Shown here: in pieces, positions 1-64,000 of the stretch
Layout: each line of letters starts with the position of its first letter
How positions within the stretch are numbered: the stretch's first letter is position 1
NCBI GenBank assembly: GCA_903896015.1
Contig: CAITWF010000072.1
Span: 62,001-126,000 of the forward strand
Length of the DNA: 64,000 nucleotides
Source: an uncultured Opitutia bacterium
GTDB taxonomy: Bacteria; Verrucomicrobiota; Verrucomicrobiia; Opitutales; Opitutaceae
Reading direction: 5' to 3'
Notes under the pieces: model-generated
What the model was told of the DNA's origin: nothing
The model's input: the letters and a program-made list of their open reading frames with translations, nothing else
The model's database searches: none
Position numbers and translations under genes: made by a program

Positions 1-449
1 GCGGCCTTCAGGTGCAGCGGGCGGAAATGCGGCGGCGAGGCGAGCAGCACCAGATCGATGCCGGAGTTGATCACCTGCTGGTAGGCGTCGAAGCCGGTGA
101 AACAGCGCTCGGGTGTGACCGAGAATTGATCGGCGACGAGGGGCGGCTTCGGGTTGTTGCCCTTCGTGCCCTGTGTGAGCTCGTTCATCGCGGCGTCGAT
201 TTGATCGGCAAACACGTCGCCGAGTGCGACGAGTTGCACCGAGGGATCGGCGGCGAGGCAGTTGCGCACGGCACCGAGGCCGCGACCGCCGCAGCCGACG
301 AGTCCTATCTTGATCCGATCGGTGCCGGCCGCGAAGGCGGGGGTGAAGCTACCGATCAGGGGCAGCGCGGAGAGCGCGGCGCCGGCTTTGAGAAAATCGC
401 GACGCGTGAAATTCGGCGCGTCCGCGGCGGAGGCGGGGTTGGAGTGCAT
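1..449 (-). CDS. Gfo/Idh/MocA family oxidoreductase, Tat-exported (N-terminal part, cut by window edge)
   Basis: Only the first 149 or so codons lie in the window; the gene continues past base 1. Reading starts at an ATG on the minus strand at 449. Residues 15-23 read TRRDFLKAG, a twin-arginine export motif, followed by a hydrophobic stretch ending in AFAAG. A Rossmann strand with KIGLVGCGGRG (GxGxxG dinucleotide binding) follows, and later LLASPPHFRPLHL, which fits the segment of this family that precedes the catalytic EKP motif. Family knowledge: periplasmic NAD(P)-dependent sugar or polyol oxidoreductases with tightly bound cofactor. The substrate cannot be inferred from this fragment. The divergent neighbour is an aldo/keto reductase. 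Confidence 0.85.
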   Translation of the reverse strand, partial: MHSNPASAADAPNFTRRDFLKAGAALSALPLIGSFTPAFAAGTDRIKIGLVGCGGRGLGAVRNCLAADPSVQLVALGDVFADQIDAAMNELTQGTKGNNPKPPLVADQFSVTPERCFTGFDAYQQVINSGIDLVLLASPPHFRPLHLKA

Positions 450-608
450 AGGGTAAAGACGAGGGGTGCGGGCAATCTGGCGAGGCCCCCGCGCGGCGGC
501 AACGGTGGAACCCGGCGGCACGCAGGTATCACGCGACGGAATCGGCCGTAGTGAAACGTGTGTTGCCGGCACTTGCCTCGCATCGCGGGTCCGCCACGCT
601 GCGCGACG

Positions 609-1601
609 ATGAACACACGCATTTTCGGACGCACCGGCCGCGCGGTCGGCGAAATCGGACTCGGCACCTGGCAACTTGGCGCGGGGTGGGGCGACGTGAC
701 AGATGAGGTCGCACTCGCGACGCTGCGCGCCGCTTGGGACGCGGGCACCACGCTCTTCGACACCGCCGACGTCTACGGCATGGGTAGGAGCGAGACGCTC
801 ATCGGAAAATTTCTGCGCGAGACACCCGCCGCGCGTGGCAAAGTCTACGTCGCGACGAAACTCGGCCGCTTCTCGCCGCCGGGCTGGCCGGAAAATTTCA
901 CGCGCACGGGCGTGCGCCAGCACACCGAGGCATCGCTCAAGCGACTCGGCGTCGACGCGCTCGATCTCACGCAGTTTCACTGCATCCCGTTCGATGTCCT
1001 GAAAAAGGGCGAAGTCTTCGAGCACGCGCGCGAGCTGAAGCGAGAGGGAAAGATTCGCGACTTCGGCGTGAGCGTCGAATCGATGGAGGAGGCGGACTTT
1101 TGCGTGCGGCAGGAGGGCGTCGCGGCGCTTCAGATCATATTCAATATTTTCCGGCAGAAGCCGATCGCCACACTCTTTGCCGAGGCGAAGAAACGGAACG
1201 TCGCTCTGCTCGTCCGCCTGCCGCTCGCGAGCGGCTTGCTCGGCGGCAAGATGAAAAAGGGTCAGACGTTTCCCGCGAACGATCATCGCAACTTCAACCG
1301 CGACGGCCAGCAGTTCAACGTGGGCGAGACGTTTGCCGGCCTGCCGTTCGAGAAGGGCGTGGAGCTGGCCGACGCGCTCAAGTCCCTCGTGCCCGCCGGC
1401 GAAACACTCGCGGATTTTTCTCTGCGCTGGTGTCTCGACTTCGACGCCGTGAGCGTGCTCATCCCCGGCGCAAAAAATCCCGAGCAGGCGCGCGCCAACA
1501 CCCGAGCGTCGTCGCTCGCGCCACTCGGCGCGGCGCTCCACGCGAAGCTGGAGGAGTTCTACGCGCGCGAAGTCGCGGCGCACATCCGCGGGGCGTATTG
1601 A
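609..1601 (+). CDS. aldo/keto reductase
   Basis: A 330-residue cytoplasmic NADPH-dependent oxidoreductase of the TIM-barrel AKR superfamily. The ATG at 609 (MNTRIFGRTG) is chosen because the family signature begins there; the open frame extends upstream to 558 but that stretch is unrelated. The catalytic tetrad is visible: Asp51 and Tyr56 in FDTADVYG, Lys84 in ATKLG and His124 in QFHC. The C-terminal part has SVLIPGAKNPEQARAN, the usual phosphate-binding end of the barrel. Sugar aldehydes or keto-sugars are plausible substrates given the neighbouring Gfo/Idh/MocA gene, but that is inference. No signal peptide. Confidence 0.92.
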   Translation: MNTRIFGRTGRAVGEIGLGTWQLGAGWGDVTDEVALATLRAAWDAGTTLFDTADVYGMGRSETLIGKFLRETPAARGKVYVATKLGRFSPPGWPENFTRTGVRQHTEASLKRLGVDALDLTQFHCIPFDVLKKGEVFEHARELKREGKIRDFGVSVESMEEADFCVRQEGVAALQIIFNIFRQKPIATLFAEAKKRNVALLVRLPLASGLLGGKMKKGQTFPANDHRNFNRDGQQFNVGETFAGLPFEKGVELADALKSLVPAGETLADFSLRWCLDFDAVSVLIPGAKNPEQARANTRASSLAPLGAALHAKLEEFYAREVAAHIRGAY

Positions 1602-1636
1602 GCGGCACTTGCTGCGTTTTCATTTCCCCATTCCCC

Positions 1637-2548
1637 ATGAAGAAAATCTTCCATGTTACGCTCCTCGGTTTCGGACTCGTCTGCAGCGCTTTACTCCGCG
1701 CGCAGGAAAAATCCGCCTTCACCCGCACCGAGGATGTGATTTATGGCCGCAAATTCGGCACGGCGCTCACACTCGATGTGTTTGAGCCGGCGAAGAAAAA
1801 CGGCGCGGCCGTCATCTATGTCGTGAGCGGCGGTTATGTGTCCGATCATGTCAGCATCTCGCCCAAGCTTTATCAGCCGCTGCTGGATCATGGTTACACG
1901 GTGTTTGCGGTCGTGCACGGTGCGCAGCCCCGGTTCATCGTGCCGGAAATCATTGAGGACATTCATCGCGCCGTCCGTTTTGTGCGGCACAACGCGCGCC
2001 GGTGGGGCGTCGACCCGAACAAGTTTGGCATCAGTGGCAGCAGTGCGGGCGGGCATCTTTCGCTGGTCATGGCGACGCGGGGTGGGCCGGGCAAACCCGA
2101 CGCCAAGGACCCTGTTGATCGCGAAAGCAGTGCGGTGCAGGCGGTCGCTTGTTTCTATCCGCCCACGGATTTTGAAAATTTCAGCCAGCCGGGTGAATTG
2201 ATCTGGGAGCATGTCTCACAACCCACGCCGCACACGCCGGCGTCTTCGTTCGGCCTCAGGAGCGCTACGCGCGAGGACCGGCTGGCCATCGCTAAGGGAC
2301 TGTCGGTGATTAATGATGTCACGGCGAAGTTGCCGCCGACGCTGGTGTTTCACGGCGACGCGGATCGCAAGGTACCGCTTTACCAGTCGCTGATGTTCGA
2401 GCGAAAATGCAAGGAGGTAGGCGCGACGTTCAAGCTCATCGTCAAACCCGGCGCAGATCACGGCGGAGCGTTCGGCGATCACATCAAGGAAATGGGCGTG
2501 TGCGCTGACTGGTTCGATGCGTATTTGCTCGGTCTCACGGCGAGATAA
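1637..2548 (+). CDS. secreted alpha/beta hydrolase (esterase/lipase-like)
   Basis: A 303-residue protein starting at ATG 1637, 35 bases after the aldo/keto reductase stop and probably co-transcribed with it. Residues 1-22 form a Sec signal peptide (MKKIF, hydrophobic core, ALLRAQ). The alpha/beta-hydrolase fold is supported by VIYVVSGGYVSDH near the oxyanion strand, the nucleophile elbow GSSAG with Ser136, an acid region FHGDADRKVPL and the catalytic His in PGADHGGAF. These resemble BD-FAE or carboxylesterase-type enzymes that remove acyl groups from carbohydrates. The substrate is unknown. Length is normal for the family. Confidence 0.88.
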   Translation: MKKIFHVTLLGFGLVCSALLRAQEKSAFTRTEDVIYGRKFGTALTLDVFEPAKKNGAAVIYVVSGGYVSDHVSISPKLYQPLLDHGYTVFAVVHGAQPRFIVPEIIEDIHRAVRFVRHNARRWGVDPNKFGISGSSAGGHLSLVMATRGGPGKPDAKDPVDRESSAVQAVACFYPPTDFENFSQPGELIWEHVSQPTPHTPASSFGLRSATREDRLAIAKGLSVINDVTAKLPPTLVFHGDADRKVPLYQSLMFERKCKEVGATFKLIVKPGADHGGAFGDHIKEMGVCADWFDAYLLGLTAR

Positions 2549-2641
2549 CGATCTTCGCGGTGCGATCGCGATGGCTTCATTTACGGCGCGGTTGACACCT
2601 TTTCCCGCTCGTGAGCGTCTAGACGGTCTCGTTTCCCTCCC

Positions 2642-5341
2642 ATGCCCACCCGACGCCTGCCCCGCGCCCTGCTCCTCTCGCTCGCACTTGTCTCGCCCGT
2701 GCTTGCCCAAAACGGCGATCGCCGCGGTGAAGTGCAGGCGCCGCCGCCCGCGCATATCGTCATCCCGCCCGCGCCCGCGCTTTCGCCGACGGAAGAGTTG
2801 GCAACCTTTAAACTCCCGCCCGGCTTCCATATCGAGTCCGTCGCGACCGACCCTCTGATTGGCGATCCGGTGGCGATGCAGTTCGCGCCCGACGGAAAAC
2901 TCTGGGTGCTTGAGATGCGCGGCTTCATGCCGAACGTTGATGGCACCAACGAACGCGATCCGACCTGCGATATCGTGGTGCTCGAAGACACGAAGGGCGA
3001 CGGTCACTACGACAAGCGCACCGTGTTTCTCGACAAGCTCGTCCTGCCCCGTGCTATCTCGCTCGTGGGCGGCGGGTTGCTCGTGGCTGAGCCGCCGCAC
3101 CTGTGGTTCTGTCGCGACACCAACGGCGACGGCTTGTGCGATCAGAAGACCGAAGTCGCCACCGATTACGGCAATATCAACAACCCCGAACACAACGCGA
3201 ATGGCCTCATGTGGGCGATGGACAACTGGATTTACTCGGCGAACTACACGGGACGCTTTCGCTACGAGGGCGGCGGGAAGTTCACGCGCGATGCCACCGT
3301 TACGCGCGGCCAGTGGGGCATCTCGCAAGACGACACCGGCCGCATTTATTACAACAGCAACAGCGACCCGCTGCGCGTCGACGTGATTCCGACGGCTTAC
3401 CTGAAGCGCAATTCGAATTTCTCCGCTGCCGGCGCCAACGTCGAACTCGCGCCCGCCAACCTCAAGGTCACGCCGAGCCGGGTCACGCCCGGCATCAACC
3501 GCGGCTACAACACGCTCGACGCCGACGGCAAGGAATACGCCGTTACCTCCGCGTGCGGTCCGGTGATCTATCGCGGCACGCTGCTGCCGGCGGAATTTCG
3601 TGGCGACGCCTTCATCGCCGAGCCCTCGGGCAACTTGGTTAAGCGGATTAAGCTCACGGAAAAAGACGGCCTGCTCCGCGGCGCCAACGCCTACGAGGGC
3701 ACCGAGTTTCTGACCTCGACCGACGAGCGCTTCCGCCCCGTCAATCTCTTCAACGGTCCCGATGGCGCGCTCTACGTCATCGACATGTATCGCGGCATCA
3801 TCCAGCACCGTATTTACGTCACGAGCTATCTGCGCAAGCAAATCGAGGAGCGCAAACTTGAGCAGCCGCGCGCCCTCGGCCGCATCTGGCGCATCACGGC
3901 CGACGGTGCGCCTGCGGCGAATTTCAAGCAAGTGGCGCTCGCTCACGCGTCGTCGAGCGAACTCGTCGCCAAACTCGGCGACGCGAACGGCTGGACGCGC
4001 GACACCGCGCAACGCCTCCTGGTCGAGCGCCGCGATCCGGCCGCCGTGAAAGAACTCACCGCCACTGCGATCGATCCGCAGCAGCCGGCGCACGCGCGCT
4101 TGCATGCGCTGTGGACGCTCGACGGCATGGGCGCGCTCGATCGCTCGACGGTGCTCGTGGCGCTCGCTGACGCCGACGCGAACGTCTGCGCCGCCGCCAT
4201 CCGGCTCACGGAAAACTTTCTCAGCAAACCCGGCGGTGACGCTGATCTCGCCGGCCGCGTCGCGGCGGAAACGCGCACCGAACCCGCCGTGCGCCTGCAA
4301 CTCGCGCTGACCTTGACCGAAGCGAAAACGCCCGCGGCCGACTCCGCGCTGATCGGGCTCGTGACGGCCGCAGGCAAACAGCCCTACCTCGCCGATGCGG
4401 TCGTGAGCGGCCTCGCCGGGCGCGAAGTGGAATTTGTGAAAACGATCGTTTCGCAGCCCGAAGCCGCGGCCTCGGGGGCGGCGGTGCGTTTCGCGACGAG
4501 CGCCGTGCTGAAATCCGGTGACGCCGCGCGCATCGATCGCGTGCTCGCATTGCTCCAGGAAAATTCGACGCAGCCGTGGGCGCGCAAAGAACTGCTCGCG
4601 GGCGTCCGCTATTTTCTCCCGAAGGGCGAAGGTCGCGGGTTTGCCGGCGGCGGTGGTGGTCGCGGGCCGGGTGGCGGAGCACCGGGCGGCGGCGGAGCGG
4701 GTGCGCGCGGGCCTGGCGGTGGCGCACCCGGCGGCGGCATGCCTCCCGGCGGTGGCATGGGTCGTGGTGGTCGGGGCGGTGGCGAACGCATTTTCGTGGG
4801 CGCGCTTCCGGCCGAACCGAAGGCGCTCGTCGCGTTTGCCGCGGAGAAAGACAATCCCGACGCCGCAGCTGCGAACGACCTGATGAAATATTTGAAGTGG
4901 CCGGGCAAACCCGGCATGGCCGCCGCGGCGCGGCCGCTCACGGCCGACGAGCAGGCGCTCTTCGACAAGGGCAAGGCGCAGTTTGCGACTCTGTGTGCCG
5001 CTTGCCACCAGCCGAACGGTCAGGGCCTCGCCGGCCTCGCGCCCTCGCTGCTCTACTCGCGCTGGGTGCTCGGCGATTCACGCGTGCTCGCGCGGATCGT
5101 GCTCTGTGGAAAAGTGCAGGAAAATCTCACGATGCCGCCGTGGAAGGCCGCGCTCAACGACGAGGCGATCGCGGGCGTGCTCACGTTCATCCGCCGCTCT
5201 TGGGGTCAGGACGCCGATCCGGTGACGGTTGCAACGGTGACCGAGGCGCGTGCGGAAACGGCGAAGCGCGACGAACCGTGGAGCGACGCCGATCTGCAGG
5301 AACTCGTGCAGTCCCTCGGGCCGGTCAGGGGCACGAACTGA
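2642..5341 (+). CDS. PVC-type secreted sugar-dehydrogenase-like propeller fused to a c-type cytochrome
   Basis: An 899-residue exported protein. Residues 1-22 are a signal peptide (RALLLSLALVSPVLAQ). Residues 60-400 look like the glucose/sorbosone-dehydrogenase-type propeller: LPPGFHIESVATDPLIGDP, FAPDGKLWVLEMRG, FNGPDGALYVIDMYRG. Residues 430-660 are helical HEAT-like repeats. A glycine-rich linker follows (about 661-716). The C-terminus is a mono-haem cytochrome c domain with CAACH at 785-789 and a likely distal Met in NLTMPPWK. Family knowledge: such proteins are abundant in Planctomycetes and Verrucomicrobia and are taken as periplasmic oxidoreductases passing electrons from a carbohydrate to the haem. 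The substrate is not deducible. Confidence 0.88.
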   Translation: MPTRRLPRALLLSLALVSPVLAQNGDRRGEVQAPPPAHIVIPPAPALSPTEELATFKLPPGFHIESVATDPLIGDPVAMQFAPDGKLWVLEMRGFMPNVDGTNERDPTCDIVVLEDTKGDGHYDKRTVFLDKLVLPRAISLVGGGLLVAEPPHLWFCRDTNGDGLCDQKTEVATDYGNINNPEHNANGLMWAMDNWIYSANYTGRFRYEGGGKFTRDATVTRGQWGISQDDTGRIYYNSNSDPLRVDVIPTAYLKRNSNFSAAGANVELAPANLKVTPSRVTPGINRGYNTLDADGKEYAVTSACGPVIYRGTLLPAEFRGDAFIAEPSGNLVKRIKLTEKDGLLRGANAYEGTEFLTSTDERFRPVNLFNGPDGALYVIDMYRGIIQHRIYVTSYLRKQIEERKLEQPRALGRIWRITADGAPAANFKQVALAHASSSELVAKLGDANGWTRDTAQRLLVERRDPAAVKELTATAIDPQQPAHARLHALWTLDGMGALDRSTVLVALADADANVCAAAIRLTENFLSKPGGDADLAGRVAAETRTEPAVRLQLALTLTEAKTPAADSALIGLVTAAGKQPYLADAVVSGLAGREVEFVKTIVSQPEAAASGAAVRFATSAVLKSGDAARIDRVLALLQENSTQPWARKELLAGVRYFLPKGEGRGFAGGGGGRGPGGGAPGGGGAGARGPGGGAPGGGMPPGGGMGRGGRGGGERIFVGALPAEPKALVAFAAEKDNPDAAAANDLMKYLKWPGKPGMAAAARPLTADEQALFDKGKAQFATLCAACHQPNGQGLAGLAPSLLYSRWVLGDSRVLARIVLCGKVQENLTMPPWKAALNDEAIAGVLTFIRRSWGQDADPVTVATVTEARAETAKRDEPWSDADLQELVQSLGPVRGTN
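4624..4788 (+). repeat. glycine-rich low-complexity linker inside the cytochrome-propeller gene
   Basis: About 55 codons that read mostly Gly, Arg, Pro and Ala, with GPGGGAPGGG-type units repeated. It separates the HEAT-like part from the cytochrome c domain of the 2642-5341 protein. The DNA is an imperfect run of ggcggc/ggtggc triplet-like units and is prone to slippage, so length polymorphism between strains would not be surprising. Neither of the other two cytochrome-propeller proteins in this window has such a linker. Confidence 0.8.
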
Positions 5342-5347
5342 TCGCAT

Positions 5348-6685
5348 TTAGAGCGCGGGCAACGTCACGGAAAATTCCGTGAGGTCGTCCGCGCTGCGCG
5401 CGAGTTCGATCTGGCCGCCGTGCGCTGTGGCTATTTCGCGGCAGAGGCTGAGTCCGAGGCCGCTGCCGCCCGTCGCGCGGTTGCGATCGGCGGCGAGCCG
5501 GAAGAAACGCTGGAAAAGTTCACCGCGCATTCCCGCGGGGATTCCCGCGCCCGTGTTTGTAATCGCGAGCGCGATGACACAGTTTTCGCGGCGCAAGGTG
5601 AGGCGCACCTCGCCGCCCGGGCGATTGTAGCGGACGGCGTTGTCGACGAGATTGAGGAGCAGCCGGCGCAGCAACACCGCGTCGCCTGAGACATGGAGCG
5701 CGGGTTCGACCGCGGCGGTGACTTTTAGCTTCGCGGGCGCGGCGAGCATCTCGGCATCCTCGACCGTCTCGCTGACGAGTGCGCTTAGGTCGAGCGGAGC
5801 GAGCTGCGCGGGGCTCTTGCCGGCGTCAAAGCGCGCGAGGAGGAGGAGGTTGTCGGAGATTTTTTGCAGGCCGCCGACTTGTTCGAGCAGGCTGACGAGA
5901 ATCTTCTCCTGCTCCGCGCCGCCGCCGGCGTGGAGCGCCTGCTCGATCTCGCCGCGGAGAATCGTGAGCGGTGTGCGCAGTTCGTGTGAGGCATCGGCGC
6001 TGAACCGCGTCGCTTGCGCGAAGCCACGCTCGAGCCGATCAAACATAGCGTTGAGCACGCCGGTGAGCCGAGCGATCTCGTCGTTAGCCAGCGGTGCGGG
6101 CAGTCGGGTGGAAAGGTTTTCGGTGGTGATTGCGCCCGCCGCGTTGGCGATCGCGGCGATGGGTGCGAGGGCGCGGCGGGCGACCCACCAACTTCCGGCG
6201 CCGACGACCACCAGCATGATCGGCAGCGCGAGCAAATAGGCCTCGCCGAGCTCGAAGAGAGAGCCGATCACGTGCCGGAGATCGACGGCGACGAGGAGTG
6301 CGCGGTTTTCGCCGGAGGGAAAATAACCGAGCCGGAGAAATTTATCGTTCAGGCGCAGCGTCGTGAATTTTTTCCGCGGCGTGCGGTTGCTCAGCCGTTC
6401 GTAGAGTTCGGCGGGTTCGCCGCTCACCACGCGCCCGTCCACGAAGAACGCGAAGCCGAAGTGCGGCTCGTCGTCGCGCCGGATGATTTCCGCGACCTCG
6501 GCGGCGCTGCGCTGCTTCGCCTCGGAAACAAATTCCTGGGCGTTGGCCGCGAGGTGGCGATCGACTTCCTCAAGTTGTTCGACGTAGAGACTGATGGCGG
6601 CGACGACGCCGAAGGTTACGAGCGTGAACGCCGTGATAAGGGCCGACCACAGGGTGAGTTTCGTGCGGAGCGACCAGTTTTTCAT
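5348..6685 (-). CDS. CusS-like sensor histidine kinase
   Basis: 445 residues, start ATG 6685, overlapping the end of the response regulator gene by 4 bases (ATGA), so translationally coupled to it. TM helix at about 10-33, a periplasmic sensor of about 115 residues, a second TM near 150-170, then HAMP. The phospho-acceptor His is in SADASHELRTPLT. The N-box is LLNLVDNAVRYN and the G-box is GGSGLGLSLCREIATAHGG. Domain order and length match heavy-metal or envelope-stress kinases of the CusS/CopS type. The periplasmic loop has no obvious His/Met cluster, so copper sensing is suggested only by the partner regulator and its operator-like palindrome. Confidence 0.92.
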   Translation of the reverse strand: MKNWSLRTKLTLWSALITAFTLVTFGVVAAISLYVEQLEEVDRHLAANAQEFVSEAKQRSAAEVAEIIRRDDEPHFGFAFFVDGRVVSGEPAELYERLSNRTPRKKFTTLRLNDKFLRLGYFPSGENRALLVAVDLRHVIGSLFELGEAYLLALPIMLVVVGAGSWWVARRALAPIAAIANAAGAITTENLSTRLPAPLANDEIARLTGVLNAMFDRLERGFAQATRFSADASHELRTPLTILRGEIEQALHAGGGAEQEKILVSLLEQVGGLQKISDNLLLLARFDAGKSPAQLAPLDLSALVSETVEDAEMLAAPAKLKVTAAVEPALHVSGDAVLLRRLLLNLVDNAVRYNRPGGEVRLTLRRENCVIALAITNTGAGIPAGMRGELFQRFFRLAADRNRATGGSGLGLSLCREIATAHGGQIELARSADDLTEFSVTLPAL

Positions 6686-7356
6686 GCGCCGGCCTTCAAC
6701 GTGTAACCGACGCCGCGCACCGTCTGCACGAGCGGCACGGCGTGGCCGTCGTCGATTTTCCTCCGCAGTCGCTGCACGCCCACATCGACGAGGTTGGTGC
6801 CGGGATCGAAGTGGTAATCCCAAACGTGCTCGCAGAGTTGCGTGCGGGTGTGGACGCGGCCGGGCGTGCGCAGGAGGTATTCGAGCAGCGCGAATTCGCG
6901 CACCGTGAGATCGATCTTTTTGCCGGCGCGGCGGACTTCGCGGGTGGTGAGGTTGAGTGTGAGGTCTTCGTATTTGAGGATGCTCAGGCCTTCGCCGGAC
7001 AAGCGGCGCCGGACGGCGCGAAGGCGCGCGATGAGTTCGTCGACGGAAAACGGCTTCGTGAGATAATCGTCGGCGCCGAGGTTAAGGCCCTCGACGCGCT
7101 CGGCGAGGCCGTCGCGCGCCGTGAGCAAAATCACCGGCACCGTGTTGTGCGCCTCGCGGAGTTGGCGGAGCACGCTGAGGCCGTCGCGGCCGGGGAGCAT
7201 GATGTCGAGCACGAGCGCGTCGAAGCGCTCGGTCGTCGCGAGCGAGAGTGCGTCGTCGCCGCGGTGGCAGACCGTCACGTTGAAGCCCGCCTCGGCGAGG
7301 CCCTTGCGGACGAACGCGGCGATCTTCTTTTCGTCTTCGACGACGAGTAGACGCAT
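6682..7356 (-). CDS. OmpR/PhoB-family response regulator, CusR-like
   Basis: 224 residues. The receiver domain (1-118) has the acidic pair in VVEDEKK, phospho-acceptor Asp in LVLDIMLPGRDG, the Thr in LLTARDG and Lys in LTKPFSVDEL. The C-terminal winged helix (about 125-222) carries LTVREFALLEYLL and a VWDYHFDPGTN segment ending QTVRGVGYTL. From memory this is closer to E. coli CusR than to other OmpR-type regulators, notably in VWD-x2-FD-x2-TN and in RLRRKID. It is the first gene of a two-gene unit with the kinase. A 12-bp inverted repeat 49 bases upstream (7405-7434) probably allows autoregulation. Confidence 0.93.
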   Translation of the reverse strand: MRLLVVEDEKKIAAFVRKGLAEAGFNVTVCHRGDDALSLATTERFDALVLDIMLPGRDGLSVLRQLREAHNTVPVILLTARDGLAERVEGLNLGADDYLTKPFSVDELIARLRAVRRRLSGEGLSILKYEDLTLNLTTREVRRAGKKIDLTVREFALLEYLLRTPGRVHTRTQLCEHVWDYHFDPGTNLVDVGVQRLRRKIDDGHAVPLVQTVRGVGYTLKAGA

Positions 7357-7404
7357 GGCCGGAGCGTGGACGCGGCGGCGAGCGACGACAAGCGGCGGTT
7401 CGTG

Positions 7405-7434
7405 CCGGCAGATGACGTTGTTGTCATCTGCCGG
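7405..7434. promoter_or_regulatory. perfect 12-bp inverted repeat, cus-box-like operator
   Basis: Left arm CCGGCAGATGAC (7405-7416), 6-base spacer GTTGTT, right arm GTCATCTGCCGG (7423-7434). It lies between the stop of the large cytochrome gene (7453) and the response regulator start (7356), 49 bases upstream of the latter. The core ATGAC-N6-GTCAT has the same arm and spacing as the E. coli CusR box as I remember it (ATGACAA-NN-TTGTCAT), and the right half TTGTCAT is identical. No T-run follows on either strand, so an intrinsic terminator is less likely. The operator role is inference. Confidence 0.6.
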
Positions 7435-7452
7435 GCACCGAAACCGTGGCGA

Positions 7453-10400
7453 TTACTTTGCAGCGATGCCGCGGAGCGCACGCGGGATGCTGTCGTCGAT
7501 CGGGCGATCGGGGCGTTCGCGCAGGCTGGCGAGATATTCGATCACGTCGCGCAGATCGGATTTCGTGAGAATCATTCCGAAAATCTCCGGCATCGCCGAC
7601 GGCGCGCCTTCGCGCTTGGCGATGTCCAATTTTTTGATCTCGTGGAGGTTGTTGTCAGTATCGCGCAGGTTGAGCATGTCGGCGGTCTCGCTCGCGACGG
7701 TGCCGGCGGCGACGCCGCCCGACTTGAGCGTGACGACGACTGTGTCGAAGCCGGGCGCAATCTTGGCGTTGGGCTTGATGACGGACTCGAGGAGATATTC
7801 GCGCGGGTATTTGCTGCCGACGCCCGCGAGATTGGGGCCGGCCTCGCCGCCGCTCTCGCTGCCGACCCGGTGGCAGCGCACGCACGCCATGACGGGCTGC
7901 GTGTTGAAGATGCGTTCGCCGCGCTGGCGGTTGCCGCCCTGCAACGCGACGCGGAATGGTGCGAGCGGATCGGGATCGGCTTTGAGCGCGGCATCGCGAT
8001 CAGCGAGGAGTTTTTTCACGGTGGCGTCACTGCGCGTAGCGGCGGCGGTGATGAGTTCGAGCTGGAGCGCGGGACGCACCTGGCCGGCTGCGAGCTTGGT
8101 GAGTTGCTCGTCGAAAATTTTGTCGGCGGCGGGATCGGCGAGCGTGCCAAGGGTTTTGAGCGCGGTCTTCTGTTCCTCGGCGCTGCCGTTGGCGAGGACA
8201 CCAGCGAGCACGGGGACGGCGTCGGCGGGCGAGAGGCGCGCGGTGATCGGGAGGGAGGCGGCGCGGAGCGTGTAGGATTTCGAGGCGCTTGCGAGTTTCA
8301 CGACCGTGGGCAGGCGCGGGTCCTTCGCGGTGTCGAGCGCGCGGAGGGCGGCGGCGCGCGGGGCGTTGCCGGCGGACTCGGCGGTGACGAGTGCGAACAG
8401 CGCATCGGCGGCACCGGAGAGTTTGAGCGATTGCACGGCGGCGATCGCGGCGGTCTGGACTTCCTCGGGCGCCTTCGGATCAAGGAGGGCGGGCAGGATA
8501 GGCGTGAGGGCGTTGACGGCGACGGTGGCATCGCGCGTTTTGTCCGGCAACGGGCGGTAGATGCCGACGAGCCGGTCGCGCTGCGGCGGCTGGGGCCAGA
8601 GCGCGAGCTGCGCAACGGCCTCGGCGCGGAGGAGCGCGGCGGTATCGGCGCGCGCTGCATAGGCGGCGATCGCGGCGGCGTTCTCCGGTTTGCCGAGGCG
8701 GAAATGAGCGTTGATGACGCGGAGCATCACGTAGTCGTCGGTCGACGGTTTCGTGATGAGCGCAGCGAGCTCGGGCAGGGCCTCGTTGATTGGCGCGTCG
8801 TTGATCGCGATGGCGGCCTCGCGGACGATCATCGGATCGGAGTCTGCAAGGAATTTCTCGGCCTCGACGCTGCCGAGCCGGCGAAACGCGAGCAGCACGC
8901 CGAGGCGCACAGAACGGGATTCGTCGGTGATGGCGGTTGCGAGCGCGGCGACGTTGTTGCCGCCGACCAGGCCCATCACGAGTGCGTGGCGGAGGTATTC
9001 GTCCTTGTCTGCGCTTTCGCGGAGCGCGGCGAGAAGCGCGGGCGCGGCGGAAGCGACCTTGAGTTTGCCGAGCGATTGCGCGGCGAAAAATTTCACGCGG
9101 TTGTTTTCGTCCTTCAAGGCGGCGATTAAGATTTCGGTGCCGGGAATAGATGTGATTTTTTCCCCCTGGGGGGTGCCGACGACCTTGGTGAGGTGCAATT
9201 CTCCGAGAAGTTTGACAGACTGGGCGCGGATCTCGGAATCGCTGTCCCGCGCAAGACTGGCCAGAGTCGTGTGAATGGCGGCGGATTTCAGATGGGAGGC
9301 GGCGAGCTGTCCGAGCCCCCAAACAGCGTGGCGACGAGCGAAAGGATTCGCGTCGGGGTTCGACGCGACGCCGGTGAGCGTGGATAGGGCTTTCTCGCCG
9401 CGCTCCGCGAGCGTGTATTGCGCTTCGAGGCGGATGCGCCAGTCGGTGTGGGCGAGGAGGGCAGCGAGTTCGTCGTTGGATTTTTTCGTGAAATCGCCGC
9501 CGATGATTTTTTCCGTTTCCTTCACGATCGGATCGTTTTCGTGAAGCGGGTCGCTGATGGCGTAGATACGGCCGCGCTTTGATTTCGGCCAGCCTTCGGC
9601 CCAATCAGAATAATAAAGGCGGCCGTCGGGGCCGAATTTTACGTCGGTCGGGAGCGAGTTTTGCAGAAATGGTTTCGCAGTCGCGATGGCGTAGTTGGCG
9701 CCGTCGGGCTTCACGGTGTAGGCGTAGATTCCGCTCTTCGCGATACTGCCCTTGAAGTGGGTGATGAAGATGTTGCCGCGGTAGGACTCGTTGAGGCCGG
9801 TGCCCGGGTAGTAGGCGATGCCGGAGGGGCCGTCCTCGATATTGCAGATCGGGGCGAGCATGAACGCGGCCTGGCCCTCGTGGCGGGGCGTCCACATTTT
9901 TTCGCGGAGCCACGGGCTGTTCTTCTCGAGCGGCGGAAACTGGTAGCCGATGCGCCAGCCGCTGTCGCCGCCCTCGACGACATGGACTAGCCGCTCCTCG
10001 TCGCCTTGATCGCAGTCGTTGTCGCCGGTGAAGAGATCGCCGTTTTCGGTGAAGAGGAGATCCTGTGGGTTGCGGAGGCCGGTGGCGAAGAGCTCAAGCT
10101 GCGTGCCGTCGGGATTGCAGCGGAAGACGCCGCCGCTGTCGGGTGTGTCGGCCACACTGCCGTCGGTGGCGGTCGCGTGCGCGCCGCGATCGCCGATGCT
10201 GAAATAAATTTTTCCGTCGGGCCCGAACGTAAGGCCGTGGAGGTCGTGGCCGGTGAAGTTGAAGCGGACGCCGTAGCCGTGGCTGAGCACGGTGCGTGTC
10301 TCGGCTTTATCGGCGCCGGTGAATTTCCAGAGATTAGGGATGTTGGTGAACCAGACCTCGCCGCGGCGTGCGAGGACGCCGGAGGCGATGCCGTCGAGCG

Positions 10401-10941
10401 GTGTGTTGAAGCCCTCGGCGTAGACGGTGGATTTGTCGGCGACGCCGGCGTGCTTTGTGTCTTCGAGGAGTCGGAGACGTTCGCTTTCGATCGAGAGCTC
10501 CTTGAGGCCGGCGACGCCGAAGTTGCGCTTCACGTTGGCGAGCCACTCTTCGTTGGTGCGCGTGGCGAGTTCGGACTCGAGCGTCCACATGTAGTCGCGG
10601 ATATCGAGTGTGCTGGTGCGGTAGCGGTAGGTCTCGGAGACGAAGAGCCGGCCGTGCTCGTCGAACGCGATCGCGACGGGATTGGCGAGCATCGGCTCGG
10701 CGGCCCAGAGTTTCGCGACGAGACCGTGCGGGAGCTGCATGCGCTTGAGGGCCTGCGTGGCTTCACTGGAGGCGGCGTTGATCTCGGCGGCGGCGTGGCG
10801 GGTGCCGAGATCCTTGAGTTTGCCGGTACGCTTGGTGGTGTCGTCGTCGCGCTCGTCTTCTTGGGCGAAAACGGCGGCGCGGAGGCTAAGTAGGGCGACC
10901 GCGACGAGCGCGGCCACGCGGGGGAGTCGGGGGTGACGCAT
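7453..10941 (-). CDS. very large PVC-type haem-binding protein with propeller and HEAT repeats
   Basis: 1162 residues, ATG 10941, signal peptide 1-26 (VALLSLRAAVFAQ). Residues 60-480 form a membrane-bound-dehydrogenase-type propeller: AEPMLANPVAIAFDEHG, GLTFGPDGKIYFSIGDRG, NEDGPSG-like and FGPDGRLYYSDWAEG segments. Residues 500-990 are HEAT repeats (ALLAHTDWRIRLEAQYTLAERG and similar units). A cytochrome c domain follows with CVRCH at 1020-1024. A region with KSGGVAAGTVASETADMLNL, typical of the C-terminal haem-binding domain of these proteins, completes it. Presumed periplasmic redox enzyme of unknown substrate. It stands alone; the next gene downstream on the strand is the CusR-like regulator. 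Confidence 0.9.
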   Translation of the reverse strand: MRHPRLPRVAALVAVALLSLRAAVFAQEDERDDDTTKRTGKLKDLGTRHAAAEINAASSEATQALKRMQLPHGLVAKLWAAEPMLANPVAIAFDEHGRLFVSETYRYRTSTLDIRDYMWTLESELATRTNEEWLANVKRNFGVAGLKELSIESERLRLLEDTKHAGVADKSTVYAEGFNTPLDGIASGVLARRGEVWFTNIPNLWKFTGADKAETRTVLSHGYGVRFNFTGHDLHGLTFGPDGKIYFSIGDRGAHATATDGSVADTPDSGGVFRCNPDGTQLELFATGLRNPQDLLFTENGDLFTGDNDCDQGDEERLVHVVEGGDSGWRIGYQFPPLEKNSPWLREKMWTPRHEGQAAFMLAPICNIEDGPSGIAYYPGTGLNESYRGNIFITHFKGSIAKSGIYAYTVKPDGANYAIATAKPFLQNSLPTDVKFGPDGRLYYSDWAEGWPKSKRGRIYAISDPLHENDPIVKETEKIIGGDFTKKSNDELAALLAHTDWRIRLEAQYTLAERGEKALSTLTGVASNPDANPFARRHAVWGLGQLAASHLKSAAIHTTLASLARDSDSEIRAQSVKLLGELHLTKVVGTPQGEKITSIPGTEILIAALKDENNRVKFFAAQSLGKLKVASAAPALLAALRESADKDEYLRHALVMGLVGGNNVAALATAITDESRSVRLGVLLAFRRLGSVEAEKFLADSDPMIVREAAIAINDAPINEALPELAALITKPSTDDYVMLRVINAHFRLGKPENAAAIAAYAARADTAALLRAEAVAQLALWPQPPQRDRLVGIYRPLPDKTRDATVAVNALTPILPALLDPKAPEEVQTAAIAAVQSLKLSGAADALFALVTAESAGNAPRAAALRALDTAKDPRLPTVVKLASASKSYTLRAASLPITARLSPADAVPVLAGVLANGSAEEQKTALKTLGTLADPAADKIFDEQLTKLAAGQVRPALQLELITAAATRSDATVKKLLADRDAALKADPDPLAPFRVALQGGNRQRGERIFNTQPVMACVRCHRVGSESGGEAGPNLAGVGSKYPREYLLESVIKPNAKIAPGFDTVVVTLKSGGVAAGTVASETADMLNLRDTDNNLHEIKKLDIAKREGAPSAMPEIFGMILTKSDLRDVIEYLASLRERPDRPIDDSIPRALRGIAAK

Positions 10942-10973
10942 GGGGAAGGCGAGACGCTATGGCGGGTCGGACG

Positions 10974-11002
10974 TTACGCAAGGCGGTAGCCGGTCTGCGT
11001 CA
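10974..11002. promoter_or_regulatory. split copy of the shared 18-bp palindrome
   Basis: Half-site TTACGCAA at 10974-10981 and half-site CTGCGTCA at 10995-11002, separated by 13 bases. Compared with the compact sites at 24462, 29358 and 33801 (2-base gap between halves), the gap here is 11 bases longer, about one helical turn. It sits in the divergent promoter region between the 10941 gene (minus) and the 11002/11053 gene (plus). The right half runs into the first possible ATG of the plus-strand gene, which favours the later start. Functional status is inference. Confidence 0.4.
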
Positions 11003-12381
11003 TGCGCACTGCGCGCTTTCCTTTTTCGCCACGCGCGACCACCGTCGCCGCGATGCTTTCCGCAGGTGAAACCGCTCCGACCGCGCCGAACCCCGGCGCG
11101 TTGCGCTGGGACTGCGTGCGCGGCATGCCGAGATTTTTCCGGGTCGCGCCCGACGAAACCGGTCACTGGTGGCTCGCCGACGCGGAGGATCGGGCGTTTT
11201 TCTGCAAGGCCGTGCACGGCGTGCGGGCGGGAACCGCGGGCGCCGGTGAAGTCGCTTACGGACCTGACGCGGCGAGTGTCGTAGTCGAAACGGCGGCGTC
11301 GCGCATGCGCCGCTGGGGTTTTAACGTGGCAGGCGTGGGCGGCGACGATAGCGCGCGGGCGGACGGGCTGGCGTTTTTCGCGAATGCAGATTTTTGCCGG
11401 GCGGCCGCGACAATCGTCGCACCGGGGGCGCGGCTGCCAGATGTGTTTGCGCCTGACTGGCCGCGGCTCGTGGCGGAGCACGCACTCACCGTGTGCGCGC
11501 CGCTCGCGCTAGAGCGTGCGCTGATCGGTTGGATTCCGGATGCGGAGCTCGCGTGGGCGCAGCCGGATGTTTCGATCCCGTTGAAGGCCGGCTCGGAAGC
11601 GTTGCATGACGGGGACGCTAGGCGCGTGCGTCCGACGCTGCTGCAACTCTGCCTGAGCCTTGAGCCGAGCTTCGCGGCGTATCACGCGGCGTGGGAATTT
11701 GTGCTCGCACTGCACGGCGGAAAACTCCCTGCGCTCGCGCGCGCGTGGGGCACGCCGCTCGTAAACAAAGAGGTCGTCCGCGAACTCACCCGCACCGAGA
11801 CCGGCCTCGCGACGCGCGGCTACCTGCGCGACCAGACGCGGTGGACGCGCGAATTCGCGCGGCGCTATTTCACGAGCACAGCGGCCGCGATTCGCGCGGC
11901 CGATCCGAATCATCTCGTGTTGGGCGCGCGGAGCGTAGGTCCGACGGGCGAAGCGGTGCGGGCCGAGGGTGTTTATCCAGCGATCGATGTGCCGCTGGTG
12001 AACTGGGATGAGTTGCCGGTGTCGGCGACAGGCGGGCCGGTGCTGGCGGAGGATGTTTGCTGGACCGACGAGAAATTTACCCGGCCCGCGTCGGCGGCGG
12101 GACTTGCGCAGGCGCTGCGGCGCGTTACGACGATCGAGCGCATGGTGCGCCGCGCGCGCGCCGGGCTGGAGCGCGTGGCTCGACACCCGGCGGTGGTCGG
12201 CTATGCATGGCGGCAGTGGTGGGACGAACCCGGCGAGCAGCCGCCGTTTGCCCGCGGACTCGTGCACCGCAACGGCGCCGAGGCGCGCGAGCATACGGAA
12301 TTGCTGGCCGAGTTCAATGCCCGCGCCGAGCTTCTCCGTTGCGGAGCCCGCCCAGTGTCCGCTGCCATCCTCTCCCCATGA
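11002..12381 (+). CDS. glycoside-hydrolase-like TIM-barrel protein (beta-agarase/GH50-like relative)
   Basis: 459 residues from ATG 11002; ATG 11053 (MLSAGETAP) is an equally good start and avoids the operator half-site. No clear signal peptide. Segments resemble agarase-like clan GH-A enzymes: RVAPDETGHWWLADAEDRAFF (compare WLVDPDGHLFF), RRWGFNVAGVG, GWIPDAELAW, YFTSTAAAIRAADPNHLVLGAR, PVLAEDVCW and VVGYAWRQWWDEP. In this family the acid/base Glu usually follows Asn (DNE); here it reads DAE, so the Asn is lost, while a Glu candidate for the nucleophile persists in LAEDVCW. It could be an active relative with altered chemistry or a degenerate enzyme. Overlaps the next gene by 4 bases. Confidence 0.65.
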   Translation: MRTARFPFSPRATTVAAMLSAGETAPTAPNPGALRWDCVRGMPRFFRVAPDETGHWWLADAEDRAFFCKAVHGVRAGTAGAGEVAYGPDAASVVVETAASRMRRWGFNVAGVGGDDSARADGLAFFANADFCRAAATIVAPGARLPDVFAPDWPRLVAEHALTVCAPLALERALIGWIPDAELAWAQPDVSIPLKAGSEALHDGDARRVRPTLLQLCLSLEPSFAAYHAAWEFVLALHGGKLPALARAWGTPLVNKEVVRELTRTETGLATRGYLRDQTRWTREFARRYFTSTAAAIRAADPNHLVLGARSVGPTGEAVRAEGVYPAIDVPLVNWDELPVSATGGPVLAEDVCWTDEKFTRPASAAGLAQALRRVTTIERMVRRARAGLERVARHPAVVGYAWRQWWDEPGEQPPFARGLVHRNGAEAREHTELLAEFNARAELLRCGARPVSAAILSP

Positions 12382-12863
12382 AATCTCCCCGTCCGCTCCG
12401 TTTTCTCGCCGCAAGCCTCTCGCTCGTTTTCGCCGCCGGCTGCTCGCACATCGAAGTCATCCCCGAGACTGATCCGCATCGCGTGGTGAACGGCACGGTG
12501 GAGGTGCGCACCGAGATGCCGCTGCCTGCCGACGCGGTCGTGGTCATCCGCGTGATCGATCCTGCGGGCACGGAGCAAGCGCGCGTGGCCGCGAGCAAGG
12601 ATCTGCCGCTCGGCGATCGCGCGAAGGTGGCGGCGGTGCCGGAGGTCCTCGCGGAGAAAACAATCGCGGGGGTGAAGGGCAACTCGGTGCCGTTTCGCAT
12701 CGAGTTCACGGCGGACGACGAGCTCATGCGGCATGGGCTCAACCTCGACGCGCGCATTTCGTTCGCGGACAAAGTCCGCTTTCGCACGGCCGTCGCGCAC
12801 GCGCTCACCCTGGGCAACGTCGACGCCCCGCACGCCGTGCTCGTCGAGCTAGCGTCGCGCTGA
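12378..12863 (+). CDS. YbaY-like lipoprotein
   Basis: 161 residues. The ATG at 12378 overlaps the previous stop (ATGA), so it is translationally coupled to the glycoside-hydrolase-like gene. A lipoprotein signal is present, FAAGC with Cys near residue 24. The body matches the YbaY/YscW-type fold as I know it: VNGTVEVRTEMPLPADAVVVIRV near the start, then IAGVKGNSVPFRIEF and LNLDARISFADKVRFRT. Family members sit in the outer membrane or periplasm and have no established enzymatic role. Possible alternative: a chaperone-like partner of the upstream protein, which is inference from coupling only. Confidence 0.75.
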   Translation: MKSPRPLRFLAASLSLVFAAGCSHIEVIPETDPHRVVNGTVEVRTEMPLPADAVVVIRVIDPAGTEQARVAASKDLPLGDRAKVAAVPEVLAEKTIAGVKGNSVPFRIEFTADDELMRHGLNLDARISFADKVRFRTAVAHALTLGNVDAPHAVLVELASR

Positions 12864-12915
12864 GGCGCGACACGCCGCGGGCGGTGATCGAAGAGCAAAA
12901 CGATAAATTTTTCCC

Positions 12916-13902
12916 ATGACTGAGCGTTCCGAAAAACTAAGCATCTGGTGCAACGCGAAATTTTCCGACGCCGTGATGCGGCGGCTGGCCGACGGCACGG
13001 GCGATCACCGCGTGCTTTACGCGTCGAACGCGTCGACCTCGGTGCTCGCCGCCGGCGGCGCCGATCCGCTGCTCGCGCAGGTCGACGTGGCGTTTGGCCA
13101 ACCCGACGCGAAGCAGTGCATGGCGCTGCCGAAGTTGCGTTGGGTTGAGGTCACGACCGCAGGCTACACGCGCTACGACACGCCGGAGTTTCAGGAAGCG
13201 TTTCGCGCGCGCGGGGCAGCTTTCTCGAACGTGTCCACCGTGTTCGCCGATCCGTGCGCGCAGCATGTGCTGGCGATGATGCTCGCGCTCGGCCGGCAGC
13301 TCCTCCCGTCGTATCGCGACCAGTTGAACGATCATTCGTGGCACTACGAGAAGCGGCGCTACGACTCGCGGCTGCTCAACGGCCAGACCGTGCTGCTGCT
13401 CGGCTTCGGCGCGATCGGGCGGCGGCTGGTGGAGCTGCTCGCGCCGTATCAAATGAACCTGATCGCCGTGCGCCGGCAGACGCGCAGCGAGCGCGGCGTG
13501 CGAATCATTCCCGAGGAAAACGTCAGCAGCGCACTCGTGGCGGCCGATCATGTCGTCAATATCCTCCCGGAAAACGCGAGCACGCGAAACTACGTCAACG
13601 CCCGCCGGCTCGCCTGCATGAAGCCTGGCGCACGTTTCTACAATGTCGGCCGCGGCACGACGGTCGATCAGGCGGCGGTGCTTGAGGCGTTGCGCTCGGG
13701 CCGGCTCGGCGCGGCCTATCTCGACGTGTTTGATCCGGAGCCGCTGCCCCCGGAGCATCCGCTGTGGACCGCGCCGAATTGTTTCATCACGCCGCACACC
13801 GCCGGTGGTCACCATGATCAGGACGAGCGCATCGTGGAGCATTTCCTGCAAAACCTGGCAGCCTTTCAGCGCGGCGAGCCGTTGGTGGATCGCGTGGTGT
13901 AA
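12916..13902 (+). CDS. D-2-hydroxyacid dehydrogenase (NAD-dependent)
   Basis: 328 residues, ATG 12916. Cytoplasmic two-domain dehydrogenase. The NAD-binding domain is marked by VLLLGFGAIGRRLVELL (GxGxxG). Catalytic residues fit the family: Arg in YNVGRGTTVDQ, Glu in DVFDPEPLPPEHPLW and His in ITPHTAGGHHDQDE. The N-terminal substrate domain carries LPKLRWVEVTTAGYTRYD, which resembles glyoxylate/hydroxypyruvate-reductase-like members. Typical role: reversible reduction of a 2-keto acid to the D-hydroxy acid. The exact substrate is not evident. No operon partner, since the next gene begins a separate unit. Confidence 0.9.
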   Translation: MTERSEKLSIWCNAKFSDAVMRRLADGTGDHRVLYASNASTSVLAAGGADPLLAQVDVAFGQPDAKQCMALPKLRWVEVTTAGYTRYDTPEFQEAFRARGAAFSNVSTVFADPCAQHVLAMMLALGRQLLPSYRDQLNDHSWHYEKRRYDSRLLNGQTVLLLGFGAIGRRLVELLAPYQMNLIAVRRQTRSERGVRIIPEENVSSALVAADHVVNILPENASTRNYVNARRLACMKPGARFYNVGRGTTVDQAAVLEALRSGRLGAAYLDVFDPEPLPPEHPLWTAPNCFITPHTAGGHHDQDERIVEHFLQNLAAFQRGEPLVDRVV

Positions 13903-14055
13903 GGGTAAGTGGGCATCGCTCCCACTCGCCGCTTGAAAAAAAATCGCCGTCCGGGAATATGCCGCGGCCTAGTTGCTCTCACTCCCGACATCAGCAATGT
14001 GGGCCAGTTGCCCGCGCCTGACATCGTCCAACCCAAAAAACATACCGCTATCGTC

Positions 14056-14346
14056 ATGAATAAATCCACGCGTCTCCTCATCACTTCCGCCGCCATCGCC
14101 GGTCTCTACGCCGGTTCGCTCGCGAGCAAAGCCTTCGCGCAAGCCGACAGCAAAGCGGGCACGGAAGAAAAAGCCAAAGCCGACAAGGGTAAACACGACT
14201 GCAAGGGCAAGAACACCTGCAAGGGTGAGGGTGGCTGCGGCGCCGGCGACAACGGCTGCAAGGGTAAGAACTCCTGCAAGGGCAAGGGTGGCTGCAGCAC
14301 CGCGATGAAGGACGACAAGAAGGCCGACACGAAGAAATCGGGCTGA
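14056..14346 (+). CDS. bufferin-type (BufA2-like) secreted metallophore precursor, Cys/Lys/Gly-rich
   Basis: 96 residues. ATG 14056 gives a clean Sec signal peptide, MNKSTRLLITSAAIAGLYAG followed by SLASKAFA, with cleavage expected near residue 28-30. The mature part is hydrophilic and holds six Cys at 49, 55, 61, 68, 74 and 80. Two copies of C-K-G-K-N-(T/S)-C-K-G-(E/K)-G-G-C are joined by GAGDNG. It is followed by DUF692, DUF2063 and DoxX-like genes, the known bufferin gene order. Family knowledge: in bufferins the DUF692 enzyme modifies Cys residues, and the periplasmic peptide binds copper. I place it nearest BufA2-type precursors from memory. No Shine-Dalgarno sequence is evident. An intrinsic terminator follows immediately. 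Confidence 0.85.
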   Translation: MNKSTRLLITSAAIAGLYAGSLASKAFAQADSKAGTEEKAKADKGKHDCKGKNTCKGEGGCGAGDNGCKGKNSCKGKGGCSTAMKDDKKADTKKSG

Positions 14347-14360
14347 TTATTTCTTACACC

Positions 14361-14394
14361 ACGCGGCCGGCGTCTAACGCCGGCCGCGTTTTTT
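14361..14394 (+). terminator. intrinsic terminator/attenuator between precursor and maturase genes
   Basis: Perfect 12-bp GC-rich stem ACGCGGCCGGCG (14361-14372) with CGCCGGCCGCGT (14378-14389), 5-base loop TCTAA, and a run of six T at 14389-14394. It begins 14 bases after the precursor stop and ends 16 bases before the DUF692 ATG. It should end most transcripts after the precursor and let a minority read into the enzyme genes, giving excess precursor over enzyme. Confidence 0.9.
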
Positions 14395-14410
14395 GTTTGG
14401 GAGGAAAAAT

Positions 14411-15286
14411 ATGCCGGCGAACCGTTTCAACGCCTTCACTGACTACGGCATAGGCCTCGGCCTGCGCGTCCCGCACTACGCGCACATCCTCGAAAAAAAG
14501 CCGACGTGCGACTGGTTCGAGATCATCTCGGAAAATTTCATGGTCGACGGTGGCCGGCCGCTCCACGTGCTCGATCAAATTCTTGAGCAATATCGCGTCG
14601 TGCAGCACGGCGTCTCGATGTATTTCGGCTCGGCCGACAAACCTGACCGCACACACTTGCGGAAATTGAAGTCGCTCGTGAAGCGCACGAAGACGCCGTG
14701 GCTGAGCGACCACTTGTGCTGGGGCTCGGTCGACGGCACCTACACGCACGACTTGCTGCCGATGCCCTATACGTTTGCGGCGGCGAAGCGCACTGCGGAA
14801 AAAATCCGCTACGTCCGCGACTTCCTCGAGGTGCCGATCTGCGTGGAGAACGTGTCGAGCTACGCCGAGTTTCACCAGAGCGAGATGACCGAGTGGGAAT
14901 TCCTGAGCGAGGTCGTCGAGCGCGCCGACTGCGGAATCCTCCTCGACGTAAACAACATCTACGTCTCCTCGAAGAACCATGAGTTTAACCCCTACGACTA
15001 CCTGAACGGGGTGCCGCACGATCGTGTCGGCCAGATCCACGTCGCGGGCCACACGAAATTTGAGAAATACATCCTCGATACGCACGATCATCCTGTGCTC
15101 GATCCGGTCTGGAAGCTCTACGCGCACGCCATCCAGAAGGCGGGCGTGACGGCGACGCTGCTCGAGTGGGACGACAAGATTCCGTCGTTCGACGAAGTCC
15201 ACGACGAGGCGATGAAAGCCAACCGGTTTATCGCCGGAGCACGCGAAGCTCAGTCGCCGAAGAAACGCGCGGTCGCGAAAGCATGA
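14411..15286 (+). CDS. bufB: DUF692 multinuclear non-haem iron oxidase (MNIO), bufferin maturase
   Basis: 291 residues. The ATG at 14411 is preceded by a strong ribosome site GGGAGGA (14399-14405, 5-base spacing); the upstream TTG at 14393 lies in the terminator tail and is rejected. The TIM-barrel DUF692 pattern is clear: GIGLGLRVPHY, WFEIISENFM, QHGVSMYFGS, WLSDHLCWG, VCVENVSSY-like, LLDVNNIYVSSKNHEFNP, QIHVAGHTK, DTHDHPV and LLEWDD. These hold the His, Asp and Glu iron ligands of the family. Expected role: oxidative modification of precursor Cys residues in the cytoplasm before export. Its stop overlaps the next start by 4 bases. Confidence 0.93.
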   Translation: MPANRFNAFTDYGIGLGLRVPHYAHILEKKPTCDWFEIISENFMVDGGRPLHVLDQILEQYRVVQHGVSMYFGSADKPDRTHLRKLKSLVKRTKTPWLSDHLCWGSVDGTYTHDLLPMPYTFAAAKRTAEKIRYVRDFLEVPICVENVSSYAEFHQSEMTEWEFLSEVVERADCGILLDVNNIYVSSKNHEFNPYDYLNGVPHDRVGQIHVAGHTKFEKYILDTHDHPVLDPVWKLYAHAIQKAGVTATLLEWDDKIPSFDEVHDEAMKANRFIAGAREAQSPKKRAVAKA

Positions 15287-16203
15287 CGCCCGTTGGTCTC
15301 AAGGCGCCGCCGCGCCACGCACCGAAACGCCTCGCGACCGAGGCTGATCTCCGCGCGCTCCAGCGGATGATGTTGCGCGCGCTCGTGGAGCCGCTCACCG
15401 ATGACGACGATCTCGCGCCGCGTTGGCACGACGGCCGGCCGATGGCGGAGGTCGCCGCCGAGTTCATCAAGCCGAACGATCGGCTCTCGTCCGTCGATCG
15501 CCTGCAGATTTACGCGCGCTGCTACTGGTATCGGCTGATCGATTGTGTTTACGACGACACGCCCGGACTGCGGGCGATGCTCGGCGAGAAGAAATTCTCC
15601 GCGCTCGTCCGCGCCTACCTCGCGAAATATCCGTCGCGTTCGTTCACGCTGCGCAACCTCTCGTCGCGGCTCGCGCAGTTCATCCGCGAGGAGCCGCGCT
15701 GGACGAAGCCTGATACCGCGCTGGCGCACGCCATCGCGTGCTTCGAGTGGGCGCAGACGGTGGCGTTTGACGGCGAAGCGCGGCCGGTGCTCACGCCGGA
15801 CGATCTGGCCGACGCGCCGCCGGCGAAGCTGCGGCTCGCCTTGCAGCCGTATCTCACGCTCTTTGCGCTCGACTGGCCGGTCGACGATTACGTGATCGCG
15901 GTGAAGCAGCGGGAGACGCTCCGTAGTGAAGCCAGCAACGTGATCGAGCGCGGGCCGCGTGCGGTGTCGCGCAAAGTGGTGCCCCGGCCGCGGCGGAAGA
16001 AAACCTTCATCGTCGTCCACCGCTACAACCTGAAGCTCTACTACAAGCGCATCGAAGCGCCGGCTTTCAAGATTCTTACCGCGCTCGCGGCGGGCCGCAC
16101 GCTCGCTGACTCCGTTGAGGCCGCGGGCCGCAACGCGAAACCGGAGCAGGTGCGCGAGTGGTTCGCGACGTGGATGGAACTCGGCTGGTTCTGCAAGCCG
16201 TAG
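15283..16203 (+). CDS. bufC: DUF2063 (HvfC/BufC-type) RiPP partner protein
   Basis: 306 residues, ATG 15283 overlapping the DUF692 stop (ATGA). The N-terminal DUF2063 domain (about 25-130) is recognisable by LQRMMLRALVEP, DRLQIYARCYWYRLIDCVYDDTPGLRAMLG and YLAKYPSRSFTLRNLSSRLAQFI. A middle segment WAQTVAFDGEARPVLT follows. The C-terminal part (about 240-306) reads FIVVHRYNLKLYYKRIEAPAFKILTALAAG, like the PqqD/RRE-related end seen in BufC/HvfC proteins. Family knowledge: it binds the precursor and delivers it to the MNIO enzyme. It has an unusually basic linker, RKVVPRPRRKK. Confidence 0.9.
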   Translation: MTPVGLKAPPRHAPKRLATEADLRALQRMMLRALVEPLTDDDDLAPRWHDGRPMAEVAAEFIKPNDRLSSVDRLQIYARCYWYRLIDCVYDDTPGLRAMLGEKKFSALVRAYLAKYPSRSFTLRNLSSRLAQFIREEPRWTKPDTALAHAIACFEWAQTVAFDGEARPVLTPDDLADAPPAKLRLALQPYLTLFALDWPVDDYVIAVKQRETLRSEASNVIERGPRAVSRKVVPRPRRKKTFIVVHRYNLKLYYKRIEAPAFKILTALAAGRTLADSVEAAGRNAKPEQVREWFATWMELGWFCKP

Positions 16204-16290
16204 GGAGGGCTTTCCGAGTCCTCCGCACCTCGAAAGCGTCCTGACCAAGTTTGCCGGAAATAAAATCCGGCCTTGCGGCTCACATACCCC

Positions 16291-16758
16291 ATGAACCTCT
16301 CTTCCGCTTACTCCAAAATCGACGACTTGGTCACTACGCTCGGTGGCTGGCTGCAACCGCTCCTGCTCCTCCTCATCCGCGGTTGGTGGGGCTGGTCGTT
16401 TTTTCTGACGGGCAAGGGCAAGCTCACGCACCTCGAGAAAACGACTGCGTTCTTCACTGAGCTCAACCTGCCGCTGCCAAAGCTCAACGCGATCATGGCG
16501 GGATCGACGGAATGCTTCGGCGGCCTGTTGCTGCTCCTCGGGCTCGGCTCGCGGCTCGTAAGCGTGCCGCTGATCTTCACGATGATCGTCGCCTATGCGA
16601 CGGCGGACAAGGAGGCGCTTCAGTCGATTTTCTCCGACACCGACAAGTTTACGGGCGCGACGCCGTTTCTGTTTCTCCTCGCCTGCGTGATCGTGTTCGC
16701 GTTTGGGCCGGGGAAAATCTCGCTCGACGCGCTTCTGTTCAAGAAATCGGCGAAGTGA
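16291..16758 (+). CDS. DoxX-like membrane protein of the bufferin operon
   Basis: 155 residues, ATG 16291, 87 bases after the DUF2063 gene. Four hydrophobic segments are visible: around 27-45 (LQPLLLLLIRGWWGWSFF), 72-90 (STECFGGLLLLLGLGSRLV), 93-108 (SVPLIFTMIVAYATAD) and 128-148 (FLFLLACVIVFAFG). Conserved DoxX features include the RGWWGWSFFLTGKGKL stretch and the Glu in AGSTECFGGLLLL. In Caulobacter-type bufferin operons a DoxX-like protein is the usual fourth member, possibly supplying redox equivalents at the membrane; that role is inference. A strong terminator follows. Confidence 0.88.
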   Translation: MNLSSAYSKIDDLVTTLGGWLQPLLLLLIRGWWGWSFFLTGKGKLTHLEKTTAFFTELNLPLPKLNAIMAGSTECFGGLLLLLGLGSRLVSVPLIFTMIVAYATADKEALQSIFSDTDKFTGATPFLFLLACVIVFAFGPGKISLDALLFKKSAK

Positions 16759-16768
16759 TCCACAATCG

Positions 16769-16800
16769 CGCGCCGCTCAAAAGAGTGGCGCGTTGTTTTT
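16769..16800 (+). terminator. intrinsic terminator of the bufferin operon, inside the last codons of the convergent gene
   Basis: Ten-base-pair stem with one G-U pair: 16769-16778 (CGCGCCGCTC) with 16783-16792 (GAGTGGCGCG), loop AAAA, then TTGTTTTT. It starts 10 bases after the DoxX stop. Its right arm overlaps the last codons of the convergent TIR-TPR gene, which ends at 16777 and encodes NNAPLF. Confidence 0.8.
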
Positions 16801-19095
16801 AGGATCCCTCAGCAGCGCCTCGAAGCGCGGATCGCTGCGCAACGGTTTCCATGACCCCGCGGAGATACCTCCGTCCAATACCGCGTTCGTGCCATAGGAT
16901 GTGTGAAGTAGTCGCTCAAACTCCGCCAACGCACGCTCTTTTTCGCCGGCGTAGGCGAGTCCGGAGGCGCACATGGCGGAATTCTGGCAGCCGATAATCT
17001 TGTCGCGTGTCTCCGGCAGCAGTTCCCGCGCGTTGTCGGTGCAGCGCAACGCCTCGTCGCGATCGCCCAGCAGGCCGTGCGCAAACGCGAGGGTCGCCCA
17101 GAGCTGGGCGTTCTGCGGCTGGCGGATGAGTTCCTTTTCGCCCAGTGCCACGACTTCCGCAGCGCGGGCTTTGGCCGCCTCCCTCTGGCCGGCCTCGGCC
17201 AGCGTGGCGGCGGCGAACACGTCTTGCGTCCAGCGCGGCGAGTCGTCGTCCTCGTCGAAATAACGCTGCTCCCGGTCGAGCCGGATGGCTTCGGCCCAGT
17301 CGCCGAGAGCGCGCGCGTTACCCAGCGCGAGGTAGCGCTGCAACGGCTGATCCGCGGCCGGAACCTTGCGAGTAGCGAACTCGCGGATCGCGTTGGTTGA
17401 GCCGTGGGCGGCGTAGAGGGTCTGGGCGAGCGTGGCCTCCACAACGAGATTGCCGGGGTGGGAAGCGAGGAACTGCCGCGCCGCCGCCTCGCTCTCCGCG
17501 TAGCGGCGAACGCTGAAGAGCGTTTGGATGAATTCCACCCCGACTTGCAGCACCTGCGGGTCGAGTTGCACGCTGCGGCGCAGGTTGTCCACGCACTCCG
17601 GCAGCCGGCCCTGGCGTCGCAGAATGAAGGCGAGCGAGGAAAAGACCGTGGCGTCGTTCGGGCGCACAAGCGCGAGCCGTTGGTATTGCTCGGTGGCGCG
17701 CGGATAATCGCGATAGCCGTAGTAATAATAGTCACCCAGCCCTTCGATGGTTGCGGGATCGTCGGGAGCGAGCGCGGTGGCGTGATCGATCGCGGTCTTC
17801 GCCTGCGCGAGCTGCTCAGGCGTCGTCTCGTGTTTGAAGTAGGCGTAGGCTTGGCGCGAGGCGAGATCAGCCCAGGCGGCCGAGAAATTCGGATCGAGCG
17901 TCACGGCACGCTGGAGCAACTCGATTTCTGGATGGGGATCTGTGAACTTGGCGTCGTAGCGCAGCGCGCGGGCGCGCAGCAGCGCATCGTAGGCGGCGGG
18001 ATTTTCGGTGGGTCGGCGCTCGAGCAGCGCCTTGGTCGCGGGCGAGAGGACCGCTTGCAGTGCGCCGGCGATCGCCTTCGAGAGCTCGGCCTGGATCGCA
18101 AATACATCGGAAAGATCGCGGTCGTAATTGTTGGCCCAGACGTGTTCGTCGGTCGCGGCGCGGATGAGCTGGCCGGTCACGCGGACTTTGTTGCCGGCGC
18201 GGCGCACGCTGCCTTCGAGGATGTAGGCAACCTTCAGCTCGCGTGCGATTTCGCCGATCGATTTGGTGGTGTTGCGATACTGCATCACTGAGGTGCGCGA
18301 GACGACGTGCAGGTCCCGGACGAAGGCCAGATTGGTCAGTAAATCCTCATGCACGCCGTCGGCGAAAAAGGCGTTGGCGTCCTTGTCCTCGCTCAGGTTT
18401 TGGAATGGGAGCACAGCGATGGATTTGTCGCTGATGTCCGCTGCAGGCTTGGTTCCAGCAGGCGCATGCGCGCCGGCCGGTGCGGGCGTTTCCTTGGTGC
18501 CCGGCCGCAGCACGATGAACGCGGCGAGCGTCAGCACGGCGACACCGAGGGTTGCGACCAACGCCACAGGGAAAGGCGATTTGGCAGTTGACGCCGGTGT
18601 GGACACGGCGGCGGGAGCATGCCGCATCGGCATCGGCGGCGCCGTGACGCCGGGCGCGGAGGTGGCGGTGAGTAGTCGCTTGAATTGCTCGACGAACTGC
18701 GGCGTGGGCAGCGCGCCGGGGAGGCGCGTCCACTGCACGCGCAGAAATTCCGCGGGCACGACAGCGCCGTTTTCGCGGGTGTCGTCGATCGCGACCGGAG
18801 CGACGAAGGGCACGCCCTCGGCGAGCAGATGCGTTTGCTCGACCGCGAGTTTCCATTCGAGGCGGAAATAGCCCTTCGTGCGCGCCTCGGTGTTTTTTGA
18901 GACGAGCGGGACGAACAGCGTGCAGTCGTTGATCTGCTTGCGGATCTTGGCATCCCATGCGTCGCCGCCGCGGAGTTCGTTTTCGTCGAACCACACTTCG
19001 AGGCCGTGGCTGCGCAAGGCCTCCGCGATGCGGCGCGCGGCGGGCGCGTCTTCGTGCGCGTAACTGAGAAAGATGGCTTTGCCGGCGTCGCTCAT
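16777..19095 (-). CDS. TIR - transmembrane - TolB-like - TPR protein (copy 1)
   Basis: 772 residues, ATG 19095. Domain order: TIR domain at 5-140 (KAIFLSYAHEDAPAARRIAEA, GLEVWFDENELRGGD, and YFRLEWKLAVE with Glu80 as the likely catalytic glutamate of NADase-type TIRs); Pro/Ala linker; one TM helix about 175-197; TolB/FlgO-like domain about 224-350 (KSIAVLPFQNLSEDKDANAFFADG, DLLTNLAFVRDLHVVSRTSVMQYR, YILEGSVRRAGNKVRVTGQLI); then TPR-like helices to about 740. The TIR should be cytoplasmic and the rest periplasmic. It is a tandem paralogue of the next gene upstream, with a 3-base gap. A signalling or defence role is possible but unproven. Confidence 0.88.
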   Translation of the reverse strand: MSDAGKAIFLSYAHEDAPAARRIAEALRSHGLEVWFDENELRGGDAWDAKIRKQINDCTLFVPLVSKNTEARTKGYFRLEWKLAVEQTHLLAEGVPFVAPVAIDDTRENGAVVPAEFLRVQWTRLPGALPTPQFVEQFKRLLTATSAPGVTAPPMPMRHAPAAVSTPASTAKSPFPVALVATLGVAVLTLAAFIVLRPGTKETPAPAGAHAPAGTKPAADISDKSIAVLPFQNLSEDKDANAFFADGVHEDLLTNLAFVRDLHVVSRTSVMQYRNTTKSIGEIARELKVAYILEGSVRRAGNKVRVTGQLIRAATDEHVWANNYDRDLSDVFAIQAELSKAIAGALQAVLSPATKALLERRPTENPAAYDALLRARALRYDAKFTDPHPEIELLQRAVTLDPNFSAAWADLASRQAYAYFKHETTPEQLAQAKTAIDHATALAPDDPATIEGLGDYYYYGYRDYPRATEQYQRLALVRPNDATVFSSLAFILRRQGRLPECVDNLRRSVQLDPQVLQVGVEFIQTLFSVRRYAESEAAARQFLASHPGNLVVEATLAQTLYAAHGSTNAIREFATRKVPAADQPLQRYLALGNARALGDWAEAIRLDREQRYFDEDDDSPRWTQDVFAAATLAEAGQREAAKARAAEVVALGEKELIRQPQNAQLWATLAFAHGLLGDRDEALRCTDNARELLPETRDKIIGCQNSAMCASGLAYAGEKERALAEFERLLHTSYGTNAVLDGGISAGSWKPLRSDPRFEALLRDPKNNAPLF

Positions 19096-19098
19096 CGC

Positions 19099-21441
19099 TC
19101 AGAACAGCGGCGCGTTGTTTTTTGGATCGTTGAGCAACGCCTCGAAACGCGGGTCGCCATGGAGCTTCGCGAACGATTGAACGGCTCGGATTTGGTGCAC
19201 CGAAAACCCGCCGGGCACGTTCAGGCAGTGTGCCAGTGCCTCCAGTGCCTGGTCCTTGTCGCCGACAACCGCATAGACTTGGGCCTGCATGAACGTAAAG
19301 ATCGGGCCATCTACCGCGTCGCGCGACATTGGCACCATGTCGGCGGCTTTACGGCTGAGGCGCAGCGCTTCCTCAGGACGGCCGAGCAGCGCCTCCATCA
19401 TCGCGAGATAGGACCATACTTTGGCGTTGGCCGGTTCGCGCAGTGACTTGGCGCGCTGTTCACGATAGGGAGTGTCGAGGCGCTCCTTCATTGCCGCTGA
19501 GTCATCGTGAGCCCAAAACACCGTGGCGGCGATAATCGCGGAAAGGGCGGGATCCTCTACTTCTTCGCTGAAGCTGGGCTGGAGCTGGTCGAGCCGCTTG
19601 AATTCGGCGTAATCGTCGCGCCCTGTAATCGACCAGAACTTTCGCCAGTAGATGCCCTGCGGCGAGTCGCGTTGCTCCGCTGTCAGACCAGCTAGCAGAT
19701 CGTCGATGGCCTTTCTCGAGCCGGTGGCGCCATATTCGTCGTCCGCCGCCGCAAACAGTTCACGCGGCCGATCGGGCAGCAAGGCGATCATCCGTTGATG
19801 CGCCGCGCGCACTTCGTCCCACCGGCGCACGGCCTCCACCGAGGCGAGCAGGTTGCGGGTGTAGCTGACGTTGGCGGGATCAAGTTCGATCGCGCGTTTG
19901 AGATTGGTGAGCGATTCCGCCCAACGGCCCTGCCGGCGCTGGATCAAGCCGAGCGAGGAAAAAACCGTGGGATCGTTCGGCTGGAGCCTTGCTAGCTGGG
20001 AATATTTTTCGGTGGCCTTCGCGTAGTCGCGGCGGGCGTAGTAGGCATAGGTGCCGACGTCGCGGATGACATCCGGCAAATCGGGCGCGAGCCGTTCGGC
20101 CTCAGCGATGGCGGTGTCGCCTTGGGCAAGGCGCTCCGCGCTGCCATCGATGCCCCAAAAACCATGCAGCGCGTGGGCCACGGCGAGTTCGCCCCAGGCG
20201 GCGGCAAACTTCGGATCTTGCTGGACCGCACTCTGGAAAAGCGTGGCGGCTTCCGCCAGAGGCGCAGCCGCACCCGAGACCGAACGGTTGCGCACGTCGC
20301 GGCCGTGGAGGTAGAGATCGTAGGCGACGGGATTTTCCGTCGGCTTGTGTTCGAGAAATTTCTTCGCTTCGGGTGAAATCGCGGCCGAGAGCGCTCCGGC
20401 GATTTCCTTTGAGAGTTCGGCTTGGATGGAAAACACATCCGTGAGGTCGCGGTCGTAGCTCTTGGCCCAGACGTGCTCGTCGGTGCGGGTGTTGATGAGC
20501 TGGCCGGTGACGCGGACTTTGTTGCCCGAGCGGCGCACGCTGCCCTCCAGCACGTAGGCGACACCGAGTTCCTCGCCGATCTGTTTGATCGTTTTGGTCG
20601 TGCCGCGGTATTGCATGACCGAAGTGCGTGAGACGACCTTCAGCTCGGAGACGAGCGCGAGATTAGTGAGCAGGTCTTCGTGGACGCCGTCGGCGAAGAA
20701 GCCGGTGTCCTTGTCCTCGCTCATGTTGGCGAGCGGGAGGACGGCGATCGATTTGTTAAGGACGTTGGCGGTGGGCGCCGGCGAGGGAGCGGATTTGGTT
20801 TCAGCGATCGGTTGCGCAGGAGCGACGGGCGGCGGCGTGGGTCTCGCGCCGGGCCGCAACGCGATGTAGCCCACGAGCGCGAGCACGGCGACGCCTAGAC
20901 CGGCGACAAGCGCGAGATGGAATTTGGGTTTTGTCTCCGAGGATGGCGCAGGAGCCGAGGGTGATCGCGGCGCAGCCGAGCCCGTGTGGGGCGTGGGCAT
21001 CGGCGAGGCCGAGCCGCCGAGTAGGCGCTTAACCTGTTCGATGAACTGCGGGGTTACGAGTGCGCCGGGGAGGCGCGTCCATTGCACGCGGAGAAATTCG
21101 CCCGGCACGAGCGCGCCGGACTCGGTGGTGTCGTCGGCGACGACGGGCGTGAGGAAAGGGACGCCCTCGGCCATGAGGTGGGTGCGCTCGACGGCGAGTT
21201 TCCACTCGAGGCGGAAGTAGCCCTCCTTGCGGCCCTGCGTGTTGGCGGACACGAGGGGCATGAACAGCGCGCACTCCTTGATTTGGCGGCGGATTTTTTG
21301 GTCCCACGTGTCGCCGCCGCGGAGTTCGTTTTGATCGAACCAGACCTCGATGCCGTGGCTGCGCAACGCATCCGCGATTCGGCGCGCGGCGTCGGTGTCC
21401 TCGTGCGCATAGCTGAGGAAGATCGCTTGGGAGGTGGGCAT
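19099..21441 (-). CDS. TIR - transmembrane - TolB-like - TPR protein (copy 2)
   Basis: 780 residues, ATG 21441. Same layout as copy 1: TIR 4-140 (AIFLSYAHEDTDAARRIADAL, IEVWFDQNELRGGDTWD, Glu79 in YFRLEWKLAVE), TM about 175-197 (LALVAGLGVAVLALVGYIAL), TolB-like 225-350 (SIAVLPLANMSEDKDTGFFADG), and TPR-like helices to the end. Both copies end in the nearly identical DPRFEALL-(R/N)-DPKNNAPLF. The TIR and TolB-like parts are the most alike and the TPR parts have diverged, which suggests the copies read different partners. Upstream is the RDD/GYF gene with an 18-base gap, so a three-gene unit is likely. Confidence 0.88.
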   Translation of the reverse strand: MPTSQAIFLSYAHEDTDAARRIADALRSHGIEVWFDQNELRGGDTWDQKIRRQIKECALFMPLVSANTQGRKEGYFRLEWKLAVERTHLMAEGVPFLTPVVADDTTESGALVPGEFLRVQWTRLPGALVTPQFIEQVKRLLGGSASPMPTPHTGSAAPRSPSAPAPSSETKPKFHLALVAGLGVAVLALVGYIALRPGARPTPPPVAPAQPIAETKSAPSPAPTANVLNKSIAVLPLANMSEDKDTGFFADGVHEDLLTNLALVSELKVVSRTSVMQYRGTTKTIKQIGEELGVAYVLEGSVRRSGNKVRVTGQLINTRTDEHVWAKSYDRDLTDVFSIQAELSKEIAGALSAAISPEAKKFLEHKPTENPVAYDLYLHGRDVRNRSVSGAAAPLAEAATLFQSAVQQDPKFAAAWGELAVAHALHGFWGIDGSAERLAQGDTAIAEAERLAPDLPDVIRDVGTYAYYARRDYAKATEKYSQLARLQPNDPTVFSSLGLIQRRQGRWAESLTNLKRAIELDPANVSYTRNLLASVEAVRRWDEVRAAHQRMIALLPDRPRELFAAADDEYGATGSRKAIDDLLAGLTAEQRDSPQGIYWRKFWSITGRDDYAEFKRLDQLQPSFSEEVEDPALSAIIAATVFWAHDDSAAMKERLDTPYREQRAKSLREPANAKVWSYLAMMEALLGRPEEALRLSRKAADMVPMSRDAVDGPIFTFMQAQVYAVVGDKDQALEALAHCLNVPGGFSVHQIRAVQSFAKLHGDPRFEALLNDPKNNAPLF

Positions 21442-21459
21442 CAGCGTGGAAAACGCTCC

Positions 21460-22149
21460 TCAGACCTTCACGACTTTGGTCCCGGCGATCAAATCGTGAA
21501 GGCAGCGGCGGTCGTCTCGGAAGATGAAACAGTTGTCCACGAGCCAGAACAGCGCCCCGATGAGCGGCACGTGGCGCAGGCAGCGCGGCAGAAACCCGCG
21601 CAGCAAAAATCCGTGCAGAAATCCGGCAGGTGTGCCACTAGGCGCGCGGACGACGCGCAGGCCGGTCAAAATTTTCCCGATCGTCTGGCCGCGCACGGTG
21701 AGCAGCGTGGCTTGCAGTGCCACGAGGCCGATCAGGTAGGGCGCTGAGCGGCCGATCGAACTTGTCATGATTTCGATCACGTCCTGCGGGTTGATTTGCC
21801 CGGAGCCTAGCAGGCCGCCGAGCGAGTGCATGACGGCGGTGGAGGTGGGCAGCCAGCACATCGATTCAAGAAACCCGTCAATGAATGCGGCGAGGAGCCG
21901 CATGCCAGGATGGGCGAGCCTCGGGTCAGCGCCGGCGGAAGTCGCGGTGGAAGTGACGCTGGCGAGCACGGGCGGCGCGGCGTCGGGCGGGGCGAACTCG
22001 GCGAAGTCGGCGAGCTTGCGCCACTCGTCGGTGCCGAAGGCCTTGGCTTGCGTGGCGAGGTTGGCGCGGCCCGATGCAATCCAAGAGCGGATTTGTTCGA
22101 CGGTGACCGGGCCGTATTCTTTGCCGTCGCCTCCGATGATGATGAACAT
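21460..22149 (-). CDS. RDD-family membrane protein with N-terminal GYF_2 domain
   Basis: 229 residues, ATG 22149. Residues 1-52 form a GYF_2-type domain (MFIIIGGDGKEYGPVTVEQI, then WIASGRANLATQAKAFGTDEWRKLADF), known from bacterial membrane proteins of unknown function. From about 85 the RDD region begins (HPGMRLLAAFIDGFLESMCWLP), with hydrophobic segments at about 92-112, 148-168 and 185-215 and a closing FIFRDDRRCLHDLIAGTKVVKV, the typical end of RDD proteins. First gene of a probable operon with the two TIR-TPR genes. RDD proteins have been linked to transport in some bacteria; no specific role can be given here. Confidence 0.88.
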   Translation of the reverse strand: MFIIIGGDGKEYGPVTVEQIRSWIASGRANLATQAKAFGTDEWRKLADFAEFAPPDAAPPVLASVTSTATSAGADPRLAHPGMRLLAAFIDGFLESMCWLPTSTAVMHSLGGLLGSGQINPQDVIEIMTSSIGRSAPYLIGLVALQATLLTVRGQTIGKILTGLRVVRAPSGTPAGFLHGFLLRGFLPRCLRHVPLIGALFWLVDNCFIFRDDRRCLHDLIAGTKVVKV

Positions 22150-22200
22150 GGTGGTGGAAGCGAATCAGCGCGGGTGCGGGGCGTCAATCGGTGCAGTCGC

Positions 22201-22229
22201 AAAAAACCGCGGACCCGAAGGTCCGCGGT
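22201..22229 (-). terminator. intrinsic terminator of the Ig-like protein gene
   Basis: Read on the minus strand: a 10-bp stem ACCGCGGACC/GGTCCGCGGT with a UUCG tetraloop closed by C-G, followed by six T (22206-22201). It starts about 30 bases after the stop of the 22260-24425 gene. The UUCG loop makes it very stable. Confidence 0.9.
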
Positions 22230-22259
22230 GTTGCATGCGGTCGATCCGACGCGGAGGCG

Positions 22260-24425
22260 TCAGGGCAACTCGTAAAGTTCGATCAGCGCGGTGCCGGTGC
22301 CGCCGCCGACGCCGGTGATCGTGACGGTGTAGGCACCGGGGGTGACGGTGGCGACGAGGACGGAATCCTTGGAGTTGGCGGGGAGCGCAAAGGCGCCGAC
22401 GGATTGCTGCGCGGTGAGGGTGGTGGCGCTGTCCCAGTTATCGTTGCTGGCGATTTGGGTGTTGCTGCCGTTGTAGAGCGCGAGCTGCGGATCGGCGAGG
22501 AGGCCGGTGAGGCCGAACTGCGCGAGGCCGGGGCCGACGGCGCGGATGAGGATGCGGCGCGTGCCGGTGCCGCCGACGACGAAGCCGCAGATGAGCGTCT
22601 GATCGCCGGCCCCGACAAAGGTGCGCGAGGAGACGTTGGTGAAGCGCGGCGTGGCGGCGGTGAAGTTGGCCGCGGGCGTGGCATCGTAGAGCTCGGCGAG
22701 CGCGATACCAGAGGTGTTGTTCACGCCTTCGAGGATGATCGAGTAGCTGCCGGCGGTGACGCCGCTGCCGAGAAACGCGGCGTCCTTTGAGCCGGTGGTG
22801 AGAGGGAACGCACCGACGGCGGAGGCGGTGGTGGCCACTTCGCTGGGCACCCAGTTGTCGTTGCCGCCGATCGCGGTCGAACCGGCGAACGCGGTAAGCT
22901 TCGGATCGGTGATGGCGCTGGCGAGGCCGAAGCCGGCGAGCGCGGGGCCGATGCCGCGGACGAGGACGTTTTTCGCGCCGCTGGTGCCGGCACCGCCGAC
23001 GGTCAGGCCGACGATGAGCGTCTGGCTGCCGCTGCCGGCAAAGGCGCGGATGGAGAGGTTCGCGAGATAAGCGCCGGCCGATCCGGCGGCGGCGACGGTC
23101 AGCGCGGCGGCGTTGCTGGTGGTTGTGCCCCCGCTGTTGGTGATCGCGACGGAGTAGTTGCCGGCGTTGGCGGTGGTGACGCTCGCGATCGTGTAGGTGG
23201 CGTTCGTCGCACCGGTGATCGCGGTGCCGTTGAAGAGCCACTGGTAGCTTAGGCCGGTACCGCTGGCGGCCGCAGTGAAGGTGACGCTGCCGCCGGCGGC
23301 GGTGCTTTGCGCGGTGGGTTGCGTGGTGACGGCCGGTGCGGTCGCGCCACCGCCCGTGGAACCGCCACCGGTCGAAGATCCACCCGGAGTGATCGTCGTC
23401 GTGCCGGAGAAGATGTCGAACTCGCCGACGAAGACGTAGCGGCCGTTGCCGTAGGCGAGTTCGTTGGCGCTGGATTGATTCGCGGTGGTGCCGATCGTGG
23501 TCCATGTGCGCCCGTCGAGTGAGGCGCGGGCGAGATTGAAGTCGAAGGACGAGCTGTTGGCGGGGACGGTGGCGGTAAGGGCGCCGTTTACGGCGCGGAT
23601 TTCCACGTCGTAGGGGAGCGTGAGACCGGGCGCGGCGGTGGCGAAGGTCGTGCCGTCGGTGCTAATCGACTGGCCTACGCTCGAGCCCTGGAACGTAACG
23701 AGGAGCGTGTTCGTGGTGGCGGCGACGTAACCGGGGTTGGCGGGGGCGCCGGTGACTTTGGTCCACGCGATGCCGTCAGCGCTGGAGTAGAGGCCGCTGC
23801 CGTTGGCGATGCTGAAGTTGGAAACGGTGGCGTAAAACTTACCGTTGAAAAATGCGATGTGGTTGCCGTTGGCATTCGCGGTGATGCTGCGGGGCGTCCA
23901 CGTCGCTCCGTCGGTACTGGTGATGATTTGGTTCGCGCCGGGTACGGGTGACGAGATGCAGCCGACGTAGAGGCCGTTGCCGAAGCTGAGATCGGAAGGG
24001 GCGTTGACTGACGCGCCGAGCGTCGTGGTGGTCCATGAGATGCCGTCGGCGCTGGAGGCAATCACGCCGTTGCCGGCGGCGCTGGGCTGGATGGCGATGA
24101 AGAATTTTCCGTTCAGGAAACGCGGCGCGTAGGGGACTGAGTTGACGCCGGGGAGCGTGCGGCGGGTCCACGTGACGCCATCCGGGCTCGTATAAGCGGC
24201 GGGGGTGTTGACCTGTGCGGTGATCGGGCCGGTGGTAAAATATGCGGTGAGCACAAAGGTGCTGTTACCATAGTCGGCGCCGATCATTTGGACGCCGATA
24301 CCGGCGGCGATAACGTCGGCCGGCGTGGTTTTGGCCCACGTGGGAACTTGGGCGCGAGCGATGGTGGCAAATAACGCGAGCGCGAAGAGTGCGCGCGGCA
24401 GAACGAAGCGGGAGGTGAGGTGCAT
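22260..24425 (-). CDS. secreted protein with BNR-like propeller, Ig-like domain and two C-terminal ~130-residue repeats
   Basis: 721 residues, ATG 24425, signal peptide 1-26 (LFALALFATIARAQ). Residues 30-345 contain repeated units such as SPDGVTWTRRTLPG, SSADGISWTTTTLG and STDGATWTPRSI, a photosynthesis-stability/BNR-like propeller. After a Gly/Thr-rich linker there is an Ig-like domain (about 365-450) with GGSVTFTAAASGTGLSYQW and an NAGNYSVAITNSGGTTTS ending. Residues 455-590 and 595-720 are two copies of a domain with NLSIRAFAGSGSQTLIVG/NVSSRTFVGAGDQTLICG, LVRGIGPAL/LIRAVGPGL and a final ALAELYD/ALIELYE. This domain pair is common in Opitutaceae surface proteins. Role unknown, probably cell-surface. 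Confidence 0.85.
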   Translation of the reverse strand: MHLTSRFVLPRALFALALFATIARAQVPTWAKTTPADVIAAGIGVQMIGADYGNSTFVLTAYFTTGPITAQVNTPAAYTSPDGVTWTRRTLPGVNSVPYAPRFLNGKFFIAIQPSAAGNGVIASSADGISWTTTTLGASVNAPSDLSFGNGLYVGCISSPVPGANQIITSTDGATWTPRSITANANGNHIAFFNGKFYATVSNFSIANGSGLYSSADGIAWTKVTGAPANPGYVAATTNTLLVTFQGSSVGQSISTDGTTFATAAPGLTLPYDVEIRAVNGALTATVPANSSSFDFNLARASLDGRTWTTIGTTANQSSANELAYGNGRYVFVGEFDIFSGTTTITPGGSSTGGGSTGGGATAPAVTTQPTAQSTAAGGSVTFTAAASGTGLSYQWLFNGTAITGATNATYTIASVTTANAGNYSVAITNSGGTTTSNAAALTVAAAGSAGAYLANLSIRAFAGSGSQTLIVGLTVGGAGTSGAKNVLVRGIGPALAGFGLASAITDPKLTAFAGSTAIGGNDNWVPSEVATTASAVGAFPLTTGSKDAAFLGSGVTAGSYSIILEGVNNTSGIALAELYDATPAANFTAATPRFTNVSSRTFVGAGDQTLICGFVVGGTGTRRILIRAVGPGLAQFGLTGLLADPQLALYNGSNTQIASNDNWDSATTLTAQQSVGAFALPANSKDSVLVATVTPGAYTVTITGVGGGTGTALIELYELP

Positions 24426-24461
24426 GCACGCCCAGAATAGCGAAAGCCCCCTAGGCTGTCG

Positions 24462-24479
24462 TTACGTGGGTCTGCGTAA
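24462..24479. promoter_or_regulatory. 18-bp palindromic operator candidate (site A)
   Basis: TTACGTGGGTCTGCGTAA. The right half CTGCGTAA is identical to that of the 29358 site and the GGTCTGCGTA centre is shared with 33801. It lies 36 bases upstream of the ATG of the Ig-like protein gene (24425, minus) and 39 bases beyond the end of the LuxR-type response regulator gene, in a 93-base intergenic space, a good position for a promoter-linked site. Confidence 0.6.
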
Positions 24480-24518
24480 GGCGAGAGCGCGCGGCTGCTT
24501 CCGGCCCGTGTGCCATGC

Positions 24519-25421
24519 TCAGCTACTCACGTGACGCAGCCGCTCCGCCGTCGCGACGATGATCGAGGCGCGGTTTTCCACGCCAAGCCGCTCGAAAATC
24601 CGTTCCATGTGCTTGTCGATCGTGCGCGGACTCGCCCCGAGGATCGTGCCAATCTCGGGATTGGTTTTGCCCTGCGCGACCCAGTAAACGACTTCTGCTT
24701 GCCGTGGAGTGAGGCCGAGGGACAGCAGTGCGGCGGGACCTGGCGGCGCGTGCTCTTCCTCGAGCGCGAGCATCACGAGATCGTCGCGGCCAGGTTCTGT
24801 GAAACGCCGCACGTTGAGCGTGCCGTCCGCGATCGTGAAGCGTATTGTACCCGTGAGCGCTGCCGGCGTCGTGCCAAATTTCGCCATGAGATCGTGCGCG
24901 AGCCGCGTGGCAAACAGCAGCGTGCCGTCGCGTGCGAGCACCACGACCGCGCGATCGAGCGAGGTCGCGAGTTGCGCCTCGGCGTCGAGCCGGATCGCGA
25001 CCTCGGCCTCAAGGTCCGCGTTTTTTCGTTCGAGCGCCTGCCGGGCTGCGCGCAACTCGAGTTGCACGCGCACGCGCGCCACGAGTTCGGGGACGTGGAC
25101 GGGTTTCGTGACGTAGTCCACGGCACCGGCCTCGAATGCGCGGACTTTCTGCTCCGGCGCGTCGACCGCCGTGAGAAAAATCACCGGCAGCTCACGCCAC
25201 GCAGGATTCGCTCGGAGCGAGGCGCAGACCGCGAAGCCGTCTTCGCCGGGCATCATCACATCGAGCAGCACGAGGTCGGGCGTGAGCCGGGCGAGCACAT
25301 CACGGGCGGCGGCGCCGCTCTCCGCGAGGAGCACGCGTACGCCGGCTTCGCGCAACGCATCGCACACGACGCCAAGATTCGCGGGCGTGTCGTCAACGAC
25401 GAGGAGGGTGGGCTTCGACAT
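24519..25421 (-). CDS. response regulator: receiver domain plus LuxR-type helix-turn-helix
   Basis: 300 residues from ATG 25421 (MSKPTLLVVDD). The open frame extends 14 codons further, but the receiver fold starts here. Receiver 1-120: VVDDTPANL, phospho-Asp in LVLLDVMMPGEDG, Thr in FLTAVDAPEQ, Lys in YVTKPVHVPEL. A helical coiled segment follows (about 120-150), then a PAS-like stretch (LDRAVVVLARDGTLLFATRLA), then a GerE/LuxR HTH at the C-terminus (LTPRQAEVVYWVAQGKTNPEIGTILG, RTIDKHMERIFERLGVENRA). It lies 60 bases downstream of the hybrid kinase, its likely partner. LuxR-type HTHs bind palindromes, so it is the natural candidate to bind the 18-bp sites. Confidence 0.93.
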   Translation of the reverse strand: MSKPTLLVVDDTPANLGVVCDALREAGVRVLLAESGAAARDVLARLTPDLVLLDVMMPGEDGFAVCASLRANPAWRELPVIFLTAVDAPEQKVRAFEAGAVDYVTKPVHVPELVARVRVQLELRAARQALERKNADLEAEVAIRLDAEAQLATSLDRAVVVLARDGTLLFATRLAHDLMAKFGTTPAALTGTIRFTIADGTLNVRRFTEPGRDDLVMLALEEEHAPPGPAALLSLGLTPRQAEVVYWVAQGKTNPEIGTILGASPRTIDKHMERIFERLGVENRASIIVATAERLRHVSS

Positions 25422-25481
25422 GGAGGAGGGCGGAGGACGCGTGGATTTTGAAACAGGAAACAATGGAGTGGCTTGCGAACG

Positions 25482-28400
25482 CTACCCGAGCAGCGCCCGC
25501 AAGCGCGAGAGATCGAAGCGGGCAGCGGCTTCGTTAAGCGCGTCGAGCGCCGCGCCCGGATGCTTCGCCCGGAGCTCGGCGAGCTCCGCGCGCAGCGCAT
25601 CGAGGTCGCCGTGGACGAGATGCTCACGCAGGGCGGCGCGCACGGCGTCGGGCAGCGGAGCGGTCGATTCGGCCGCGGCGAAGGGCGGAGTCGAGTCGGT
25701 ATCGCGCCACCGCAGCGCGAGCAGCGCACCGATTTTTTCCAGCAGCTCGGCGGTGCGGAACGGCTTCGCCACGAAATCGTCGGCGCCCGCGCGGCGGCCC
25801 TCGGCAACATTGAACGAAAGCACCGATGCCGAGGTGAGCAGCACCTTCAGTTGCGGACCGCGGGGCAGGGCGCGAAGTGCGCGCGTCAACGCGAGCCCGT
25901 CGAGCCCGGCCATCCGCACGTCAACGATTGCGAGATCGGGCCACGGTTCGGCGCCGTCGGTCAGCCGCGCAAGGGCGGTCTGAGGCGAGGCAAATTCCGC
26001 GCAGCCGAAGCCGAGCGGCGTGAGTAGATCGACGAGTAGCCGGCGGTTGACGTCGTGATCGTCGACCACGATGACGCGGCGGCGGTCGCCGTCGTAGCCA
26101 GCGATGCGCTGGCCGGACGAGTGGGCCGGCGCAGCGGGGGCGACCGCGGGCAGCGCGAGCGCAAACGAAAAGGTGCTGCCAGCGCCGGGCGCGCTCGTGA
26201 GCGTGAGGCGGCCGCCGAGTCGTTCGACGAGCGCGCGGCTAATCGCGAGGCCGAGGCCGGCGCCGGGCACCTCGGGTCGCGCATCGTTTGCTTGCTCGAA
26301 CGCCTGGAAGAGTCGTGCCTGATCCGCGGCGGAGATGCCGGGGCCGGTATCAACCACAGAAAAGGTCACGCGATCCGCCGCAGTTACGACGCATAGCGTC
26401 ACACCGCCGGACATCGTAAACTTCACGGCGTTGCCGAGCAGGTTGTCGAGGACTTGGCGGAGCTTCTGCGCATCGCACTCGACCCACGCCGGCAGATCGG
26501 CCGCGAGATCGAGTTGGAAGGAGAGTTTTTTGGCGCCGGCTGCGTTGGTGTGGGCGGCGGCGATGTCCCGCAACAGATCGCCGAGCGCGCAGGGCGCGGT
26601 TCGGACGGTGAGTTTGCCGGCTTCGATCTTCGCGAGATCGAGCACGTCGTTGATCATGCGCAGGAGATGCTCGCCGCTCGACTGCACGATCCGCACGCGC
26701 TCCTGCTGATCGGGTGTGAGCCGGCGATCGGCGTGAAGCACCTGCGCGTAACCAATCACGCCGTTGAGCGGGGTGCGCAGCTCGTGGCTCATCGAGGCGA
26801 GGAACGCGCTCTTCGCGCGGTTCGCCGACTCGGCGGCGTCGCGCGCGGCGGCGAGCTCGGTCGTGCGCTTGGCCACGAGTTTTTCGAGACGTGCGCGCTC
26901 GCGTTCGCCGCGACCCAGCCGCCAGCGGACGTAGCCGGCGATCGCGGTGAGGAGCGCGAGGGCATAGAGGGCAAAGGCGGACGTGGACCCCTGCCACGGC
27001 GGCGCCACGGAAAAGGTGAAACGCGCCGGTGCACTCACGCGGCCGTCGGGATCCTGGGCGCGGACTTCGAAGGTGAACGGGCCGCCGGAAAGGTTGGTGA
27101 ATTCCGCCTCGGCGCGGGCGGACCACGGCTGCCACGTGTCGTCATAACCGACGAGTCGCGTCTGAAATTTGAGTCCCGGCCCCGCGCCGAAGTGCGGGGC
27201 GCTGAAGGAAAACGTGAGCGGCGCGCGCGCATACGCGAAGCGCGGCGCGGCCGCACCGGGTGCGGCCGCGAGGTGCGTGCCGTCCGGCAGCGCGATGTCG
27301 CGGAGCAGCACCTGCCACTCCGGCGCGGGCGAAGCCGGCGCGGACAGCTCAGCGCGCACAAGCGCGTCGGGCCCGCCGAGCCAGAGAAACTCCCGCTCGC
27401 CGATCCGCTCCCACGCGAGGCTGCGCGCGCCGCCAAACGCCACGCGTTCGAGAATTTTTTCCGGCAGCGGCGCAAACTCCGCCGGCCCGTCGTGGTGCAG
27501 CGTGAGCCGGCCGAGTTGGCGCGGGAGCGTCGTGTCCTCCGTGTCGGCCTGCGCCCAGACGGTCGACGCATCGGCGGTCGGCGCGAGCGGCCAAAGCTGC
27601 GTGCGCGCGTGGCGACCGGAAATTTGCAACGCCCCGGCGATCTCAAATTGATCGGTCGCGGCGTCGTAGCGGTAGGTGCCGGCGTCGGTGACGAACACCA
27701 CGCGATTGCCGACGCGGTAGACGTGGCTCCAGCCCTGGTCCTTCGGCAGCCCGTGATCCTCGCGGTAGGCGGTGAAGGTCGCGTGCGTCCAGTCATCGGC
27801 GGCGGCGCCCGGCGGCCGCACCGCGCGGATGAATCCGCGCGTCGGCGTGCCGAGCCACAGCGCGCCGTCGTCGGCCTCGGCGATCGTGCGGACTTCGGTT
27901 TGAAGACCGGGCACGCTGCCGAGTTCCCGCCAGCCGCCCGCTTCATAGCGCAGGACGGTGAGCCCGAGAAAGCGGCCGACGAAAAACTCGTCGGGTCGCC
28001 CGCGAACGGGGGAGATTTTGCTTACACCCTCCGGCGCATTGAACACAAGTTGCGGCGCGCCCGTGGCGGGAAACTGCAGCACGCCGTGGCCGGTCGCGAC
28101 GAGAAGGCCGGCCGGGTGGCTGGCGAGCGACCAGCAGACTTCGCGCGGGCCACCGGCCACCGGCTCGAAATGCGCGGGCGCACCCGAGGCGGACTCGGCC
28201 GCGGCGAGCCGCAAGACGCCGGTCGGCGTCGCGGCGTAGAGCGTGCCGTCGTGCCGCAGCAGATCGTGCGTGAGATCACGTGGCAGGCCGTTGAGCCGAT
28301 CGAAAACGGAAAACGGCGAGCCGAGTTCGGCCCGCACCACGCCGTTGCTTGTGCCGATCCACAGGCCGCCCTCGCGATCGGGCGTCACGCTGAGGAGTTG

Positions 28401-29342
28401 TTCGCTTTCGAGCCCGTTGGCGCTGCTGAGGTGCGAGAGAAAATTGAAGTCCGCGTCGGTCACGATCACGCCGAGCGTGGTCGTGGCCAGCGCGCGCCGA
28501 CCGTCGGGGAGGCGCAGCATGAAGCGCAGCTTCGTGCGCGCAAGCAGCGCATCGATCGGCGTGGGCCGGCGCGTGAGCCGGCCGTCGCGCCACTCGAAAA
28601 ACGGCCCGGCGCTCAGCCCGACCAGCAGCCCGCCGCTAGCGATCGGTTCGATCGCGCAGAATTGCGAGGTCGCGATTTCCGAGGCGCCGCTGACGAGTTT
28701 GAAGTCGTCGCCGGCCAGCTTGAAGAGTCCCACGCCCTGCCGGTGCAAATAGAGATCGTCGCCGACGCGCTGGAGATACTGGCGCGGCTTGTTGGTGAAC
28801 GGCCACGCGCGAAACGCGCCGTCGCGCCACCGCAGCACGAGTGTTTCCGTGGCGAACCACACCGCGTTACGCGTCGCCGCCATGCTCCACACGACGCCGA
28901 GCGAACGGTGCTCGGCCGGGAGTTTTTCGAGCAGCGACGTAAACACCGGCGCGCCATCGGGGCCGGGCGTGATGCAGCCGAGCTCATCCGTCGCGCCGAT
29001 GTAGAGCCGGCCATCGGGCCCAAACGCGAGTGTGCGCACCCAACTCGTGCGCGGCACCTCGATGCGCCGCCACGCGGCGCCATCATACGCGATCACCGAG
29101 TGGCTGTTGCCAAACCACATCACGCCGTCGGGCGCCTGCGCCCCCATCCAGATTTGCTGGTGGGCGCGGTAGTCGCGCGGCGTGAACGCCTGCACGAACG
29201 CGCGCCCCGTCTCCCCCTCGGGCGCGGCGCGGCCCGCGAGCGCGCACGCGACGAGAAGAACCGCGCGGCGCAGTGGCCGGCGGCAAAGCTGAAGCGGAAT
29301 CAGCACGGCCTCGAAAACAAGGCGCGCGCCCGGTCGCGTCAA
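25482..29342 (-). CDS. hybrid sensor histidine kinase with two-component-regulator propeller and Y_Y_Y domain
   Basis: 1286 residues if the TTG at 29342 is used; the GTG at 29306 would give a tidier signal peptide (LIPLQLCRRPLRRAVLLVAC). The periplasmic half (about 45-760) holds propeller units such as WMGAQAPDGVMWFGNSHSV, FGPDGRLYIGATD and LWLGTPTRGFIRA. A Y_Y_Y domain precedes the TM helix (LTFSFSAPHFGAGPGLKFQTRL, about 715-800), then a TM helix (FALYALALLTAIAGYV). HisKA follows with SHELRTPLNGVIGYAQ, an HATPase with GAGLGLAISRALVERLGG, and a C-terminal receiver with VVDDHDVN and AIVDVRMAGLDG. Such kinases usually sense oligosaccharides. Unlike Bacteroides HTCS proteins it has no fused DNA-binding domain; the LuxR-type regulator downstream probably supplies it. 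Confidence 0.9.
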   Translation of the reverse strand: MTRPGARLVFEAVLIPLQLCRRPLRRAVLLVACALAGRAAPEGETGRAFVQAFTPRDYRAHQQIWMGAQAPDGVMWFGNSHSVIAYDGAAWRRIEVPRTSWVRTLAFGPDGRLYIGATDELGCITPGPDGAPVFTSLLEKLPAEHRSLGVVWSMAATRNAVWFATETLVLRWRDGAFRAWPFTNKPRQYLQRVGDDLYLHRQGVGLFKLAGDDFKLVSGASEIATSQFCAIEPIASGGLLVGLSAGPFFEWRDGRLTRRPTPIDALLARTKLRFMLRLPDGRRALATTTLGVIVTDADFNFLSHLSSANGLESEQLLSVTPDREGGLWIGTSNGVVRAELGSPFSVFDRLNGLPRDLTHDLLRHDGTLYAATPTGVLRLAAAESASGAPAHFEPVAGGPREVCWSLASHPAGLLVATGHGVLQFPATGAPQLVFNAPEGVSKISPVRGRPDEFFVGRFLGLTVLRYEAGGWRELGSVPGLQTEVRTIAEADDGALWLGTPTRGFIRAVRPPGAAADDWTHATFTAYREDHGLPKDQGWSHVYRVGNRVVFVTDAGTYRYDAATDQFEIAGALQISGRHARTQLWPLAPTADASTVWAQADTEDTTLPRQLGRLTLHHDGPAEFAPLPEKILERVAFGGARSLAWERIGEREFLWLGGPDALVRAELSAPASPAPEWQVLLRDIALPDGTHLAAAPGAAAPRFAYARAPLTFSFSAPHFGAGPGLKFQTRLVGYDDTWQPWSARAEAEFTNLSGGPFTFEVRAQDPDGRVSAPARFTFSVAPPWQGSTSAFALYALALLTAIAGYVRWRLGRGERERARLEKLVAKRTTELAAARDAAESANRAKSAFLASMSHELRTPLNGVIGYAQVLHADRRLTPDQQERVRIVQSSGEHLLRMINDVLDLAKIEAGKLTVRTAPCALGDLLRDIAAAHTNAAGAKKLSFQLDLAADLPAWVECDAQKLRQVLDNLLGNAVKFTMSGGVTLCVVTAADRVTFSVVDTGPGISAADQARLFQAFEQANDARPEVPGAGLGLAISRALVERLGGRLTLTSAPGAGSTFSFALALPAVAPAAPAHSSGQRIAGYDGDRRRVIVVDDHDVNRRLLVDLLTPLGFGCAEFASPQTALARLTDGAEPWPDLAIVDVRMAGLDGLALTRALRALPRGPQLKVLLTSASVLSFNVAEGRRAGADDFVAKPFRTAELLEKIGALLALRWRDTDSTPPFAAAESTAPLPDAVRAALREHLVHGDLDALRAELAELRAKHPGAALDALNEAAARFDLSRLRALLG

Positions 29343-29357
29343 CTGCTCGCGCGGGGC

Positions 29358-29375
29358 TTACGCGAAACTGCGTAA
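29358..29375. promoter_or_regulatory. 18-bp palindromic operator candidate (site B)
   Basis: TTACGCGAAACTGCGTAA; with one more base each side the perfect arms are CTTACGC and GCGTAAG around a 6-base spacer. It lies 15 bases upstream of the TTG start of the hybrid kinase gene (29342, minus) or 51 bases upstream of the alternative GTG start at 29306, and 22 bases short of the amidohydrolase stop. The later start would leave more usual room for a promoter. Confidence 0.65.
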
Positions 29376-29397
29376 GCACGCCGCCGCGTGGCCTGGC

Positions 29398-30687
<1,290 letters not shown>

Positions 30688-30756
30688 CGCGCGAGTGAGG
30701 CGCTGCTCGCGCCGCGGCGCAATCGCGGAGTGCGGCCGAACGGCAGCGACGACGGG

Positions 30757-33747
30757 TTAGTTGGATTTTTTCACCGGAGCCGGCTTCTGAGGCGCCGCGG
30801 CGGTGACGAGCAGGTCGTGCCACTCGTGGCGATCGAGGTCGGCGAGGGTGCCGCCGAAAGTGAGGGGCTGGACGAGCGGCGTGTAGTCGGCGGAATCTTT
30901 TGCTGCGGGCAGCAGTCCGGCGTCGACGAGAAATTTGGCGGGCGGGCCGCGCAGCCCGAGTTGCAGGGTTAGGCTCAGGGGCCGCTGGCCGAGTGGGATG
31001 GAAGCGGCGCTGGCGATCTGGCCGGAGCCGGTCACGCGCTCGTTGGTGGCGGTGATCGCGAGATCGCTCAGGCGGATCAAGCCGTCAGCGTCGCGCACGG
31101 CGGTGAGGGTGAATTGATCGTAGCGGAATTCGGCGGTCGCGTAAGTGAAGTTGAGGACGGCTTCGGTGTTTTTGCTCAGCGGATTTTTGTCGGATTGGAG
31201 GATGTTGGATTTGGTTTTCAGCAGCGTGCCGAAGACCGATCCGACGGTGCCGAGCGCGTCTTTCACCGGCGTGGGCGCTTCGGTGAGGGAGTTGGCGACG
31301 CTGGTCTGGAGGAGGTTGGTGCTCCCGTTTTTGCTGGTGAGGCGAAACTCCTCGCGGGCGTGGTGCGTGAGATCGGCGAGGTTTTTTCCGTTGCCCGTCA
31401 GTGTGGTGTCGACGGCGAATCGACCGCGCAACAACGGTTCGCGTCCGCGCGGCGTCGGGCCGAGCAGGAGCGCGGCGTCGAGTTCGTCGACGGTGGCTTT
31501 GGCTGTGGCCGCATACGGGACGTCGGCGCCGGCATCGAACGTAATCGCCCCCTCGACGCGCACATGGCGATCCTTGTGAAATACCCCACGGCCGCCTTCG
31601 AGCCGGAGCGCGGAGCCGTTGAGAAAGAGCGTGCCGCCGACATCGGTGAACGCGTGCCCGAGTGCGAGGAGCTGGCTGAAATCGAAACTCACACGTTCGA
31701 CCGCGTTACCCCAAAAGGGAGTGAGATCGCGCGCACTGGCGGGCTGGGTGATCGACGCGAAGGGAGCGGCGAGCACGGCGAGGTGCTCGAGGGTGACTTG
31801 GTCGCCGTTGAGCGTGACGAGTGCATGACCGCCTGATGATGGACGGGCCCAACTGCCCTCGGCGGTGACCTCCGATTTGCCTTTGCCGACGGTGATTGTG
31901 AGCGGGGCAAGAAAGGTGAGGCGGCCGTTGGTGTCGGCGCTGACGTGGAGTTTCGCGGCAACGGTATGGGCGGCGTCGCGCCCCGTCGCAGTGAAGGTGG
32001 TGTCGGCCGTGAGCCACGCGCCAGCCTGCAGGGAAAAGTCACCCGCGGCGGAGCGGCCTACGCCGTTGAGCGCTGGCCACGCCGTCAGATCGGCCTGCCA
32101 CGTGCCGGTGATTTTGATCGGTTGATCGTCGCCCGCGGCGCGCGTGGCTTTCGCATCGACGGTTGCTACACGCCGGCCAGCGTGATCGATCGTGAGCGGC
32201 GACGCCGCTGCCTGCCACGCGCCCGAGCTGAATTCAGCGACAAGCGTGAGCGATAGATCGAGGTCGCGGGCGACGACGGCCGGGCCGTTTTGCAGGGCGA
32301 AGCCACGCGCGGTGAGCGGGGATTTCGAGCGCACGAAAAATTTCCCGGCGTCGGCGCGCACGAAAAATTCACCGCTCATCGCTCCGCCGGCTGGCGCGAA
32401 GCCGCGAGTGGGATTGAAAATCCACGCGAGGGGCAGGCCGGTGAGCGATCCTCCCAGCCAGTCCGCCGCTGGCGCAGCGGGGCGGAGCGCGCCGGTGGTT
32501 TCGTCGATTGTGAAGGCTTGCAGCGACTGCAAGGTCGCGATGGGTTCTGCGCCGCTGAGTTTGGCGCCCAGGCGATCGACGCGCAGTGACGCTGCGCTGT
32601 GCGTGAGATCGAAATCGGTGTGGAGCGTCACGGTGCCGACGCGATCGAACGGAGAGGCGAGGCCGCGGCCGGTGGTGTTGAGCTGGCCGGTCACGCGGAG
32701 GCGCGCGAATGTGTCATCGGTCTCAAACGCACCGGTGCCGGTCGTCGCGAGCGTGGGCACCGCGCTCGGCGGAAAAAAAGTCGCGAGGTCGGAGTCACGC
32801 GCATCAATCGTCCACGTGCCGGCGATCGGGCCGGTGGCCGTGGGACAACGCACCGTGAGCGCGGCAACGCGGCGGTCGGCGCGTTTGAGACTGAGGTCGT
32901 AGGTTTCGCCGTGTGTTTGATCAGCGGCGCTCAACGCGACGGCGAAACTTAGGTCCGCCGGCAGCGCGCGACCCTTCGCGGAAATGTAGCTTGTGAGTTC
33001 GATCCGGCTGGGCCGGCGAGCGGACGTGGTCGTTAACGCGAGTTGTCCGTGCGTCGTAATCATCGCGATCAGAAAGCCGGCGTCGCTGATCAGCGGAAAC
33101 GTCGTCGTGAGGTCGAAGTGGCCATCGCGACCCGGGCCGATCCCGCCGCCAGTGACGATCACGTGCACCGCGATGGGATCGGTGTGCGGGGGCGATGGCA
33201 GCAGGATGTCGCCTTCCAACTCGACTGCGTCGATCGAGACGTCGGGTGGCAGTTCCCAGCCGGTGAGGAGCTGGTGAAAAACGATCGCGACGATCGCGGG
33301 CGCGGAGTTTTTCTGCACGGTCGCGAGCGGACTGGCGGGCGGGGGGCGCGCGGCCATGGTCGCAAGCGAACCTTTGCGTTGCAGCGGGCTGCCGAGGTCG
33401 AGCGTCCAGCCTTTCGCGACCAGCCGGCGGATCGAAAGCGTGTGCTCCCAGTAAGCTCGGACGACGGGGAGTTGCGCCTGGAGCGACGGCACGATGAGCC
33501 CGGCGCCGCCGACGTCGAGATTGAGATCGCGCGCCTCGAGTTGGCCGACGCCGGCAGAGAGCGAGCTGAGCGACGCATGGAGCCCGGGGTGTTCGTCGAG
33601 TTTGCGTTGGGCGATGTCCGTCTGCACCGAGGGAATGAACAACGCGGCCGCGAAAAGGGCGGCGAGCGCGATGAGCGCGGCGAGGCAGAGCAGGAAGCGT
33701 CGAATAAATCTCAAGCGGAGGGCGCCGGTCAGACCGTGCGCCGCCAC
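30757..33747 (-). CDS. AsmA/YdbH-like large envelope protein
   Basis: 996 residues from GTG 33747 (next codons AAHGLTG); TTG 33783 is an alternative, and longer starts would cross the palindrome at 33801 and the divergent gene. One N-terminal TM helix (about 16-40, RRFLLCLAALIALAALFAAALF) is followed by a long beta-rich periplasmic part: LEARDLNLDVGGAGLIVPSL, many Thr/Ala-rich strands, and an AsmA-like C-terminal region with ITATNERVTGSGQI and a closing Lys/Pro tail. Family knowledge: such proteins bridge the inner and outer membrane and are linked to lipid transport or outer-membrane homeostasis. Here the assignment rests on architecture, as no short motif defines the family. Confidence 0.65.
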   Translation of the reverse strand: MAAHGLTGALRLRFIRRFLLCLAALIALAALFAAALFIPSVQTDIAQRKLDEHPGLHASLSSLSAGVGQLEARDLNLDVGGAGLIVPSLQAQLPVVRAYWEHTLSIRRLVAKGWTLDLGSPLQRKGSLATMAARPPPASPLATVQKNSAPAIVAIVFHQLLTGWELPPDVSIDAVELEGDILLPSPPHTDPIAVHVIVTGGGIGPGRDGHFDLTTTFPLISDAGFLIAMITTHGQLALTTTSARRPSRIELTSYISAKGRALPADLSFAVALSAADQTHGETYDLSLKRADRRVAALTVRCPTATGPIAGTWTIDARDSDLATFFPPSAVPTLATTGTGAFETDDTFARLRVTGQLNTTGRGLASPFDRVGTVTLHTDFDLTHSAASLRVDRLGAKLSGAEPIATLQSLQAFTIDETTGALRPAAPAADWLGGSLTGLPLAWIFNPTRGFAPAGGAMSGEFFVRADAGKFFVRSKSPLTARGFALQNGPAVVARDLDLSLTLVAEFSSGAWQAAASPLTIDHAGRRVATVDAKATRAAGDDQPIKITGTWQADLTAWPALNGVGRSAAGDFSLQAGAWLTADTTFTATGRDAAHTVAAKLHVSADTNGRLTFLAPLTITVGKGKSEVTAEGSWARPSSGGHALVTLNGDQVTLEHLAVLAAPFASITQPASARDLTPFWGNAVERVSFDFSQLLALGHAFTDVGGTLFLNGSALRLEGGRGVFHKDRHVRVEGAITFDAGADVPYAATAKATVDELDAALLLGPTPRGREPLLRGRFAVDTTLTGNGKNLADLTHHAREEFRLTSKNGSTNLLQTSVANSLTEAPTPVKDALGTVGSVFGTLLKTKSNILQSDKNPLSKNTEAVLNFTYATAEFRYDQFTLTAVRDADGLIRLSDLAITATNERVTGSGQIASAASIPLGQRPLSLTLQLGLRGPPAKFLVDAGLLPAAKDSADYTPLVQPLTFGGTLADLDRHEWHDLLVTAAAPQKPAPVKKSN

Positions 33748-33800
33748 CGGTGTGCCATCGAACTGCCACGAAGCCAGCGCCAACTTGATCGCCGCCTCGC

Positions 33801-33818
33801 TTACGCAGGTCTGCGTAT
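33801..33818. promoter_or_regulatory. 18-bp palindromic operator candidate (site C)
   Basis: TTACGCAGGTCTGCGTAT: 8-base halves TTACGCAG and CTGCGTAT around GT, with 7 of 8 positions symmetric. It lies in the divergent region, 53 bases upstream of the AsmA-like GTG (33747, minus) and 72 bases upstream of the PQQ-propeller ATG (33891, plus), so it could control either or both. Confidence 0.65.
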
Positions 33819-33890
33819 TCCGCGGACTGCGCTTTCGTGCGATAATCAGCCGGTTCGTTTCAACGCCCTTCCGTCCTTCCCGCTTCTTCC

Positions 33891-35669
33891 ATGAAATCAC
33901 CGTTGCGTTTCCTCGGCGCTTTTTTCCTCGGTTCACTGGCTTGCTCGGCCGGCTTTGCGCCCCTCGCCTTCGCCGCCAGCTCGGCGAAACAAATTTGGAC
34001 CGCCAAGCTGCCCGGCGAAGCCAAATGGCACAAACTCACCGAACTCGGCACGCTGCTCGTCGGCACCGACGATGCGATCGTTTCGTTCGATCCTGACACC
34101 GGCAAGCAACTGTGGACGCACGCCGAATACAAGAAGACCAACCCGCGCAACGCCGTCGACGTCCTCGGCACGCCGCTCCTCATCTGCAACACCTACGATG
34201 GGATGATGAACAGCAAGGTCACGTTTACTGCGATTGATTACTTCACCGGCGAACAACGCTGGGCCACGCCGCAGCTCCTCGGGCAATATCTCGACACGAT
34301 TCCCGTGCCTGCGAAGAACCTCGTGATCTTCGTCGTGCAGACCTACGACGGCGCGGACCCCGGCATCTATCTCAACGCGCACGATCTCGAGACGGGCGCG
34401 CAGAAGTGGTCGACGAAGTTCGCCAAGAGAGGTGGCATCCCGCTCCACATTGCCGACAACAGTGGGCGATGGATTCCTACGATGGATCTTTCCGGCTATC
34501 ACGAGCCGGTGTTCAACGGCGACGAGATGTATCTCGGTTATCTCGGCGTGCACTGCGTCGATCTCACGAGCGGCGCGGTGAAGTGGGGCGTCGAATTTCC
34601 CGCTGGCGCCAAGGGCCTGAAAAAAACTTACGCGCCGCTGCGCCTCGACGGCGAGCGCATCTACGGCGGTGGCGGCGGCAGCGTCTACGCGATCGATCGC
34701 AAGTCCGGCGCCACGATTTGGAAGAGCGATCGCATCTCGGAATTCGCGGGGCTCTTCAAAGCGCGCGACAACGCGATCGTCGCCCAGCTCGAAATCGTCG
34801 GCGGTAAAATCTTTTCGCGCTACGGCGGCAATTTCTCGAACGGCAAGACCGCGGCGTTGAAGGAGCCGCTCGGCGTCGTCGTGCTCGATCCGACGGACGG
34901 CAAGGCGCTCTACCACTTCGATCAGGCGAAGGAGGGCATCACCAACCTTGTCGTCGTTCCCGCTTCGAACTTGGTCGTCTTCGCCGACGGCGCCAATGTC
35001 TACGAAATCGACACGGCTGCGGCGACGCCCACCGAGGCGTTCAAGCTGCCAATCGAGTTTAAGAAGAAAATGGGTGCCGGCTCGGTCGCGAAGATTGGCC
35101 TCGGCGCGCTCGGCGGTGTGAGCGGTCTCGTGAAGGCGGGCATTTCTGCCAACAAGGTGCTGCTCGACGTGCCGGTCGCGGCGAGTTTCGCCAATGGCCG
35201 GGTCGTCGTGCAGGGCAAGCAGCACCTCCTCGGCTTCGATCCGCAGACCAAGACGTCGAACTGGTCGCTGTTTTACGCGGCGCCGAGCGATGCGTTTGCG
35301 AATGTCGCGATGTTTGCCGTGACGGCGCTCGCGGCCGTCGGCGGCAACGCGCAGGTCGCGACCAGCGGCTTCGGCTCAAGCGGCTACAGCAACGGCATCA
35401 GCACGATCCACTCCAATATCGACAGCTTAAACAGCTACACGGAAAAGGCCGCCAAGCGCGCCGGCGGCGTGAAGACTTCGGAAAAATATTCCTACATCCT
35501 CACGAAAGTAGAGAAGGACATCGGCATCGTCGGCGTAAACCTCGCCAGTGGCGAAACCGATCGGCAACTCGTGCTGAAGGAAAAGGATCCGGACTACTCC
35601 GTCGACGAAGACGCCAACCGCATTTTCCACTTCGCGGGCAAGGATTCGGTGATCGCCTACCAGTTTTAA
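33891..35669 (+). CDS. exported PQQ-like beta-propeller protein
   Basis: 592 residues, ATG 33891, signal peptide 1-28 (FLGSLACSAGFAPLAFA). Repeated PQQ-type strands are visible: FDPDTGKQLWTHAEY, DYFTGEQRWATPQ, HDLETGAQKWSTKF, DLTSGAVKWGVEF, DRKSGATIWKSDR and DPTDGKALYHF, giving seven or eight blades. No lipobox is seen, so it is not a typical BamB lipoprotein. No cytochrome motif or quinoprotein dehydrogenase active-site loop is evident, so it is more likely a binding scaffold than an enzyme. A late hydrophobic Gly/Ser-rich segment (VGGNAQVATSGFGSSGYSNG) is unusual. The divergent neighbour is the AsmA-like gene. Confidence 0.8.
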   Translation: MKSPLRFLGAFFLGSLACSAGFAPLAFAASSAKQIWTAKLPGEAKWHKLTELGTLLVGTDDAIVSFDPDTGKQLWTHAEYKKTNPRNAVDVLGTPLLICNTYDGMMNSKVTFTAIDYFTGEQRWATPQLLGQYLDTIPVPAKNLVIFVVQTYDGADPGIYLNAHDLETGAQKWSTKFAKRGGIPLHIADNSGRWIPTMDLSGYHEPVFNGDEMYLGYLGVHCVDLTSGAVKWGVEFPAGAKGLKKTYAPLRLDGERIYGGGGGSVYAIDRKSGATIWKSDRISEFAGLFKARDNAIVAQLEIVGGKIFSRYGGNFSNGKTAALKEPLGVVVLDPTDGKALYHFDQAKEGITNLVVVPASNLVVFADGANVYEIDTAAATPTEAFKLPIEFKKKMGAGSVAKIGLGALGGVSGLVKAGISANKVLLDVPVAASFANGRVVVQGKQHLLGFDPQTKTSNWSLFYAAPSDAFANVAMFAVTALAAVGGNAQVATSGFGSSGYSNGISTIHSNIDSLNSYTEKAAKRAGGVKTSEKYSYILTKVEKDIGIVGVNLASGETDRQLVLKEKDPDYSVDEDANRIFHFAGKDSVIAYQF

Positions 35670-35676
35670 AGACGGG

Positions 35677-36018
35677 TCAGGCCGCTCCGGTCTCGGGCGG
35701 CGTTTTTGCGTCCGGAAGCGCCACGCGGCGCTCCTTCGGATCGGGATTCTGTCGATAAAACAGCGCGGTGTGTCCGACCGCACCGACGCACACGCAACGG
35801 CCCTCGTCGGCGATCTGCATGCAGAGAGCGGCGCGCTCGTCGCGCTCGGCACCGAGAAAACGGAGCTTCACCAGTTCGTGCGCTCGGAGGAGTTTTTGCA
35901 GCTCCTTCGAAAATTCCGGCGTCAGCCCGCCCTTGCCGAGCTTGAGCAGAGGATCGAGGCTCTGGCCGAGGCCGCGGAGAAACGATTTCTGCGCGCCGGT
36001 GAGAGGAAATTCATACAT
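35677..36018 (-). CDS. YhbY-family RNA-binding protein (CRM domain)
   Basis: 113 residues, ATG 36018, overlapping the stop of the pseudouridine synthase gene by 8 bases. The CRM fold is recognisable: LTGAQKSFLRGLGQSLDPLL, LKLGKGGLTPEFSKELQKLL and AHELVKLRFLG, ending VGAVGHTALFYRQNP. YhbY proteins bind pre-50S ribosomal particles and act in ribosome assembly. Pairing with an rRNA pseudouridine synthase supports this. The C-terminal tail after RRVALPDAKTP is extra. Its last codons carry the terminator hairpin of the convergent PQQ gene. Confidence 0.92.
   Translation of the reverse strand: MYEFPLTGAQKSFLRGLGQSLDPLLKLGKGGLTPEFSKELQKLLRAHELVKLRFLGAERDERAALCMQIADEGRCVCVGAVGHTALFYRQNPDPKERRVALPDAKTPPETGAA
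35681..35707 (+). terminator. probable intrinsic terminator of the PQQ-propeller gene
   Basis: Stem GCCGCTC (35681-35687) with GGGCGGC (35695-35701), one U-G pair, loop of seven bases, then G and five T (35703-35707). It starts 12 bases after the stop of the 33891-35669 gene and lies within the 3' codons of the convergent YhbY gene. Confidence 0.6.
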
Positions 36019-36739
36019 ACGCCTGATGAGGCGCGCCGCCTTCCGGCGAGTCAAAGAAATCCAGCGGCAGCTCGCGCCACTGGCCTGGCGCGAGATCGCC
36101 AAGCGCGAGCGCGCCGAATTTTTCCCGGTGCAACGTCAACACGATTGAGCCGGTCGCCGCAAACATCCGGCGCACCTGGTGGTATTTTCCCTCGATGAGC
36201 GTGAGCTCCGCCTCGCGTGGCGAAACGATCTTTAGTTCTGCGGGCGCGCACGGCGCGTCCTCGCCTTCGAGGACTAGCGTGCCGCTCGCGAACCGCCCGA
36301 TCAGTTCCGGATCGAGGTCGCGATCGACGGTGGCGCGGTAAACTTTTGGCACCTTATGCTTCGGCGAGGTAAGCCGGTGCACGAGCGGCGATTGATCGGT
36401 CAGCAGGAGCAGGCCGCTGGTGTCCTTGTCGAGCCGGCCGACGCTCGTGACGATCGGGTTTCGCCGCCGCCAGCGCTCGGGAAGTAGCGAGTAGACGTTG
36501 GGACCTTCGCGCGCTTCGTGCGAACAGACGAGGCCAAGGGGCTTGTTGAGCAGCAAAAGCAGCCCGTCGGGATGATCGAGTGGCTCGCCGTCGACCCGCA
36601 CTTCGCCAGGCGCGACCTTTTGCGCGAAATCGTCCGCCGGCTCGCCGTGCACCGTCACCGCGCCGTTCGCCACCCAGCCGCGCGCCTCGCGGCGCGAGCA
36701 ATAACCGAGGTTGGCGAGGATTTGATCGAGGCGGCGCAT
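36011..36739 (-). CDS. rRNA/tRNA pseudouridine synthase (RsuA/RluB/RluF type)
   Basis: 242 residues, ATG 36739. The N-terminal S4 RNA-binding domain (1-48) reads MRRLDQILANLGYCSRREAR. The catalytic domain has GLLLLLNKPLGLVCSHE, the active-site Asp104 in SVGRLDKDTSGLLLLT, and KHKVPKVYRATVDR with EGKYHQVRRMFAATG toward the end, all standard for the RsuA family. It isomerises a specific uridine in rRNA to pseudouridine in the cytoplasm. Which position it modifies cannot be decided here; the length and YHQVRRMF form resemble RsuA/RluE more than RluB. It is coupled to the YhbY gene by an 8-base overlap. Confidence 0.93.
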   Translation of the reverse strand: MRRLDQILANLGYCSRREARGWVANGAVTVHGEPADDFAQKVAPGEVRVDGEPLDHPDGLLLLLNKPLGLVCSHEAREGPNVYSLLPERWRRRNPIVTSVGRLDKDTSGLLLLTDQSPLVHRLTSPKHKVPKVYRATVDRDLDPELIGRFASGTLVLEGEDAPCAPAELKIVSPREAELTLIEGKYHQVRRMFAATGSIVLTLHREKFGALALGDLAPGQWRELPLDFFDSPEGGAPHQAYV

Positions 36740-36794
36740 GGAGTTCGGGACTCGTTTTGTGCATCCTTCTGCCTTTTTGTGGCGAACCAATTCC

Positions 36795-37931
36795 ATGCTT
36801 TGCTGGCTACTTCTTGTCCTGGCCCTCGCGCTCGCCGCTCTGGGCTCGCTCACGGTTTTCAAAACGCCCGACTGGGCGCCGTGGAAACTTGCGGTGCTCG
36901 CGGGCGAATACGGACACTGGATCGCGCTGGCGCCGGTGCTGGTCGCGGCGCTCGTGGTGATCGTGCCGGTTAACTCGGCATGGAAGGCGCGCGCGACCGT
37001 CTTCATTTGTGCGCTGGCGCTTGGACTCTTGCTCAAGCCGGCGTTTGAAGCCGCGCTGCTCGCGCGCGACTTGCCAGTGAAACTCGAAAAACAATTCGGC
37101 CGCGCGCCACTCACACGCCGGCCCTTTTCACTCGCTACGCTGTGGGGTGGATCATCCGAAGTCATCCCGCCGCAAACGCTGCGCTACGCCGGCGATCTTT
37201 CGCTCGACCTCTATCGGCCACCGCGGGCCGCCGCGGGCCGGCGGTTTCCTTGCGTGATCGTGATTCACGGCGGCGGCTGGGACAGTGGCAGCCGCGCCGA
37301 GATCGCGCATTTCAACCAGTGGATCGCAAGCCGCGGCTATGCGGTCGCCGCGATCGATTACCGGCTCGCGCCGAAATCTCAGTGGCCTGCGCAACGCGAC
37401 GATGTGCTCGCCGCGATCGCGTTTCTCAAGAGCCAAGCCGCCGAACGTGGGATCGATTCCGCGCGCCTCGTGCTGCTGGGCCGCAGCGCCGGCGGCCAGA
37501 TCGCGGAGGCGGTTGGCTACACGCTCAACGATCCCGCGATCCGCGGTGTGATCGCGCTCTATGCGCCGAGCGACATGGTCTTTGCCTACGTCAACGCGCG
37601 CGAGGACGACATCCTGAAATCGCCGACGCTGATGCGCCAGTATCTCGGCGGCACGCCCGATACCGCGCGCGAAAACTACGAGTCGGCGAGCGCGCTCCCG
37701 TGTGTGAACCCGCGCACACCGCCCACGCTCTTGCTCCACGGCGCGATCGATTCGCTGGTGTGGTATCGGCACAGCGTGCGGCTCGACGCGAAGCTCACCG
37801 AGCAAGCCGTGCCGCACGTCTTCCTCTCGCTCCCGTGGGCCACGCATGCGTTTGAATATAATCTGCACGGCCCCGGCGGCCAGCTTACCACGTTTGCGGT
37901 GGAGTGGTTTCTTGCGGCGGTGACGAAGTAG
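36795..37931 (+). CDS. membrane-anchored alpha/beta hydrolase (esterase-like)
   Basis: 378 residues from ATG 36795 (MLCWLLLVLALALAAL). An earlier ATG at 36738 overlaps the divergent pseudouridine synthase start and adds 19 hydrophilic residues, so it is less likely. Three hydrophobic segments occupy about 1-20, 40-60 and 70-90. The catalytic domain from about 130 has IVIHGGGWDSGSR (HGGGW oxyanion), nucleophile elbow GRSAG, acid region LLHGAIDSLVWYRHS and His in LPWATHAFEYN, as in hormone-sensitive-lipase/BD-FAE-type enzymes. The serine hydrolase activity is well supported, the substrate unknown. The combination of several TM helices with this fold is less common. Confidence 0.85.
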   Translation: MLCWLLLVLALALAALGSLTVFKTPDWAPWKLAVLAGEYGHWIALAPVLVAALVVIVPVNSAWKARATVFICALALGLLLKPAFEAALLARDLPVKLEKQFGRAPLTRRPFSLATLWGGSSEVIPPQTLRYAGDLSLDLYRPPRAAAGRRFPCVIVIHGGGWDSGSRAEIAHFNQWIASRGYAVAAIDYRLAPKSQWPAQRDDVLAAIAFLKSQAAERGIDSARLVLLGRSAGGQIAEAVGYTLNDPAIRGVIALYAPSDMVFAYVNAREDDILKSPTLMRQYLGGTPDTARENYESASALPCVNPRTPPTLLLHGAIDSLVWYRHSVRLDAKLTEQAVPHVFLSLPWATHAFEYNLHGPGGQLTTFAVEWFLAAVTK

Positions 37932-38051
37932 CGCGCGATCGACGAGTGCTATGTTCGTCGTGGAAGCGCGCGGGATTTTTCCACGGCCGCGTGTTTTTAT
38001 TTACGTGCGCGACGCACGGCACATTGTCGGCCGCGTCCCGGAAAGAATTCC

Positions 38052-38315
38052 ATGCACTCGCTTCAACTCCTCGCTCAGGCCGCCACGCCTTCCGGCTGGC
38101 ACGACGCGTCGCTCGGCGGCGCTTTGATCAACACTGCCGTCTTCGCCCTCGTCGGGATCGCCGTCGCGATCATCGGCTACAAACTTTTCGATTGGTGCAC
38201 GCCGGGAGATCTCCACGAAGAGATCATTAAGCACCGCAACGTCGCCGCCGCGCTGATCGGGGCCGCCATCATCATCGGCTCCTGCATCGTCGTCGCCGCG
38301 GCCATCATGGGATGA
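38052..38315 (+). CDS. DUF350 small membrane protein
   Basis: 87 residues, ATG 38052, with GGAAAG 8 bases upstream. Two TM helices (about 23-46, GGALINTAVFALVGIAVAIIGY, and 64-86) and the conserved DUF350 motif FDWCTPGDLHEEIIKHRNVAAALIGA between them. Same family as E. coli YjfL. First gene of a three-gene unit with a 4-base overlap to the next gene. DUF350 proteins are almost always found next to glutathionylspermidine-synthase-like genes, as here. The biochemical role is unknown. Confidence 0.92.
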   Translation: MHSLQLLAQAATPSGWHDASLGGALINTAVFALVGIAVAIIGYKLFDWCTPGDLHEEIIKHRNVAAALIGAAIIIGSCIVVAAAIMG

Positions 38316-38920
38316 ACGCGTGGCCCGCAGGGCCAGACGACGGCTCGCGCCGTCGCAGCCGCAACATCGCGCTCGTCTTTATTGGCGCGGTAACCGTCGC
38401 CGGCGGACTCGCCGCGTGGGAAGCGTGGCAGCGTGCGCAGGCTTCGAGCGCCCGGCAGCCGTCGCCTCAACCCGCCGCGCCGCCCGTGAGCGCCGATCAG
38501 GTTTACACGAACAACGCGTTCATTCCCGGGGTCGGCTACTATCACGCGCCGTATCACGCGTGGTTTCCGCACCCGTTTAATTACTATGATCCGGTGCGCG
38601 GCTACTACGCGGGCGGACTTTGGCAGGCCGCGCCGTTTCTGGTGAGCCTGCTGAACTCGCGTCCGAGCAACGATGCCGTTGCGACCGCGCTCGCAACGCA
38701 GCGCTTGCGCGAAGACCTGCAACGGAAGCAGCAACAGCAAGCACAGAGCTCAACGGGATCGTCCGGCGGAATGTTTTTTCGCGGTTCCGGCTTCGGCGGC
38801 TCAGGTTTTTCCTCCACGGCCCCGGGCGGCAGCACCCCGACCGGAAGCGGCGGTGGTTCATCGATCTCGCGCGGTGGCTTCGGCAGCTCCGCGCACGGCG
38901 CCGGTGGCGGCGGCGAATGA
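38312..38920 (+). CDS. membrane-anchored Gly/Ser-rich protein, DUF1190-like position
   Basis: 202 residues, ATG 38312 overlapping the DUF350 stop by 4 bases. Hydrophobic segment at 19-38 (IALVFIGAVTVAGGLAAW), then a Pro/Ala linker and an aromatic segment GYYHAPYHAWFPHPFNYYDP. The C-terminus is Gly/Ser-rich and includes ISRGGFGSSAHG. Gene order DUF350 - this - GSP synthase matches E. coli yjfL-yjfM-yjfC, where the middle gene is DUF1190, and the RGGFG motif is consistent with that family. The family call is mostly by position and this short motif, so moderate confidence. Confidence 0.65.
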   Translation: MNAWPAGPDDGSRRRSRNIALVFIGAVTVAGGLAAWEAWQRAQASSARQPSPQPAAPPVSADQVYTNNAFIPGVGYYHAPYHAWFPHPFNYYDPVRGYYAGGLWQAAPFLVSLLNSRPSNDAVATALATQRLREDLQRKQQQQAQSSTGSSGGMFFRGSGFGGSGFSSTAPGGSTPTGSGGGSSISRGGFGSSAHGAGGGGE

Positions 38921-38932
38921 TTCAACGTCGCG

Positions 38933-40057
38933 ATGAAACGCACCGCCCTCACGCCGCGCCGCGATTGGCGCGAAAAATCCGAGGCCTTTGGCTTCACTTA
39001 TCATACCCACGAGCGCGGGCCGTATTGGGATGAGAGCGCATGCTACGAATTTTCCGCGCGCGAAATCGACGAACTCGAGGCGGCGGGCAACACGCTTCAC
39101 CAGCTCTGCATCGATGCCGCGCAAGTCGCGATCGATCGCGGCTGGTGGGCGCGGCTCGGCATTCCCGAAAAAGCCGTGCCGACGATTCTCGCTTCGTGGG
39201 ACCGCGACGACCCGAGCCTCTATGGTCGCTTCGATCTCGCCTACGACGGCCGCACACCGCCGAAGCTTCTCGAATACAACGCCGATACGCCGACCACCTT
39301 GATCGAGGCGGCGGTCGCGCAATGGTATTGGCTGCAGGAACGTTTTCCCGGCGGCGATCAGTTCAATTCGATCCACGAGCGGCTGATCGAAGCGTGGCGG
39401 CACGTCGCGGCGGCCCGCGTGCATTTTTCCGCGGTGAGCGATCTGCCTGAGGACACGCAGACGATCGCCTATTTGATGGACACGTGCCAGCAGGCCGGCT
39501 TCGACACGCGGTGGATCGCGATCGACGACGTCGGCTGGGATCGCGCGCGGGGTGTGTTTGTTGATGCAGAGGCCGCGGAAATTAACGCACTCTTCAAGCT
39601 CTACCCGTGGGAATGGATGTGGCACGAGCCGTTTGCGGAGTTTCTGCCCGCGAGCAAAAATCTTTTCATCGAGCCGCCGTGGAAATTTTTGCTGAGCAAC
39701 AAAGGCCTCCTGCCGATCCTGTGGGAACTCAATCCCGGCCACCCGAATTTGCTGCCCGCGTTTGAAACGCCGGATGCTTCGCTCGGTGGCAGCTTCGCGA
39801 AGAAGCCGCGGCTGAGTCGCGAGGGCGCCAATATCACGCTCGTCGAACGCGGTGCGACCGTGGAAGCAAACGGCGGCGACTACGGCGAGGAAGGCTTTAT
39901 CTTCCAAGCGTTCGCGCCGAGCCCGGAGTTCGAGGGGAACAGGCCGGTTTGTGGCGTGTGGATTGTGAATCACGAGGCGTGCGGCCTCGGCATCCGCGAG
40001 GACACGCGCCGCATCACCGGCAATCTCAGCCGGTTCGTGCCACACCGGATGAACTGA
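38933..40057 (+). CDS. glutathionylspermidine-synthase-like ATP-grasp protein (YgiC/YjfC type)
   Basis: 374 residues, ATG 38933, 12 bases after the previous stop. Residues 1-370 match the synthetase half of glutathionylspermidine synthase: WREKSEAFGFTYHTHERGPYWDESACYEF, LLEYNADTPTTLIEAAVAQWYW, LFIEPPWKFLLSNKGLLPILWELNPGHPNLLPAF, KPRLSREGANI, and the ending GVWIVNHEACGLGIREDTRRIT. ATP-grasp enzymes of this group join a carboxylate to an amine. E. coli YgiC/YjfC do not make glutathionylspermidine as far as known, so the real product is open. Its last 32 bases overlap the convergent MsrQ gene tail to tail. Confidence 0.92.
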   Translation: MKRTALTPRRDWREKSEAFGFTYHTHERGPYWDESACYEFSAREIDELEAAGNTLHQLCIDAAQVAIDRGWWARLGIPEKAVPTILASWDRDDPSLYGRFDLAYDGRTPPKLLEYNADTPTTLIEAAVAQWYWLQERFPGGDQFNSIHERLIEAWRHVAAARVHFSAVSDLPEDTQTIAYLMDTCQQAGFDTRWIAIDDVGWDRARGVFVDAEAAEINALFKLYPWEWMWHEPFAEFLPASKNLFIEPPWKFLLSNKGLLPILWELNPGHPNLLPAFETPDASLGGSFAKKPRLSREGANITLVERGATVEANGGDYGEEGFIFQAFAPSPEFEGNRPVCGVWIVNHEACGLGIREDTRRITGNLSRFVPHRMN

Positions 40058-40691
40058 TGGCGCCGCGCGACTGCTTCCATTGCTTCCCGACCCGCGCGAT
40101 TTCCAGCAGAGCGAGCGGGACGAAAATCCAGAGCACCTGCACGGGGAAAATTTTTCGCGCGATGGCCTGATGATACGCGGCGAGGCCAGCAGCGACGTAG
40201 GCGAGCCGGTGCAGATTTTTCCAATTTTTCCCTCCGAGCCAGCGGACGAATGCGTGCAGACTCGTGATCGCGAGCACGAGCAGGATCGCGAGCGCGATGA
40301 GGCCGACGAGCTGGAACGGCTTTTTCGTCGCGGTCCGTAGCACGCCTCCCACGGCGGAAAGATCGCCGGCCGTTTCATAGACGAGGTGTGTCGTGAAATG
40401 CAGTGCGGCGTAGACAAAGGACGCCACGCCGACGAGGCGGCGGTGGCGGTTGAGCGCCTGCGCGATGCCCCATTTGGGCCAGAGCACGCGGAGCGGAGTA
40501 AAGGTGAGCGTCGTCGCCAGCAGCACGCACGCGACGAAGCCGAGGTGGTGCAGGACGTATTTGAGCGGATCGGCGAGCACGCTCTGATTGTGCGAGACAT
40601 AGATCGGCCACAGCGGCCAGAGGCCGGGCAACGCGAGCAGCGTCCAGGCGACGGGCTTCGAGCGGAGAAGTTTTTCGACGAGGGCGGTCAC
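40026..40691 (-). CDS. msrQ: MsrQ haem b membrane subunit of periplasmic methionine sulfoxide reductase
   Basis: 221 residues, GTG 40691. Six TM segments with conserved features: LHHLGFVACVLLATTLTFTPLR, NRHRRLVGVASFVYAALHFTTHLVYE, KNWKNLHRLAYVAAGLAAYHQ. The His residues in these helices (HHLG, LHFTTHL, LHRL) fit haem b ligands. MsrQ takes electrons from the quinone pool and passes them to MsrP. It follows msrP on the minus strand with a 91-base gap. The last 32 bases overlap the convergent glutathionylspermidine-synthase-like gene. Length is typical of the family. Confidence 0.95.
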   Translation of the reverse strand: MTALVEKLLRSKPVAWTLLALPGLWPLWPIYVSHNQSVLADPLKYVLHHLGFVACVLLATTLTFTPLRVLWPKWGIAQALNRHRRLVGVASFVYAALHFTTHLVYETAGDLSAVGGVLRTATKKPFQLVGLIALAILLVLAITSLHAFVRWLGGKNWKNLHRLAYVAAGLAAYHQAIARKIFPVQVLWIFVPLALLEIARVGKQWKQSRGAISSSGVARTG

Positions 40692-40782
40692 GAGGTAGAA
40701 ACTGCCCGCGAATCAGACGAAGGGTTGCGAATGCTTCGATTCGTTCGCGGAGATTCGTGTGATTCGCGGGCGGGCGGTTTGC

Positions 40783-41745
40783 TCAATAATTCTTCTCGAG
40801 ATCGAGGCCCTTGTAGAGCGCGGCGACCTGCTTCTCGTAGCCGTTGAACATGAGAGTGCGCTGGCGCGAGCCGAACACGCCGCCACCGCCGCCGATCACG
40901 CGCTCGCTTGCCTGCGACCAGCGCGGATGATCGACGAGCGGGTTCACGTTGGCGTAGAAGCCATACTCGCTGGCGGCCATCTGCTGCCAGGTGTTGCGCG
41001 GCGCTTTCGCGACGAGTTCGAGCTTCACGATCGATTTGATGTTTTTGAAACCGTATTTCCACGGAACGACGAGGCGCAGCGGTGCGCCGTTTTGATTGGG
41101 GATCGGCTTGCCGTAGATGCCGGTCGCGATGAACGCCAGTTCGTGCATCGCCTCGTCGAGGCGCAGGCCTTCGATGTAGGGGTAGTCGAGGTTGCCGTCC
41201 GCCTGACCAGGCGCGCTTTTGCGATCGAGGAAGGTGGTGAACTTAACGAATTTTGCGTCGGCCTTGGGGCTGGCGAGGGCGATGAGTTTCGAGAGTTGAA
41301 AGCCGTCCCACGGAATCACCATCGACCACGCCTCGACGCATCGGAAACGGTAGACGCGCTGCTCGATGCCGCCGACTTTCGCGACGAGTTCGTTGACGTC
41401 GAGCTTGAGCGGCGTGTCGACGAGTCCAGTGACCTCGACGGTCCACGGATCGGTCTTCCAGCCGCGGTTGGCGAGTTCGGCGGGCTCGGACTTGTCGGTG
41501 CCGAACTCGTAGAAATTATTGTAGTGGGTGATTGCCTCGTAGGGCGTGGGCTTGAGAGCGGGGTCGCGGAAGGCGGGGTTATTCGTGGTTGGAAATCCCG
41601 CGGTCGCGGCGAACAGGTCACGGGCGGCGAACGCGGCTCCGGCGAACCCGAGCGTTTTCAGGAACGTGCGGCGGTTTTGGTAGATCGTTTCAGGCGTCGT
41701 GGCGGACTCGCGGAGTTCCCAATCTTTCGGCGTGCGGATCAACAT
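40783..41745 (-). CDS. msrP: MsrP molybdopterin-dependent periplasmic methionine sulfoxide reductase
   Basis: 320 residues, ATG 41745. Twin-arginine motif NRRTFLKTLGFAG (24-36), so folded export with the molybdenum cofactor. The family signatures are TTNNPAFRDPALKPTP, THYNNFYEF, RFRCVEAWSMVIPWDGF with Cys136 as the Mo ligand, and LRLVVPWKYGFKNIKSIVKLEL. It repairs oxidised methionines on envelope proteins using electrons from MsrQ. The gene lies between a TonB receptor upstream (57-base gap) and msrQ downstream, on the same strand. Start choice fits the Tat signal. Confidence 0.96.
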   Translation of the reverse strand: MLIRTPKDWELRESATTPETIYQNRRTFLKTLGFAGAAFAARDLFAATAGFPTTNNPAFRDPALKPTPYEAITHYNNFYEFGTDKSEPAELANRGWKTDPWTVEVTGLVDTPLKLDVNELVAKVGGIEQRVYRFRCVEAWSMVIPWDGFQLSKLIALASPKADAKFVKFTTFLDRKSAPGQADGNLDYPYIEGLRLDEAMHELAFIATGIYGKPIPNQNGAPLRLVVPWKYGFKNIKSIVKLELVAKAPRNTWQQMAASEYGFYANVNPLVDHPRWSQASERVIGGGGGVFGSRQRTLMFNGYEKQVAALYKGLDLEKNY

Positions 41746-41801
41746 GGTGGTGGGTGTCGAGGTGAGAGACTCGGACGCCAGAATTATTCCGTGTCCTTGG
41801 C

Positions 41802-43880
41802 TTACCAGTGGCCGCGGAGGCCAGCCAGCGCAAGTCGCGGCGTGCCGACATTGACCATGCCATCGGCGCTGCGCCCGGTTTCGACGCGGGTATTGCCGAG
41901 ATTTTCAATCGTGAGAAAAAGCTCGAGGTGCGGGGTGAGCGCGCGGCTGGCGCCGAGGTCGGCGACGACGCATTCGCCGAGGCGGAGGGTGTTTTCGTCG
42001 TCTTCGAACTGCCGGCCGATCCAGCGGAGCCGCGGGGTCAGTGTGATTTTTCCCAGCGCGCGCCACGTGGCGCCGAGCGAGGCGCTGTGCCGCGGGTCTT
42101 GGGCGACTTGATTGCCGACGAGCGCGGGATTGACCGAGGCGCGACGGACGATCGGATCGTTGAAGAGCGCGGCGGCGGTGAATGAGAGCGTTTCGCTCGC
42201 ATGCCACGTCGCGGAAAACTCGACGCCCTGCACGCGGATGCGATCGACGTTGAGGCGCTGGCGGCCGATGCCGCCGGCGGCGAGCGTGCCGAAGAGCGGG
42301 AACGTGCCCGGGCCGCGCGCAAGCGTGACATTGCCAACAGCGTCGCGCAGATCGTTCCAGAAGGCGGTGGCAGAGAGTTGCAGGCGCTCGCGCGAGAAGG
42401 TGGCACCGAGTTCGGCACTGGTGTTGTGCTCGGTGCGAAGGGTGGGATTGGCTTCGACGACGGTGGTGCCCTGGCGGAACGGACGGTAGAGTTCGTTGAG
42501 GGTGGGCACGCGAAAGGCGCGCTGCGCGGCGGCGCGAATGCGCCACGCTGTTTCTGGCGTCCACACAAGACCGGCGCTCGGGCTGAACTCGGTGCCATCG
42601 CGTTTGGTATCGTGATCGTCGCGGAGCACGGCGCTGGTGGCGCGATCGGTTTCGCGGCGGTGACCATCGGTTTCACGCCAGTCCTCGAGCCGCGCGCCGA
42701 TCGTGGCGTAAAGTTGCTTCGTAAGCGATCGCTCGTGGAGCACGAAGATGCCGCCGACGAATTGCTCGCCGCCGGCGATGCGCAGGCGCGTGAAGGCGCC
42801 GTTGGTGAACGTGAAGTTCTCGCGCGTCTCGCCGCGCACGGTGCGAACATCGGTGCCCGCGCTCGTGCGGGCGCCGTCGTCGTGTTTCCACGTGCCGGTC
42901 CAGGCGCCGCCGAACGCCGTCGCGGGCACGGCGAACTGATCGCTCGCGGGCGTCTCGGCGGTGCGGGTGGCGTTGACGGAGCTGAACGTGCTGGCGAACG
43001 ACTGGTCTTGCGCGTAGGCGACGGCATCCCACGTGAAATTTTTCACGGGCGAGCCGGCGAGGGCGGTGGAGAAAAATTTTTCTCGCGAGCCGTTGCGCGT
43101 GTAGGGGGTGCCGTTGCCCCGGAATTCCTCGTAGCCGCGGGCCGTCGCCGTGAACTCGAGATTTTTACCGATCGGCGTGAGCCAGCGCGCGGTGAGCCAG
43201 CGGTGCCGGCTCCACGCGGCGACATCGATCGGGCCGCGACGTTCGGGGGCGACGACGGAAAAGCCGTCGGTCGTGAAATCGTCGCCGAGCAGTTGGAGCG
43301 CGCCGCGGCCGACGGGTTGCGTGAGCGAAATTTCCGCGTTGCGCGTGCCGAACTCTCCCGCAGTCGCGGAGGCGTGAACGGGGTGCTCACCCGGTGGCGC
43401 GCTGAACAACTGCACGACGCCACCGAGCGAAGCATTGCCCCACGCGGTGGCGCCGCCACCGGGGACGACTTCGGCGCGCGCGAGACCTTCGCGCGGGACC
43501 TTCGTCCACGCGACCCAGCCGCCGAACGGATCGTTGAGCGGCACGCCGTCGAGCAGCACAAGCGAACGGCTGGCGCCGCTTGGGCCGAGCCCGCGCAGCG
43601 ATACGCCCTGCGCGGTGGGGTTGGCGGTGAGGCTGTCGCTGCGACGAAACAGGCTGAAAGCGGGCAATGTGCGTAGCGCGCCATCGAGCGTGAGGGTGGG
43701 CGTGGTGCGCAGTGTTTCCGCGCCAAAATCAGTGGCGGAAAACGCGACCTGTTCCGCGGGCTGCGGCGTGCGCGTGGCGGTGACGACCTCGGTGGGGAGC
43801 GTGACGGTCTGGGCATGGATCGACCCCGCGAGCACGGCGACAAGGGCGCTGCCGGCGAGGGTGGATCGGAAGCGTTTCAT
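41802..43880 (-). CDS. TonB-dependent outer-membrane receptor
   Basis: 692 residues from ATG 43880 (MKRFRSTLAGSALVAVLAGS), with a signal peptide ending near IHAQT. A TonB box candidate LPTEVVTATRT follows. The plug domain (about 45-160) has LRTLPAFSLFRRSDS, GVSLRGLGPSGASRSLVLLDGVPLNDPFGG and AEVVPGGGATAWGNASLGGVV. The rest is a 22-strand-type barrel, ending in the aromatic LAGLRGHW. The plug resembles BtuB/vitamin B12-type receptors. The ligand is unknown. It is directly upstream of msrPQ on the same strand, so a shared transcript is likely. Confidence 0.92.
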   Translation of the reverse strand: MKRFRSTLAGSALVAVLAGSIHAQTVTLPTEVVTATRTPQPAEQVAFSATDFGAETLRTTPTLTLDGALRTLPAFSLFRRSDSLTANPTAQGVSLRGLGPSGASRSLVLLDGVPLNDPFGGWVAWTKVPREGLARAEVVPGGGATAWGNASLGGVVQLFSAPPGEHPVHASATAGEFGTRNAEISLTQPVGRGALQLLGDDFTTDGFSVVAPERRGPIDVAAWSRHRWLTARWLTPIGKNLEFTATARGYEEFRGNGTPYTRNGSREKFFSTALAGSPVKNFTWDAVAYAQDQSFASTFSSVNATRTAETPASDQFAVPATAFGGAWTGTWKHDDGARTSAGTDVRTVRGETRENFTFTNGAFTRLRIAGGEQFVGGIFVLHERSLTKQLYATIGARLEDWRETDGHRRETDRATSAVLRDDHDTKRDGTEFSPSAGLVWTPETAWRIRAAAQRAFRVPTLNELYRPFRQGTTVVEANPTLRTEHNTSAELGATFSRERLQLSATAFWNDLRDAVGNVTLARGPGTFPLFGTLAAGGIGRQRLNVDRIRVQGVEFSATWHASETLSFTAAALFNDPIVRRASVNPALVGNQVAQDPRHSASLGATWRALGKITLTPRLRWIGRQFEDDENTLRLGECVVADLGASRALTPHLELFLTIENLGNTRVETGRSADGMVNVGTPRLALAGLRGHW

Positions 43881-43985
43881 GCGCGTGGGAAGGCGTGGCA
43901 GTCGGCGCGCCGCGCGAATTGTCTCGGCAAGCACGCGGTCATTTGGGAAGGCTTGTCGGTTCAGCGCAAAAACGAAATCACACTT

Positions 43986-45590
43986 ATGTCAGTCTGGGAA
44001 TACAAGGTCATCAGCAGCGGCAAGGGCGGGTTTGCCACGCCGGCGTTGCTGGAAAAATTTCTCGGGGATTTGGGCCGCGACGAATGGGAGATCATTCATT
44101 ATCAAACCGCGCCTGACAACCCGCTCGCGTTTTCCGGTCTCGCGCGTCGCACGACGCAGCGAGATTGGACGCTACAAGACGCCGCGGCTGCGGCTGCGAA
44201 GGCCGAAGCGGAGAAACTCCGCGCGGAATTTGCCGCGAAATTCGAGGCCGCTACGCGCCCCGCGACCACCGCCGAGGAGAAGGCGCCCGCGAGTTTCATT
44301 GAGGAAAAGACCGCACCTGACGATGGCCTGCGCAAGCTGGTCGACACCTCCCGCGACGACGATCCCGAGGCCGAGGACGAGCCGAAGGACGAGTGGGACA
44401 AGCTCGACGCCTCTGAGGAAGATCTGCCGACCTTCTTCGACGCGCTGAAGCCGCACTTCCGCCGTAACCAGCGCGGTCCCGGGATGAGCGTCGGCGTCGA
44501 TTATCTCGCGAAGAAGTGGGACCAATCCGAAGACGACCTGAAGGGTGCGCTGCTGGAGTGTGGCTTCGCGATTCCGCAGGATGAAGACGACGCGCCGGTC
44601 TACGTCGAATACGACGGTGATCTTTTTTGGGTGAATATCAACCGCCGCGGTGAACTCTGGATCAACACAAAGGAGAAGCCGCGCCCGGTGTTTCGGGCCG
44701 TGAAGGGCACGCGCATCGAGCCGCCAGCCGAGGAGCCGAAGCCTGAAGTGCAAACTTCCGCCGAGCCGTCCGCCGAGAAACCGCATTTCGAACCGAAGGC
44801 CCGCCGCGAGGAACAGCGGCGCGAGGAGAAACCAGCGGCGGTCACCGCGCCCGCGGAGCCGGGAGCGCCGCTGCCGGCGGGCACCGAGCTGCTCGCCAAA
44901 ATCGAGCCGCTGATGCGGCGCAATCGCCGCGGTCCCGGAGGCTCGGGCAGCACGAGTTTCCTGTCGCGCGCGCTCAAGTGCGCCGAAGCGGACTTGCTGG
45001 CCGGATTCGCCGCGCTCGGACTCATCCTGCCGGCCAACCCGAACGACAAATCGATCTTTGTTGAGATTGCGGGTGACGTCTGGTGGCTGAATCAGGATTC
45101 ACGCGGCGGCGTGTGGATCAATGGCCGTGAGAAAAAGGACGGCGAAGTGATCGCCGCGCCTGGTACCGAGGCCGTCGCTCCCGCACCTGAAACCGCGTCG
45201 GCACCGACTCCTGAAACGCCTGCTTCCACTCCGGCGCCAGTGATCGAAGCCGCGCCCGCTAGCCCGCTCGCAGCGCTGCGTTTGATTTTGAAGGAGACGA
45301 AGACGGGCGGCTTCGCCGGCAAGGTCGATCGGCTCGCGGAAGAAATCGGCCAGCCGGTCAATCAACTCGTCGCCACGCTCACCAGTGCCGGGCTCAAGGT
45401 GCCCGAGAAGGCGCGTGAAAAACCCGTCTTCGTCGAGCACGCGGGCGAAATCTTCTGGTTCAACAAAAACACAAAGGACGAGCTGTGGCTCAACGCCAAG
45501 GCGTCGAAATACGCGGACACGAAGGAGGGCGAGGGCGGAGCTGATGCCGAAAAACCCCGCCGCTCCCGCTCGAAAAAGAAAGGGGACTAG
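43986..45590 (+). CDS. unrecognised protein with DUF4177-like N-terminus and three copies of a ~75-residue domain
   Basis: 534 residues from ATG 43986 (MSVWEYKVISSGKGGF). Residues 1-50 have a WEYKVI...WEIIHY pattern like DUF4177. Three related units follow: about 155-235 (RRNQRGPGMSVGVDYLAKKW to FWVNINRRGELWINTKEK), 300-380 (RRNRRGPGGSGSTSFLSRAL to WWLNQDSRGGVWINGREK) and 425-505 (KTGGFAGKVDRLAEEIG to FWFNKNTKDELWLNAKAS). Each has a short helical part like a winged helix, then a VEY/VEI/VEH-x5-(F/W)W(L/V/F)N strand pair and a conserved (L/V)W(I/L)N. Linkers are acidic or Ala/Pro-rich. No signal peptide; probably cytoplasmic. A nucleic-acid-related role is a guess. Confidence 0.75.
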   Translation: MSVWEYKVISSGKGGFATPALLEKFLGDLGRDEWEIIHYQTAPDNPLAFSGLARRTTQRDWTLQDAAAAAAKAEAEKLRAEFAAKFEAATRPATTAEEKAPASFIEEKTAPDDGLRKLVDTSRDDDPEAEDEPKDEWDKLDASEEDLPTFFDALKPHFRRNQRGPGMSVGVDYLAKKWDQSEDDLKGALLECGFAIPQDEDDAPVYVEYDGDLFWVNINRRGELWINTKEKPRPVFRAVKGTRIEPPAEEPKPEVQTSAEPSAEKPHFEPKARREEQRREEKPAAVTAPAEPGAPLPAGTELLAKIEPLMRRNRRGPGGSGSTSFLSRALKCAEADLLAGFAALGLILPANPNDKSIFVEIAGDVWWLNQDSRGGVWINGREKKDGEVIAAPGTEAVAPAPETASAPTPETPASTPAPVIEAAPASPLAALRLILKETKTGGFAGKVDRLAEEIGQPVNQLVATLTSAGLKVPEKAREKPVFVEHAGEIFWFNKNTKDELWLNAKASKYADTKEGEGGADAEKPRRSRSKKKGD

Positions 45591-45619
45591 TGTAAGGTCG
45601 CAGCCGTCTTTTCCCCGCC

Positions 45620-45997
45620 ATGACTCCGCCCGCCACCACCGCCGCTCCCGCGACGACCAGGAAGTTTGCCATCGCGCAGCTCGACGAAGTGCCCGCCGTG
45701 AAATGCCCGTGCGGCTTTTCACGCCGCGCATTTGTCACGCCGGACAATCCTGTCGCGACAATCCACATGGTCGACATCCAGACCGACGCGCAGACGCACT
45801 ATCACAAGAAGCTCACGGAAATTTACCTCATTCTCGAGGGTGAGGGCTTCATGGAACTCGACGGCGAGCTTTATCCGGTGAAGCCGATGACCTCGATCCT
45901 GATCAAGCCCGGCTGCCGCCATCGCGCCGTCGGCAAGATGAAGATCGTGAACATCCCCGTGCCGGCGTTTGATCCGCACGACGAGTGGTTCGATTGA
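45620..45997 (+). CDS. small single-domain cupin protein
   Basis: 125 residues, ATG 45620, 29 bases after the previous stop. Cupin motif 1 is HYHKKLTEIYLILEGEGFMEL with two His and a Glu, and motif 2 is PVKPMTSILIKPGCRHRAVG with a His, both consistent with a metal site. The C-terminus is NIPVPAFDPHDEWFD. The N-terminal segment VKCPCGFSRRAF holds two nearby Cys. Function cannot be assigned beyond small-molecule or metal binding. A decayed copy of its 3' end lies at 47259-47300. Confidence 0.88.
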   Translation: MTPPATTAAPATTRKFAIAQLDEVPAVKCPCGFSRRAFVTPDNPVATIHMVDIQTDAQTHYHKKLTEIYLILEGEGFMELDGELYPVKPMTSILIKPGCRHRAVGKMKIVNIPVPAFDPHDEWFD

Positions 45998-46055
45998 GAG
46001 ACTGCGATCGGCCTCGCGTCGTGCCGGACATTGATTTCAGGCACTGGCCGAAGAA

Positions 46056-47174
46056 TCACCGGGCCTGTTGAGCAGAAAAAAATTCGGTCAGCGCCCGCAC
46101 GCGGGCGTCACCCTCGCCCAAAGTCGGGCAGAGCCAGCCTCCTTCGTCGTACTCATTCCACGCGTAGACGATGACGGTCCTTGCCTCCGCGGAAGATGCA
46201 TTCGTCTGGACCCAGTCGGTGGCTTTCCTGATGTGACGGGCTATTTGCGCGGGCGTGGGCGCCCGGTAAAAGCGCTCGATCTCCGCGCCCCACCCTTCGT
46301 TGTGCTCCCAAAATACCGGTGTCTCCACGCGCGGCCGGCGGTCCCAGCCAGTCATGGCCAGCGGGACGACCTTGGCGCTGGTGGCGGCGCAGCGAGCCCA
46401 GAAGGCTTCCGCAAAGGAAGTCAGCTCATCGAAGGGTGCATCCCTGCCGCCCGCTTGCACGGCATAGGCGCTGATCGCGTCGCACCCGGCTGCGTCTGCG
46501 AAAGCTTTGGCTTTGTCAGGCCAAGGGGTCATCACCACGCAATAGGGATCGGCGAGTCCACGACCACGCGCCGCGCTTCGCAGGGCGCCAATCGCGCTCC
46601 GGAAACTGCCATTGCCCCCTGGTGCTTTCTCGATCGCGTCTGGGCTAAGATTCAGAAGGTAGAATAACGGCCGACCGTTAAGCACCGTTTGGTAATTCGG
46701 GAGTGCCGCCAGTTCGGCGAAACGCGCGACTTCAGCCGCCACGCGCTCCGGCTGCCACTGTCGCACGTCTGCAATCATGCAAAAATGGACTGCGTTACGC
46801 TCCGGGTTCTTGAGATAGCGGTGCAGCGCGCGGCTCATCGCGCTTTCGGGATCGTAGGCCAGGAACGCCCAGTAATCGATCCCGGCCGCCTTGGCGTAGG
46901 CGATCTCGCGCGCCATGATTTCGTCGGTGTCGCCGTCGATGGCCACGGTTCCGTTCGCGTTCACGTTGGCAAAAAAAGGGAGCCGCGACTGCCAGCGCGA
47001 AGGTGCCAGGCTCCGCTGCACAGCGCGGCCGACCTCGCTCGCATCGCCATGCCAGGCATCCCACCGGATCGCGCCAATGGAAACGTCGGGGCGGGCTTCG
47101 CGCGCAGGCACGGCAAGCAAGGGAATCCACAGCAGCCGTAAGACGAGTGAAGCTTGGAGAAATGACTTGAACAT
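46056..47174 (-). CDS. secreted WbsX-like/GH99-like putative glycoside hydrolase
   Basis: 372 residues from ATG 47174 (MFKSFLQASLVLRLLWI), with a signal peptide ending near VPAREA. A TIM-barrel-like layout: IGAIRWDAWHG at the start, AYAKAAGIDYWAFLAYDPESAM, then NYQTVLNGRPLFYLLN, VVMTPWP, PLAMTGWDRRPRVE and the diagnostic VIVYAWNEYDEGGWLCPT near the end. The last motif matches the WNE(W/Y)xEGxxL end of WbsX/GH99-like proteins as I remember them. The possible substrate is a polysaccharide. It sits between a cupin gene and a remnant of that gene's 3' end, so the gene may have been inserted or the cupin duplicated around it. Confidence 0.7.
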   Translation of the reverse strand: MFKSFLQASLVLRLLWIPLLAVPAREARPDVSIGAIRWDAWHGDASEVGRAVQRSLAPSRWQSRLPFFANVNANGTVAIDGDTDEIMAREIAYAKAAGIDYWAFLAYDPESAMSRALHRYLKNPERNAVHFCMIADVRQWQPERVAAEVARFAELAALPNYQTVLNGRPLFYLLNLSPDAIEKAPGGNGSFRSAIGALRSAARGRGLADPYCVVMTPWPDKAKAFADAAGCDAISAYAVQAGGRDAPFDELTSFAEAFWARCAATSAKVVPLAMTGWDRRPRVETPVFWEHNEGWGAEIERFYRAPTPAQIARHIRKATDWVQTNASSAEARTVIVYAWNEYDEGGWLCPTLGEGDARVRALTEFFSAQQAR

Positions 47175-47258
47175 ATACCAGCGCCGGCGAGTTCCCTTCA
47201 CGCGGAGCAAATCATGGCCGGCGAAATAAATGCTGAGTTGGTGCCTTGGCGTCAATTA

Positions 47259-47300
47259 GTCGGCGTTCGATCCGCACGATGAGCGGCTCGAATGAGAGAC
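47259..47300 (+). pseudogene. decayed copy of the 3' end of the cupin gene
   Basis: 42 bases that match 45961-46002 at 36 of 42 positions. Five of the six differences are transitions (positions 2, 10, 22, 26 and 29 of the match) and one is a transversion (position 34). In the matching frame the sequence reads AFDPHDERLE-stop, against AFDPHDEWFD-stop in the cupin. The match starts abruptly and the cupin body upstream is missing, with a stop 9 bases before the conserved part. It lies between the WbsX-like gene and the end of the esterase gene. Confidence 0.6.
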
Positions 47301-47314
47301 GGGCGCCAACCAAT

Positions 47315-49024
47315 TCAATAATTCCAAGCCGCCGTTTCATCGGGCGGGCTTCGATCGGCGATGTGGCGGGCCATTTCACGGAGGAGTTCTTCGTTGGTGA
47401 TCGGCTGCCAGCCGTGGCGCGATGCCGGCGGGCCGTAGGTGAACGAGCCGGCGTCGTGCGGGTCTTTTGTGCCCTGCATGAATTCGTCCAGCAGGTGCAC
47501 GGCGAAGTTGGAATAGAAGCTGTCCACGGCGGCGGCGCAGACGTGGAGCTTGCCCACGAGCTTCGAGCCGATGTGCGGCCATTGCCGGGAGAGATATTCG
47601 CGCAGGTCAAAATTGTTGGCGCGCATCGCCTCGACGACTGCGCGATCGATCTTTCCGGTGGCGAGATTCCAAACGGGCAGTGGGTAGCCGTCGGGGCCGA
47701 CCGGCGTGTGTTTCCACCATTCGAAGCGGCCTTCCTGCGTGCCGAGGATCGCAGCGCGCTGGCTGGAGCGGCGGTTCATGGTGGCGCCGCCCGCGAGGCC
47801 GGGCGCGGACTTTTCCACGAACGCGTTCTCGTCGTGGTAGAGATCGACGCCGCCGTAGTAGAGACGGAAGTCCACCGGATCGGGCGAGAAGGCCCACGCG
47901 CCGCCGAAGAAGTCCGGGTAGTAGAGTTGCAGCGCGAGCGAGCCCCAACCGCCGGTCGAACTGCCCGTGAGCACGCGGGCGTAGCCGGCTTTGATCAGGC
48001 GAAACTGTTTCTCCAGTTCGGGGATCAGCTCCTGCAAAATCGCGTCGCCATAAGGGCCGCAGTTTGGCGAGTTCACGCCATACGAGTCGTCAAAATACGG
48101 CGTCGGATGCTGAAACGTCACGAGGATCATTCGCGGAAAACCCGCCGCGATCCACGACTGAGAAAACTCCGCCCCCGATTCGTGGTTCGCGTAGGGGCCG
48201 GTGGCGGTCGCGCCCGGCGGAAGCTCCGGCAGGGGCTGGCCTTTCGCCCGCGCCTCGGCGCGCTGGCGGCCCCAACTCACTTTTTCGTCGGTATGCGCGT
48301 TGGGATCGAAACCGTAGGGCGCGCCCAAGCCGAAATGACCTTGGATGTAGACGACGGGATAGTGTGACGTGGGATGGTCGGCGTAGCCCGCAGGCAGGAG
48401 CACAGTCGCACCGATGAACATGGGCCGCCCCCAAAACTGGCTCAGCAACGGGCTTTGGAATTTGATGCGTTTCACCCACGCGGTGTCGGCCGGCACATCG
48501 ATTGGTGGGATGGTTTTGTCGACGCGCAGCGAGATTTCCGCCGGCGCACCTGGACCAATCCGTATTTTCTGTGGCTCGCTGAAAAGGTTGCCGGGGGAGC
48601 GCGCGAAATTCTGCCCCTCCCACTGATCCATGTGCGCCCAGATCACGTGTCCGTCGGCGCGGTGAAACTCGCTGAGAATATTAAAAACGGCTTGGACGAC
48701 GTAGTCGCCGGGCGCGAGGTCACCCAGCGTCTTTTCCGGTGTGCCGGGCGTTGCAGGATCGACCAAGATTCGCTGACCGGCGGTGACGTCGTGCGCGTCG
48801 ACGCCGAAGAGGCTCGCGCCGGAGCTGAAGCGCGGTTCAGCCGAGGCATTCGGGGCGACGAAAAGGAAAATGCGACCCGCGGTCGTGCCGGGTGCCAACC
48901 GCTCGGGAAGAACGACGGAGAAACGCGCGGACGAGTCGCGCGGTGCGGCCGCCGGCTCAGCTGCGTGCGCCGCGATCGGGACGACGCAAAAAAATCCGAA
49001 GGCGAGGGCGAGGATGTGCTTCAT
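47315..49024 (-). CDS. secreted esterase with enterochelin-esterase-like alpha/beta hydrolase domain
   Basis: 569 residues from ATG 49024 (MKHILALAFGFFCVVPIAAH), Sec signal 1-21. An N-terminal beta-rich domain (about 30-220, FSVVLPERLAPGTTAGRIFLF) precedes a catalytic domain with YPVVYIQGHFG, ILVTFQHPTPYFDDSYGVN and the nucleophile in LTGSSTGGWGSLALQLYYPDFFGG. The acid and His residues are less certain, with candidates in the NNFDLREYLS and SRHGWQPI regions. The family includes esterases for siderophores, feruloyl or acetyl groups. The inserted PPASRHGW and GATMNRRSSQRA loops are long. Three minus-strand genes lie close upstream. Confidence 0.8.
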   Translation of the reverse strand: MKHILALAFGFFCVVPIAAHAAEPAAAPRDSSARFSVVLPERLAPGTTAGRIFLFVAPNASAEPRFSSGASLFGVDAHDVTAGQRILVDPATPGTPEKTLGDLAPGDYVVQAVFNILSEFHRADGHVIWAHMDQWEGQNFARSPGNLFSEPQKIRIGPGAPAEISLRVDKTIPPIDVPADTAWVKRIKFQSPLLSQFWGRPMFIGATVLLPAGYADHPTSHYPVVYIQGHFGLGAPYGFDPNAHTDEKVSWGRQRAEARAKGQPLPELPPGATATGPYANHESGAEFSQSWIAAGFPRMILVTFQHPTPYFDDSYGVNSPNCGPYGDAILQELIPELEKQFRLIKAGYARVLTGSSTGGWGSLALQLYYPDFFGGAWAFSPDPVDFRLYYGGVDLYHDENAFVEKSAPGLAGGATMNRRSSQRAAILGTQEGRFEWWKHTPVGPDGYPLPVWNLATGKIDRAVVEAMRANNFDLREYLSRQWPHIGSKLVGKLHVCAAAVDSFYSNFAVHLLDEFMQGTKDPHDAGSFTYGPPASRHGWQPITNEELLREMARHIADRSPPDETAAWNY

Positions 49025-49031
49025 GGGGCGA

Positions 49032-49445
49032 TTAGTGCGGGCGTTGGAGTGACTGCGGATTTTCCCCGGCGCGCAGGGAAATTTCGGCACCCTCGATCCC
49101 AAGCTCAAGGCATTCGAACAAATTGCGGACACACTGGCCGAGCCGATCGTGGCCGAAACCGCCGCGTTCGATATGGCCCACGAGCGTGCGCCCGAGCTCC
49201 GCGGCGCGGTCGCGCAGTCGTGCGGCGGCGGGTCCGGGTGGATTGTCATCTGCGTCGAGACACGGATCGAGTAGCTCGATGAGTTCGAGCGTGGAGCGTT
49301 GCGCGGCTTCGGCGGCGCCCCCAGCGGGGCCTGAACTCGCAGGCAGCAGTGGCAGGATGCGGCGTGCGACTCGGCCGGCGTGCGGCAGATTCAGCGCGAC
49401 GTGAAAATACGGCCGCGCGTCGGGCTTCGGAGGAGTTTCGCTCAT
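49032..49445 (-). CDS. small unrecognised protein of the 49-52 kb cluster
   Basis: 137 residues from ATG 49445 (MSETPPKPDARPYFHVALNL); the open frame extends upstream into the previous gene and is rejected. It lies 22 bases after the cytochrome-propeller gene and 7 bases before the esterase start, so it is probably part of the same transcript. No signal peptide and no membrane segment. It is mostly helical in appearance, with Leu/Arg/Ala-rich stretches (RSTLELIELLDPCLDADDN, RLRDRAAELGRTLVGHIE, RLGQCVRNLFECLELGIEGAEISL). I do not recognise the family. The coding potential is supported by operon spacing and by steady codon use. Confidence 0.6.
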   Translation of the reverse strand: MSETPPKPDARPYFHVALNLPHAGRVARRILPLLPASSGPAGGAAEAAQRSTLELIELLDPCLDADDNPPGPAAARLRDRAAELGRTLVGHIERGGFGHDRLGQCVRNLFECLELGIEGAEISLRAGENPQSLQRPH

Positions 49446-49467
49446 CGCCGCATCGAAGAGATCGTGG

Positions 49468-51342
49468 TCACTTGGGACCGTCAGCGTCTTTTGCGCCAAA
49501 ATTTGCGCGAATGTAGGCGAGCACGGCGCGGCGCTGGCCCGGCGAAAGCAGCACGCCGAACGCCGGCATGCCCTTGGCCTCGCTACCGTTGCTGATCGTT
49601 TGGATGAGCAGCGCATCGGTCTTGGCGAGGCGCGTTTTGTCTTCAACGAAGTTGGCGACCTGGCTGCCGGGAAGGCCGCGGCCGTCGGGCTGGTGACACG
49701 CGACGCAGAATAGCCGGTAGACTTTTTCACCGGCGGCGGCGATCGCGTCGGGCGTTTTCGCGACCTCAGGACCGTCCTTGGCGCCGAGGCTGGCTTCGTC
49801 GGGGCGCGCCAGCCGCGTGTAGCCGCCGGGCGCGATTTCGCCGGTGACGAGGCGGTTCGCGGTGTAGTAACCGAGCGGATTAGCGAGAGGTTCGTTGTCG
49901 GTTGTGCGCAGCGCGGGGACCGAGAGTTCGTAAATGAAACCGGGCTGAAGGTCGGTGAGAATGAGCTCGGCGGCGAGGCCGTCGGCGCTTGGGCGGACTT
50001 CCTTCACGGCGACCTTCGCCTCGTCGATCCACGGTGAACCGTATTTCCAGTGGTAGAAATATTTGAAGCGGTTGAGTTCGAAATTTTCGAGTTTCGCGAG
50101 CGAGGCGGCGCTCATCGGCTTCGTGAACGTGAGCGCGAAACCGCGCGCGGTGAGTTTCATGTCACGCACTTCGGGAGTGAGTTTGCCGTCCCACACGACG
50201 CGTTGCAGGCCGTCGGAGCCGCCGCCCCAGCCGCCCGTTTCGCCGAGGTAAAGCGCACCGTCGGGGCCGAACTGACTGCGGACGCTGCCGGCGCCGAGTT
50301 TGTCGCCACTCACGTAGGCCGGATTATCGACGCGACCGAGAAAGGGAAAACATGCGCCCTGCCAAGCGCCCGCCACCCGATCGAGCGAGGCGCGGATGAC
50401 GAGCTTGGTGAAGTCGCCGAGGAAAATCTGCCCGCCGAACGGCCCGAATTCTCCACCGGTCTGATCCCACGTTGGCTCGCCGCTCGAGACGCCCATCGGC
50501 CCATGCGGAAATACGATCGCGTCGGGCTTGTAGCGTTTCCACAGCATCTCAGTCGTGATCTTCGCCGGGTCGATCCCGGGCTCCCATTTCACGCTCGAGG
50601 CGTGGCCGTGAAAATCGCCGGCTGCGACGTGGAGCAACCCGCAGGACGGCTTGTAGTCGCCTTGGTTGTCCGTCGTGAAAAATTCGCCCTCGGGACTCAG
50701 GCCGATGCCGCACGGCTGGCGGAAACCGTTGGCGAGCGGCACAAATTTTCCGTCGGCCGTGATCTCGATCGCCCAGCCGCGCCACTCGAGGTCGGAGCGG
50801 TGAAACGTCCCTTCGAGGAGATTGGCCGCCCGGCGCTCGCCACGTTGCGGCGTGACGGGCACGACGGCGCTGGGATCGTTGCTGTTCGCGCCGGTCGATT
50901 CGAGCGAGATGGCGCCGTAGAAATTACCGGCTTTGTCGCGGCGCAGGCCAAAGAAGAATTCGTGGTAGTTCTGAGAAAGCCCGAACGAGCCGCCGATCGC
51001 ATCGAACGTGTCGGCCTTGCCGTCGCCATCGGTGTCGGTGCAGCGCAACAGCTCGGGGCGGTGCGCGACGTAGATGATTTTTTCCGAATCGGCGACGACG
51101 CCCATCGGCTCGTTGAGCCCGCGCGCGAAGAGGTGCCAGGCGCCCGCGGGCGAGCGCATCCAGATTTCGCCGTAGCGCGTGGCGACGACGAGTGTGCCGC
51201 CCGGCGTGAACGTTACCGCGGAGATGCCGCCGCGCAGTTCGGCGGGATATTTGACGTTCTCCACGCGATAGCCGGCGCTGGCTGTGAGCGTGGTGAAGGC
51301 CGCGATCGAAACGAAAAGCGCAAAGCGCAGTGAGCGGCTCAT
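49468..51342 (-). CDS. secreted propeller fused to cytochrome c (PVC-type)
   Basis: 624 residues, ATG 51342, signal peptide 1-23 (FALFVSIAAFTTLTASA). The propeller at about 25-400 has TFTPGGTLVVATRYGEIW, RCTDTDGDGKADTF and SQFGPDGALYLGETGGWGGG. A beta domain with TARGFALTFTKPMSAASLAKL follows (Ig-like). The C-terminal cytochrome c has CVACH at 546-550 and the distal Met candidate in KGMPAFGVLLSPGQ. No HEAT repeats, unlike the 7453 and 2642 proteins. Presumed periplasmic oxidoreductase of a carbohydrate-derived substrate. It overlaps the end of the preceding 51339-51905 gene by 4 bases. Confidence 0.88.
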   Translation of the reverse strand: MSRSLRFALFVSIAAFTTLTASAGYRVENVKYPAELRGGISAVTFTPGGTLVVATRYGEIWMRSPAGAWHLFARGLNEPMGVVADSEKIIYVAHRPELLRCTDTDGDGKADTFDAIGGSFGLSQNYHEFFFGLRRDKAGNFYGAISLESTGANSNDPSAVVPVTPQRGERRAANLLEGTFHRSDLEWRGWAIEITADGKFVPLANGFRQPCGIGLSPEGEFFTTDNQGDYKPSCGLLHVAAGDFHGHASSVKWEPGIDPAKITTEMLWKRYKPDAIVFPHGPMGVSSGEPTWDQTGGEFGPFGGQIFLGDFTKLVIRASLDRVAGAWQGACFPFLGRVDNPAYVSGDKLGAGSVRSQFGPDGALYLGETGGWGGGSDGLQRVVWDGKLTPEVRDMKLTARGFALTFTKPMSAASLAKLENFELNRFKYFYHWKYGSPWIDEAKVAVKEVRPSADGLAAELILTDLQPGFIYELSVPALRTTDNEPLANPLGYYTANRLVTGEIAPGGYTRLARPDEASLGAKDGPEVAKTPDAIAAAGEKVYRLFCVACHQPDGRGLPGSQVANFVEDKTRLAKTDALLIQTISNGSEAKGMPAFGVLLSPGQRRAVLAYIRANFGAKDADGPK

Positions 51343-51905
51343 GGCGTAGCCTTTCCAAACGGCACGGCCAGTGTGAACGAGCCGGTTGATTCAAACGTGA
51401 GCGCTGCCGGCGGCTGGCCGTCGCGCGCATACCACCATTTTTCTCCCGCGGGATTTTCGACGGTGAAGCGGCGGATGATCCCGGTGCCGTCGGGACGCGC
51501 GCTCACCTCCTCGCGGACGAGGAGGCCGTCGATCGTGTAGCGAAATTCCACGGTCGCGGCGTGGAGCGTGTAGCCTTTGAAATCGACGACAGGCGGGTGC
51601 ACGGGATCGTTGCGGCGCAGCGGCGCGTTGCCACTCTCGCGGTAGACGACGGGGCCGAGCAGCGTGACGGGCGTGATTTTTTTACCCATGCCGGGCCGGA
51701 CCGACGTAATGTCAACGAAGCCGCCGGTCCACGCGTAGCTCAGGCCGCCGCGTACCGCGTCGAAGCAAAAGTTCACGCCGCCCGGCAGCCCTACGGCGAA
51801 GCTGCTCGGACCGGCGTCGAACGGCATGAGCGTGCGTTCGATTTGGACCTCGGCGCGCGCGAGCGCGCCCAGCGCGATGAAGGTAAAAAACAATCGGAGT
51901 TTCAT
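51339..51905 (-). CDS. small exported protein coupled to the cytochrome-propeller gene
   Basis: 188 residues, ATG 51905, signal peptide 1-18 (MKLRLFFTFIALGALARA). Its stop overlaps the next ATG by 4 bases, so production is coupled to the cytochrome-propeller protein. A beta-rich body: VGLPGGVNFCFDAVRGGLSYAWTGGFVDIT, PVTLLGPVVYRES, VEFRYTIDGLLVREEVSARPDG and GIIRRFTVENPAGEKWWY. I recognise this as a type found next to PVC-type dehydrogenases but know no assigned function. It may be a cofactor-binding or docking partner. First gene of the cluster. Confidence 0.75.
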   Translation of the reverse strand: MKLRLFFTFIALGALARAEVQIERTLMPFDAGPSSFAVGLPGGVNFCFDAVRGGLSYAWTGGFVDITSVRPGMGKKITPVTLLGPVVYRESGNAPLRRNDPVHPPVVDFKGYTLHAATVEFRYTIDGLLVREEVSARPDGTGIIRRFTVENPAGEKWWYARDGQPPAALTFESTGSFTLAVPFGKATP

Positions 51906-52062
51906 GGGGTGGGGTCAGGAGAGCAAAGTCCGCGGTGCGGCGCGGGCAAGGCGCGAATGCCGGGGTGCGCTGCCCGGCGCACGAGCGTGCTTAACGATAC
52001 GAGCGCGCGGCGATCTTGCACACCGGGCGCGCGGTGCGCAGGTTCCGAGTCACCCCAACTCC

Positions 52063-53187
52063 ATGAAGACTCCGTTCGCTTTCGGCCCTGTGTCGCGTCG
52101 TGAATTTATTGGTCAGCTCTCGCTCGGTGCAGCCGGGCTCGCGCTCGCCACGCGCGGCCGAGCGGCGGAAGCGCTGCCGTCGAAGAAACTCGGCGTGGCG
52201 CTCGTCGGGCTCGGCAGCTATAGCAAGGGTCAGCTTGGGCCGGCACTGAAGGTGACGAAAAATTGTTACCTCGCGGGCGTGGTCACCGGCAATCGCGCGA
52301 AGGGGCAGGCGTGGGCGAAGGAGTTTGGGTTTTCGGAGAAAGCTATTTTTTCCTACGACACGATGGCTCGTCTCTCTGACGCGCCGGACATCGACATCGT
52401 CTACGTTGTCACGCCCAATGGTCTGCACGCCGAGCACGCGATCGCGGCGGCGAAGACCGGCAAGCACATCATCAGCGAAAAGCCGATGGCCAACACTGTC
52501 GCTGAGTGTGATGCGATGCTCGCGGCCTGCCGCGCCGCCAAAGTGAAAATGTCGATTGGCTACCGCCTCCATTTCGATCCGTACCATCAGGAGATGATGC
52601 GGCTCGCGCGTGAGCAGGACTTCGGCCCGCTGCTGAAAATGAACGGCCGGCGCGCGTTCGTCATGGGCACCTGGCGCTGGCGCGCAGACAAGAAACTCGC
52701 TGGTGGCGGTCCGCTGATGGACCTCGGCGTCTATCTGATCCAGGCGGCGTGCATGGCGCAAAACCACGCGGCGCCGATCGCGGTGACGGCACACGAGGGA
52801 CCGAAAACACGGCCTGACATCTCGCGCGACACCGAGGAGGCGCTGACCTACTCGCTCGAGTTTGCCAACGGCGCGCGCGCCGATTTTTTCACGAGCTATC
52901 AGGGCAGTGGCGATCAGTTCCGGGCAGAGGGCGAGAAGGGCTGGATTGAGTTTAAGGAAAAGGCGTTCACCTATCGCGGCTCGGTCGTCGAGACGAGCCG
53001 AGCCGGACGCCTCAACTTCGGCCCATTCGTGAACCAGCAGGCGCTCCAGATGGATGACTTTGCGCAGTGCATCCGCGACGGTCGCGAATCCCGCGTGCCG
53101 GGCGAGATGGGCCGCCGCGACCTTTGCATCGTCGAGGCGGTTTACGAGGCGATGCGGACGGGAAAGCGCACGCTGGTGAGAGCGTGA
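52063..53187 (+). CDS. Gfo/Idh/MocA oxidoreductase, Tat-exported (paralogue 1)
   Basis: 374 residues, ATG 52063. The export motif is SRREFIGQLSLGAAGLALA (near 11-29). The Rossmann domain has VALVGLGSYSKGQL, the substrate part VYVVTPNGLHAEHAI and the catalytic EKPMANT with Lys. The second domain holds MSIGYRLHFDPYHQEM and GGGPLMDLGVYLIQAA. It resembles glucose-fructose oxidoreductase. An NADP-dependent sugar dehydrogenase of the periplasm is expected. It has a close paralogue at 54118, with an SGNH hydrolase gene (opposite strand) in between. Confidence 0.93.
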   Translation: MKTPFAFGPVSRREFIGQLSLGAAGLALATRGRAAEALPSKKLGVALVGLGSYSKGQLGPALKVTKNCYLAGVVTGNRAKGQAWAKEFGFSEKAIFSYDTMARLSDAPDIDIVYVVTPNGLHAEHAIAAAKTGKHIISEKPMANTVAECDAMLAACRAAKVKMSIGYRLHFDPYHQEMMRLAREQDFGPLLKMNGRRAFVMGTWRWRADKKLAGGGPLMDLGVYLIQAACMAQNHAAPIAVTAHEGPKTRPDISRDTEEALTYSLEFANGARADFFTSYQGSGDQFRAEGEKGWIEFKEKAFTYRGSVVETSRAGRLNFGPFVNQQALQMDDFAQCIRDGRESRVPGEMGRRDLCIVEAVYEAMRTGKRTLVRA

Positions 53188-53199
53188 GGCGCCCGCGGC

Positions 53200-53970
53200 T
53201 TATTTTTTATTTGCACTCGGGTCGCCCGTGGGCTGCGGGGCGTGATCGGTGGTGGCGGGCGGGCCGAGCAGCTCGGTGAGGATGGGCTTCAGCGCGTCGG
53301 CCCAGATTTGGTAGCCTTTCAGGGCGGGATGGAGTTGGTCGACCGTCATGCCATCGAAGAGTTTTCCATTGGCGTCGGCGAGCTGCGCATTGATGTTCAC
53401 GAAGCGGATCGCCTTGCCGTCGGCGAAGCCCGCGAAGTTTTCGTTGAGGCGGTTGATCGCAGGCAGGGCGGCCGGGTTGTCGTTGCGCGGGAAGATGGCG
53501 GTGAGGACGATCGTGGCACGGGGCGCTTTCGTGCGGCAGAGATCAACGAGGGCGCGGAGGCCGCGGGTGATGTCGGCGATCTTCGCGTCGTCGGCGGCCT
53601 GGGGGCCGACATTGTTGGTGCCGGCGAGGATCACGATCACCTTGGGGTGCACGCCATCGAGTTCGCCGTGCTCGAGGCGCCAGAGTATGTTTTCGATTTT
53701 GTCGGCACCCCAGCCGAAGTCGGCGGCGTTCCAGCCGAAGAAATTATCCCTCCAGTTCGCGAGGAACTGCGGGTAGTCCGTTGCGCCCCAGCGGCGCGTG
53801 ATGGAGTCGCCGATGAAATAGAGATCGATGCCGCCGGCGCGGGCCTTCGCGAGGAGTTCCTCGTGGGCGAGTTGGGAGTTGGCGTCCGTGCGTGGCGCGG
53901 GGCGATCGGCTTGGGCGTGGGCGGCCAGGACAGTGAAGACAACCAGCAGGAGACGTTTCAAAGCATGCAT
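53200..53970 (-). CDS. secreted SGNH/GDSL hydrolase
   Basis: 256 residues from ATG 53970 (MHALKRLLLVVFTVLAAHA). The signal peptide ends at AHAQA. Block I: YFIGDSITRRWG with the nucleophile Ser. Block III: ILAGTNN. Block V: VDQLHPALKGY with Asp and His. Block II Gly lies in FGWGADKIENILWRL. The layout resembles sugar acetyl-esterases of the platelet-activating-factor acetylhydrolase-like type. It is encoded antisense to and between two Gfo/Idh/MocA genes, so a carbohydrate ester is a reasonable substrate class. Confidence 0.93.
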   Translation of the reverse strand: MHALKRLLLVVFTVLAAHAQADRPAPRTDANSQLAHEELLAKARAGGIDLYFIGDSITRRWGATDYPQFLANWRDNFFGWNAADFGWGADKIENILWRLEHGELDGVHPKVIVILAGTNNVGPQAADDAKIADITRGLRALVDLCRTKAPRATIVLTAIFPRNDNPAALPAINRLNENFAGFADGKAIRFVNINAQLADANGKLFDGMTVDQLHPALKGYQIWADALKPILTELLGPPATTDHAPQPTGDPSANKK

Positions 53971-54117
53971 CAGGGGCGGGGTTGGTTCGGGACGATCTGA
54001 TGATTGTGCCGCCGGGCAATGGTTTTGTTGGTCTCCGATTAGAACAATTCGGCCTCGAGGGGCGCGCTTTGGGGATTGGCGCGGGTCGGAAATCGCGGCA
54101 AGTTTCCGGCGCCCCCG

Positions 54118-55239
54118 ATGAAGATGAACCCCGACCTCCCCGCCCTGCCGTCGCGTCGCACCTTTCTTGAACAACTCGCGGTCGGCGGTGCCGCCGCCCT
54201 GACCTTCGCCTCGCGCACCCGTGCGCAACCGGCCCCGCCGAAAAAACTCGGCATCGCGATCGTCGGCCTCGGCGGTTACGCCTCGGGCCAGCTCGCTCCG
54301 GCCCTCAAGTTGACGCAGCACGTGGAGGTGCGCGGCGTGGTAACCGGTTCGCCGGAAAAGGGGAAAAAGTGGGCGCAGGCCTTCGGGTTTCCCGAAACGA
54401 GTATCTACGGCTACGACACCATGCACCGGATCGCGGACAACCCGGGGATCGACATCGTCTACGTCGTCACGCCCAACGCCCTCCATGCGCAGCAGGTGAT
54501 CATCGCCGCGCAGGCCGGCAAGCACGTGATCAGCGAGAAGCCGTTTACGACCACGGTGGCCGACGCCGAGAAGGCGCTCGCCGCGTGCCGGGCCGCGAAG
54601 GTGAAGCTCTCGATTGGCTACCGGCTGCACTTCGATCCGTTTCACCAGGAGTTGAAGCGACTCGCGCGCGAAAAGGATTTCGGCTTGCTCGCAAAGCTGA
54701 CCGGCGCGAACGGCTTCCGGATGGGCCAAAAAGTGTGGCGCGCGGACTACAAACTCGCTGGCGGCGGGCCGCTGATGGACATGGGTATCTACTGCGTGCA
54801 GGCCGCCTGCATGGCGGCCGACGGCGCGGCGCCGATCGTAGTGACGGCGCGCGAGCACCCGAAGACGCGGCCGGAGATGTTTACCGATGTCGAGGAGGGG
54901 CTCGACTGGACGATGGAGTTTGCGACTGGTGCGAAGGCCGAACTCATGACCAGTTACGGCCAGAACGTCGGCCGCTTCCGCGCCGAGGGTGCGGGTGGCT
55001 GGATCAACCTCGATCCGGCGTTTGGCTATCGCGGCATCAAGCTCACCACAAGCCGCGGCCCGAGCGCGCTGGCCGAACTTCCCAGCCAGCAGGCGTTGCA
55101 AATGGACGATTTCGCGCTGTGCGTCCGCGAAGGCCGGGAGTCACGCGTGTCGGGCGAGATGGGCCTGCGCGACATGAAAATCATCGAGGCGATCTATGAC
55201 GCAGCCCGGACCGGCCGGCGGACGCTGGTGAAAATTTAA
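54118..55239 (+). CDS. Gfo/Idh/MocA oxidoreductase, Tat-exported (paralogue 2)
   Basis: 373 residues from ATG 54118; ATG 54124 is equally possible. Export motif SRRTFLEQLAVGGAAALTFA. Same domains as paralogue 1: IAIVGLGGYASGQLAPAL, VVTPNALHAQQVII, EKPFTTTVADAEKAL, LSIGYRLHFDPFHQE, GGGPLMDMGIYCVQAA and QALQMDDFALCVREGRESRV. The two are alike through most of their length, so they arose by duplication; both begin with the same Tat type and end with the ALQMDDFA segment. Substrate differences may lie in the loop after LKLTGANGFRMGQKVW. Confidence 0.93.
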   Translation: MKMNPDLPALPSRRTFLEQLAVGGAAALTFASRTRAQPAPPKKLGIAIVGLGGYASGQLAPALKLTQHVEVRGVVTGSPEKGKKWAQAFGFPETSIYGYDTMHRIADNPGIDIVYVVTPNALHAQQVIIAAQAGKHVISEKPFTTTVADAEKALAACRAAKVKLSIGYRLHFDPFHQELKRLAREKDFGLLAKLTGANGFRMGQKVWRADYKLAGGGPLMDMGIYCVQAACMAADGAAPIVVTAREHPKTRPEMFTDVEEGLDWTMEFATGAKAELMTSYGQNVGRFRAEGAGGWINLDPAFGYRGIKLTTSRGPSALAELPSQQALQMDDFALCVREGRESRVSGEMGLRDMKIIEAIYDAARTGRRTLVKI

Positions 55240-55291
55240 GAACTGGGTCAGCCCGAGGAAACATTGGCCCGCCGTGCACGTCTAAGCGCGC

Positions 55292-56305
55292 ATGGTCCTA
55301 AAACCCTTTCTCAGCCACACGTCGCCGCTCGCGGCGTTGACCGTGTTTTCGCTCTGCGCGCTGGCGCCGGGTGCGCGCCTCGCGGCGCAGCCCGCGGCCA
55401 TCCCGAATGCGCCGACGGTGCCGACCGCTCCGGGGCTTCCCGACGCCGCTGTCGTCAACCAGCCGCTCGCCCCCGCCGCGAGTCAGGAAATCATCGAGGA
55501 GCGCCCGTCCACCCAACACGTTTGGATTGGCGGCCACTGGCGCTGGCAGGAGGGCCACTACGCGTGGATCGCGGGCCGGTGGGATTTGCCACCGCGCGCG
55601 AACGTCGCATGGGTCGAGCCGCGCTGGGACCGCCGCGGCGCGGGTTATGTTTTGGTCGGGGGTTACTGGCAGGAATCGGTGCCCGTCGCGGCTCCTGCGC
55701 CGGTCGCCGTGATGCCGGCGACGCAAGCGCCGCCCGTGATGGCGATGCCGCCCGGCACGCAGGTGGTGGCGCAGGTGCCGCCGACCGTCGTGGTCGTCGA
55801 ACAGGCGCCACCGCCTCCGGTGCAGGAAGTAATTGTCGAACGTCCGTCGCCGCGCCACGTGTGGATTGGTGGCTACTGGGGTTGGCGCGCCGGCCGCCAC
55901 GTCTGGGTCGGCGGACACTGGGAATTGCCGCCCCGCGAGCGCGTCGAATGGGTCGAGCCGCACTGGGAACACCGCGGCAACGGATATGTTTTCGTCGAGG
56001 GCCTCTGGCGCGACGTCGGCGGCTCGGGGATTTCCGTGGGCGTGTCGATCGGTGGTCCGGGGCCCGGACCGATCGTCTTGCTCCGCGAGGGTCCGCCGCC
56101 GCCGCGCCGCGAATATATCGATGAACGCCATCGCCCTTCGCGCGAGGCCATTTGGGTTTCGGGCTTCTGGCGGCACGACGGCCGCGCCTACGTCTGGGTC
56201 GCCGGCCACTGGGACATGCCGCCGCGCGGCATGCATTCCTGGATCGAGCCGCGCTGGGAATCTCGCGGTGGTGGCTACGTCTTCATCGAAGGCCACTGGC
56301 GCTGA
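55292..56305 (+). CDS. YXWGXW-repeat exported protein
   Basis: 337 residues, ATG 55292, signal peptide 1-32 (ALTVFSLCALAPGARLAAQ). The body is a set of repeats with HVWIGGHWRWQEGHYAWIAGRWDLPP, HVWIGGYWGWRAGRHVWVGGHWELPP and IWVSGFWRHDGRAYVWVAGHWDMPP. Each block is followed by a WVEPRWDRRGAGYVLVGGYW-type unit, giving three rounds of a W/H/G-rich motif separated by Pro/Ala/Val linkers. Proteins with this repeat are common in Proteobacteria and Verrucomicrobia; their function is unknown and they are probably periplasmic or outer-membrane-associated. A strong terminator follows. Confidence 0.88.
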   Translation: MVLKPFLSHTSPLAALTVFSLCALAPGARLAAQPAAIPNAPTVPTAPGLPDAAVVNQPLAPAASQEIIEERPSTQHVWIGGHWRWQEGHYAWIAGRWDLPPRANVAWVEPRWDRRGAGYVLVGGYWQESVPVAAPAPVAVMPATQAPPVMAMPPGTQVVAQVPPTVVVVEQAPPPPVQEVIVERPSPRHVWIGGYWGWRAGRHVWVGGHWELPPRERVEWVEPHWEHRGNGYVFVEGLWRDVGGSGISVGVSIGGPGPGPIVLLREGPPPPRREYIDERHRPSREAIWVSGFWRHDGRAYVWVAGHWDMPPRGMHSWIEPRWESRGGGYVFIEGHWR

Positions 56306-56329
56306 GCCGAGCGGGCAGCTGAAAATTTC

Positions 56330-56357
56330 AACGCTGGTCGCGAGACCGGCGTTTTTT
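56330..56357 (+). terminator. intrinsic terminator of the YXWGXW gene
   Basis: Stem AACGCTGGTC (56330-56339) with GACCGGCGTT (56344-56353), one U-G pair, tetraloop GCGA, then six T (56352-56357). It begins 24 bases after the stop. Confidence 0.9.
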
Positions 56358-56363
56358 GGCCGC

Positions 56364-57743
56364 CTATTTTGGCACCGGGCCGACGCGTTCGCCGATCGAT
56401 TTCGCCATCGCGCGCATGTGGGCCTTGATGTCAGCGGCGTCGACCGTGAGCAGCTTGCGATCTTCCATGATGACGCGGCCGTTGATGATCGTGGTGCGGA
56501 CGTCCTTGCCTGACGCGCCATAAACGAGCGTCGCGTAGACATCGTAGTTCGGGATCAGGTTGGTGGCGTCGACGTCGAAGATGATTACGTCAGCGAGTTT
56601 GCCGGCCTCGAGTGAACCGAGATCGGCTTCACGATGGATCGCACGGGCGCCGCCGATCGTGGCCATCTCGACGACTTTCACCGAGGGAGCGAGGGTGCGG
56701 TCGTGGTTTACGAGCTTGTGGAGCTTGGCGACGTAGCCGAGCTGGCCGATGATATCGAGGGTATTGCCGCTCATCGGGCCGTCGGTGCCGAGGCCGACGC
56801 GCACGCCCTGATCAAACATCTTCAGCGCGGGCGAAACGCCTTTCGCGGATTTGATGTTGGCGACCATGTTGTGCGCCACGCCGGCGTCGCGCGCCTTGAG
56901 CAACGCGATGTCGGAATCGTTGGCGAAGATGCAGTGCGCCGCGACGAGGTGGCGGTTAAGCAGTCCGATCGAATCGAGAAACTCGATCGGCGTCTGATTC
57001 CGGTCCTTGCGGAATGTCGCCATCTCGTCAGGCATTTCCTCGACGTGCATCAGCACGGGCGCATCGAGCGCCTCCGACTCCTTCGCTATCGCGCGCAGGT
57101 GCGCCTCGTCGAGCGAGTAGGGGGCGTGCGGCGCAAACGCGGGCGTGATGAGCGGATCGCCGCGGAAGTCGGCGATGAATTTCTTCGCGAGCTCGAAGCC
57201 GCCATAAGGCTCCTTCGCGTCGGGCGCGGGCTGGTTGATCACGGTTTCGCCAAGCACGCCGCGCATGCCCATCTGCTTCGCGACGCGCGCAACCTCGTCC
57301 TCGAAATAATACATGTCCACGAAAGTCGTCACGCCGCCCTCGACCATCTCGAGCATTCCGTGGAGCGTGCCCCAGTGGACGACCTCGCGGTCGACAAACT
57401 TCGCCTCGAGCGGAAACATGAAGCGCTTCAACCGATCCGCCACGTCGTCGCCGAGGCTGCGGAAGATCGTCATCGCCGCGTGGGTGTGGGTGTTGATCAT
57501 GCCCGGCATCACGATGCCGCCGCGCGCATCGATCGTTTTCTTCGCGGCGTAGTTCGCCGCAATCGCCGCCGGGCCGATCGCAACGAGCTTCGCGTCGCGG
57601 ATGACGACCACGCCGTCGTCGATGACGTCCTTCTTGTCGTTCATGGTGACGACGGTGCCATGCGTGATGACAAGATCGGCGGGCGGTTGGGCGCGGATAG
57701 TTGAAATCGACGCGAGCAGAATGAAAACGAAAAGGCGGCGCAT
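56364..57743 (-). CDS. exported SAH/MTA-deaminase-like amidohydrolase
   Basis: 459 residues from ATG 57743 (MRRLFVFILLASISTIRAQ), signal peptide of about 19 residues. The start is chosen for this signal; a longer open frame is not supported. Deaminase-type amidohydrolase motifs: MPGMINTHTHAAMTIFRSL (metal HxH), APHAPYSLDE, LMHVEEMPDE, LVAAHCIFAND, and GLGTDGPMSGNTLD, then LEAGKLADVIIFD. This order is typical of the 5'-methylthioadenosine/S-adenosylhomocysteine deaminase and ATZ/TRZ-type families. A signal peptide on such an enzyme is unusual. It is divergent from a phosphoribosyltransferase gene, so a purine-salvage link is possible. Confidence 0.85.
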   Translation of the reverse strand: MRRLFVFILLASISTIRAQPPADLVITHGTVVTMNDKKDVIDDGVVVIRDAKLVAIGPAAIAANYAAKKTIDARGGIVMPGMINTHTHAAMTIFRSLGDDVADRLKRFMFPLEAKFVDREVVHWGTLHGMLEMVEGGVTTFVDMYYFEDEVARVAKQMGMRGVLGETVINQPAPDAKEPYGGFELAKKFIADFRGDPLITPAFAPHAPYSLDEAHLRAIAKESEALDAPVLMHVEEMPDEMATFRKDRNQTPIEFLDSIGLLNRHLVAAHCIFANDSDIALLKARDAGVAHNMVANIKSAKGVSPALKMFDQGVRVGLGTDGPMSGNTLDIIGQLGYVAKLHKLVNHDRTLAPSVKVVEMATIGGARAIHREADLGSLEAGKLADVIIFDVDATNLIPNYDVYATLVYGASGKDVRTTIINGRVIMEDRKLLTVDAADIKAHMRAMAKSIGERVGPVPK

Positions 57744-57817
57744 GGCGGGACGTAAGAGGGTTGGCAGCCCGACGACAAGGATTGCGCGCGGGCGAAAATC
57801 CCGGCTCAACGTGGCGC

Positions 57818-58333
57818 GTGGATTACTTGCGCCTCATCGACCGCAGCAAGCTGCACTACAAGCGCAGCGACGTGACGCCGATTTTCGCGGAGCCCGCGGC
57901 GTTTCGCGCGCTCGTCGACGATCTCATCGCGCCGTGGGCGCATGACCAGCTGCCGGTCGAACGCGTGGTCGGAACCGACGCGCTCGGCTTCATCCTCGGC
58001 ACCGCACTCGCGCTCAAGCTCGGCGTCGGCTTCGTGCCCGTGCGCAAAGGCGGCAAGCTGCCCGTGAAACACGAGCGCGTCGCGTATCGCGACTACTCGG
58101 GCAGCGAGAAAATTTTCGAACTGCGCGCCGACCCTTGGCCGCCCGGCACCCGCGCGCTCCTCGTGGACGACTGGATCGAAACGGGCGCGACCGCGAAAGC
58201 CGCGGCGGAATTGATCGAGCGCGCAGGCGGCGTGGTCGTCGGCATCGCCGCGATCGCGTTTAGGAAAAACGAGAAGACCGCGCCGCTCTGGGCGAAGTAC
58301 CGCTGCCACTCAGTCTGGCCGGAGCGAACCTAA
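57818..58333 (+). CDS. adenine phosphoribosyltransferase-like enzyme
   Basis: 171 residues from GTG 57818 (VDYLRLIDRSKLHYKR); no closer ATG and longer starts extend into the neighbour's promoter. The PRTase fold has VVGTDALGFILGTALALKL, VPVRKGGKLPVKHERVAY (APT-type flap) and the PRPP-binding loop RALLVDDWIETGATAKAAAELIE. It resembles adenine phosphoribosyltransferase (PRPP + adenine to AMP), but the loop has Trp and Ile where most APT have TLLATGGT, so another purine or a regulatory role cannot be excluded. It ends 3 bases before the convergent OppA-like gene. Confidence 0.75.
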   Translation: MDYLRLIDRSKLHYKRSDVTPIFAEPAAFRALVDDLIAPWAHDQLPVERVVGTDALGFILGTALALKLGVGFVPVRKGGKLPVKHERVAYRDYSGSEKIFELRADPWPPGTRALLVDDWIETGATAKAAAELIERAGGVVVGIAAIAFRKNEKTAPLWAKYRCHSVWPERT

Positions 58334-58336
58334 TCG

Positions 58337-59959
58337 CTACGGCTCGAGCCAGGCGTCCTGATAATTGTGGAAGCCGAGTGGCGAATTTTTCCAGCCGTGG
58401 ACGGACGGCGCGACGAGCGTGGCGCGGGCGCCCCAGTAGATCGGGGCGAAGGGCATTTGTTCGAGGAGTTGTGCTTCGGCGCGTTGGAGGGTTGCGAGGC
58501 GCGCGGCGGGCGGGGACGCGCGGGCGGCTTCGTCGAGGAGCGCGTCGTAGGCGGGGTCGGCATAGCCGGTGCAGTTGATGCCGCTGCGCGACGAGAATAT
58601 CGCGAGGTAGGTGAGCGGGTCGGGATACTCGGCGATCCAGCGGCCGCGGGCGACGGCGTAGTCGAGCACAGCGTTGTCGACGACTTGGAGCAGCACCTTG
58701 AATTCCTTCTGGCCGATCGCGACGTCGAGGCTGAGATCGCGGCGCCACATCTGTTGCACGGCTTCGGCGATGCGCTGGTTGATTTCGGAGGAGAGCGTGA
58801 GGAGCTCGAATGCCGGGAAGCCGCGGCCATCGGGGAAACCGGCGTCGGCGAGGAGTTTCTTCGCGGCGGCGACATCGTGGCCGACGCGGTTCAGCGGCGC
58901 GTAATCGGCGAAGCCTGGGGGCGTGAGCGCGGTCGCGGGCAACTGACCGCCGCGAAGAACGTTTTTCACAATCGCGTCGCGATCGATCGCGAGCGCGAGG
59001 GCCCGGCGCACGCGCGGATCGGTGAAGGGCGGGCGCGTGACGTTGAACCGGAGGAAATAACTTTCGACGTAGGGCTCGAGCCGCAGTGGCGATGGCGAGG
59101 CGGTGCGATACGCGTCAATTTTGCTGAGGGGCACGTCCCACGTCGTGTGGAGTTGGCCGGCGCGGAACGCGAGCTCCTGACTTTGTGTATTCTCGCTCGG
59201 ATAAAACACGACACCGTTGAGCCGCACGCGCGCGGCGTCCCAGTAGTTGGGGTTTTTATCGAGCGCGACGTGCTGGTGATCCTTCCATTCGCGGAGGCGA
59301 AACGGACCGTTGCTTACGAACGGTGTGGTGCGCGTCCACTTCGCGAGCCGGTCGTCGGGGCGCATGCCGCCACGCGTCACCGAAGCCTCGTGCACGGGAC
59401 ACGCGACGGCGTTGCGCAGCACGGTGAGAAAATACGCGGTCGGGTGCGCGAGTGTTAGTTCGAAGGTAAAATCATCGGGCGCGCGCACGCCGACTTTCGC
59501 GAAGTCCTTCACCGCGCCGAGCGCAAACGCCTCGGCGTTTTTGATCGGGAAAAGGACGTCTTTGTATTCCGACGCGAGCGCTGGCGAGAGCACACGGCGG
59601 AACGAAAAGAGAAAATCGCGCGCCGTGAGCGGATCGCCGTTGGACCATCGCGCATCACGGCGAAGGTGAAATGTATAAACGAGTCCGTCCGCAGAAATTT
59701 CCCAGCGCTCCGCGGCGCCGGGGCGTGGCGCAAAGGTTTCTTCGTCGAGCGTGACGAGCCCCTCAAAGAGCGCGGAGAGTACGTTTTGGTCGATCGCACC
59801 GCCGGCGATGTGCGGGTCGAGCGATTGAACTTCGGCGCCATTGCCAACGTGGAGGATGCCGGTGCGGTTGCCCTGATCGACGAGGGTTTCGTGGCGCGTG
59901 CAGCCGGCGACGAGCGCGAGGATCCCAGCGAAAACCAAGTGGCGTGCGGTGTGTCTCAC
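58337..59959 (-). CDS. orphan oligopeptide-type solute-binding lipoprotein (OppA-like)
   Basis: 540 residues, GTG 59959, overlapping the upstream stop by 4 bases. The lipobox ALVAGC puts Cys at residue 20. SBP family 5 features: GAEVQSLDPHIAGGAIDQNVLSALFEGLVTLD, WEISADGLVYTFHLRRDARWSNGDPLTARDFLFSFRRVL, YVESYFLRFNVTRPPFTDPRVRRALALAIDRDAIV and WIAEYPDPLTYLAIFSS. It would bind peptides or oligosaccharides in the periplasm. No permease or ATPase gene lies in the window, so it must work with a distant transporter or as a sensor. The partner gene directly upstream is a DUF985 cupin. Confidence 0.92.
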   Translation of the reverse strand: MRHTARHLVFAGILALVAGCTRHETLVDQGNRTGILHVGNGAEVQSLDPHIAGGAIDQNVLSALFEGLVTLDEETFAPRPGAAERWEISADGLVYTFHLRRDARWSNGDPLTARDFLFSFRRVLSPALASEYKDVLFPIKNAEAFALGAVKDFAKVGVRAPDDFTFELTLAHPTAYFLTVLRNAVACPVHEASVTRGGMRPDDRLAKWTRTTPFVSNGPFRLREWKDHQHVALDKNPNYWDAARVRLNGVVFYPSENTQSQELAFRAGQLHTTWDVPLSKIDAYRTASPSPLRLEPYVESYFLRFNVTRPPFTDPRVRRALALAIDRDAIVKNVLRGGQLPATALTPPGFADYAPLNRVGHDVAAAKKLLADAGFPDGRGFPAFELLTLSSEINQRIAEAVQQMWRRDLSLDVAIGQKEFKVLLQVVDNAVLDYAVARGRWIAEYPDPLTYLAIFSSRSGINCTGYADPAYDALLDEAARASPPAARLATLQRAEAQLLEQMPFAPIYWGARATLVAPSVHGWKNSPLGFHNYQDAWLEP

Positions 59960-60486
59960 ACGGGCCTCCGGGCGTGTTCAGGGCGGGTGAGCTCAGCGAT
60001 TTTTTGCGTGAAGGCAGGGTAGCGCGCGGTCAGCTCTTCGCGGTAGCCGATTTCAAAATCGGCGTAGTCGAAGCCCGGGGCGAGGGTGTTGCCGAAGAAG
60101 GTCCAAGCGTCGGCGCCGCCGATCGGACGCGAGGCCTGCCACACGCCGCGCGGCACGAGGAGTTGCGGTTGCTGGCCCGCATCGAGATCGCGGCCGAGTG
60201 TGAGCGTCTCGCCGCGACCGTCAGGGTGGAGCAGCAGCAGTTCGATCGGCGAGCCGTCATAGAAGTGCCACAGCTCGTCGGTGGCGAGCCGGTGCAGGCC
60301 CGAGAAATCGTTGCGCGTCTGCAGGCAGTAAATCGCCGACCACGCGTCGCGGCGGCCGGCGTAGCGCGTGGTGCCGACGATTGTGGCGGACTCGTCGCTG
60401 CGGTAAGAAGGCGCGAACCACGCGCCTTCTTGAGGAATCCGCTCCATCTTGAAGCGTTCGATCAACTGATGCGCAGAAGTGGGCAT
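59956..60486 (-). CDS. cupin_5 (DUF985) family protein
   Basis: 176 residues, ATG 60486. DUF985 signatures: HQLIERFKMERIPQEGAWFAPSY, SAIYCLQTRNDFSGLHRLATDELWHFYDGSPIELLLL, LLVPRGVWQASRP and GGADAWTFFGNTLAPGFDYADFEIG. The His residues fit the two cupin metal-binding motifs. Members are near-universal small cupins of unknown function. Length is normal. Its stop overlaps the OppA-like GTG by 4 bases (GTGA), so the two are translationally coupled, though no functional link is known. Confidence 0.92.
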   Translation of the reverse strand: MPTSAHQLIERFKMERIPQEGAWFAPSYRSDESATIVGTTRYAGRRDAWSAIYCLQTRNDFSGLHRLATDELWHFYDGSPIELLLLHPDGRGETLTLGRDLDAGQQPQLLVPRGVWQASRPIGGADAWTFFGNTLAPGFDYADFEIGYREELTARYPAFTQKIAELTRPEHARRPV

Positions 60487-60602
60487 GACGGGTGAATTCG
60501 GCACGGCGCGGATGTTGGTGGCGCTCGAAACAAAATCAATCCGCCCGTCGGCGCGGCGGTGTTTACAAACTCGGTTTGCGCGAACTAGTCTGCCACCTCC
60601 CA

Positions 60603-61256
60603 ATGCGCTTCTTCCGTTATCTCTTCGCGGGACTCATGCTCGCTTTTTCCTCTGCCCGGGCCGCCGACGGCTGGCGCGAACTTTTCAACGGCAAGGACCT
60701 CACCGGCTGGAAAGCTAATATCTATCCGGATTCCTGGTCCGTCGTGGACGGCGCAATCCGCGCGCACGCCACGAAGGAAAGCTCACACCTGTTTTTTGTC
60801 GGCGACGGGAGGGAGGAGTTTGTGCGCTTCAAGAATTTCGAACTCGAGGTCGTGGCGCGCGCCGAGCCCAGCGCCAACAGCGGCATTTTCATTCACACGG
60901 ATCTCGCCGTCAGCAACGCGAAAAACCATCTGGCCCACGGTTACGAAATCCAGCTCAACAGCACCGCAAAAGACCAGCGCAAGACCGGCAGTCTCTACGC
61001 GATTGTCGATCTCACCGCGTCGCCGGTGGACGAGACGAAATGGTTTACCACTCACATCACGGTCCAGGGACGCCACATCACGATCCAGATCAACGGCCGG
61101 ACGACGGTTGACTACGCCGAGCCGGAGAACGTGCAGCGTCCGCCGGATCGCAAGGGCCGGGTGCTGAATCCCCAAGGCGGCGCCATCGCCCTGCAAGGGC
61201 ACGATCCGGAGAGCGTGTATTATTTCAAGAGCGTGCGGATTCGGGTGCTCGATTGA
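60603..61256 (+). CDS. secreted DUF1080 (3-keto-disaccharide-hydrolase-like) protein
   Basis: 217 residues from ATG 60603 (MRFFRYLFAGLMLAFSSARA), Sec signal of about 20 residues. DUF1080 begins with WRELFNGKDLTGWKANIYPDSW and includes NFELEVVARAEPSANSGIFIHTD, LNSTAKDQRKTGSLY, TKWFTTHITVQGRHITIQINGRTTVDY and GAIALQGHDPESVYYFKSVRIRVL. The fold is a concanavalin-like jelly roll. DUF1080 proteins from Bacteroidetes and Verrucomicrobia have been linked to hydrolysis of 3-keto sugars made by Gfo/Idh-type oxidation, which fits the Tat oxidoreductases in this window. The catalytic residues cannot be pinned here. Confidence 0.9.
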   Translation: MRFFRYLFAGLMLAFSSARAADGWRELFNGKDLTGWKANIYPDSWSVVDGAIRAHATKESSHLFFVGDGREEFVRFKNFELEVVARAEPSANSGIFIHTDLAVSNAKNHLAHGYEIQLNSTAKDQRKTGSLYAIVDLTASPVDETKWFTTHITVQGRHITIQINGRTTVDYAEPENVQRPPDRKGRVLNPQGGAIALQGHDPESVYYFKSVRIRVLD

Positions 61257-61307
61257 GGCGCCTGCGCGCTGTCCTGAGCGCGCGTTGGGGATAACGCGCC
61301 CTGGCTG

Positions 61308-62708
<1,401 letters not shown>

Positions 62709-62815
62709 GGGTTTTTGCCGTGAGGCAACGCGCCACCGCCTTCGTTGGCAAATCTGGAAACGTCCGCGGCGCGGAAGTGATTGCGTCGTGTTTGGCGGTT
62801 CGTAGCGTGCCGGCC

Positions 62816-64000
62816 ATGTCCCCCAGTGATCCAGCCTCCGCGGCGGGTGACGGAAGCGCCGTTTCGCTCGAGCAGCAGGCGCGCATGTGGGAGACCTTGT
62901 TGAGCAATTTGCCGGGGATGGTCTATCGCTGCCGCAACGATGCGGAGTGGACGATGCTCTTCGTCAGCGAAGGCTGCCGTGCGCTGACCGGTTACGCACC
63001 GGAGGAGTTGATCGGGAATCATCGCATCAGCTACGCGCACCTGATCGTGCCCGCCGATCGCGCGGCGGTTTGGGAGGCGGTGCAGGCGGCAGTGGCGAAG
63101 CACGAGGCGTTCGAGCTGCGTTACCGGATCGTTGCGGCGACGGGCGCGGAAAAATGGGTATGGGAGCGCGGGGTCGGGCTGTTCGACACCAGCGGGAACC
63201 TCGGTGATTTCGAGGGATTCATCACGGATGTCACGGCGACCGTCCAGGCAGAGGCGGCACTGCGCTCCTCGGAAGAAAAATTCTCCAAGGCTTTTCGGGC
63301 GAGCCCCGACGCAATCTCGGTTTCGGAACTGGCCACCGGACGCATCGTCGACGTCAACGAGGGCTTCGTGCGGCTCTCCGGTTACACGCGCGAGGAAATC
63401 ATCGGTCGCACGTCCGCCGAAATGGGGTTTTGGACCACGCCAGAGGCGCGCGCGCAGATCATGGCGGAGCTGGCGGAGCGCGGCGCCGTGCGAGAGATGC
63501 CCGTGGAGGCGCGGATGCGCACGGGCGAGACGCGGGCATTTCTGCTTTCGGCGGAGCGCGTTGAGATCGGCGGGCGGCCCTGCCTCGTGATCGTGAGCCG
63601 CGACATCACGGAGCAGCGGCTCGCGGAGCAGGCGCTGCGTGAATCGGAGGAGAAGTTTTCGAAGGCATTTCGCGCGAGCCCGGACGCATTTTCGCTGTCG
63701 GACTTGGCGACAACCAAGTTCATCGCGGTCAACGAGGGTTTTGTGCGCCTGTTCGGCTATACGCCGGAGGAGGCGATCGGCCGCACGGCGCGCGAACTCG
63801 GCTTCTGGATCGATCTCCGGGATCGCGAGCGGATGCTCGCCGAGGTGCACGCCACCGGTTCGGTGCGCAATTTGCAGACGACGTTCCGGACGCGAAACGA
63901 CGGCGATCGTCAGTTTTTGCTCTCGGCCGAGCGGGTCGAAATTTCCGGCCGGCCGTGCCTGGTGATCGTCAGCCATGACGTCACCGAGCAAACGCGCGCC
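62816..64000 (+). CDS. multi-PAS sensor protein (N-terminal part, cut by window edge)
   Basis: 395 codons are visible from ATG 62816 to the right edge without a stop. Residues 25-145 form a PAS/PAC unit (LLSNLPGMVYRCRNDAEWTM, SEGCRALTGYAPEELIGN, a FITDVT ending). Residues 150-270 and 275-395 are two close tandem copies of a PAS unit: EEKFSKAFRASPDAISVSEL/EEKFSKAFRASPDAFSLSDL, NEGFVRLSGYTREEIIGRT/NEGFVRLFGYTPEEAIGRT and RPCLVIVSRDITEQ/RPCLVIVSHDVTEQ. No N-terminal membrane segment, so probably cytoplasmic. The output domain lies beyond the window, most often a histidine kinase or GGDEF domain. Confidence 0.9.
   Translation, partial: MSPSDPASAAGDGSAVSLEQQARMWETLLSNLPGMVYRCRNDAEWTMLFVSEGCRALTGYAPEELIGNHRISYAHLIVPADRAAVWEAVQAAVAKHEAFELRYRIVAATGAEKWVWERGVGLFDTSGNLGDFEGFITDVTATVQAEAALRSSEEKFSKAFRASPDAISVSELATGRIVDVNEGFVRLSGYTREEIIGRTSAEMGFWTTPEARAQIMAELAERGAVREMPVEARMRTGETRAFLLSAERVEIGGRPCLVIVSRDITEQRLAEQALRESEEKFSKAFRASPDAFSLSDLATTKFIAVNEGFVRLFGYTPEEAIGRTARELGFWIDLRDRERMLAEVHATGSVRNLQTTFRTRNDGDRQFLLSAERVEISGRPCLVIVSHDVTEQTRA

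Follow-up and report, generated by a model that had tools for sequence, protein, structure and literature searches.

Bufferin systems are already known as a kind (PMC12452194, PMC12668002), and so are some of their regulators. In Caulobacter, copper tolerance requires SigF, a sigma factor that governs MsrPQ as well as bufferin operons and whose regulon is switched on by copper, chromate and cadmium (PMC3511200, PMC8224329). In Haemophilus, RpoE2 controls msrAB and also a DoxX cluster (PMC7907618). HvfA is poorly modified without its signal sequence, and a bufferin paper reports the same role for that sequence (PMC13419390).

The window analysed here, 64,000 nucleotides of contig CAITWF010000072.1, comes from an Opitutaceae genome; a sequence-only reading had called its source a probable verrucomicrobium. 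The closest named relatives are Opitutae/Opitutus MAGs, with an MNIO identity of 89-90%. That reading placed four consecutive plus-strand genes exactly to the base, Table 1, and their order, bufA-bufB-bufC with doxX, is that of bufferin clusters (PMC12452194). It was also right about the 4-base coupling of the two enzyme genes, where the ATG of the DUF2063 gene and the stop of the MNIO gene overlap as ATGA, and about terminators after the first and the fourth gene, which we find as terminator-like hairpins. A sigma-70 promoter scan found none. Judging from its sequence, the product of the four-gene operon is very probably a secreted peptide that is chemically modified and binds metal, i.e. a bufferin. 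The locus is probably a Cys-Lys (Buf2-like) bufferin operon that serves, in Opitutales, an ECF-sigma regulon of envelope stress as one of its effectors. The description as a poorly described system no longer holds, since bufferin systems have by now been described.

Table 1. Features of the bufferin-type locus and of the second promoter site in the window.
Feature	Position	Strand	Evidence
ECF-type promoter of bufA: -35 GGAATA (13954-13959), N16, -10-like CTCTCAC (13976-13982)	13954..13982	+	
bufA-like precursor, 96 aa, 6 Cys, signal-type N-terminus	14056..14346	+	NF050166 match; homologues before MNIO
Terminator-like hairpin between bufA and bufB	14361..14389	+	13 pairs, then T-run
bufB, MNIO (DUF692) maturase	14411..15286	+	NF050167, PF05114, conserved residues, 3BWW 4e-45
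bufC, PME-type 1 partner (DUF2063 + RRE fold)	15283..16203	+	PF09836, AlphaFold2, Foldseek
doxX (HvfX-like) membrane protein	16291..16758	+	PF07681 E 5e-20; NF050144 70 bits, cut-off 80
Terminator-like hairpin 3' of doxX	16768..16793	+	11 pairs
msrQ-like haem membrane subunit behind msrP, predicted regulon member	40026..40691	-	NF003831 93 bits, cut-off 130; PF01794 over its cut-off
msrP, periplasmic methionine-sulfoxide reductase catalytic subunit, predicted regulon member	40783..41745	-	NF003767 442 bits, cut-off 207
Second promoter site, same consensus, 17 nt before msrP ATG	41762..41790	-	GGAATAATTCTGGCGTCCGAGTCTCTCAC, G000:C72:103762-103790

Precursor, enzymes and their conservation

The precursor contains HDCKGKNTCKGEGGCGAGDNGCKGKNSCKGKGGCST, with the two C-K-G-K-N-(T/S)-C-K-G-x-G-G-C units that the sequence-only reading described. 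Its N-terminal signal-like stretch ends in SKAFA|QA; by eye there is a basic n-region, a hydrophobic core and the AFA|QA site, conserved in 72 precursors. The mean pairwise identity is 0.72 in this signal region, compared with 0.21 in the adjoining linker and 0.37 among same-family OmpH signal peptides, as would be expected if the signal region is the leader. The AlphaFold2 model of the precursor has a mean pLDDT of 53 and no confident fold, and therefore we make no structural claim on it.

As checks, the sequence-only reading had proposed an HMM search for DUF692, DUF2063 and DoxX and a search of the precursor against bufferin families. The profiles matched the enzymes (BufB, DUF2063) and DoxX, and left the precursor under the BufA2 cut-off (NF050166, E 3e-10, 40.2 bits, cut-off 60). 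The precursor is thus homologous to the Buf2 precursor model, a bufferin in the broad sense, but not a strict BufA2 equivalog (above 60 bits). All 51 aligned precursors, five proteobacterial references included, match NF050166 at E-values up to 0.001; the five proteobacterial ones score 88-106, while none of 289 Verrucomicrobiota genomes passes the cut-off. The cysteines are spaced 6,6,7,6,6 instead of the 6,6,7,6,13 of Buf2: Cys 1-5 keep the BufA2 spacing and Cys 6 lies at +6, not +13. The same 6,6,7,6,6 spacing is found in 63 of 75 distinct precursors, and the five proteobacterial ones end at +13. This hexad register is seen in the precursors and is extended to long Cys-hexad arrays in some relatives. 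Members of the precursor subfamily occur in Verrucomicrobiota, Acidobacteriota and Planctomycetota, and NCBI's current model has no name for it.

The MNIO belongs to PF05114 (E 5e-107), is of BufB type (NF050167, 347.8 bits, cut-off 310) and matches 3BWW in the PDB (4e-45). Its iron-ligand-type motifs and the catalytic-type Asp254 are invariant in 81 sequences. The adjacent Asp255, present in 76 of the 81, places it with the Cys-Lys captophorin enzymes; an Asp at this position is reported for Cys-Lys MNIOs (BufB2-Asp251, PMC12668002). BufC matches PF09836 over its cut-off (E 6e-14) and its AlphaFold2 model has a pLDDT of 92.4. A sequence search of BufC against the PDB gave no match; its likeness was found by a fold search instead, with TglI (8hci_A, E 3e-6) and 3dee (E 5e-6) as the best Foldseek matches, so that it has both the DUF2063 domain and the RRE fold of a PME-type 1 partner.

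The gene arrangement is more than chance. Of 74 related loci with 500 bp or more of upstream sequence, 73 carry a homologue of the precursor ahead of the MNIO; its lack beside DUF692 genes in relatives had been named beforehand as a result that would speak against the assignment. DUF2063 follows the MNIO in 71 of 71 related loci, and 61 of the 71 have DoxX; the reverse-strand loci of the L002-L027 set were left out of the counts. The bufA-bufB hairpin is present in 46 of 76 relatives compared with 4.5% of shuffles, and its pattern has only two sites in 4.96 Mb. The hairpin alignment was drawn from hairpin-bearing loci only, and for this reason we draw no conclusion on conservation from it. In the sampled MNIO tree, the Acidobacteriota cluster as a single group within the sampled clade, and so do the Planctomycetota; relatives were sampled by close MNIO identity, so the tree does not set the direction of spread or the gap to Proteobacteria. 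Horizontal spread between phyla was considered as a reading of this tree.

Promoter and predicted regulon

The newest part of the analysis, absent from the sequence-only reading, is the promoter and its predicted regulon. Upstream of bufA, GGAATA-N16-CTC is found in 36 of 72 relatives, compared with 0.05 expected in shuffles, and GGAATA in 42 of the 45 members of the Opitutales clade. The consensus was first drawn from the bufA regions and afterwards loosened to N16/17 and YTCYYAY. In the genome itself, GGAATA-N16/17-YTCYYAY occurs at four sites, preceding bufA, msrPQ, a secreted msrA and a secreted peroxiredoxin, compared with no site for the reversed control pattern. Eight relatives have 23 sites versus three for the control; 14 of these lie ahead of buf, msr or secreted redoxin genes, and one more lies ahead of an ECF sigma operon. 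These sites and their neighbours, like the genes and their conservation, are directly established. The promoter is absent in the Acidobacteriota relatives, so the regulation is not universal.

The candidate regulator is an ECF sigma factor paired with an anti-sigma factor, and an orthologue of this sigma factor is present in 12 of 12 genomes. Nine sigma copies, including that of the genome itself, have a GGAATAA motif 38-51 nt upstream, and four motif-less copies lie directly downstream of the buf operon (doxX) in relatives. From this co-occurrence in the sequences we infer that the sigma factor recognises the GGAATA/CTC promoter. The genome's own anti-sigma factor has two invariant cysteines and matches no Pfam family, and hence is not NrsF/DUF1109. 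The shared stress promoter suggests that the bufferin operon and the genes for the repair of oxidised envelope proteins act in concert, as a single defence against copper or oxidants.

Proposed mechanism and alternatives

The signal, regulation, modification and metal (copper binding) that we infer fit the following scheme. Stress would act on the anti-sigma factor through its two invariant cysteines and free the sigma factor, which would then transcribe bufA from the GGAATA/CTC promoter. The hairpin 3' of bufA would leave the precursor abundant, with read-through giving less enzyme. BufC, through its RRE, may grip the precursor by the signal peptide, and BufB, as an iron MNIO, would oxidise the cysteines of the C-K-G motifs, with 5-thiooxazoles as the most likely product. 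After leaving via Sec, the peptide would bind a soft metal in the periplasm, probably copper; the co-regulated MsrPQ, MsrA and peroxiredoxin would repair or prevent periplasmic oxidation. The cluster contains no copper gene, a point against this scheme.

That bufA is predicted to share its regulation with msrPQ, secreted msrA/msrB and peroxiredoxin would also fit a peptide that mainly acts as a sacrificial trap, taking up hypochlorite or another reactive chlorine/oxygen species, with its cysteines, modified or not, oxidised instead of envelope proteins. Met-rich MrpX/BcrX peptides are thought to act likewise, and hypochlorite is linked to two ECF systems that include Msr genes, Brucella BcrS and Haemophilus RpoE2 (PMC8315932, PMC7907618). 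However, the cysteines sit in conserved C-K-G motifs and the enzyme has the Cys-Lys Asp, which points to Cys modification; relatives that have been characterised bind copper (PMC12452194, PMC12668002), and SigF of Caulobacter, whose effectors are largely the same, responds to copper (PMC8224329). We consider such a trap unlikely. More doubtful still is a methanobactin-like metallophore for copper acquisition, or a peptide for silver, gold, cadmium or mercury. The MNIO does belong to the superfamily of the methanobactin maturase MbnB (TIGR04159, E 3e-9), gold induces the gig operons and there are fusions of MerC with bufferins (PMC12452194), but the enzyme is far closer to BufB than to MbnB (348 vs 37 bits), the operon has no uptake receptor or exporter, the precursor has no leader besides its signal-type N-terminus, and the predicted regulon is protective. 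The Cys/Lys/Gly-rich composition and the lack of a confident fold would also suit an unmodified secreted metallothionein-like peptide, the MNIO pair modifying something else. This is very improbable in view of the precursor-MNIO linkage in the relatives, the leader-like conservation of the signal region and a search of the genome for a second precursor or MNIO, which found none credible, only one of each.

For the Cys-Lys bufferin reading, thiooxazole-type bufferins would extend to a precursor subfamily of Verrucomicrobiota, Acidobacteriota and Planctomycetota with a displaced Cys 6, whose six-residue Cys rhythm can grow into arrays. The predicted promoter would tie bufferins to envelope methionine repair outside Proteobacteria, and this tie makes copper buffer, oxidant trap or both a question testable by simple reporter and mutant experiments.

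Comparison with known systems

The sequence-only reading had likened the locus to the Caulobacter-type and HvfABC systems; the cluster order bears this out, but the precursor is kin to Buf2 (Cys-Lys) and not to Caulobacter Buf1 or HvfA. A DUF2282/Buf1 precursor was searched for in the genome and none was found. With Buf2 (BufA2B2C2, Cys-Lys captophorins) the locus shares the bufABC(-doxX) order, a putative Sec-type signal, the C-K-G motifs, the spacing of the first five cysteines, an MNIO over the BufB cut-off and its Asp at the Cys-Lys position. It differs in the place of Cys 6, in C-K-G instead of C-Y-G/C-S-G at C1, in the precursor score, in an MNIO that falls into a clade of its own in the sampled tree, in the hexad arrays of some relatives and in the sigma genes that adjoin the operon in some of them, none being found for Buf2 by Antoine et al. 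The Haemophilus hvf operon (oxazolin) likewise combines an MNIO with HvfC and DoxX, but its HvfA-type precursor has EGKCG (Lys-Cys) motifs and our MNIO falls below the HvfB cut-off (250 vs 360). The six-Cys DUF692 clusters of Antarctic UBA7966 (Gammaproteobacteria) also join a short six-Cys precursor to DUF692 and DUF2063 (PMC8692599), but belong to another phylum; the passages of that paper considered here describe no verrucomicrobial DUF692 precursor family or regulon.

The Caulobacter SigF regulon (Buf1 operon CC3254-3257, CC2907-2905, MsrPQ) is alike in that an ECF sigma factor governs bufferin operons and msrPQ. The promoter here is GGAATA-N16/17-YTCYYAY, in contrast to the ECF16 consensus (T/C)GTAAC-N17-CGAA (PMC8315932), the anti-sigma factor is of another kind, so that the system is not of SigF/ECF16 type, and MsrA/MsrB and a peroxiredoxin are added. 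The chances seem about even that in Opitutales an ECF sigma/anti-sigma pair distinct from SigF/NrsF switches on a hexad bufferin with displaced Cys 6 together with MsrPQ, MsrA/B and peroxiredoxin, the pairing of bufferin and methionine repair having been reached by different regulators. If true, this would make bufferins part of a general defence of the envelope against redox and metal stress.

Operon layout and family assignment

The four consecutive genes claimed by the sequence-only reading are all found in the window, with the four-base coupling of the enzyme genes and the terminator-like hairpins after the first and the last gene. In family scans the MNIO obtained 347.8 bits to the NCBI BufB model (cut-off 310) and also matched PF05114, and DUF2063 and DoxX exceeded their Pfam cut-offs, but the precursor reached 40.2 bits to BufA2, under the cut-off of 60. 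Across the 4.96 Mb Opitutaceae assembly the MNIO and this type of precursor each occur once, and DUF2282 is absent. Convergent to doxX is a gene for a 772 aa TIR-TPR protein, which seems to belong to signalling or defence and to have no relation to the operon.

Features of the buf operon, the predicted regulon and related loci (coordinates in the window, or in the locus where an L-number is given; G000 is the window's genome)
Feature	Position	Strand	Remark
bufA	14056-14346	+	precursor
terminator-like hairpin	14361-14389		after bufA
bufB, MNIO	14411-15286	+	GGGAGG upstream; PF05114
bufC, DUF2063	15283-16203	+	start shares ATGA with MNIO stop
doxX	16291-16758	+	above Pfam cut-off
terminator-like hairpin	16768-16793		after doxX
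TIR-TPR gene	16777-19095	-
ATP-grasp gene	38933-40057		glutathionylspermidine-synthase-like
msrP-msrQ	40026-41790	-	Tat-type MsrP
promoter site	upstream of bufA		GGAATA-N16/17-YTCYYAY
promoter site	41790 to 41762	-	upstream of msrPQ
promoter site	own genome		upstream of signal-bearing MsrA
promoter site	own genome		upstream of signal-bearing AhpC/TSA protein
ECF sigma + anti-sigma	L194 1498-2804 (G000:C26)		GGAATAA-N-CTCTGA 42 nt before sigma start
unbroken Cys hexapeptide arrays, e.g. (CKGKDG)n	L085 4521-4847; L107 4496-4834; L051 4632-4937		canonical six-Cys pattern gone
spondin-domain or PEP-CTERM genes	L176 1610-2542; L183 577-1404		behind bufA-consensus promoter

The MNIO motifs HG, SDH, EN, LDVNN, HVAGH, DTH and E-x-D align with 3BWW, and their key residues are invariant across 81 sequences. 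EN and DTH are likely the counterparts of N175, D242 and H244, the residues of the HvfB mutants (PMC13419390). Asp254 fits the position of FonB-D249, described as the catalytic base (PMC12668002). According to Gadgil et al., Cys-Lys MNIOs have an Asp where FonB has F250 (PMC12668002); Asp255 fits this position, which is Asp in 76 of the 81 sequences and in four of five proteobacterial Buf2 MNIOs, whereas the single Buf1 MNIO compared carries Gly there. BufC found no match in the PDB by sequence; its model (pLDDT 92.4) matches TglI and NGO1945/3DEE.

Relatives and the precursor

The MNIO query gave 80 named loci in bacterial genomes, mostly MAGs; the majority are from Opitutales and the rest from other Verrucomicrobiota, Acidobacteriota and Planctomycetota. 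The precursor does have homologues beside DUF692 genes: of the 74 loci that reach 500 bp or more upstream of the MNIO, 73 have a Cys-rich, signal-bearing precursor before it, and one MNIO (L104) has no recognisable precursor in its 1.5 kb upstream. DUF2063 follows the MNIO in 71/71 related loci and DoxX is present at 61/71. Mean pairwise identity is 0.80 for the MNIO versus 0.51 for both BufC and DoxX (same loci, L031-L110). Since loci were selected by MNIO identity, these conservation figures hold for close kin, and the sample holds no intermediates towards Proteobacteria. The MNIO of a Betaproteobacteria-labelled contig (L084) clusters with one from Verrucomicrobia at 99% support; the contig is probably mislabelled or misbinned.

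Within the family, 29 of 100 genomes match PF05114, 28 above the cut-off. Among 289 Verrucomicrobiota genomes, BufB exceeds its cut-off in 25 and BufA2 in none, so the current BufA2 model gives this precursor group no name.

Of the 75 distinct precursors, 63 have the Cys gaps 6,6,7,6,6; across the set, 346 gaps are exactly 6 and 64 are 7. In proteobacterial BufA2 from plasmid records (88-106 bits) they are 6,6,7,6,13, the last Cys lying 13 residues past Cys 5, and Cys 1 stands in C-Y-G or C-S-G. Cys 1-5 are thus in register, while Cys 6 is displaced. The precursor therefore differs from BufA2 in both score and Cys spacing, and strict membership is unsupported; a likeness in working to bufferin systems is well supported. 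In Buf1, a disulphide is reported to join the first and last Cys, with the central Cys modified (PMC12452194). By analogy, the present subfamily may lack such a clamp, perhaps leaving more Cys open to modification. Some Opitutales precursors are enlarged to 8-14 Cys; the arrays of L085 and L107 are unbroken CKGKDG repeats with nine Cys each, and these loci form one supported clade with L077.

Within the Opitutales clade, mean pairwise identity is 0.72 over the 28 residues of BufA's signal region and 0.21 over the 15 that follow; for OmpH of the same family, the values are 0.37 (signal peptides) and 0.48 (mature part). The motif AA-x-x-G-L-x-x-G is nearly invariant. This conservation fits a signal peptide that doubles as leader, as reported from HvfA data and in Junger 2026 as cited in PMC13419390.

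Expression signals and predicted regulon

Of 76 relatives, 46 have a hairpin in the bufA-bufB gap, versus 4.5% of shuffles, and the own genome has just two matches to the hairpin pattern; the hairpin probably causes the precursor to be made in excess over the enzyme. Upstream of bufA, GGAATA-N16-CTC is found in 36/72 relatives versus 0.05 expected, and the A three bases past CTC is invariant although outside the search pattern. Of 45 Opitutales loci, 42 have GGAATA, almost without exception 91-113 nt upstream of the ATG; none of six Acidobacteriota loci has it. The element looks like an ECF-sigma promoter.

Four sites in the own genome fit the consensus GGAATA-N16/17-YTCYYAY, and none fits the reversed control. 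The msrPQ site lies 27 kb from bufA; a TonB-dependent receptor gene is directly upstream of msrP-msrQ, and the ATP-grasp gene adjoins msrQ. Eight relatives contain 23 sites versus 3 for the control: bufA (5), msrPQ (3), secreted msrA (2), secreted msrB (1), peroxiredoxin/redoxin (3), spondin-domain PEP-CTERM proteins (2), an ECF sigma/anti-sigma operon (1) and an RpoD-like gene (1), with unrelated or no genes behind the other five. One of the spondin-domain/PEP-CTERM genes (L176/L183) is divergent from an ECF sigma operon.

The ECF sigma factor has an orthologue in all 12 genomes examined. GGAATAA or GGAATAG lies 38-51 nt before its own start in 9 of 14 copies, including the own genome; of the five motif-less copies, four (in genomes G024, G034, G049, G004) are directly 3' of the buf operon and the fifth is truncated by the contig. 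A same-genus genome twice has the order bufABC-doxX-sigma-antisigma-peroxiredoxin (L031, L032). From this co-occurrence we infer that the orthologous sigma factor recognises the GGAATA/CTC promoter. The own-genome anti-sigma matched no Pfam family; two Cys in the C-terminal part, invariant in 13/13, are a candidate sensor.

Comparison with known systems

Caulobacter SigF is reported to govern a DoxX-containing bufferin operon, another DUF692 operon and MsrPQ. Copper induces these genes, and cells mutated in sigF are sensitive to copper (PMC3511200, PMC8224329). The verrucomicrobial system has much the same effectors, whereas its promoter and anti-sigma are different. Antoine et al. report sigma genes in Buf1 clusters and none found in Buf2 clusters (PMC12452194). 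A verrucomicrobial Buf2 may already figure in the taxonomic charts of published bufferin papers. With SigF-like effectors under another promoter and anti-sigma, and Buf2 clusters described without sigma genes, the system is known in kind and new as a variant.
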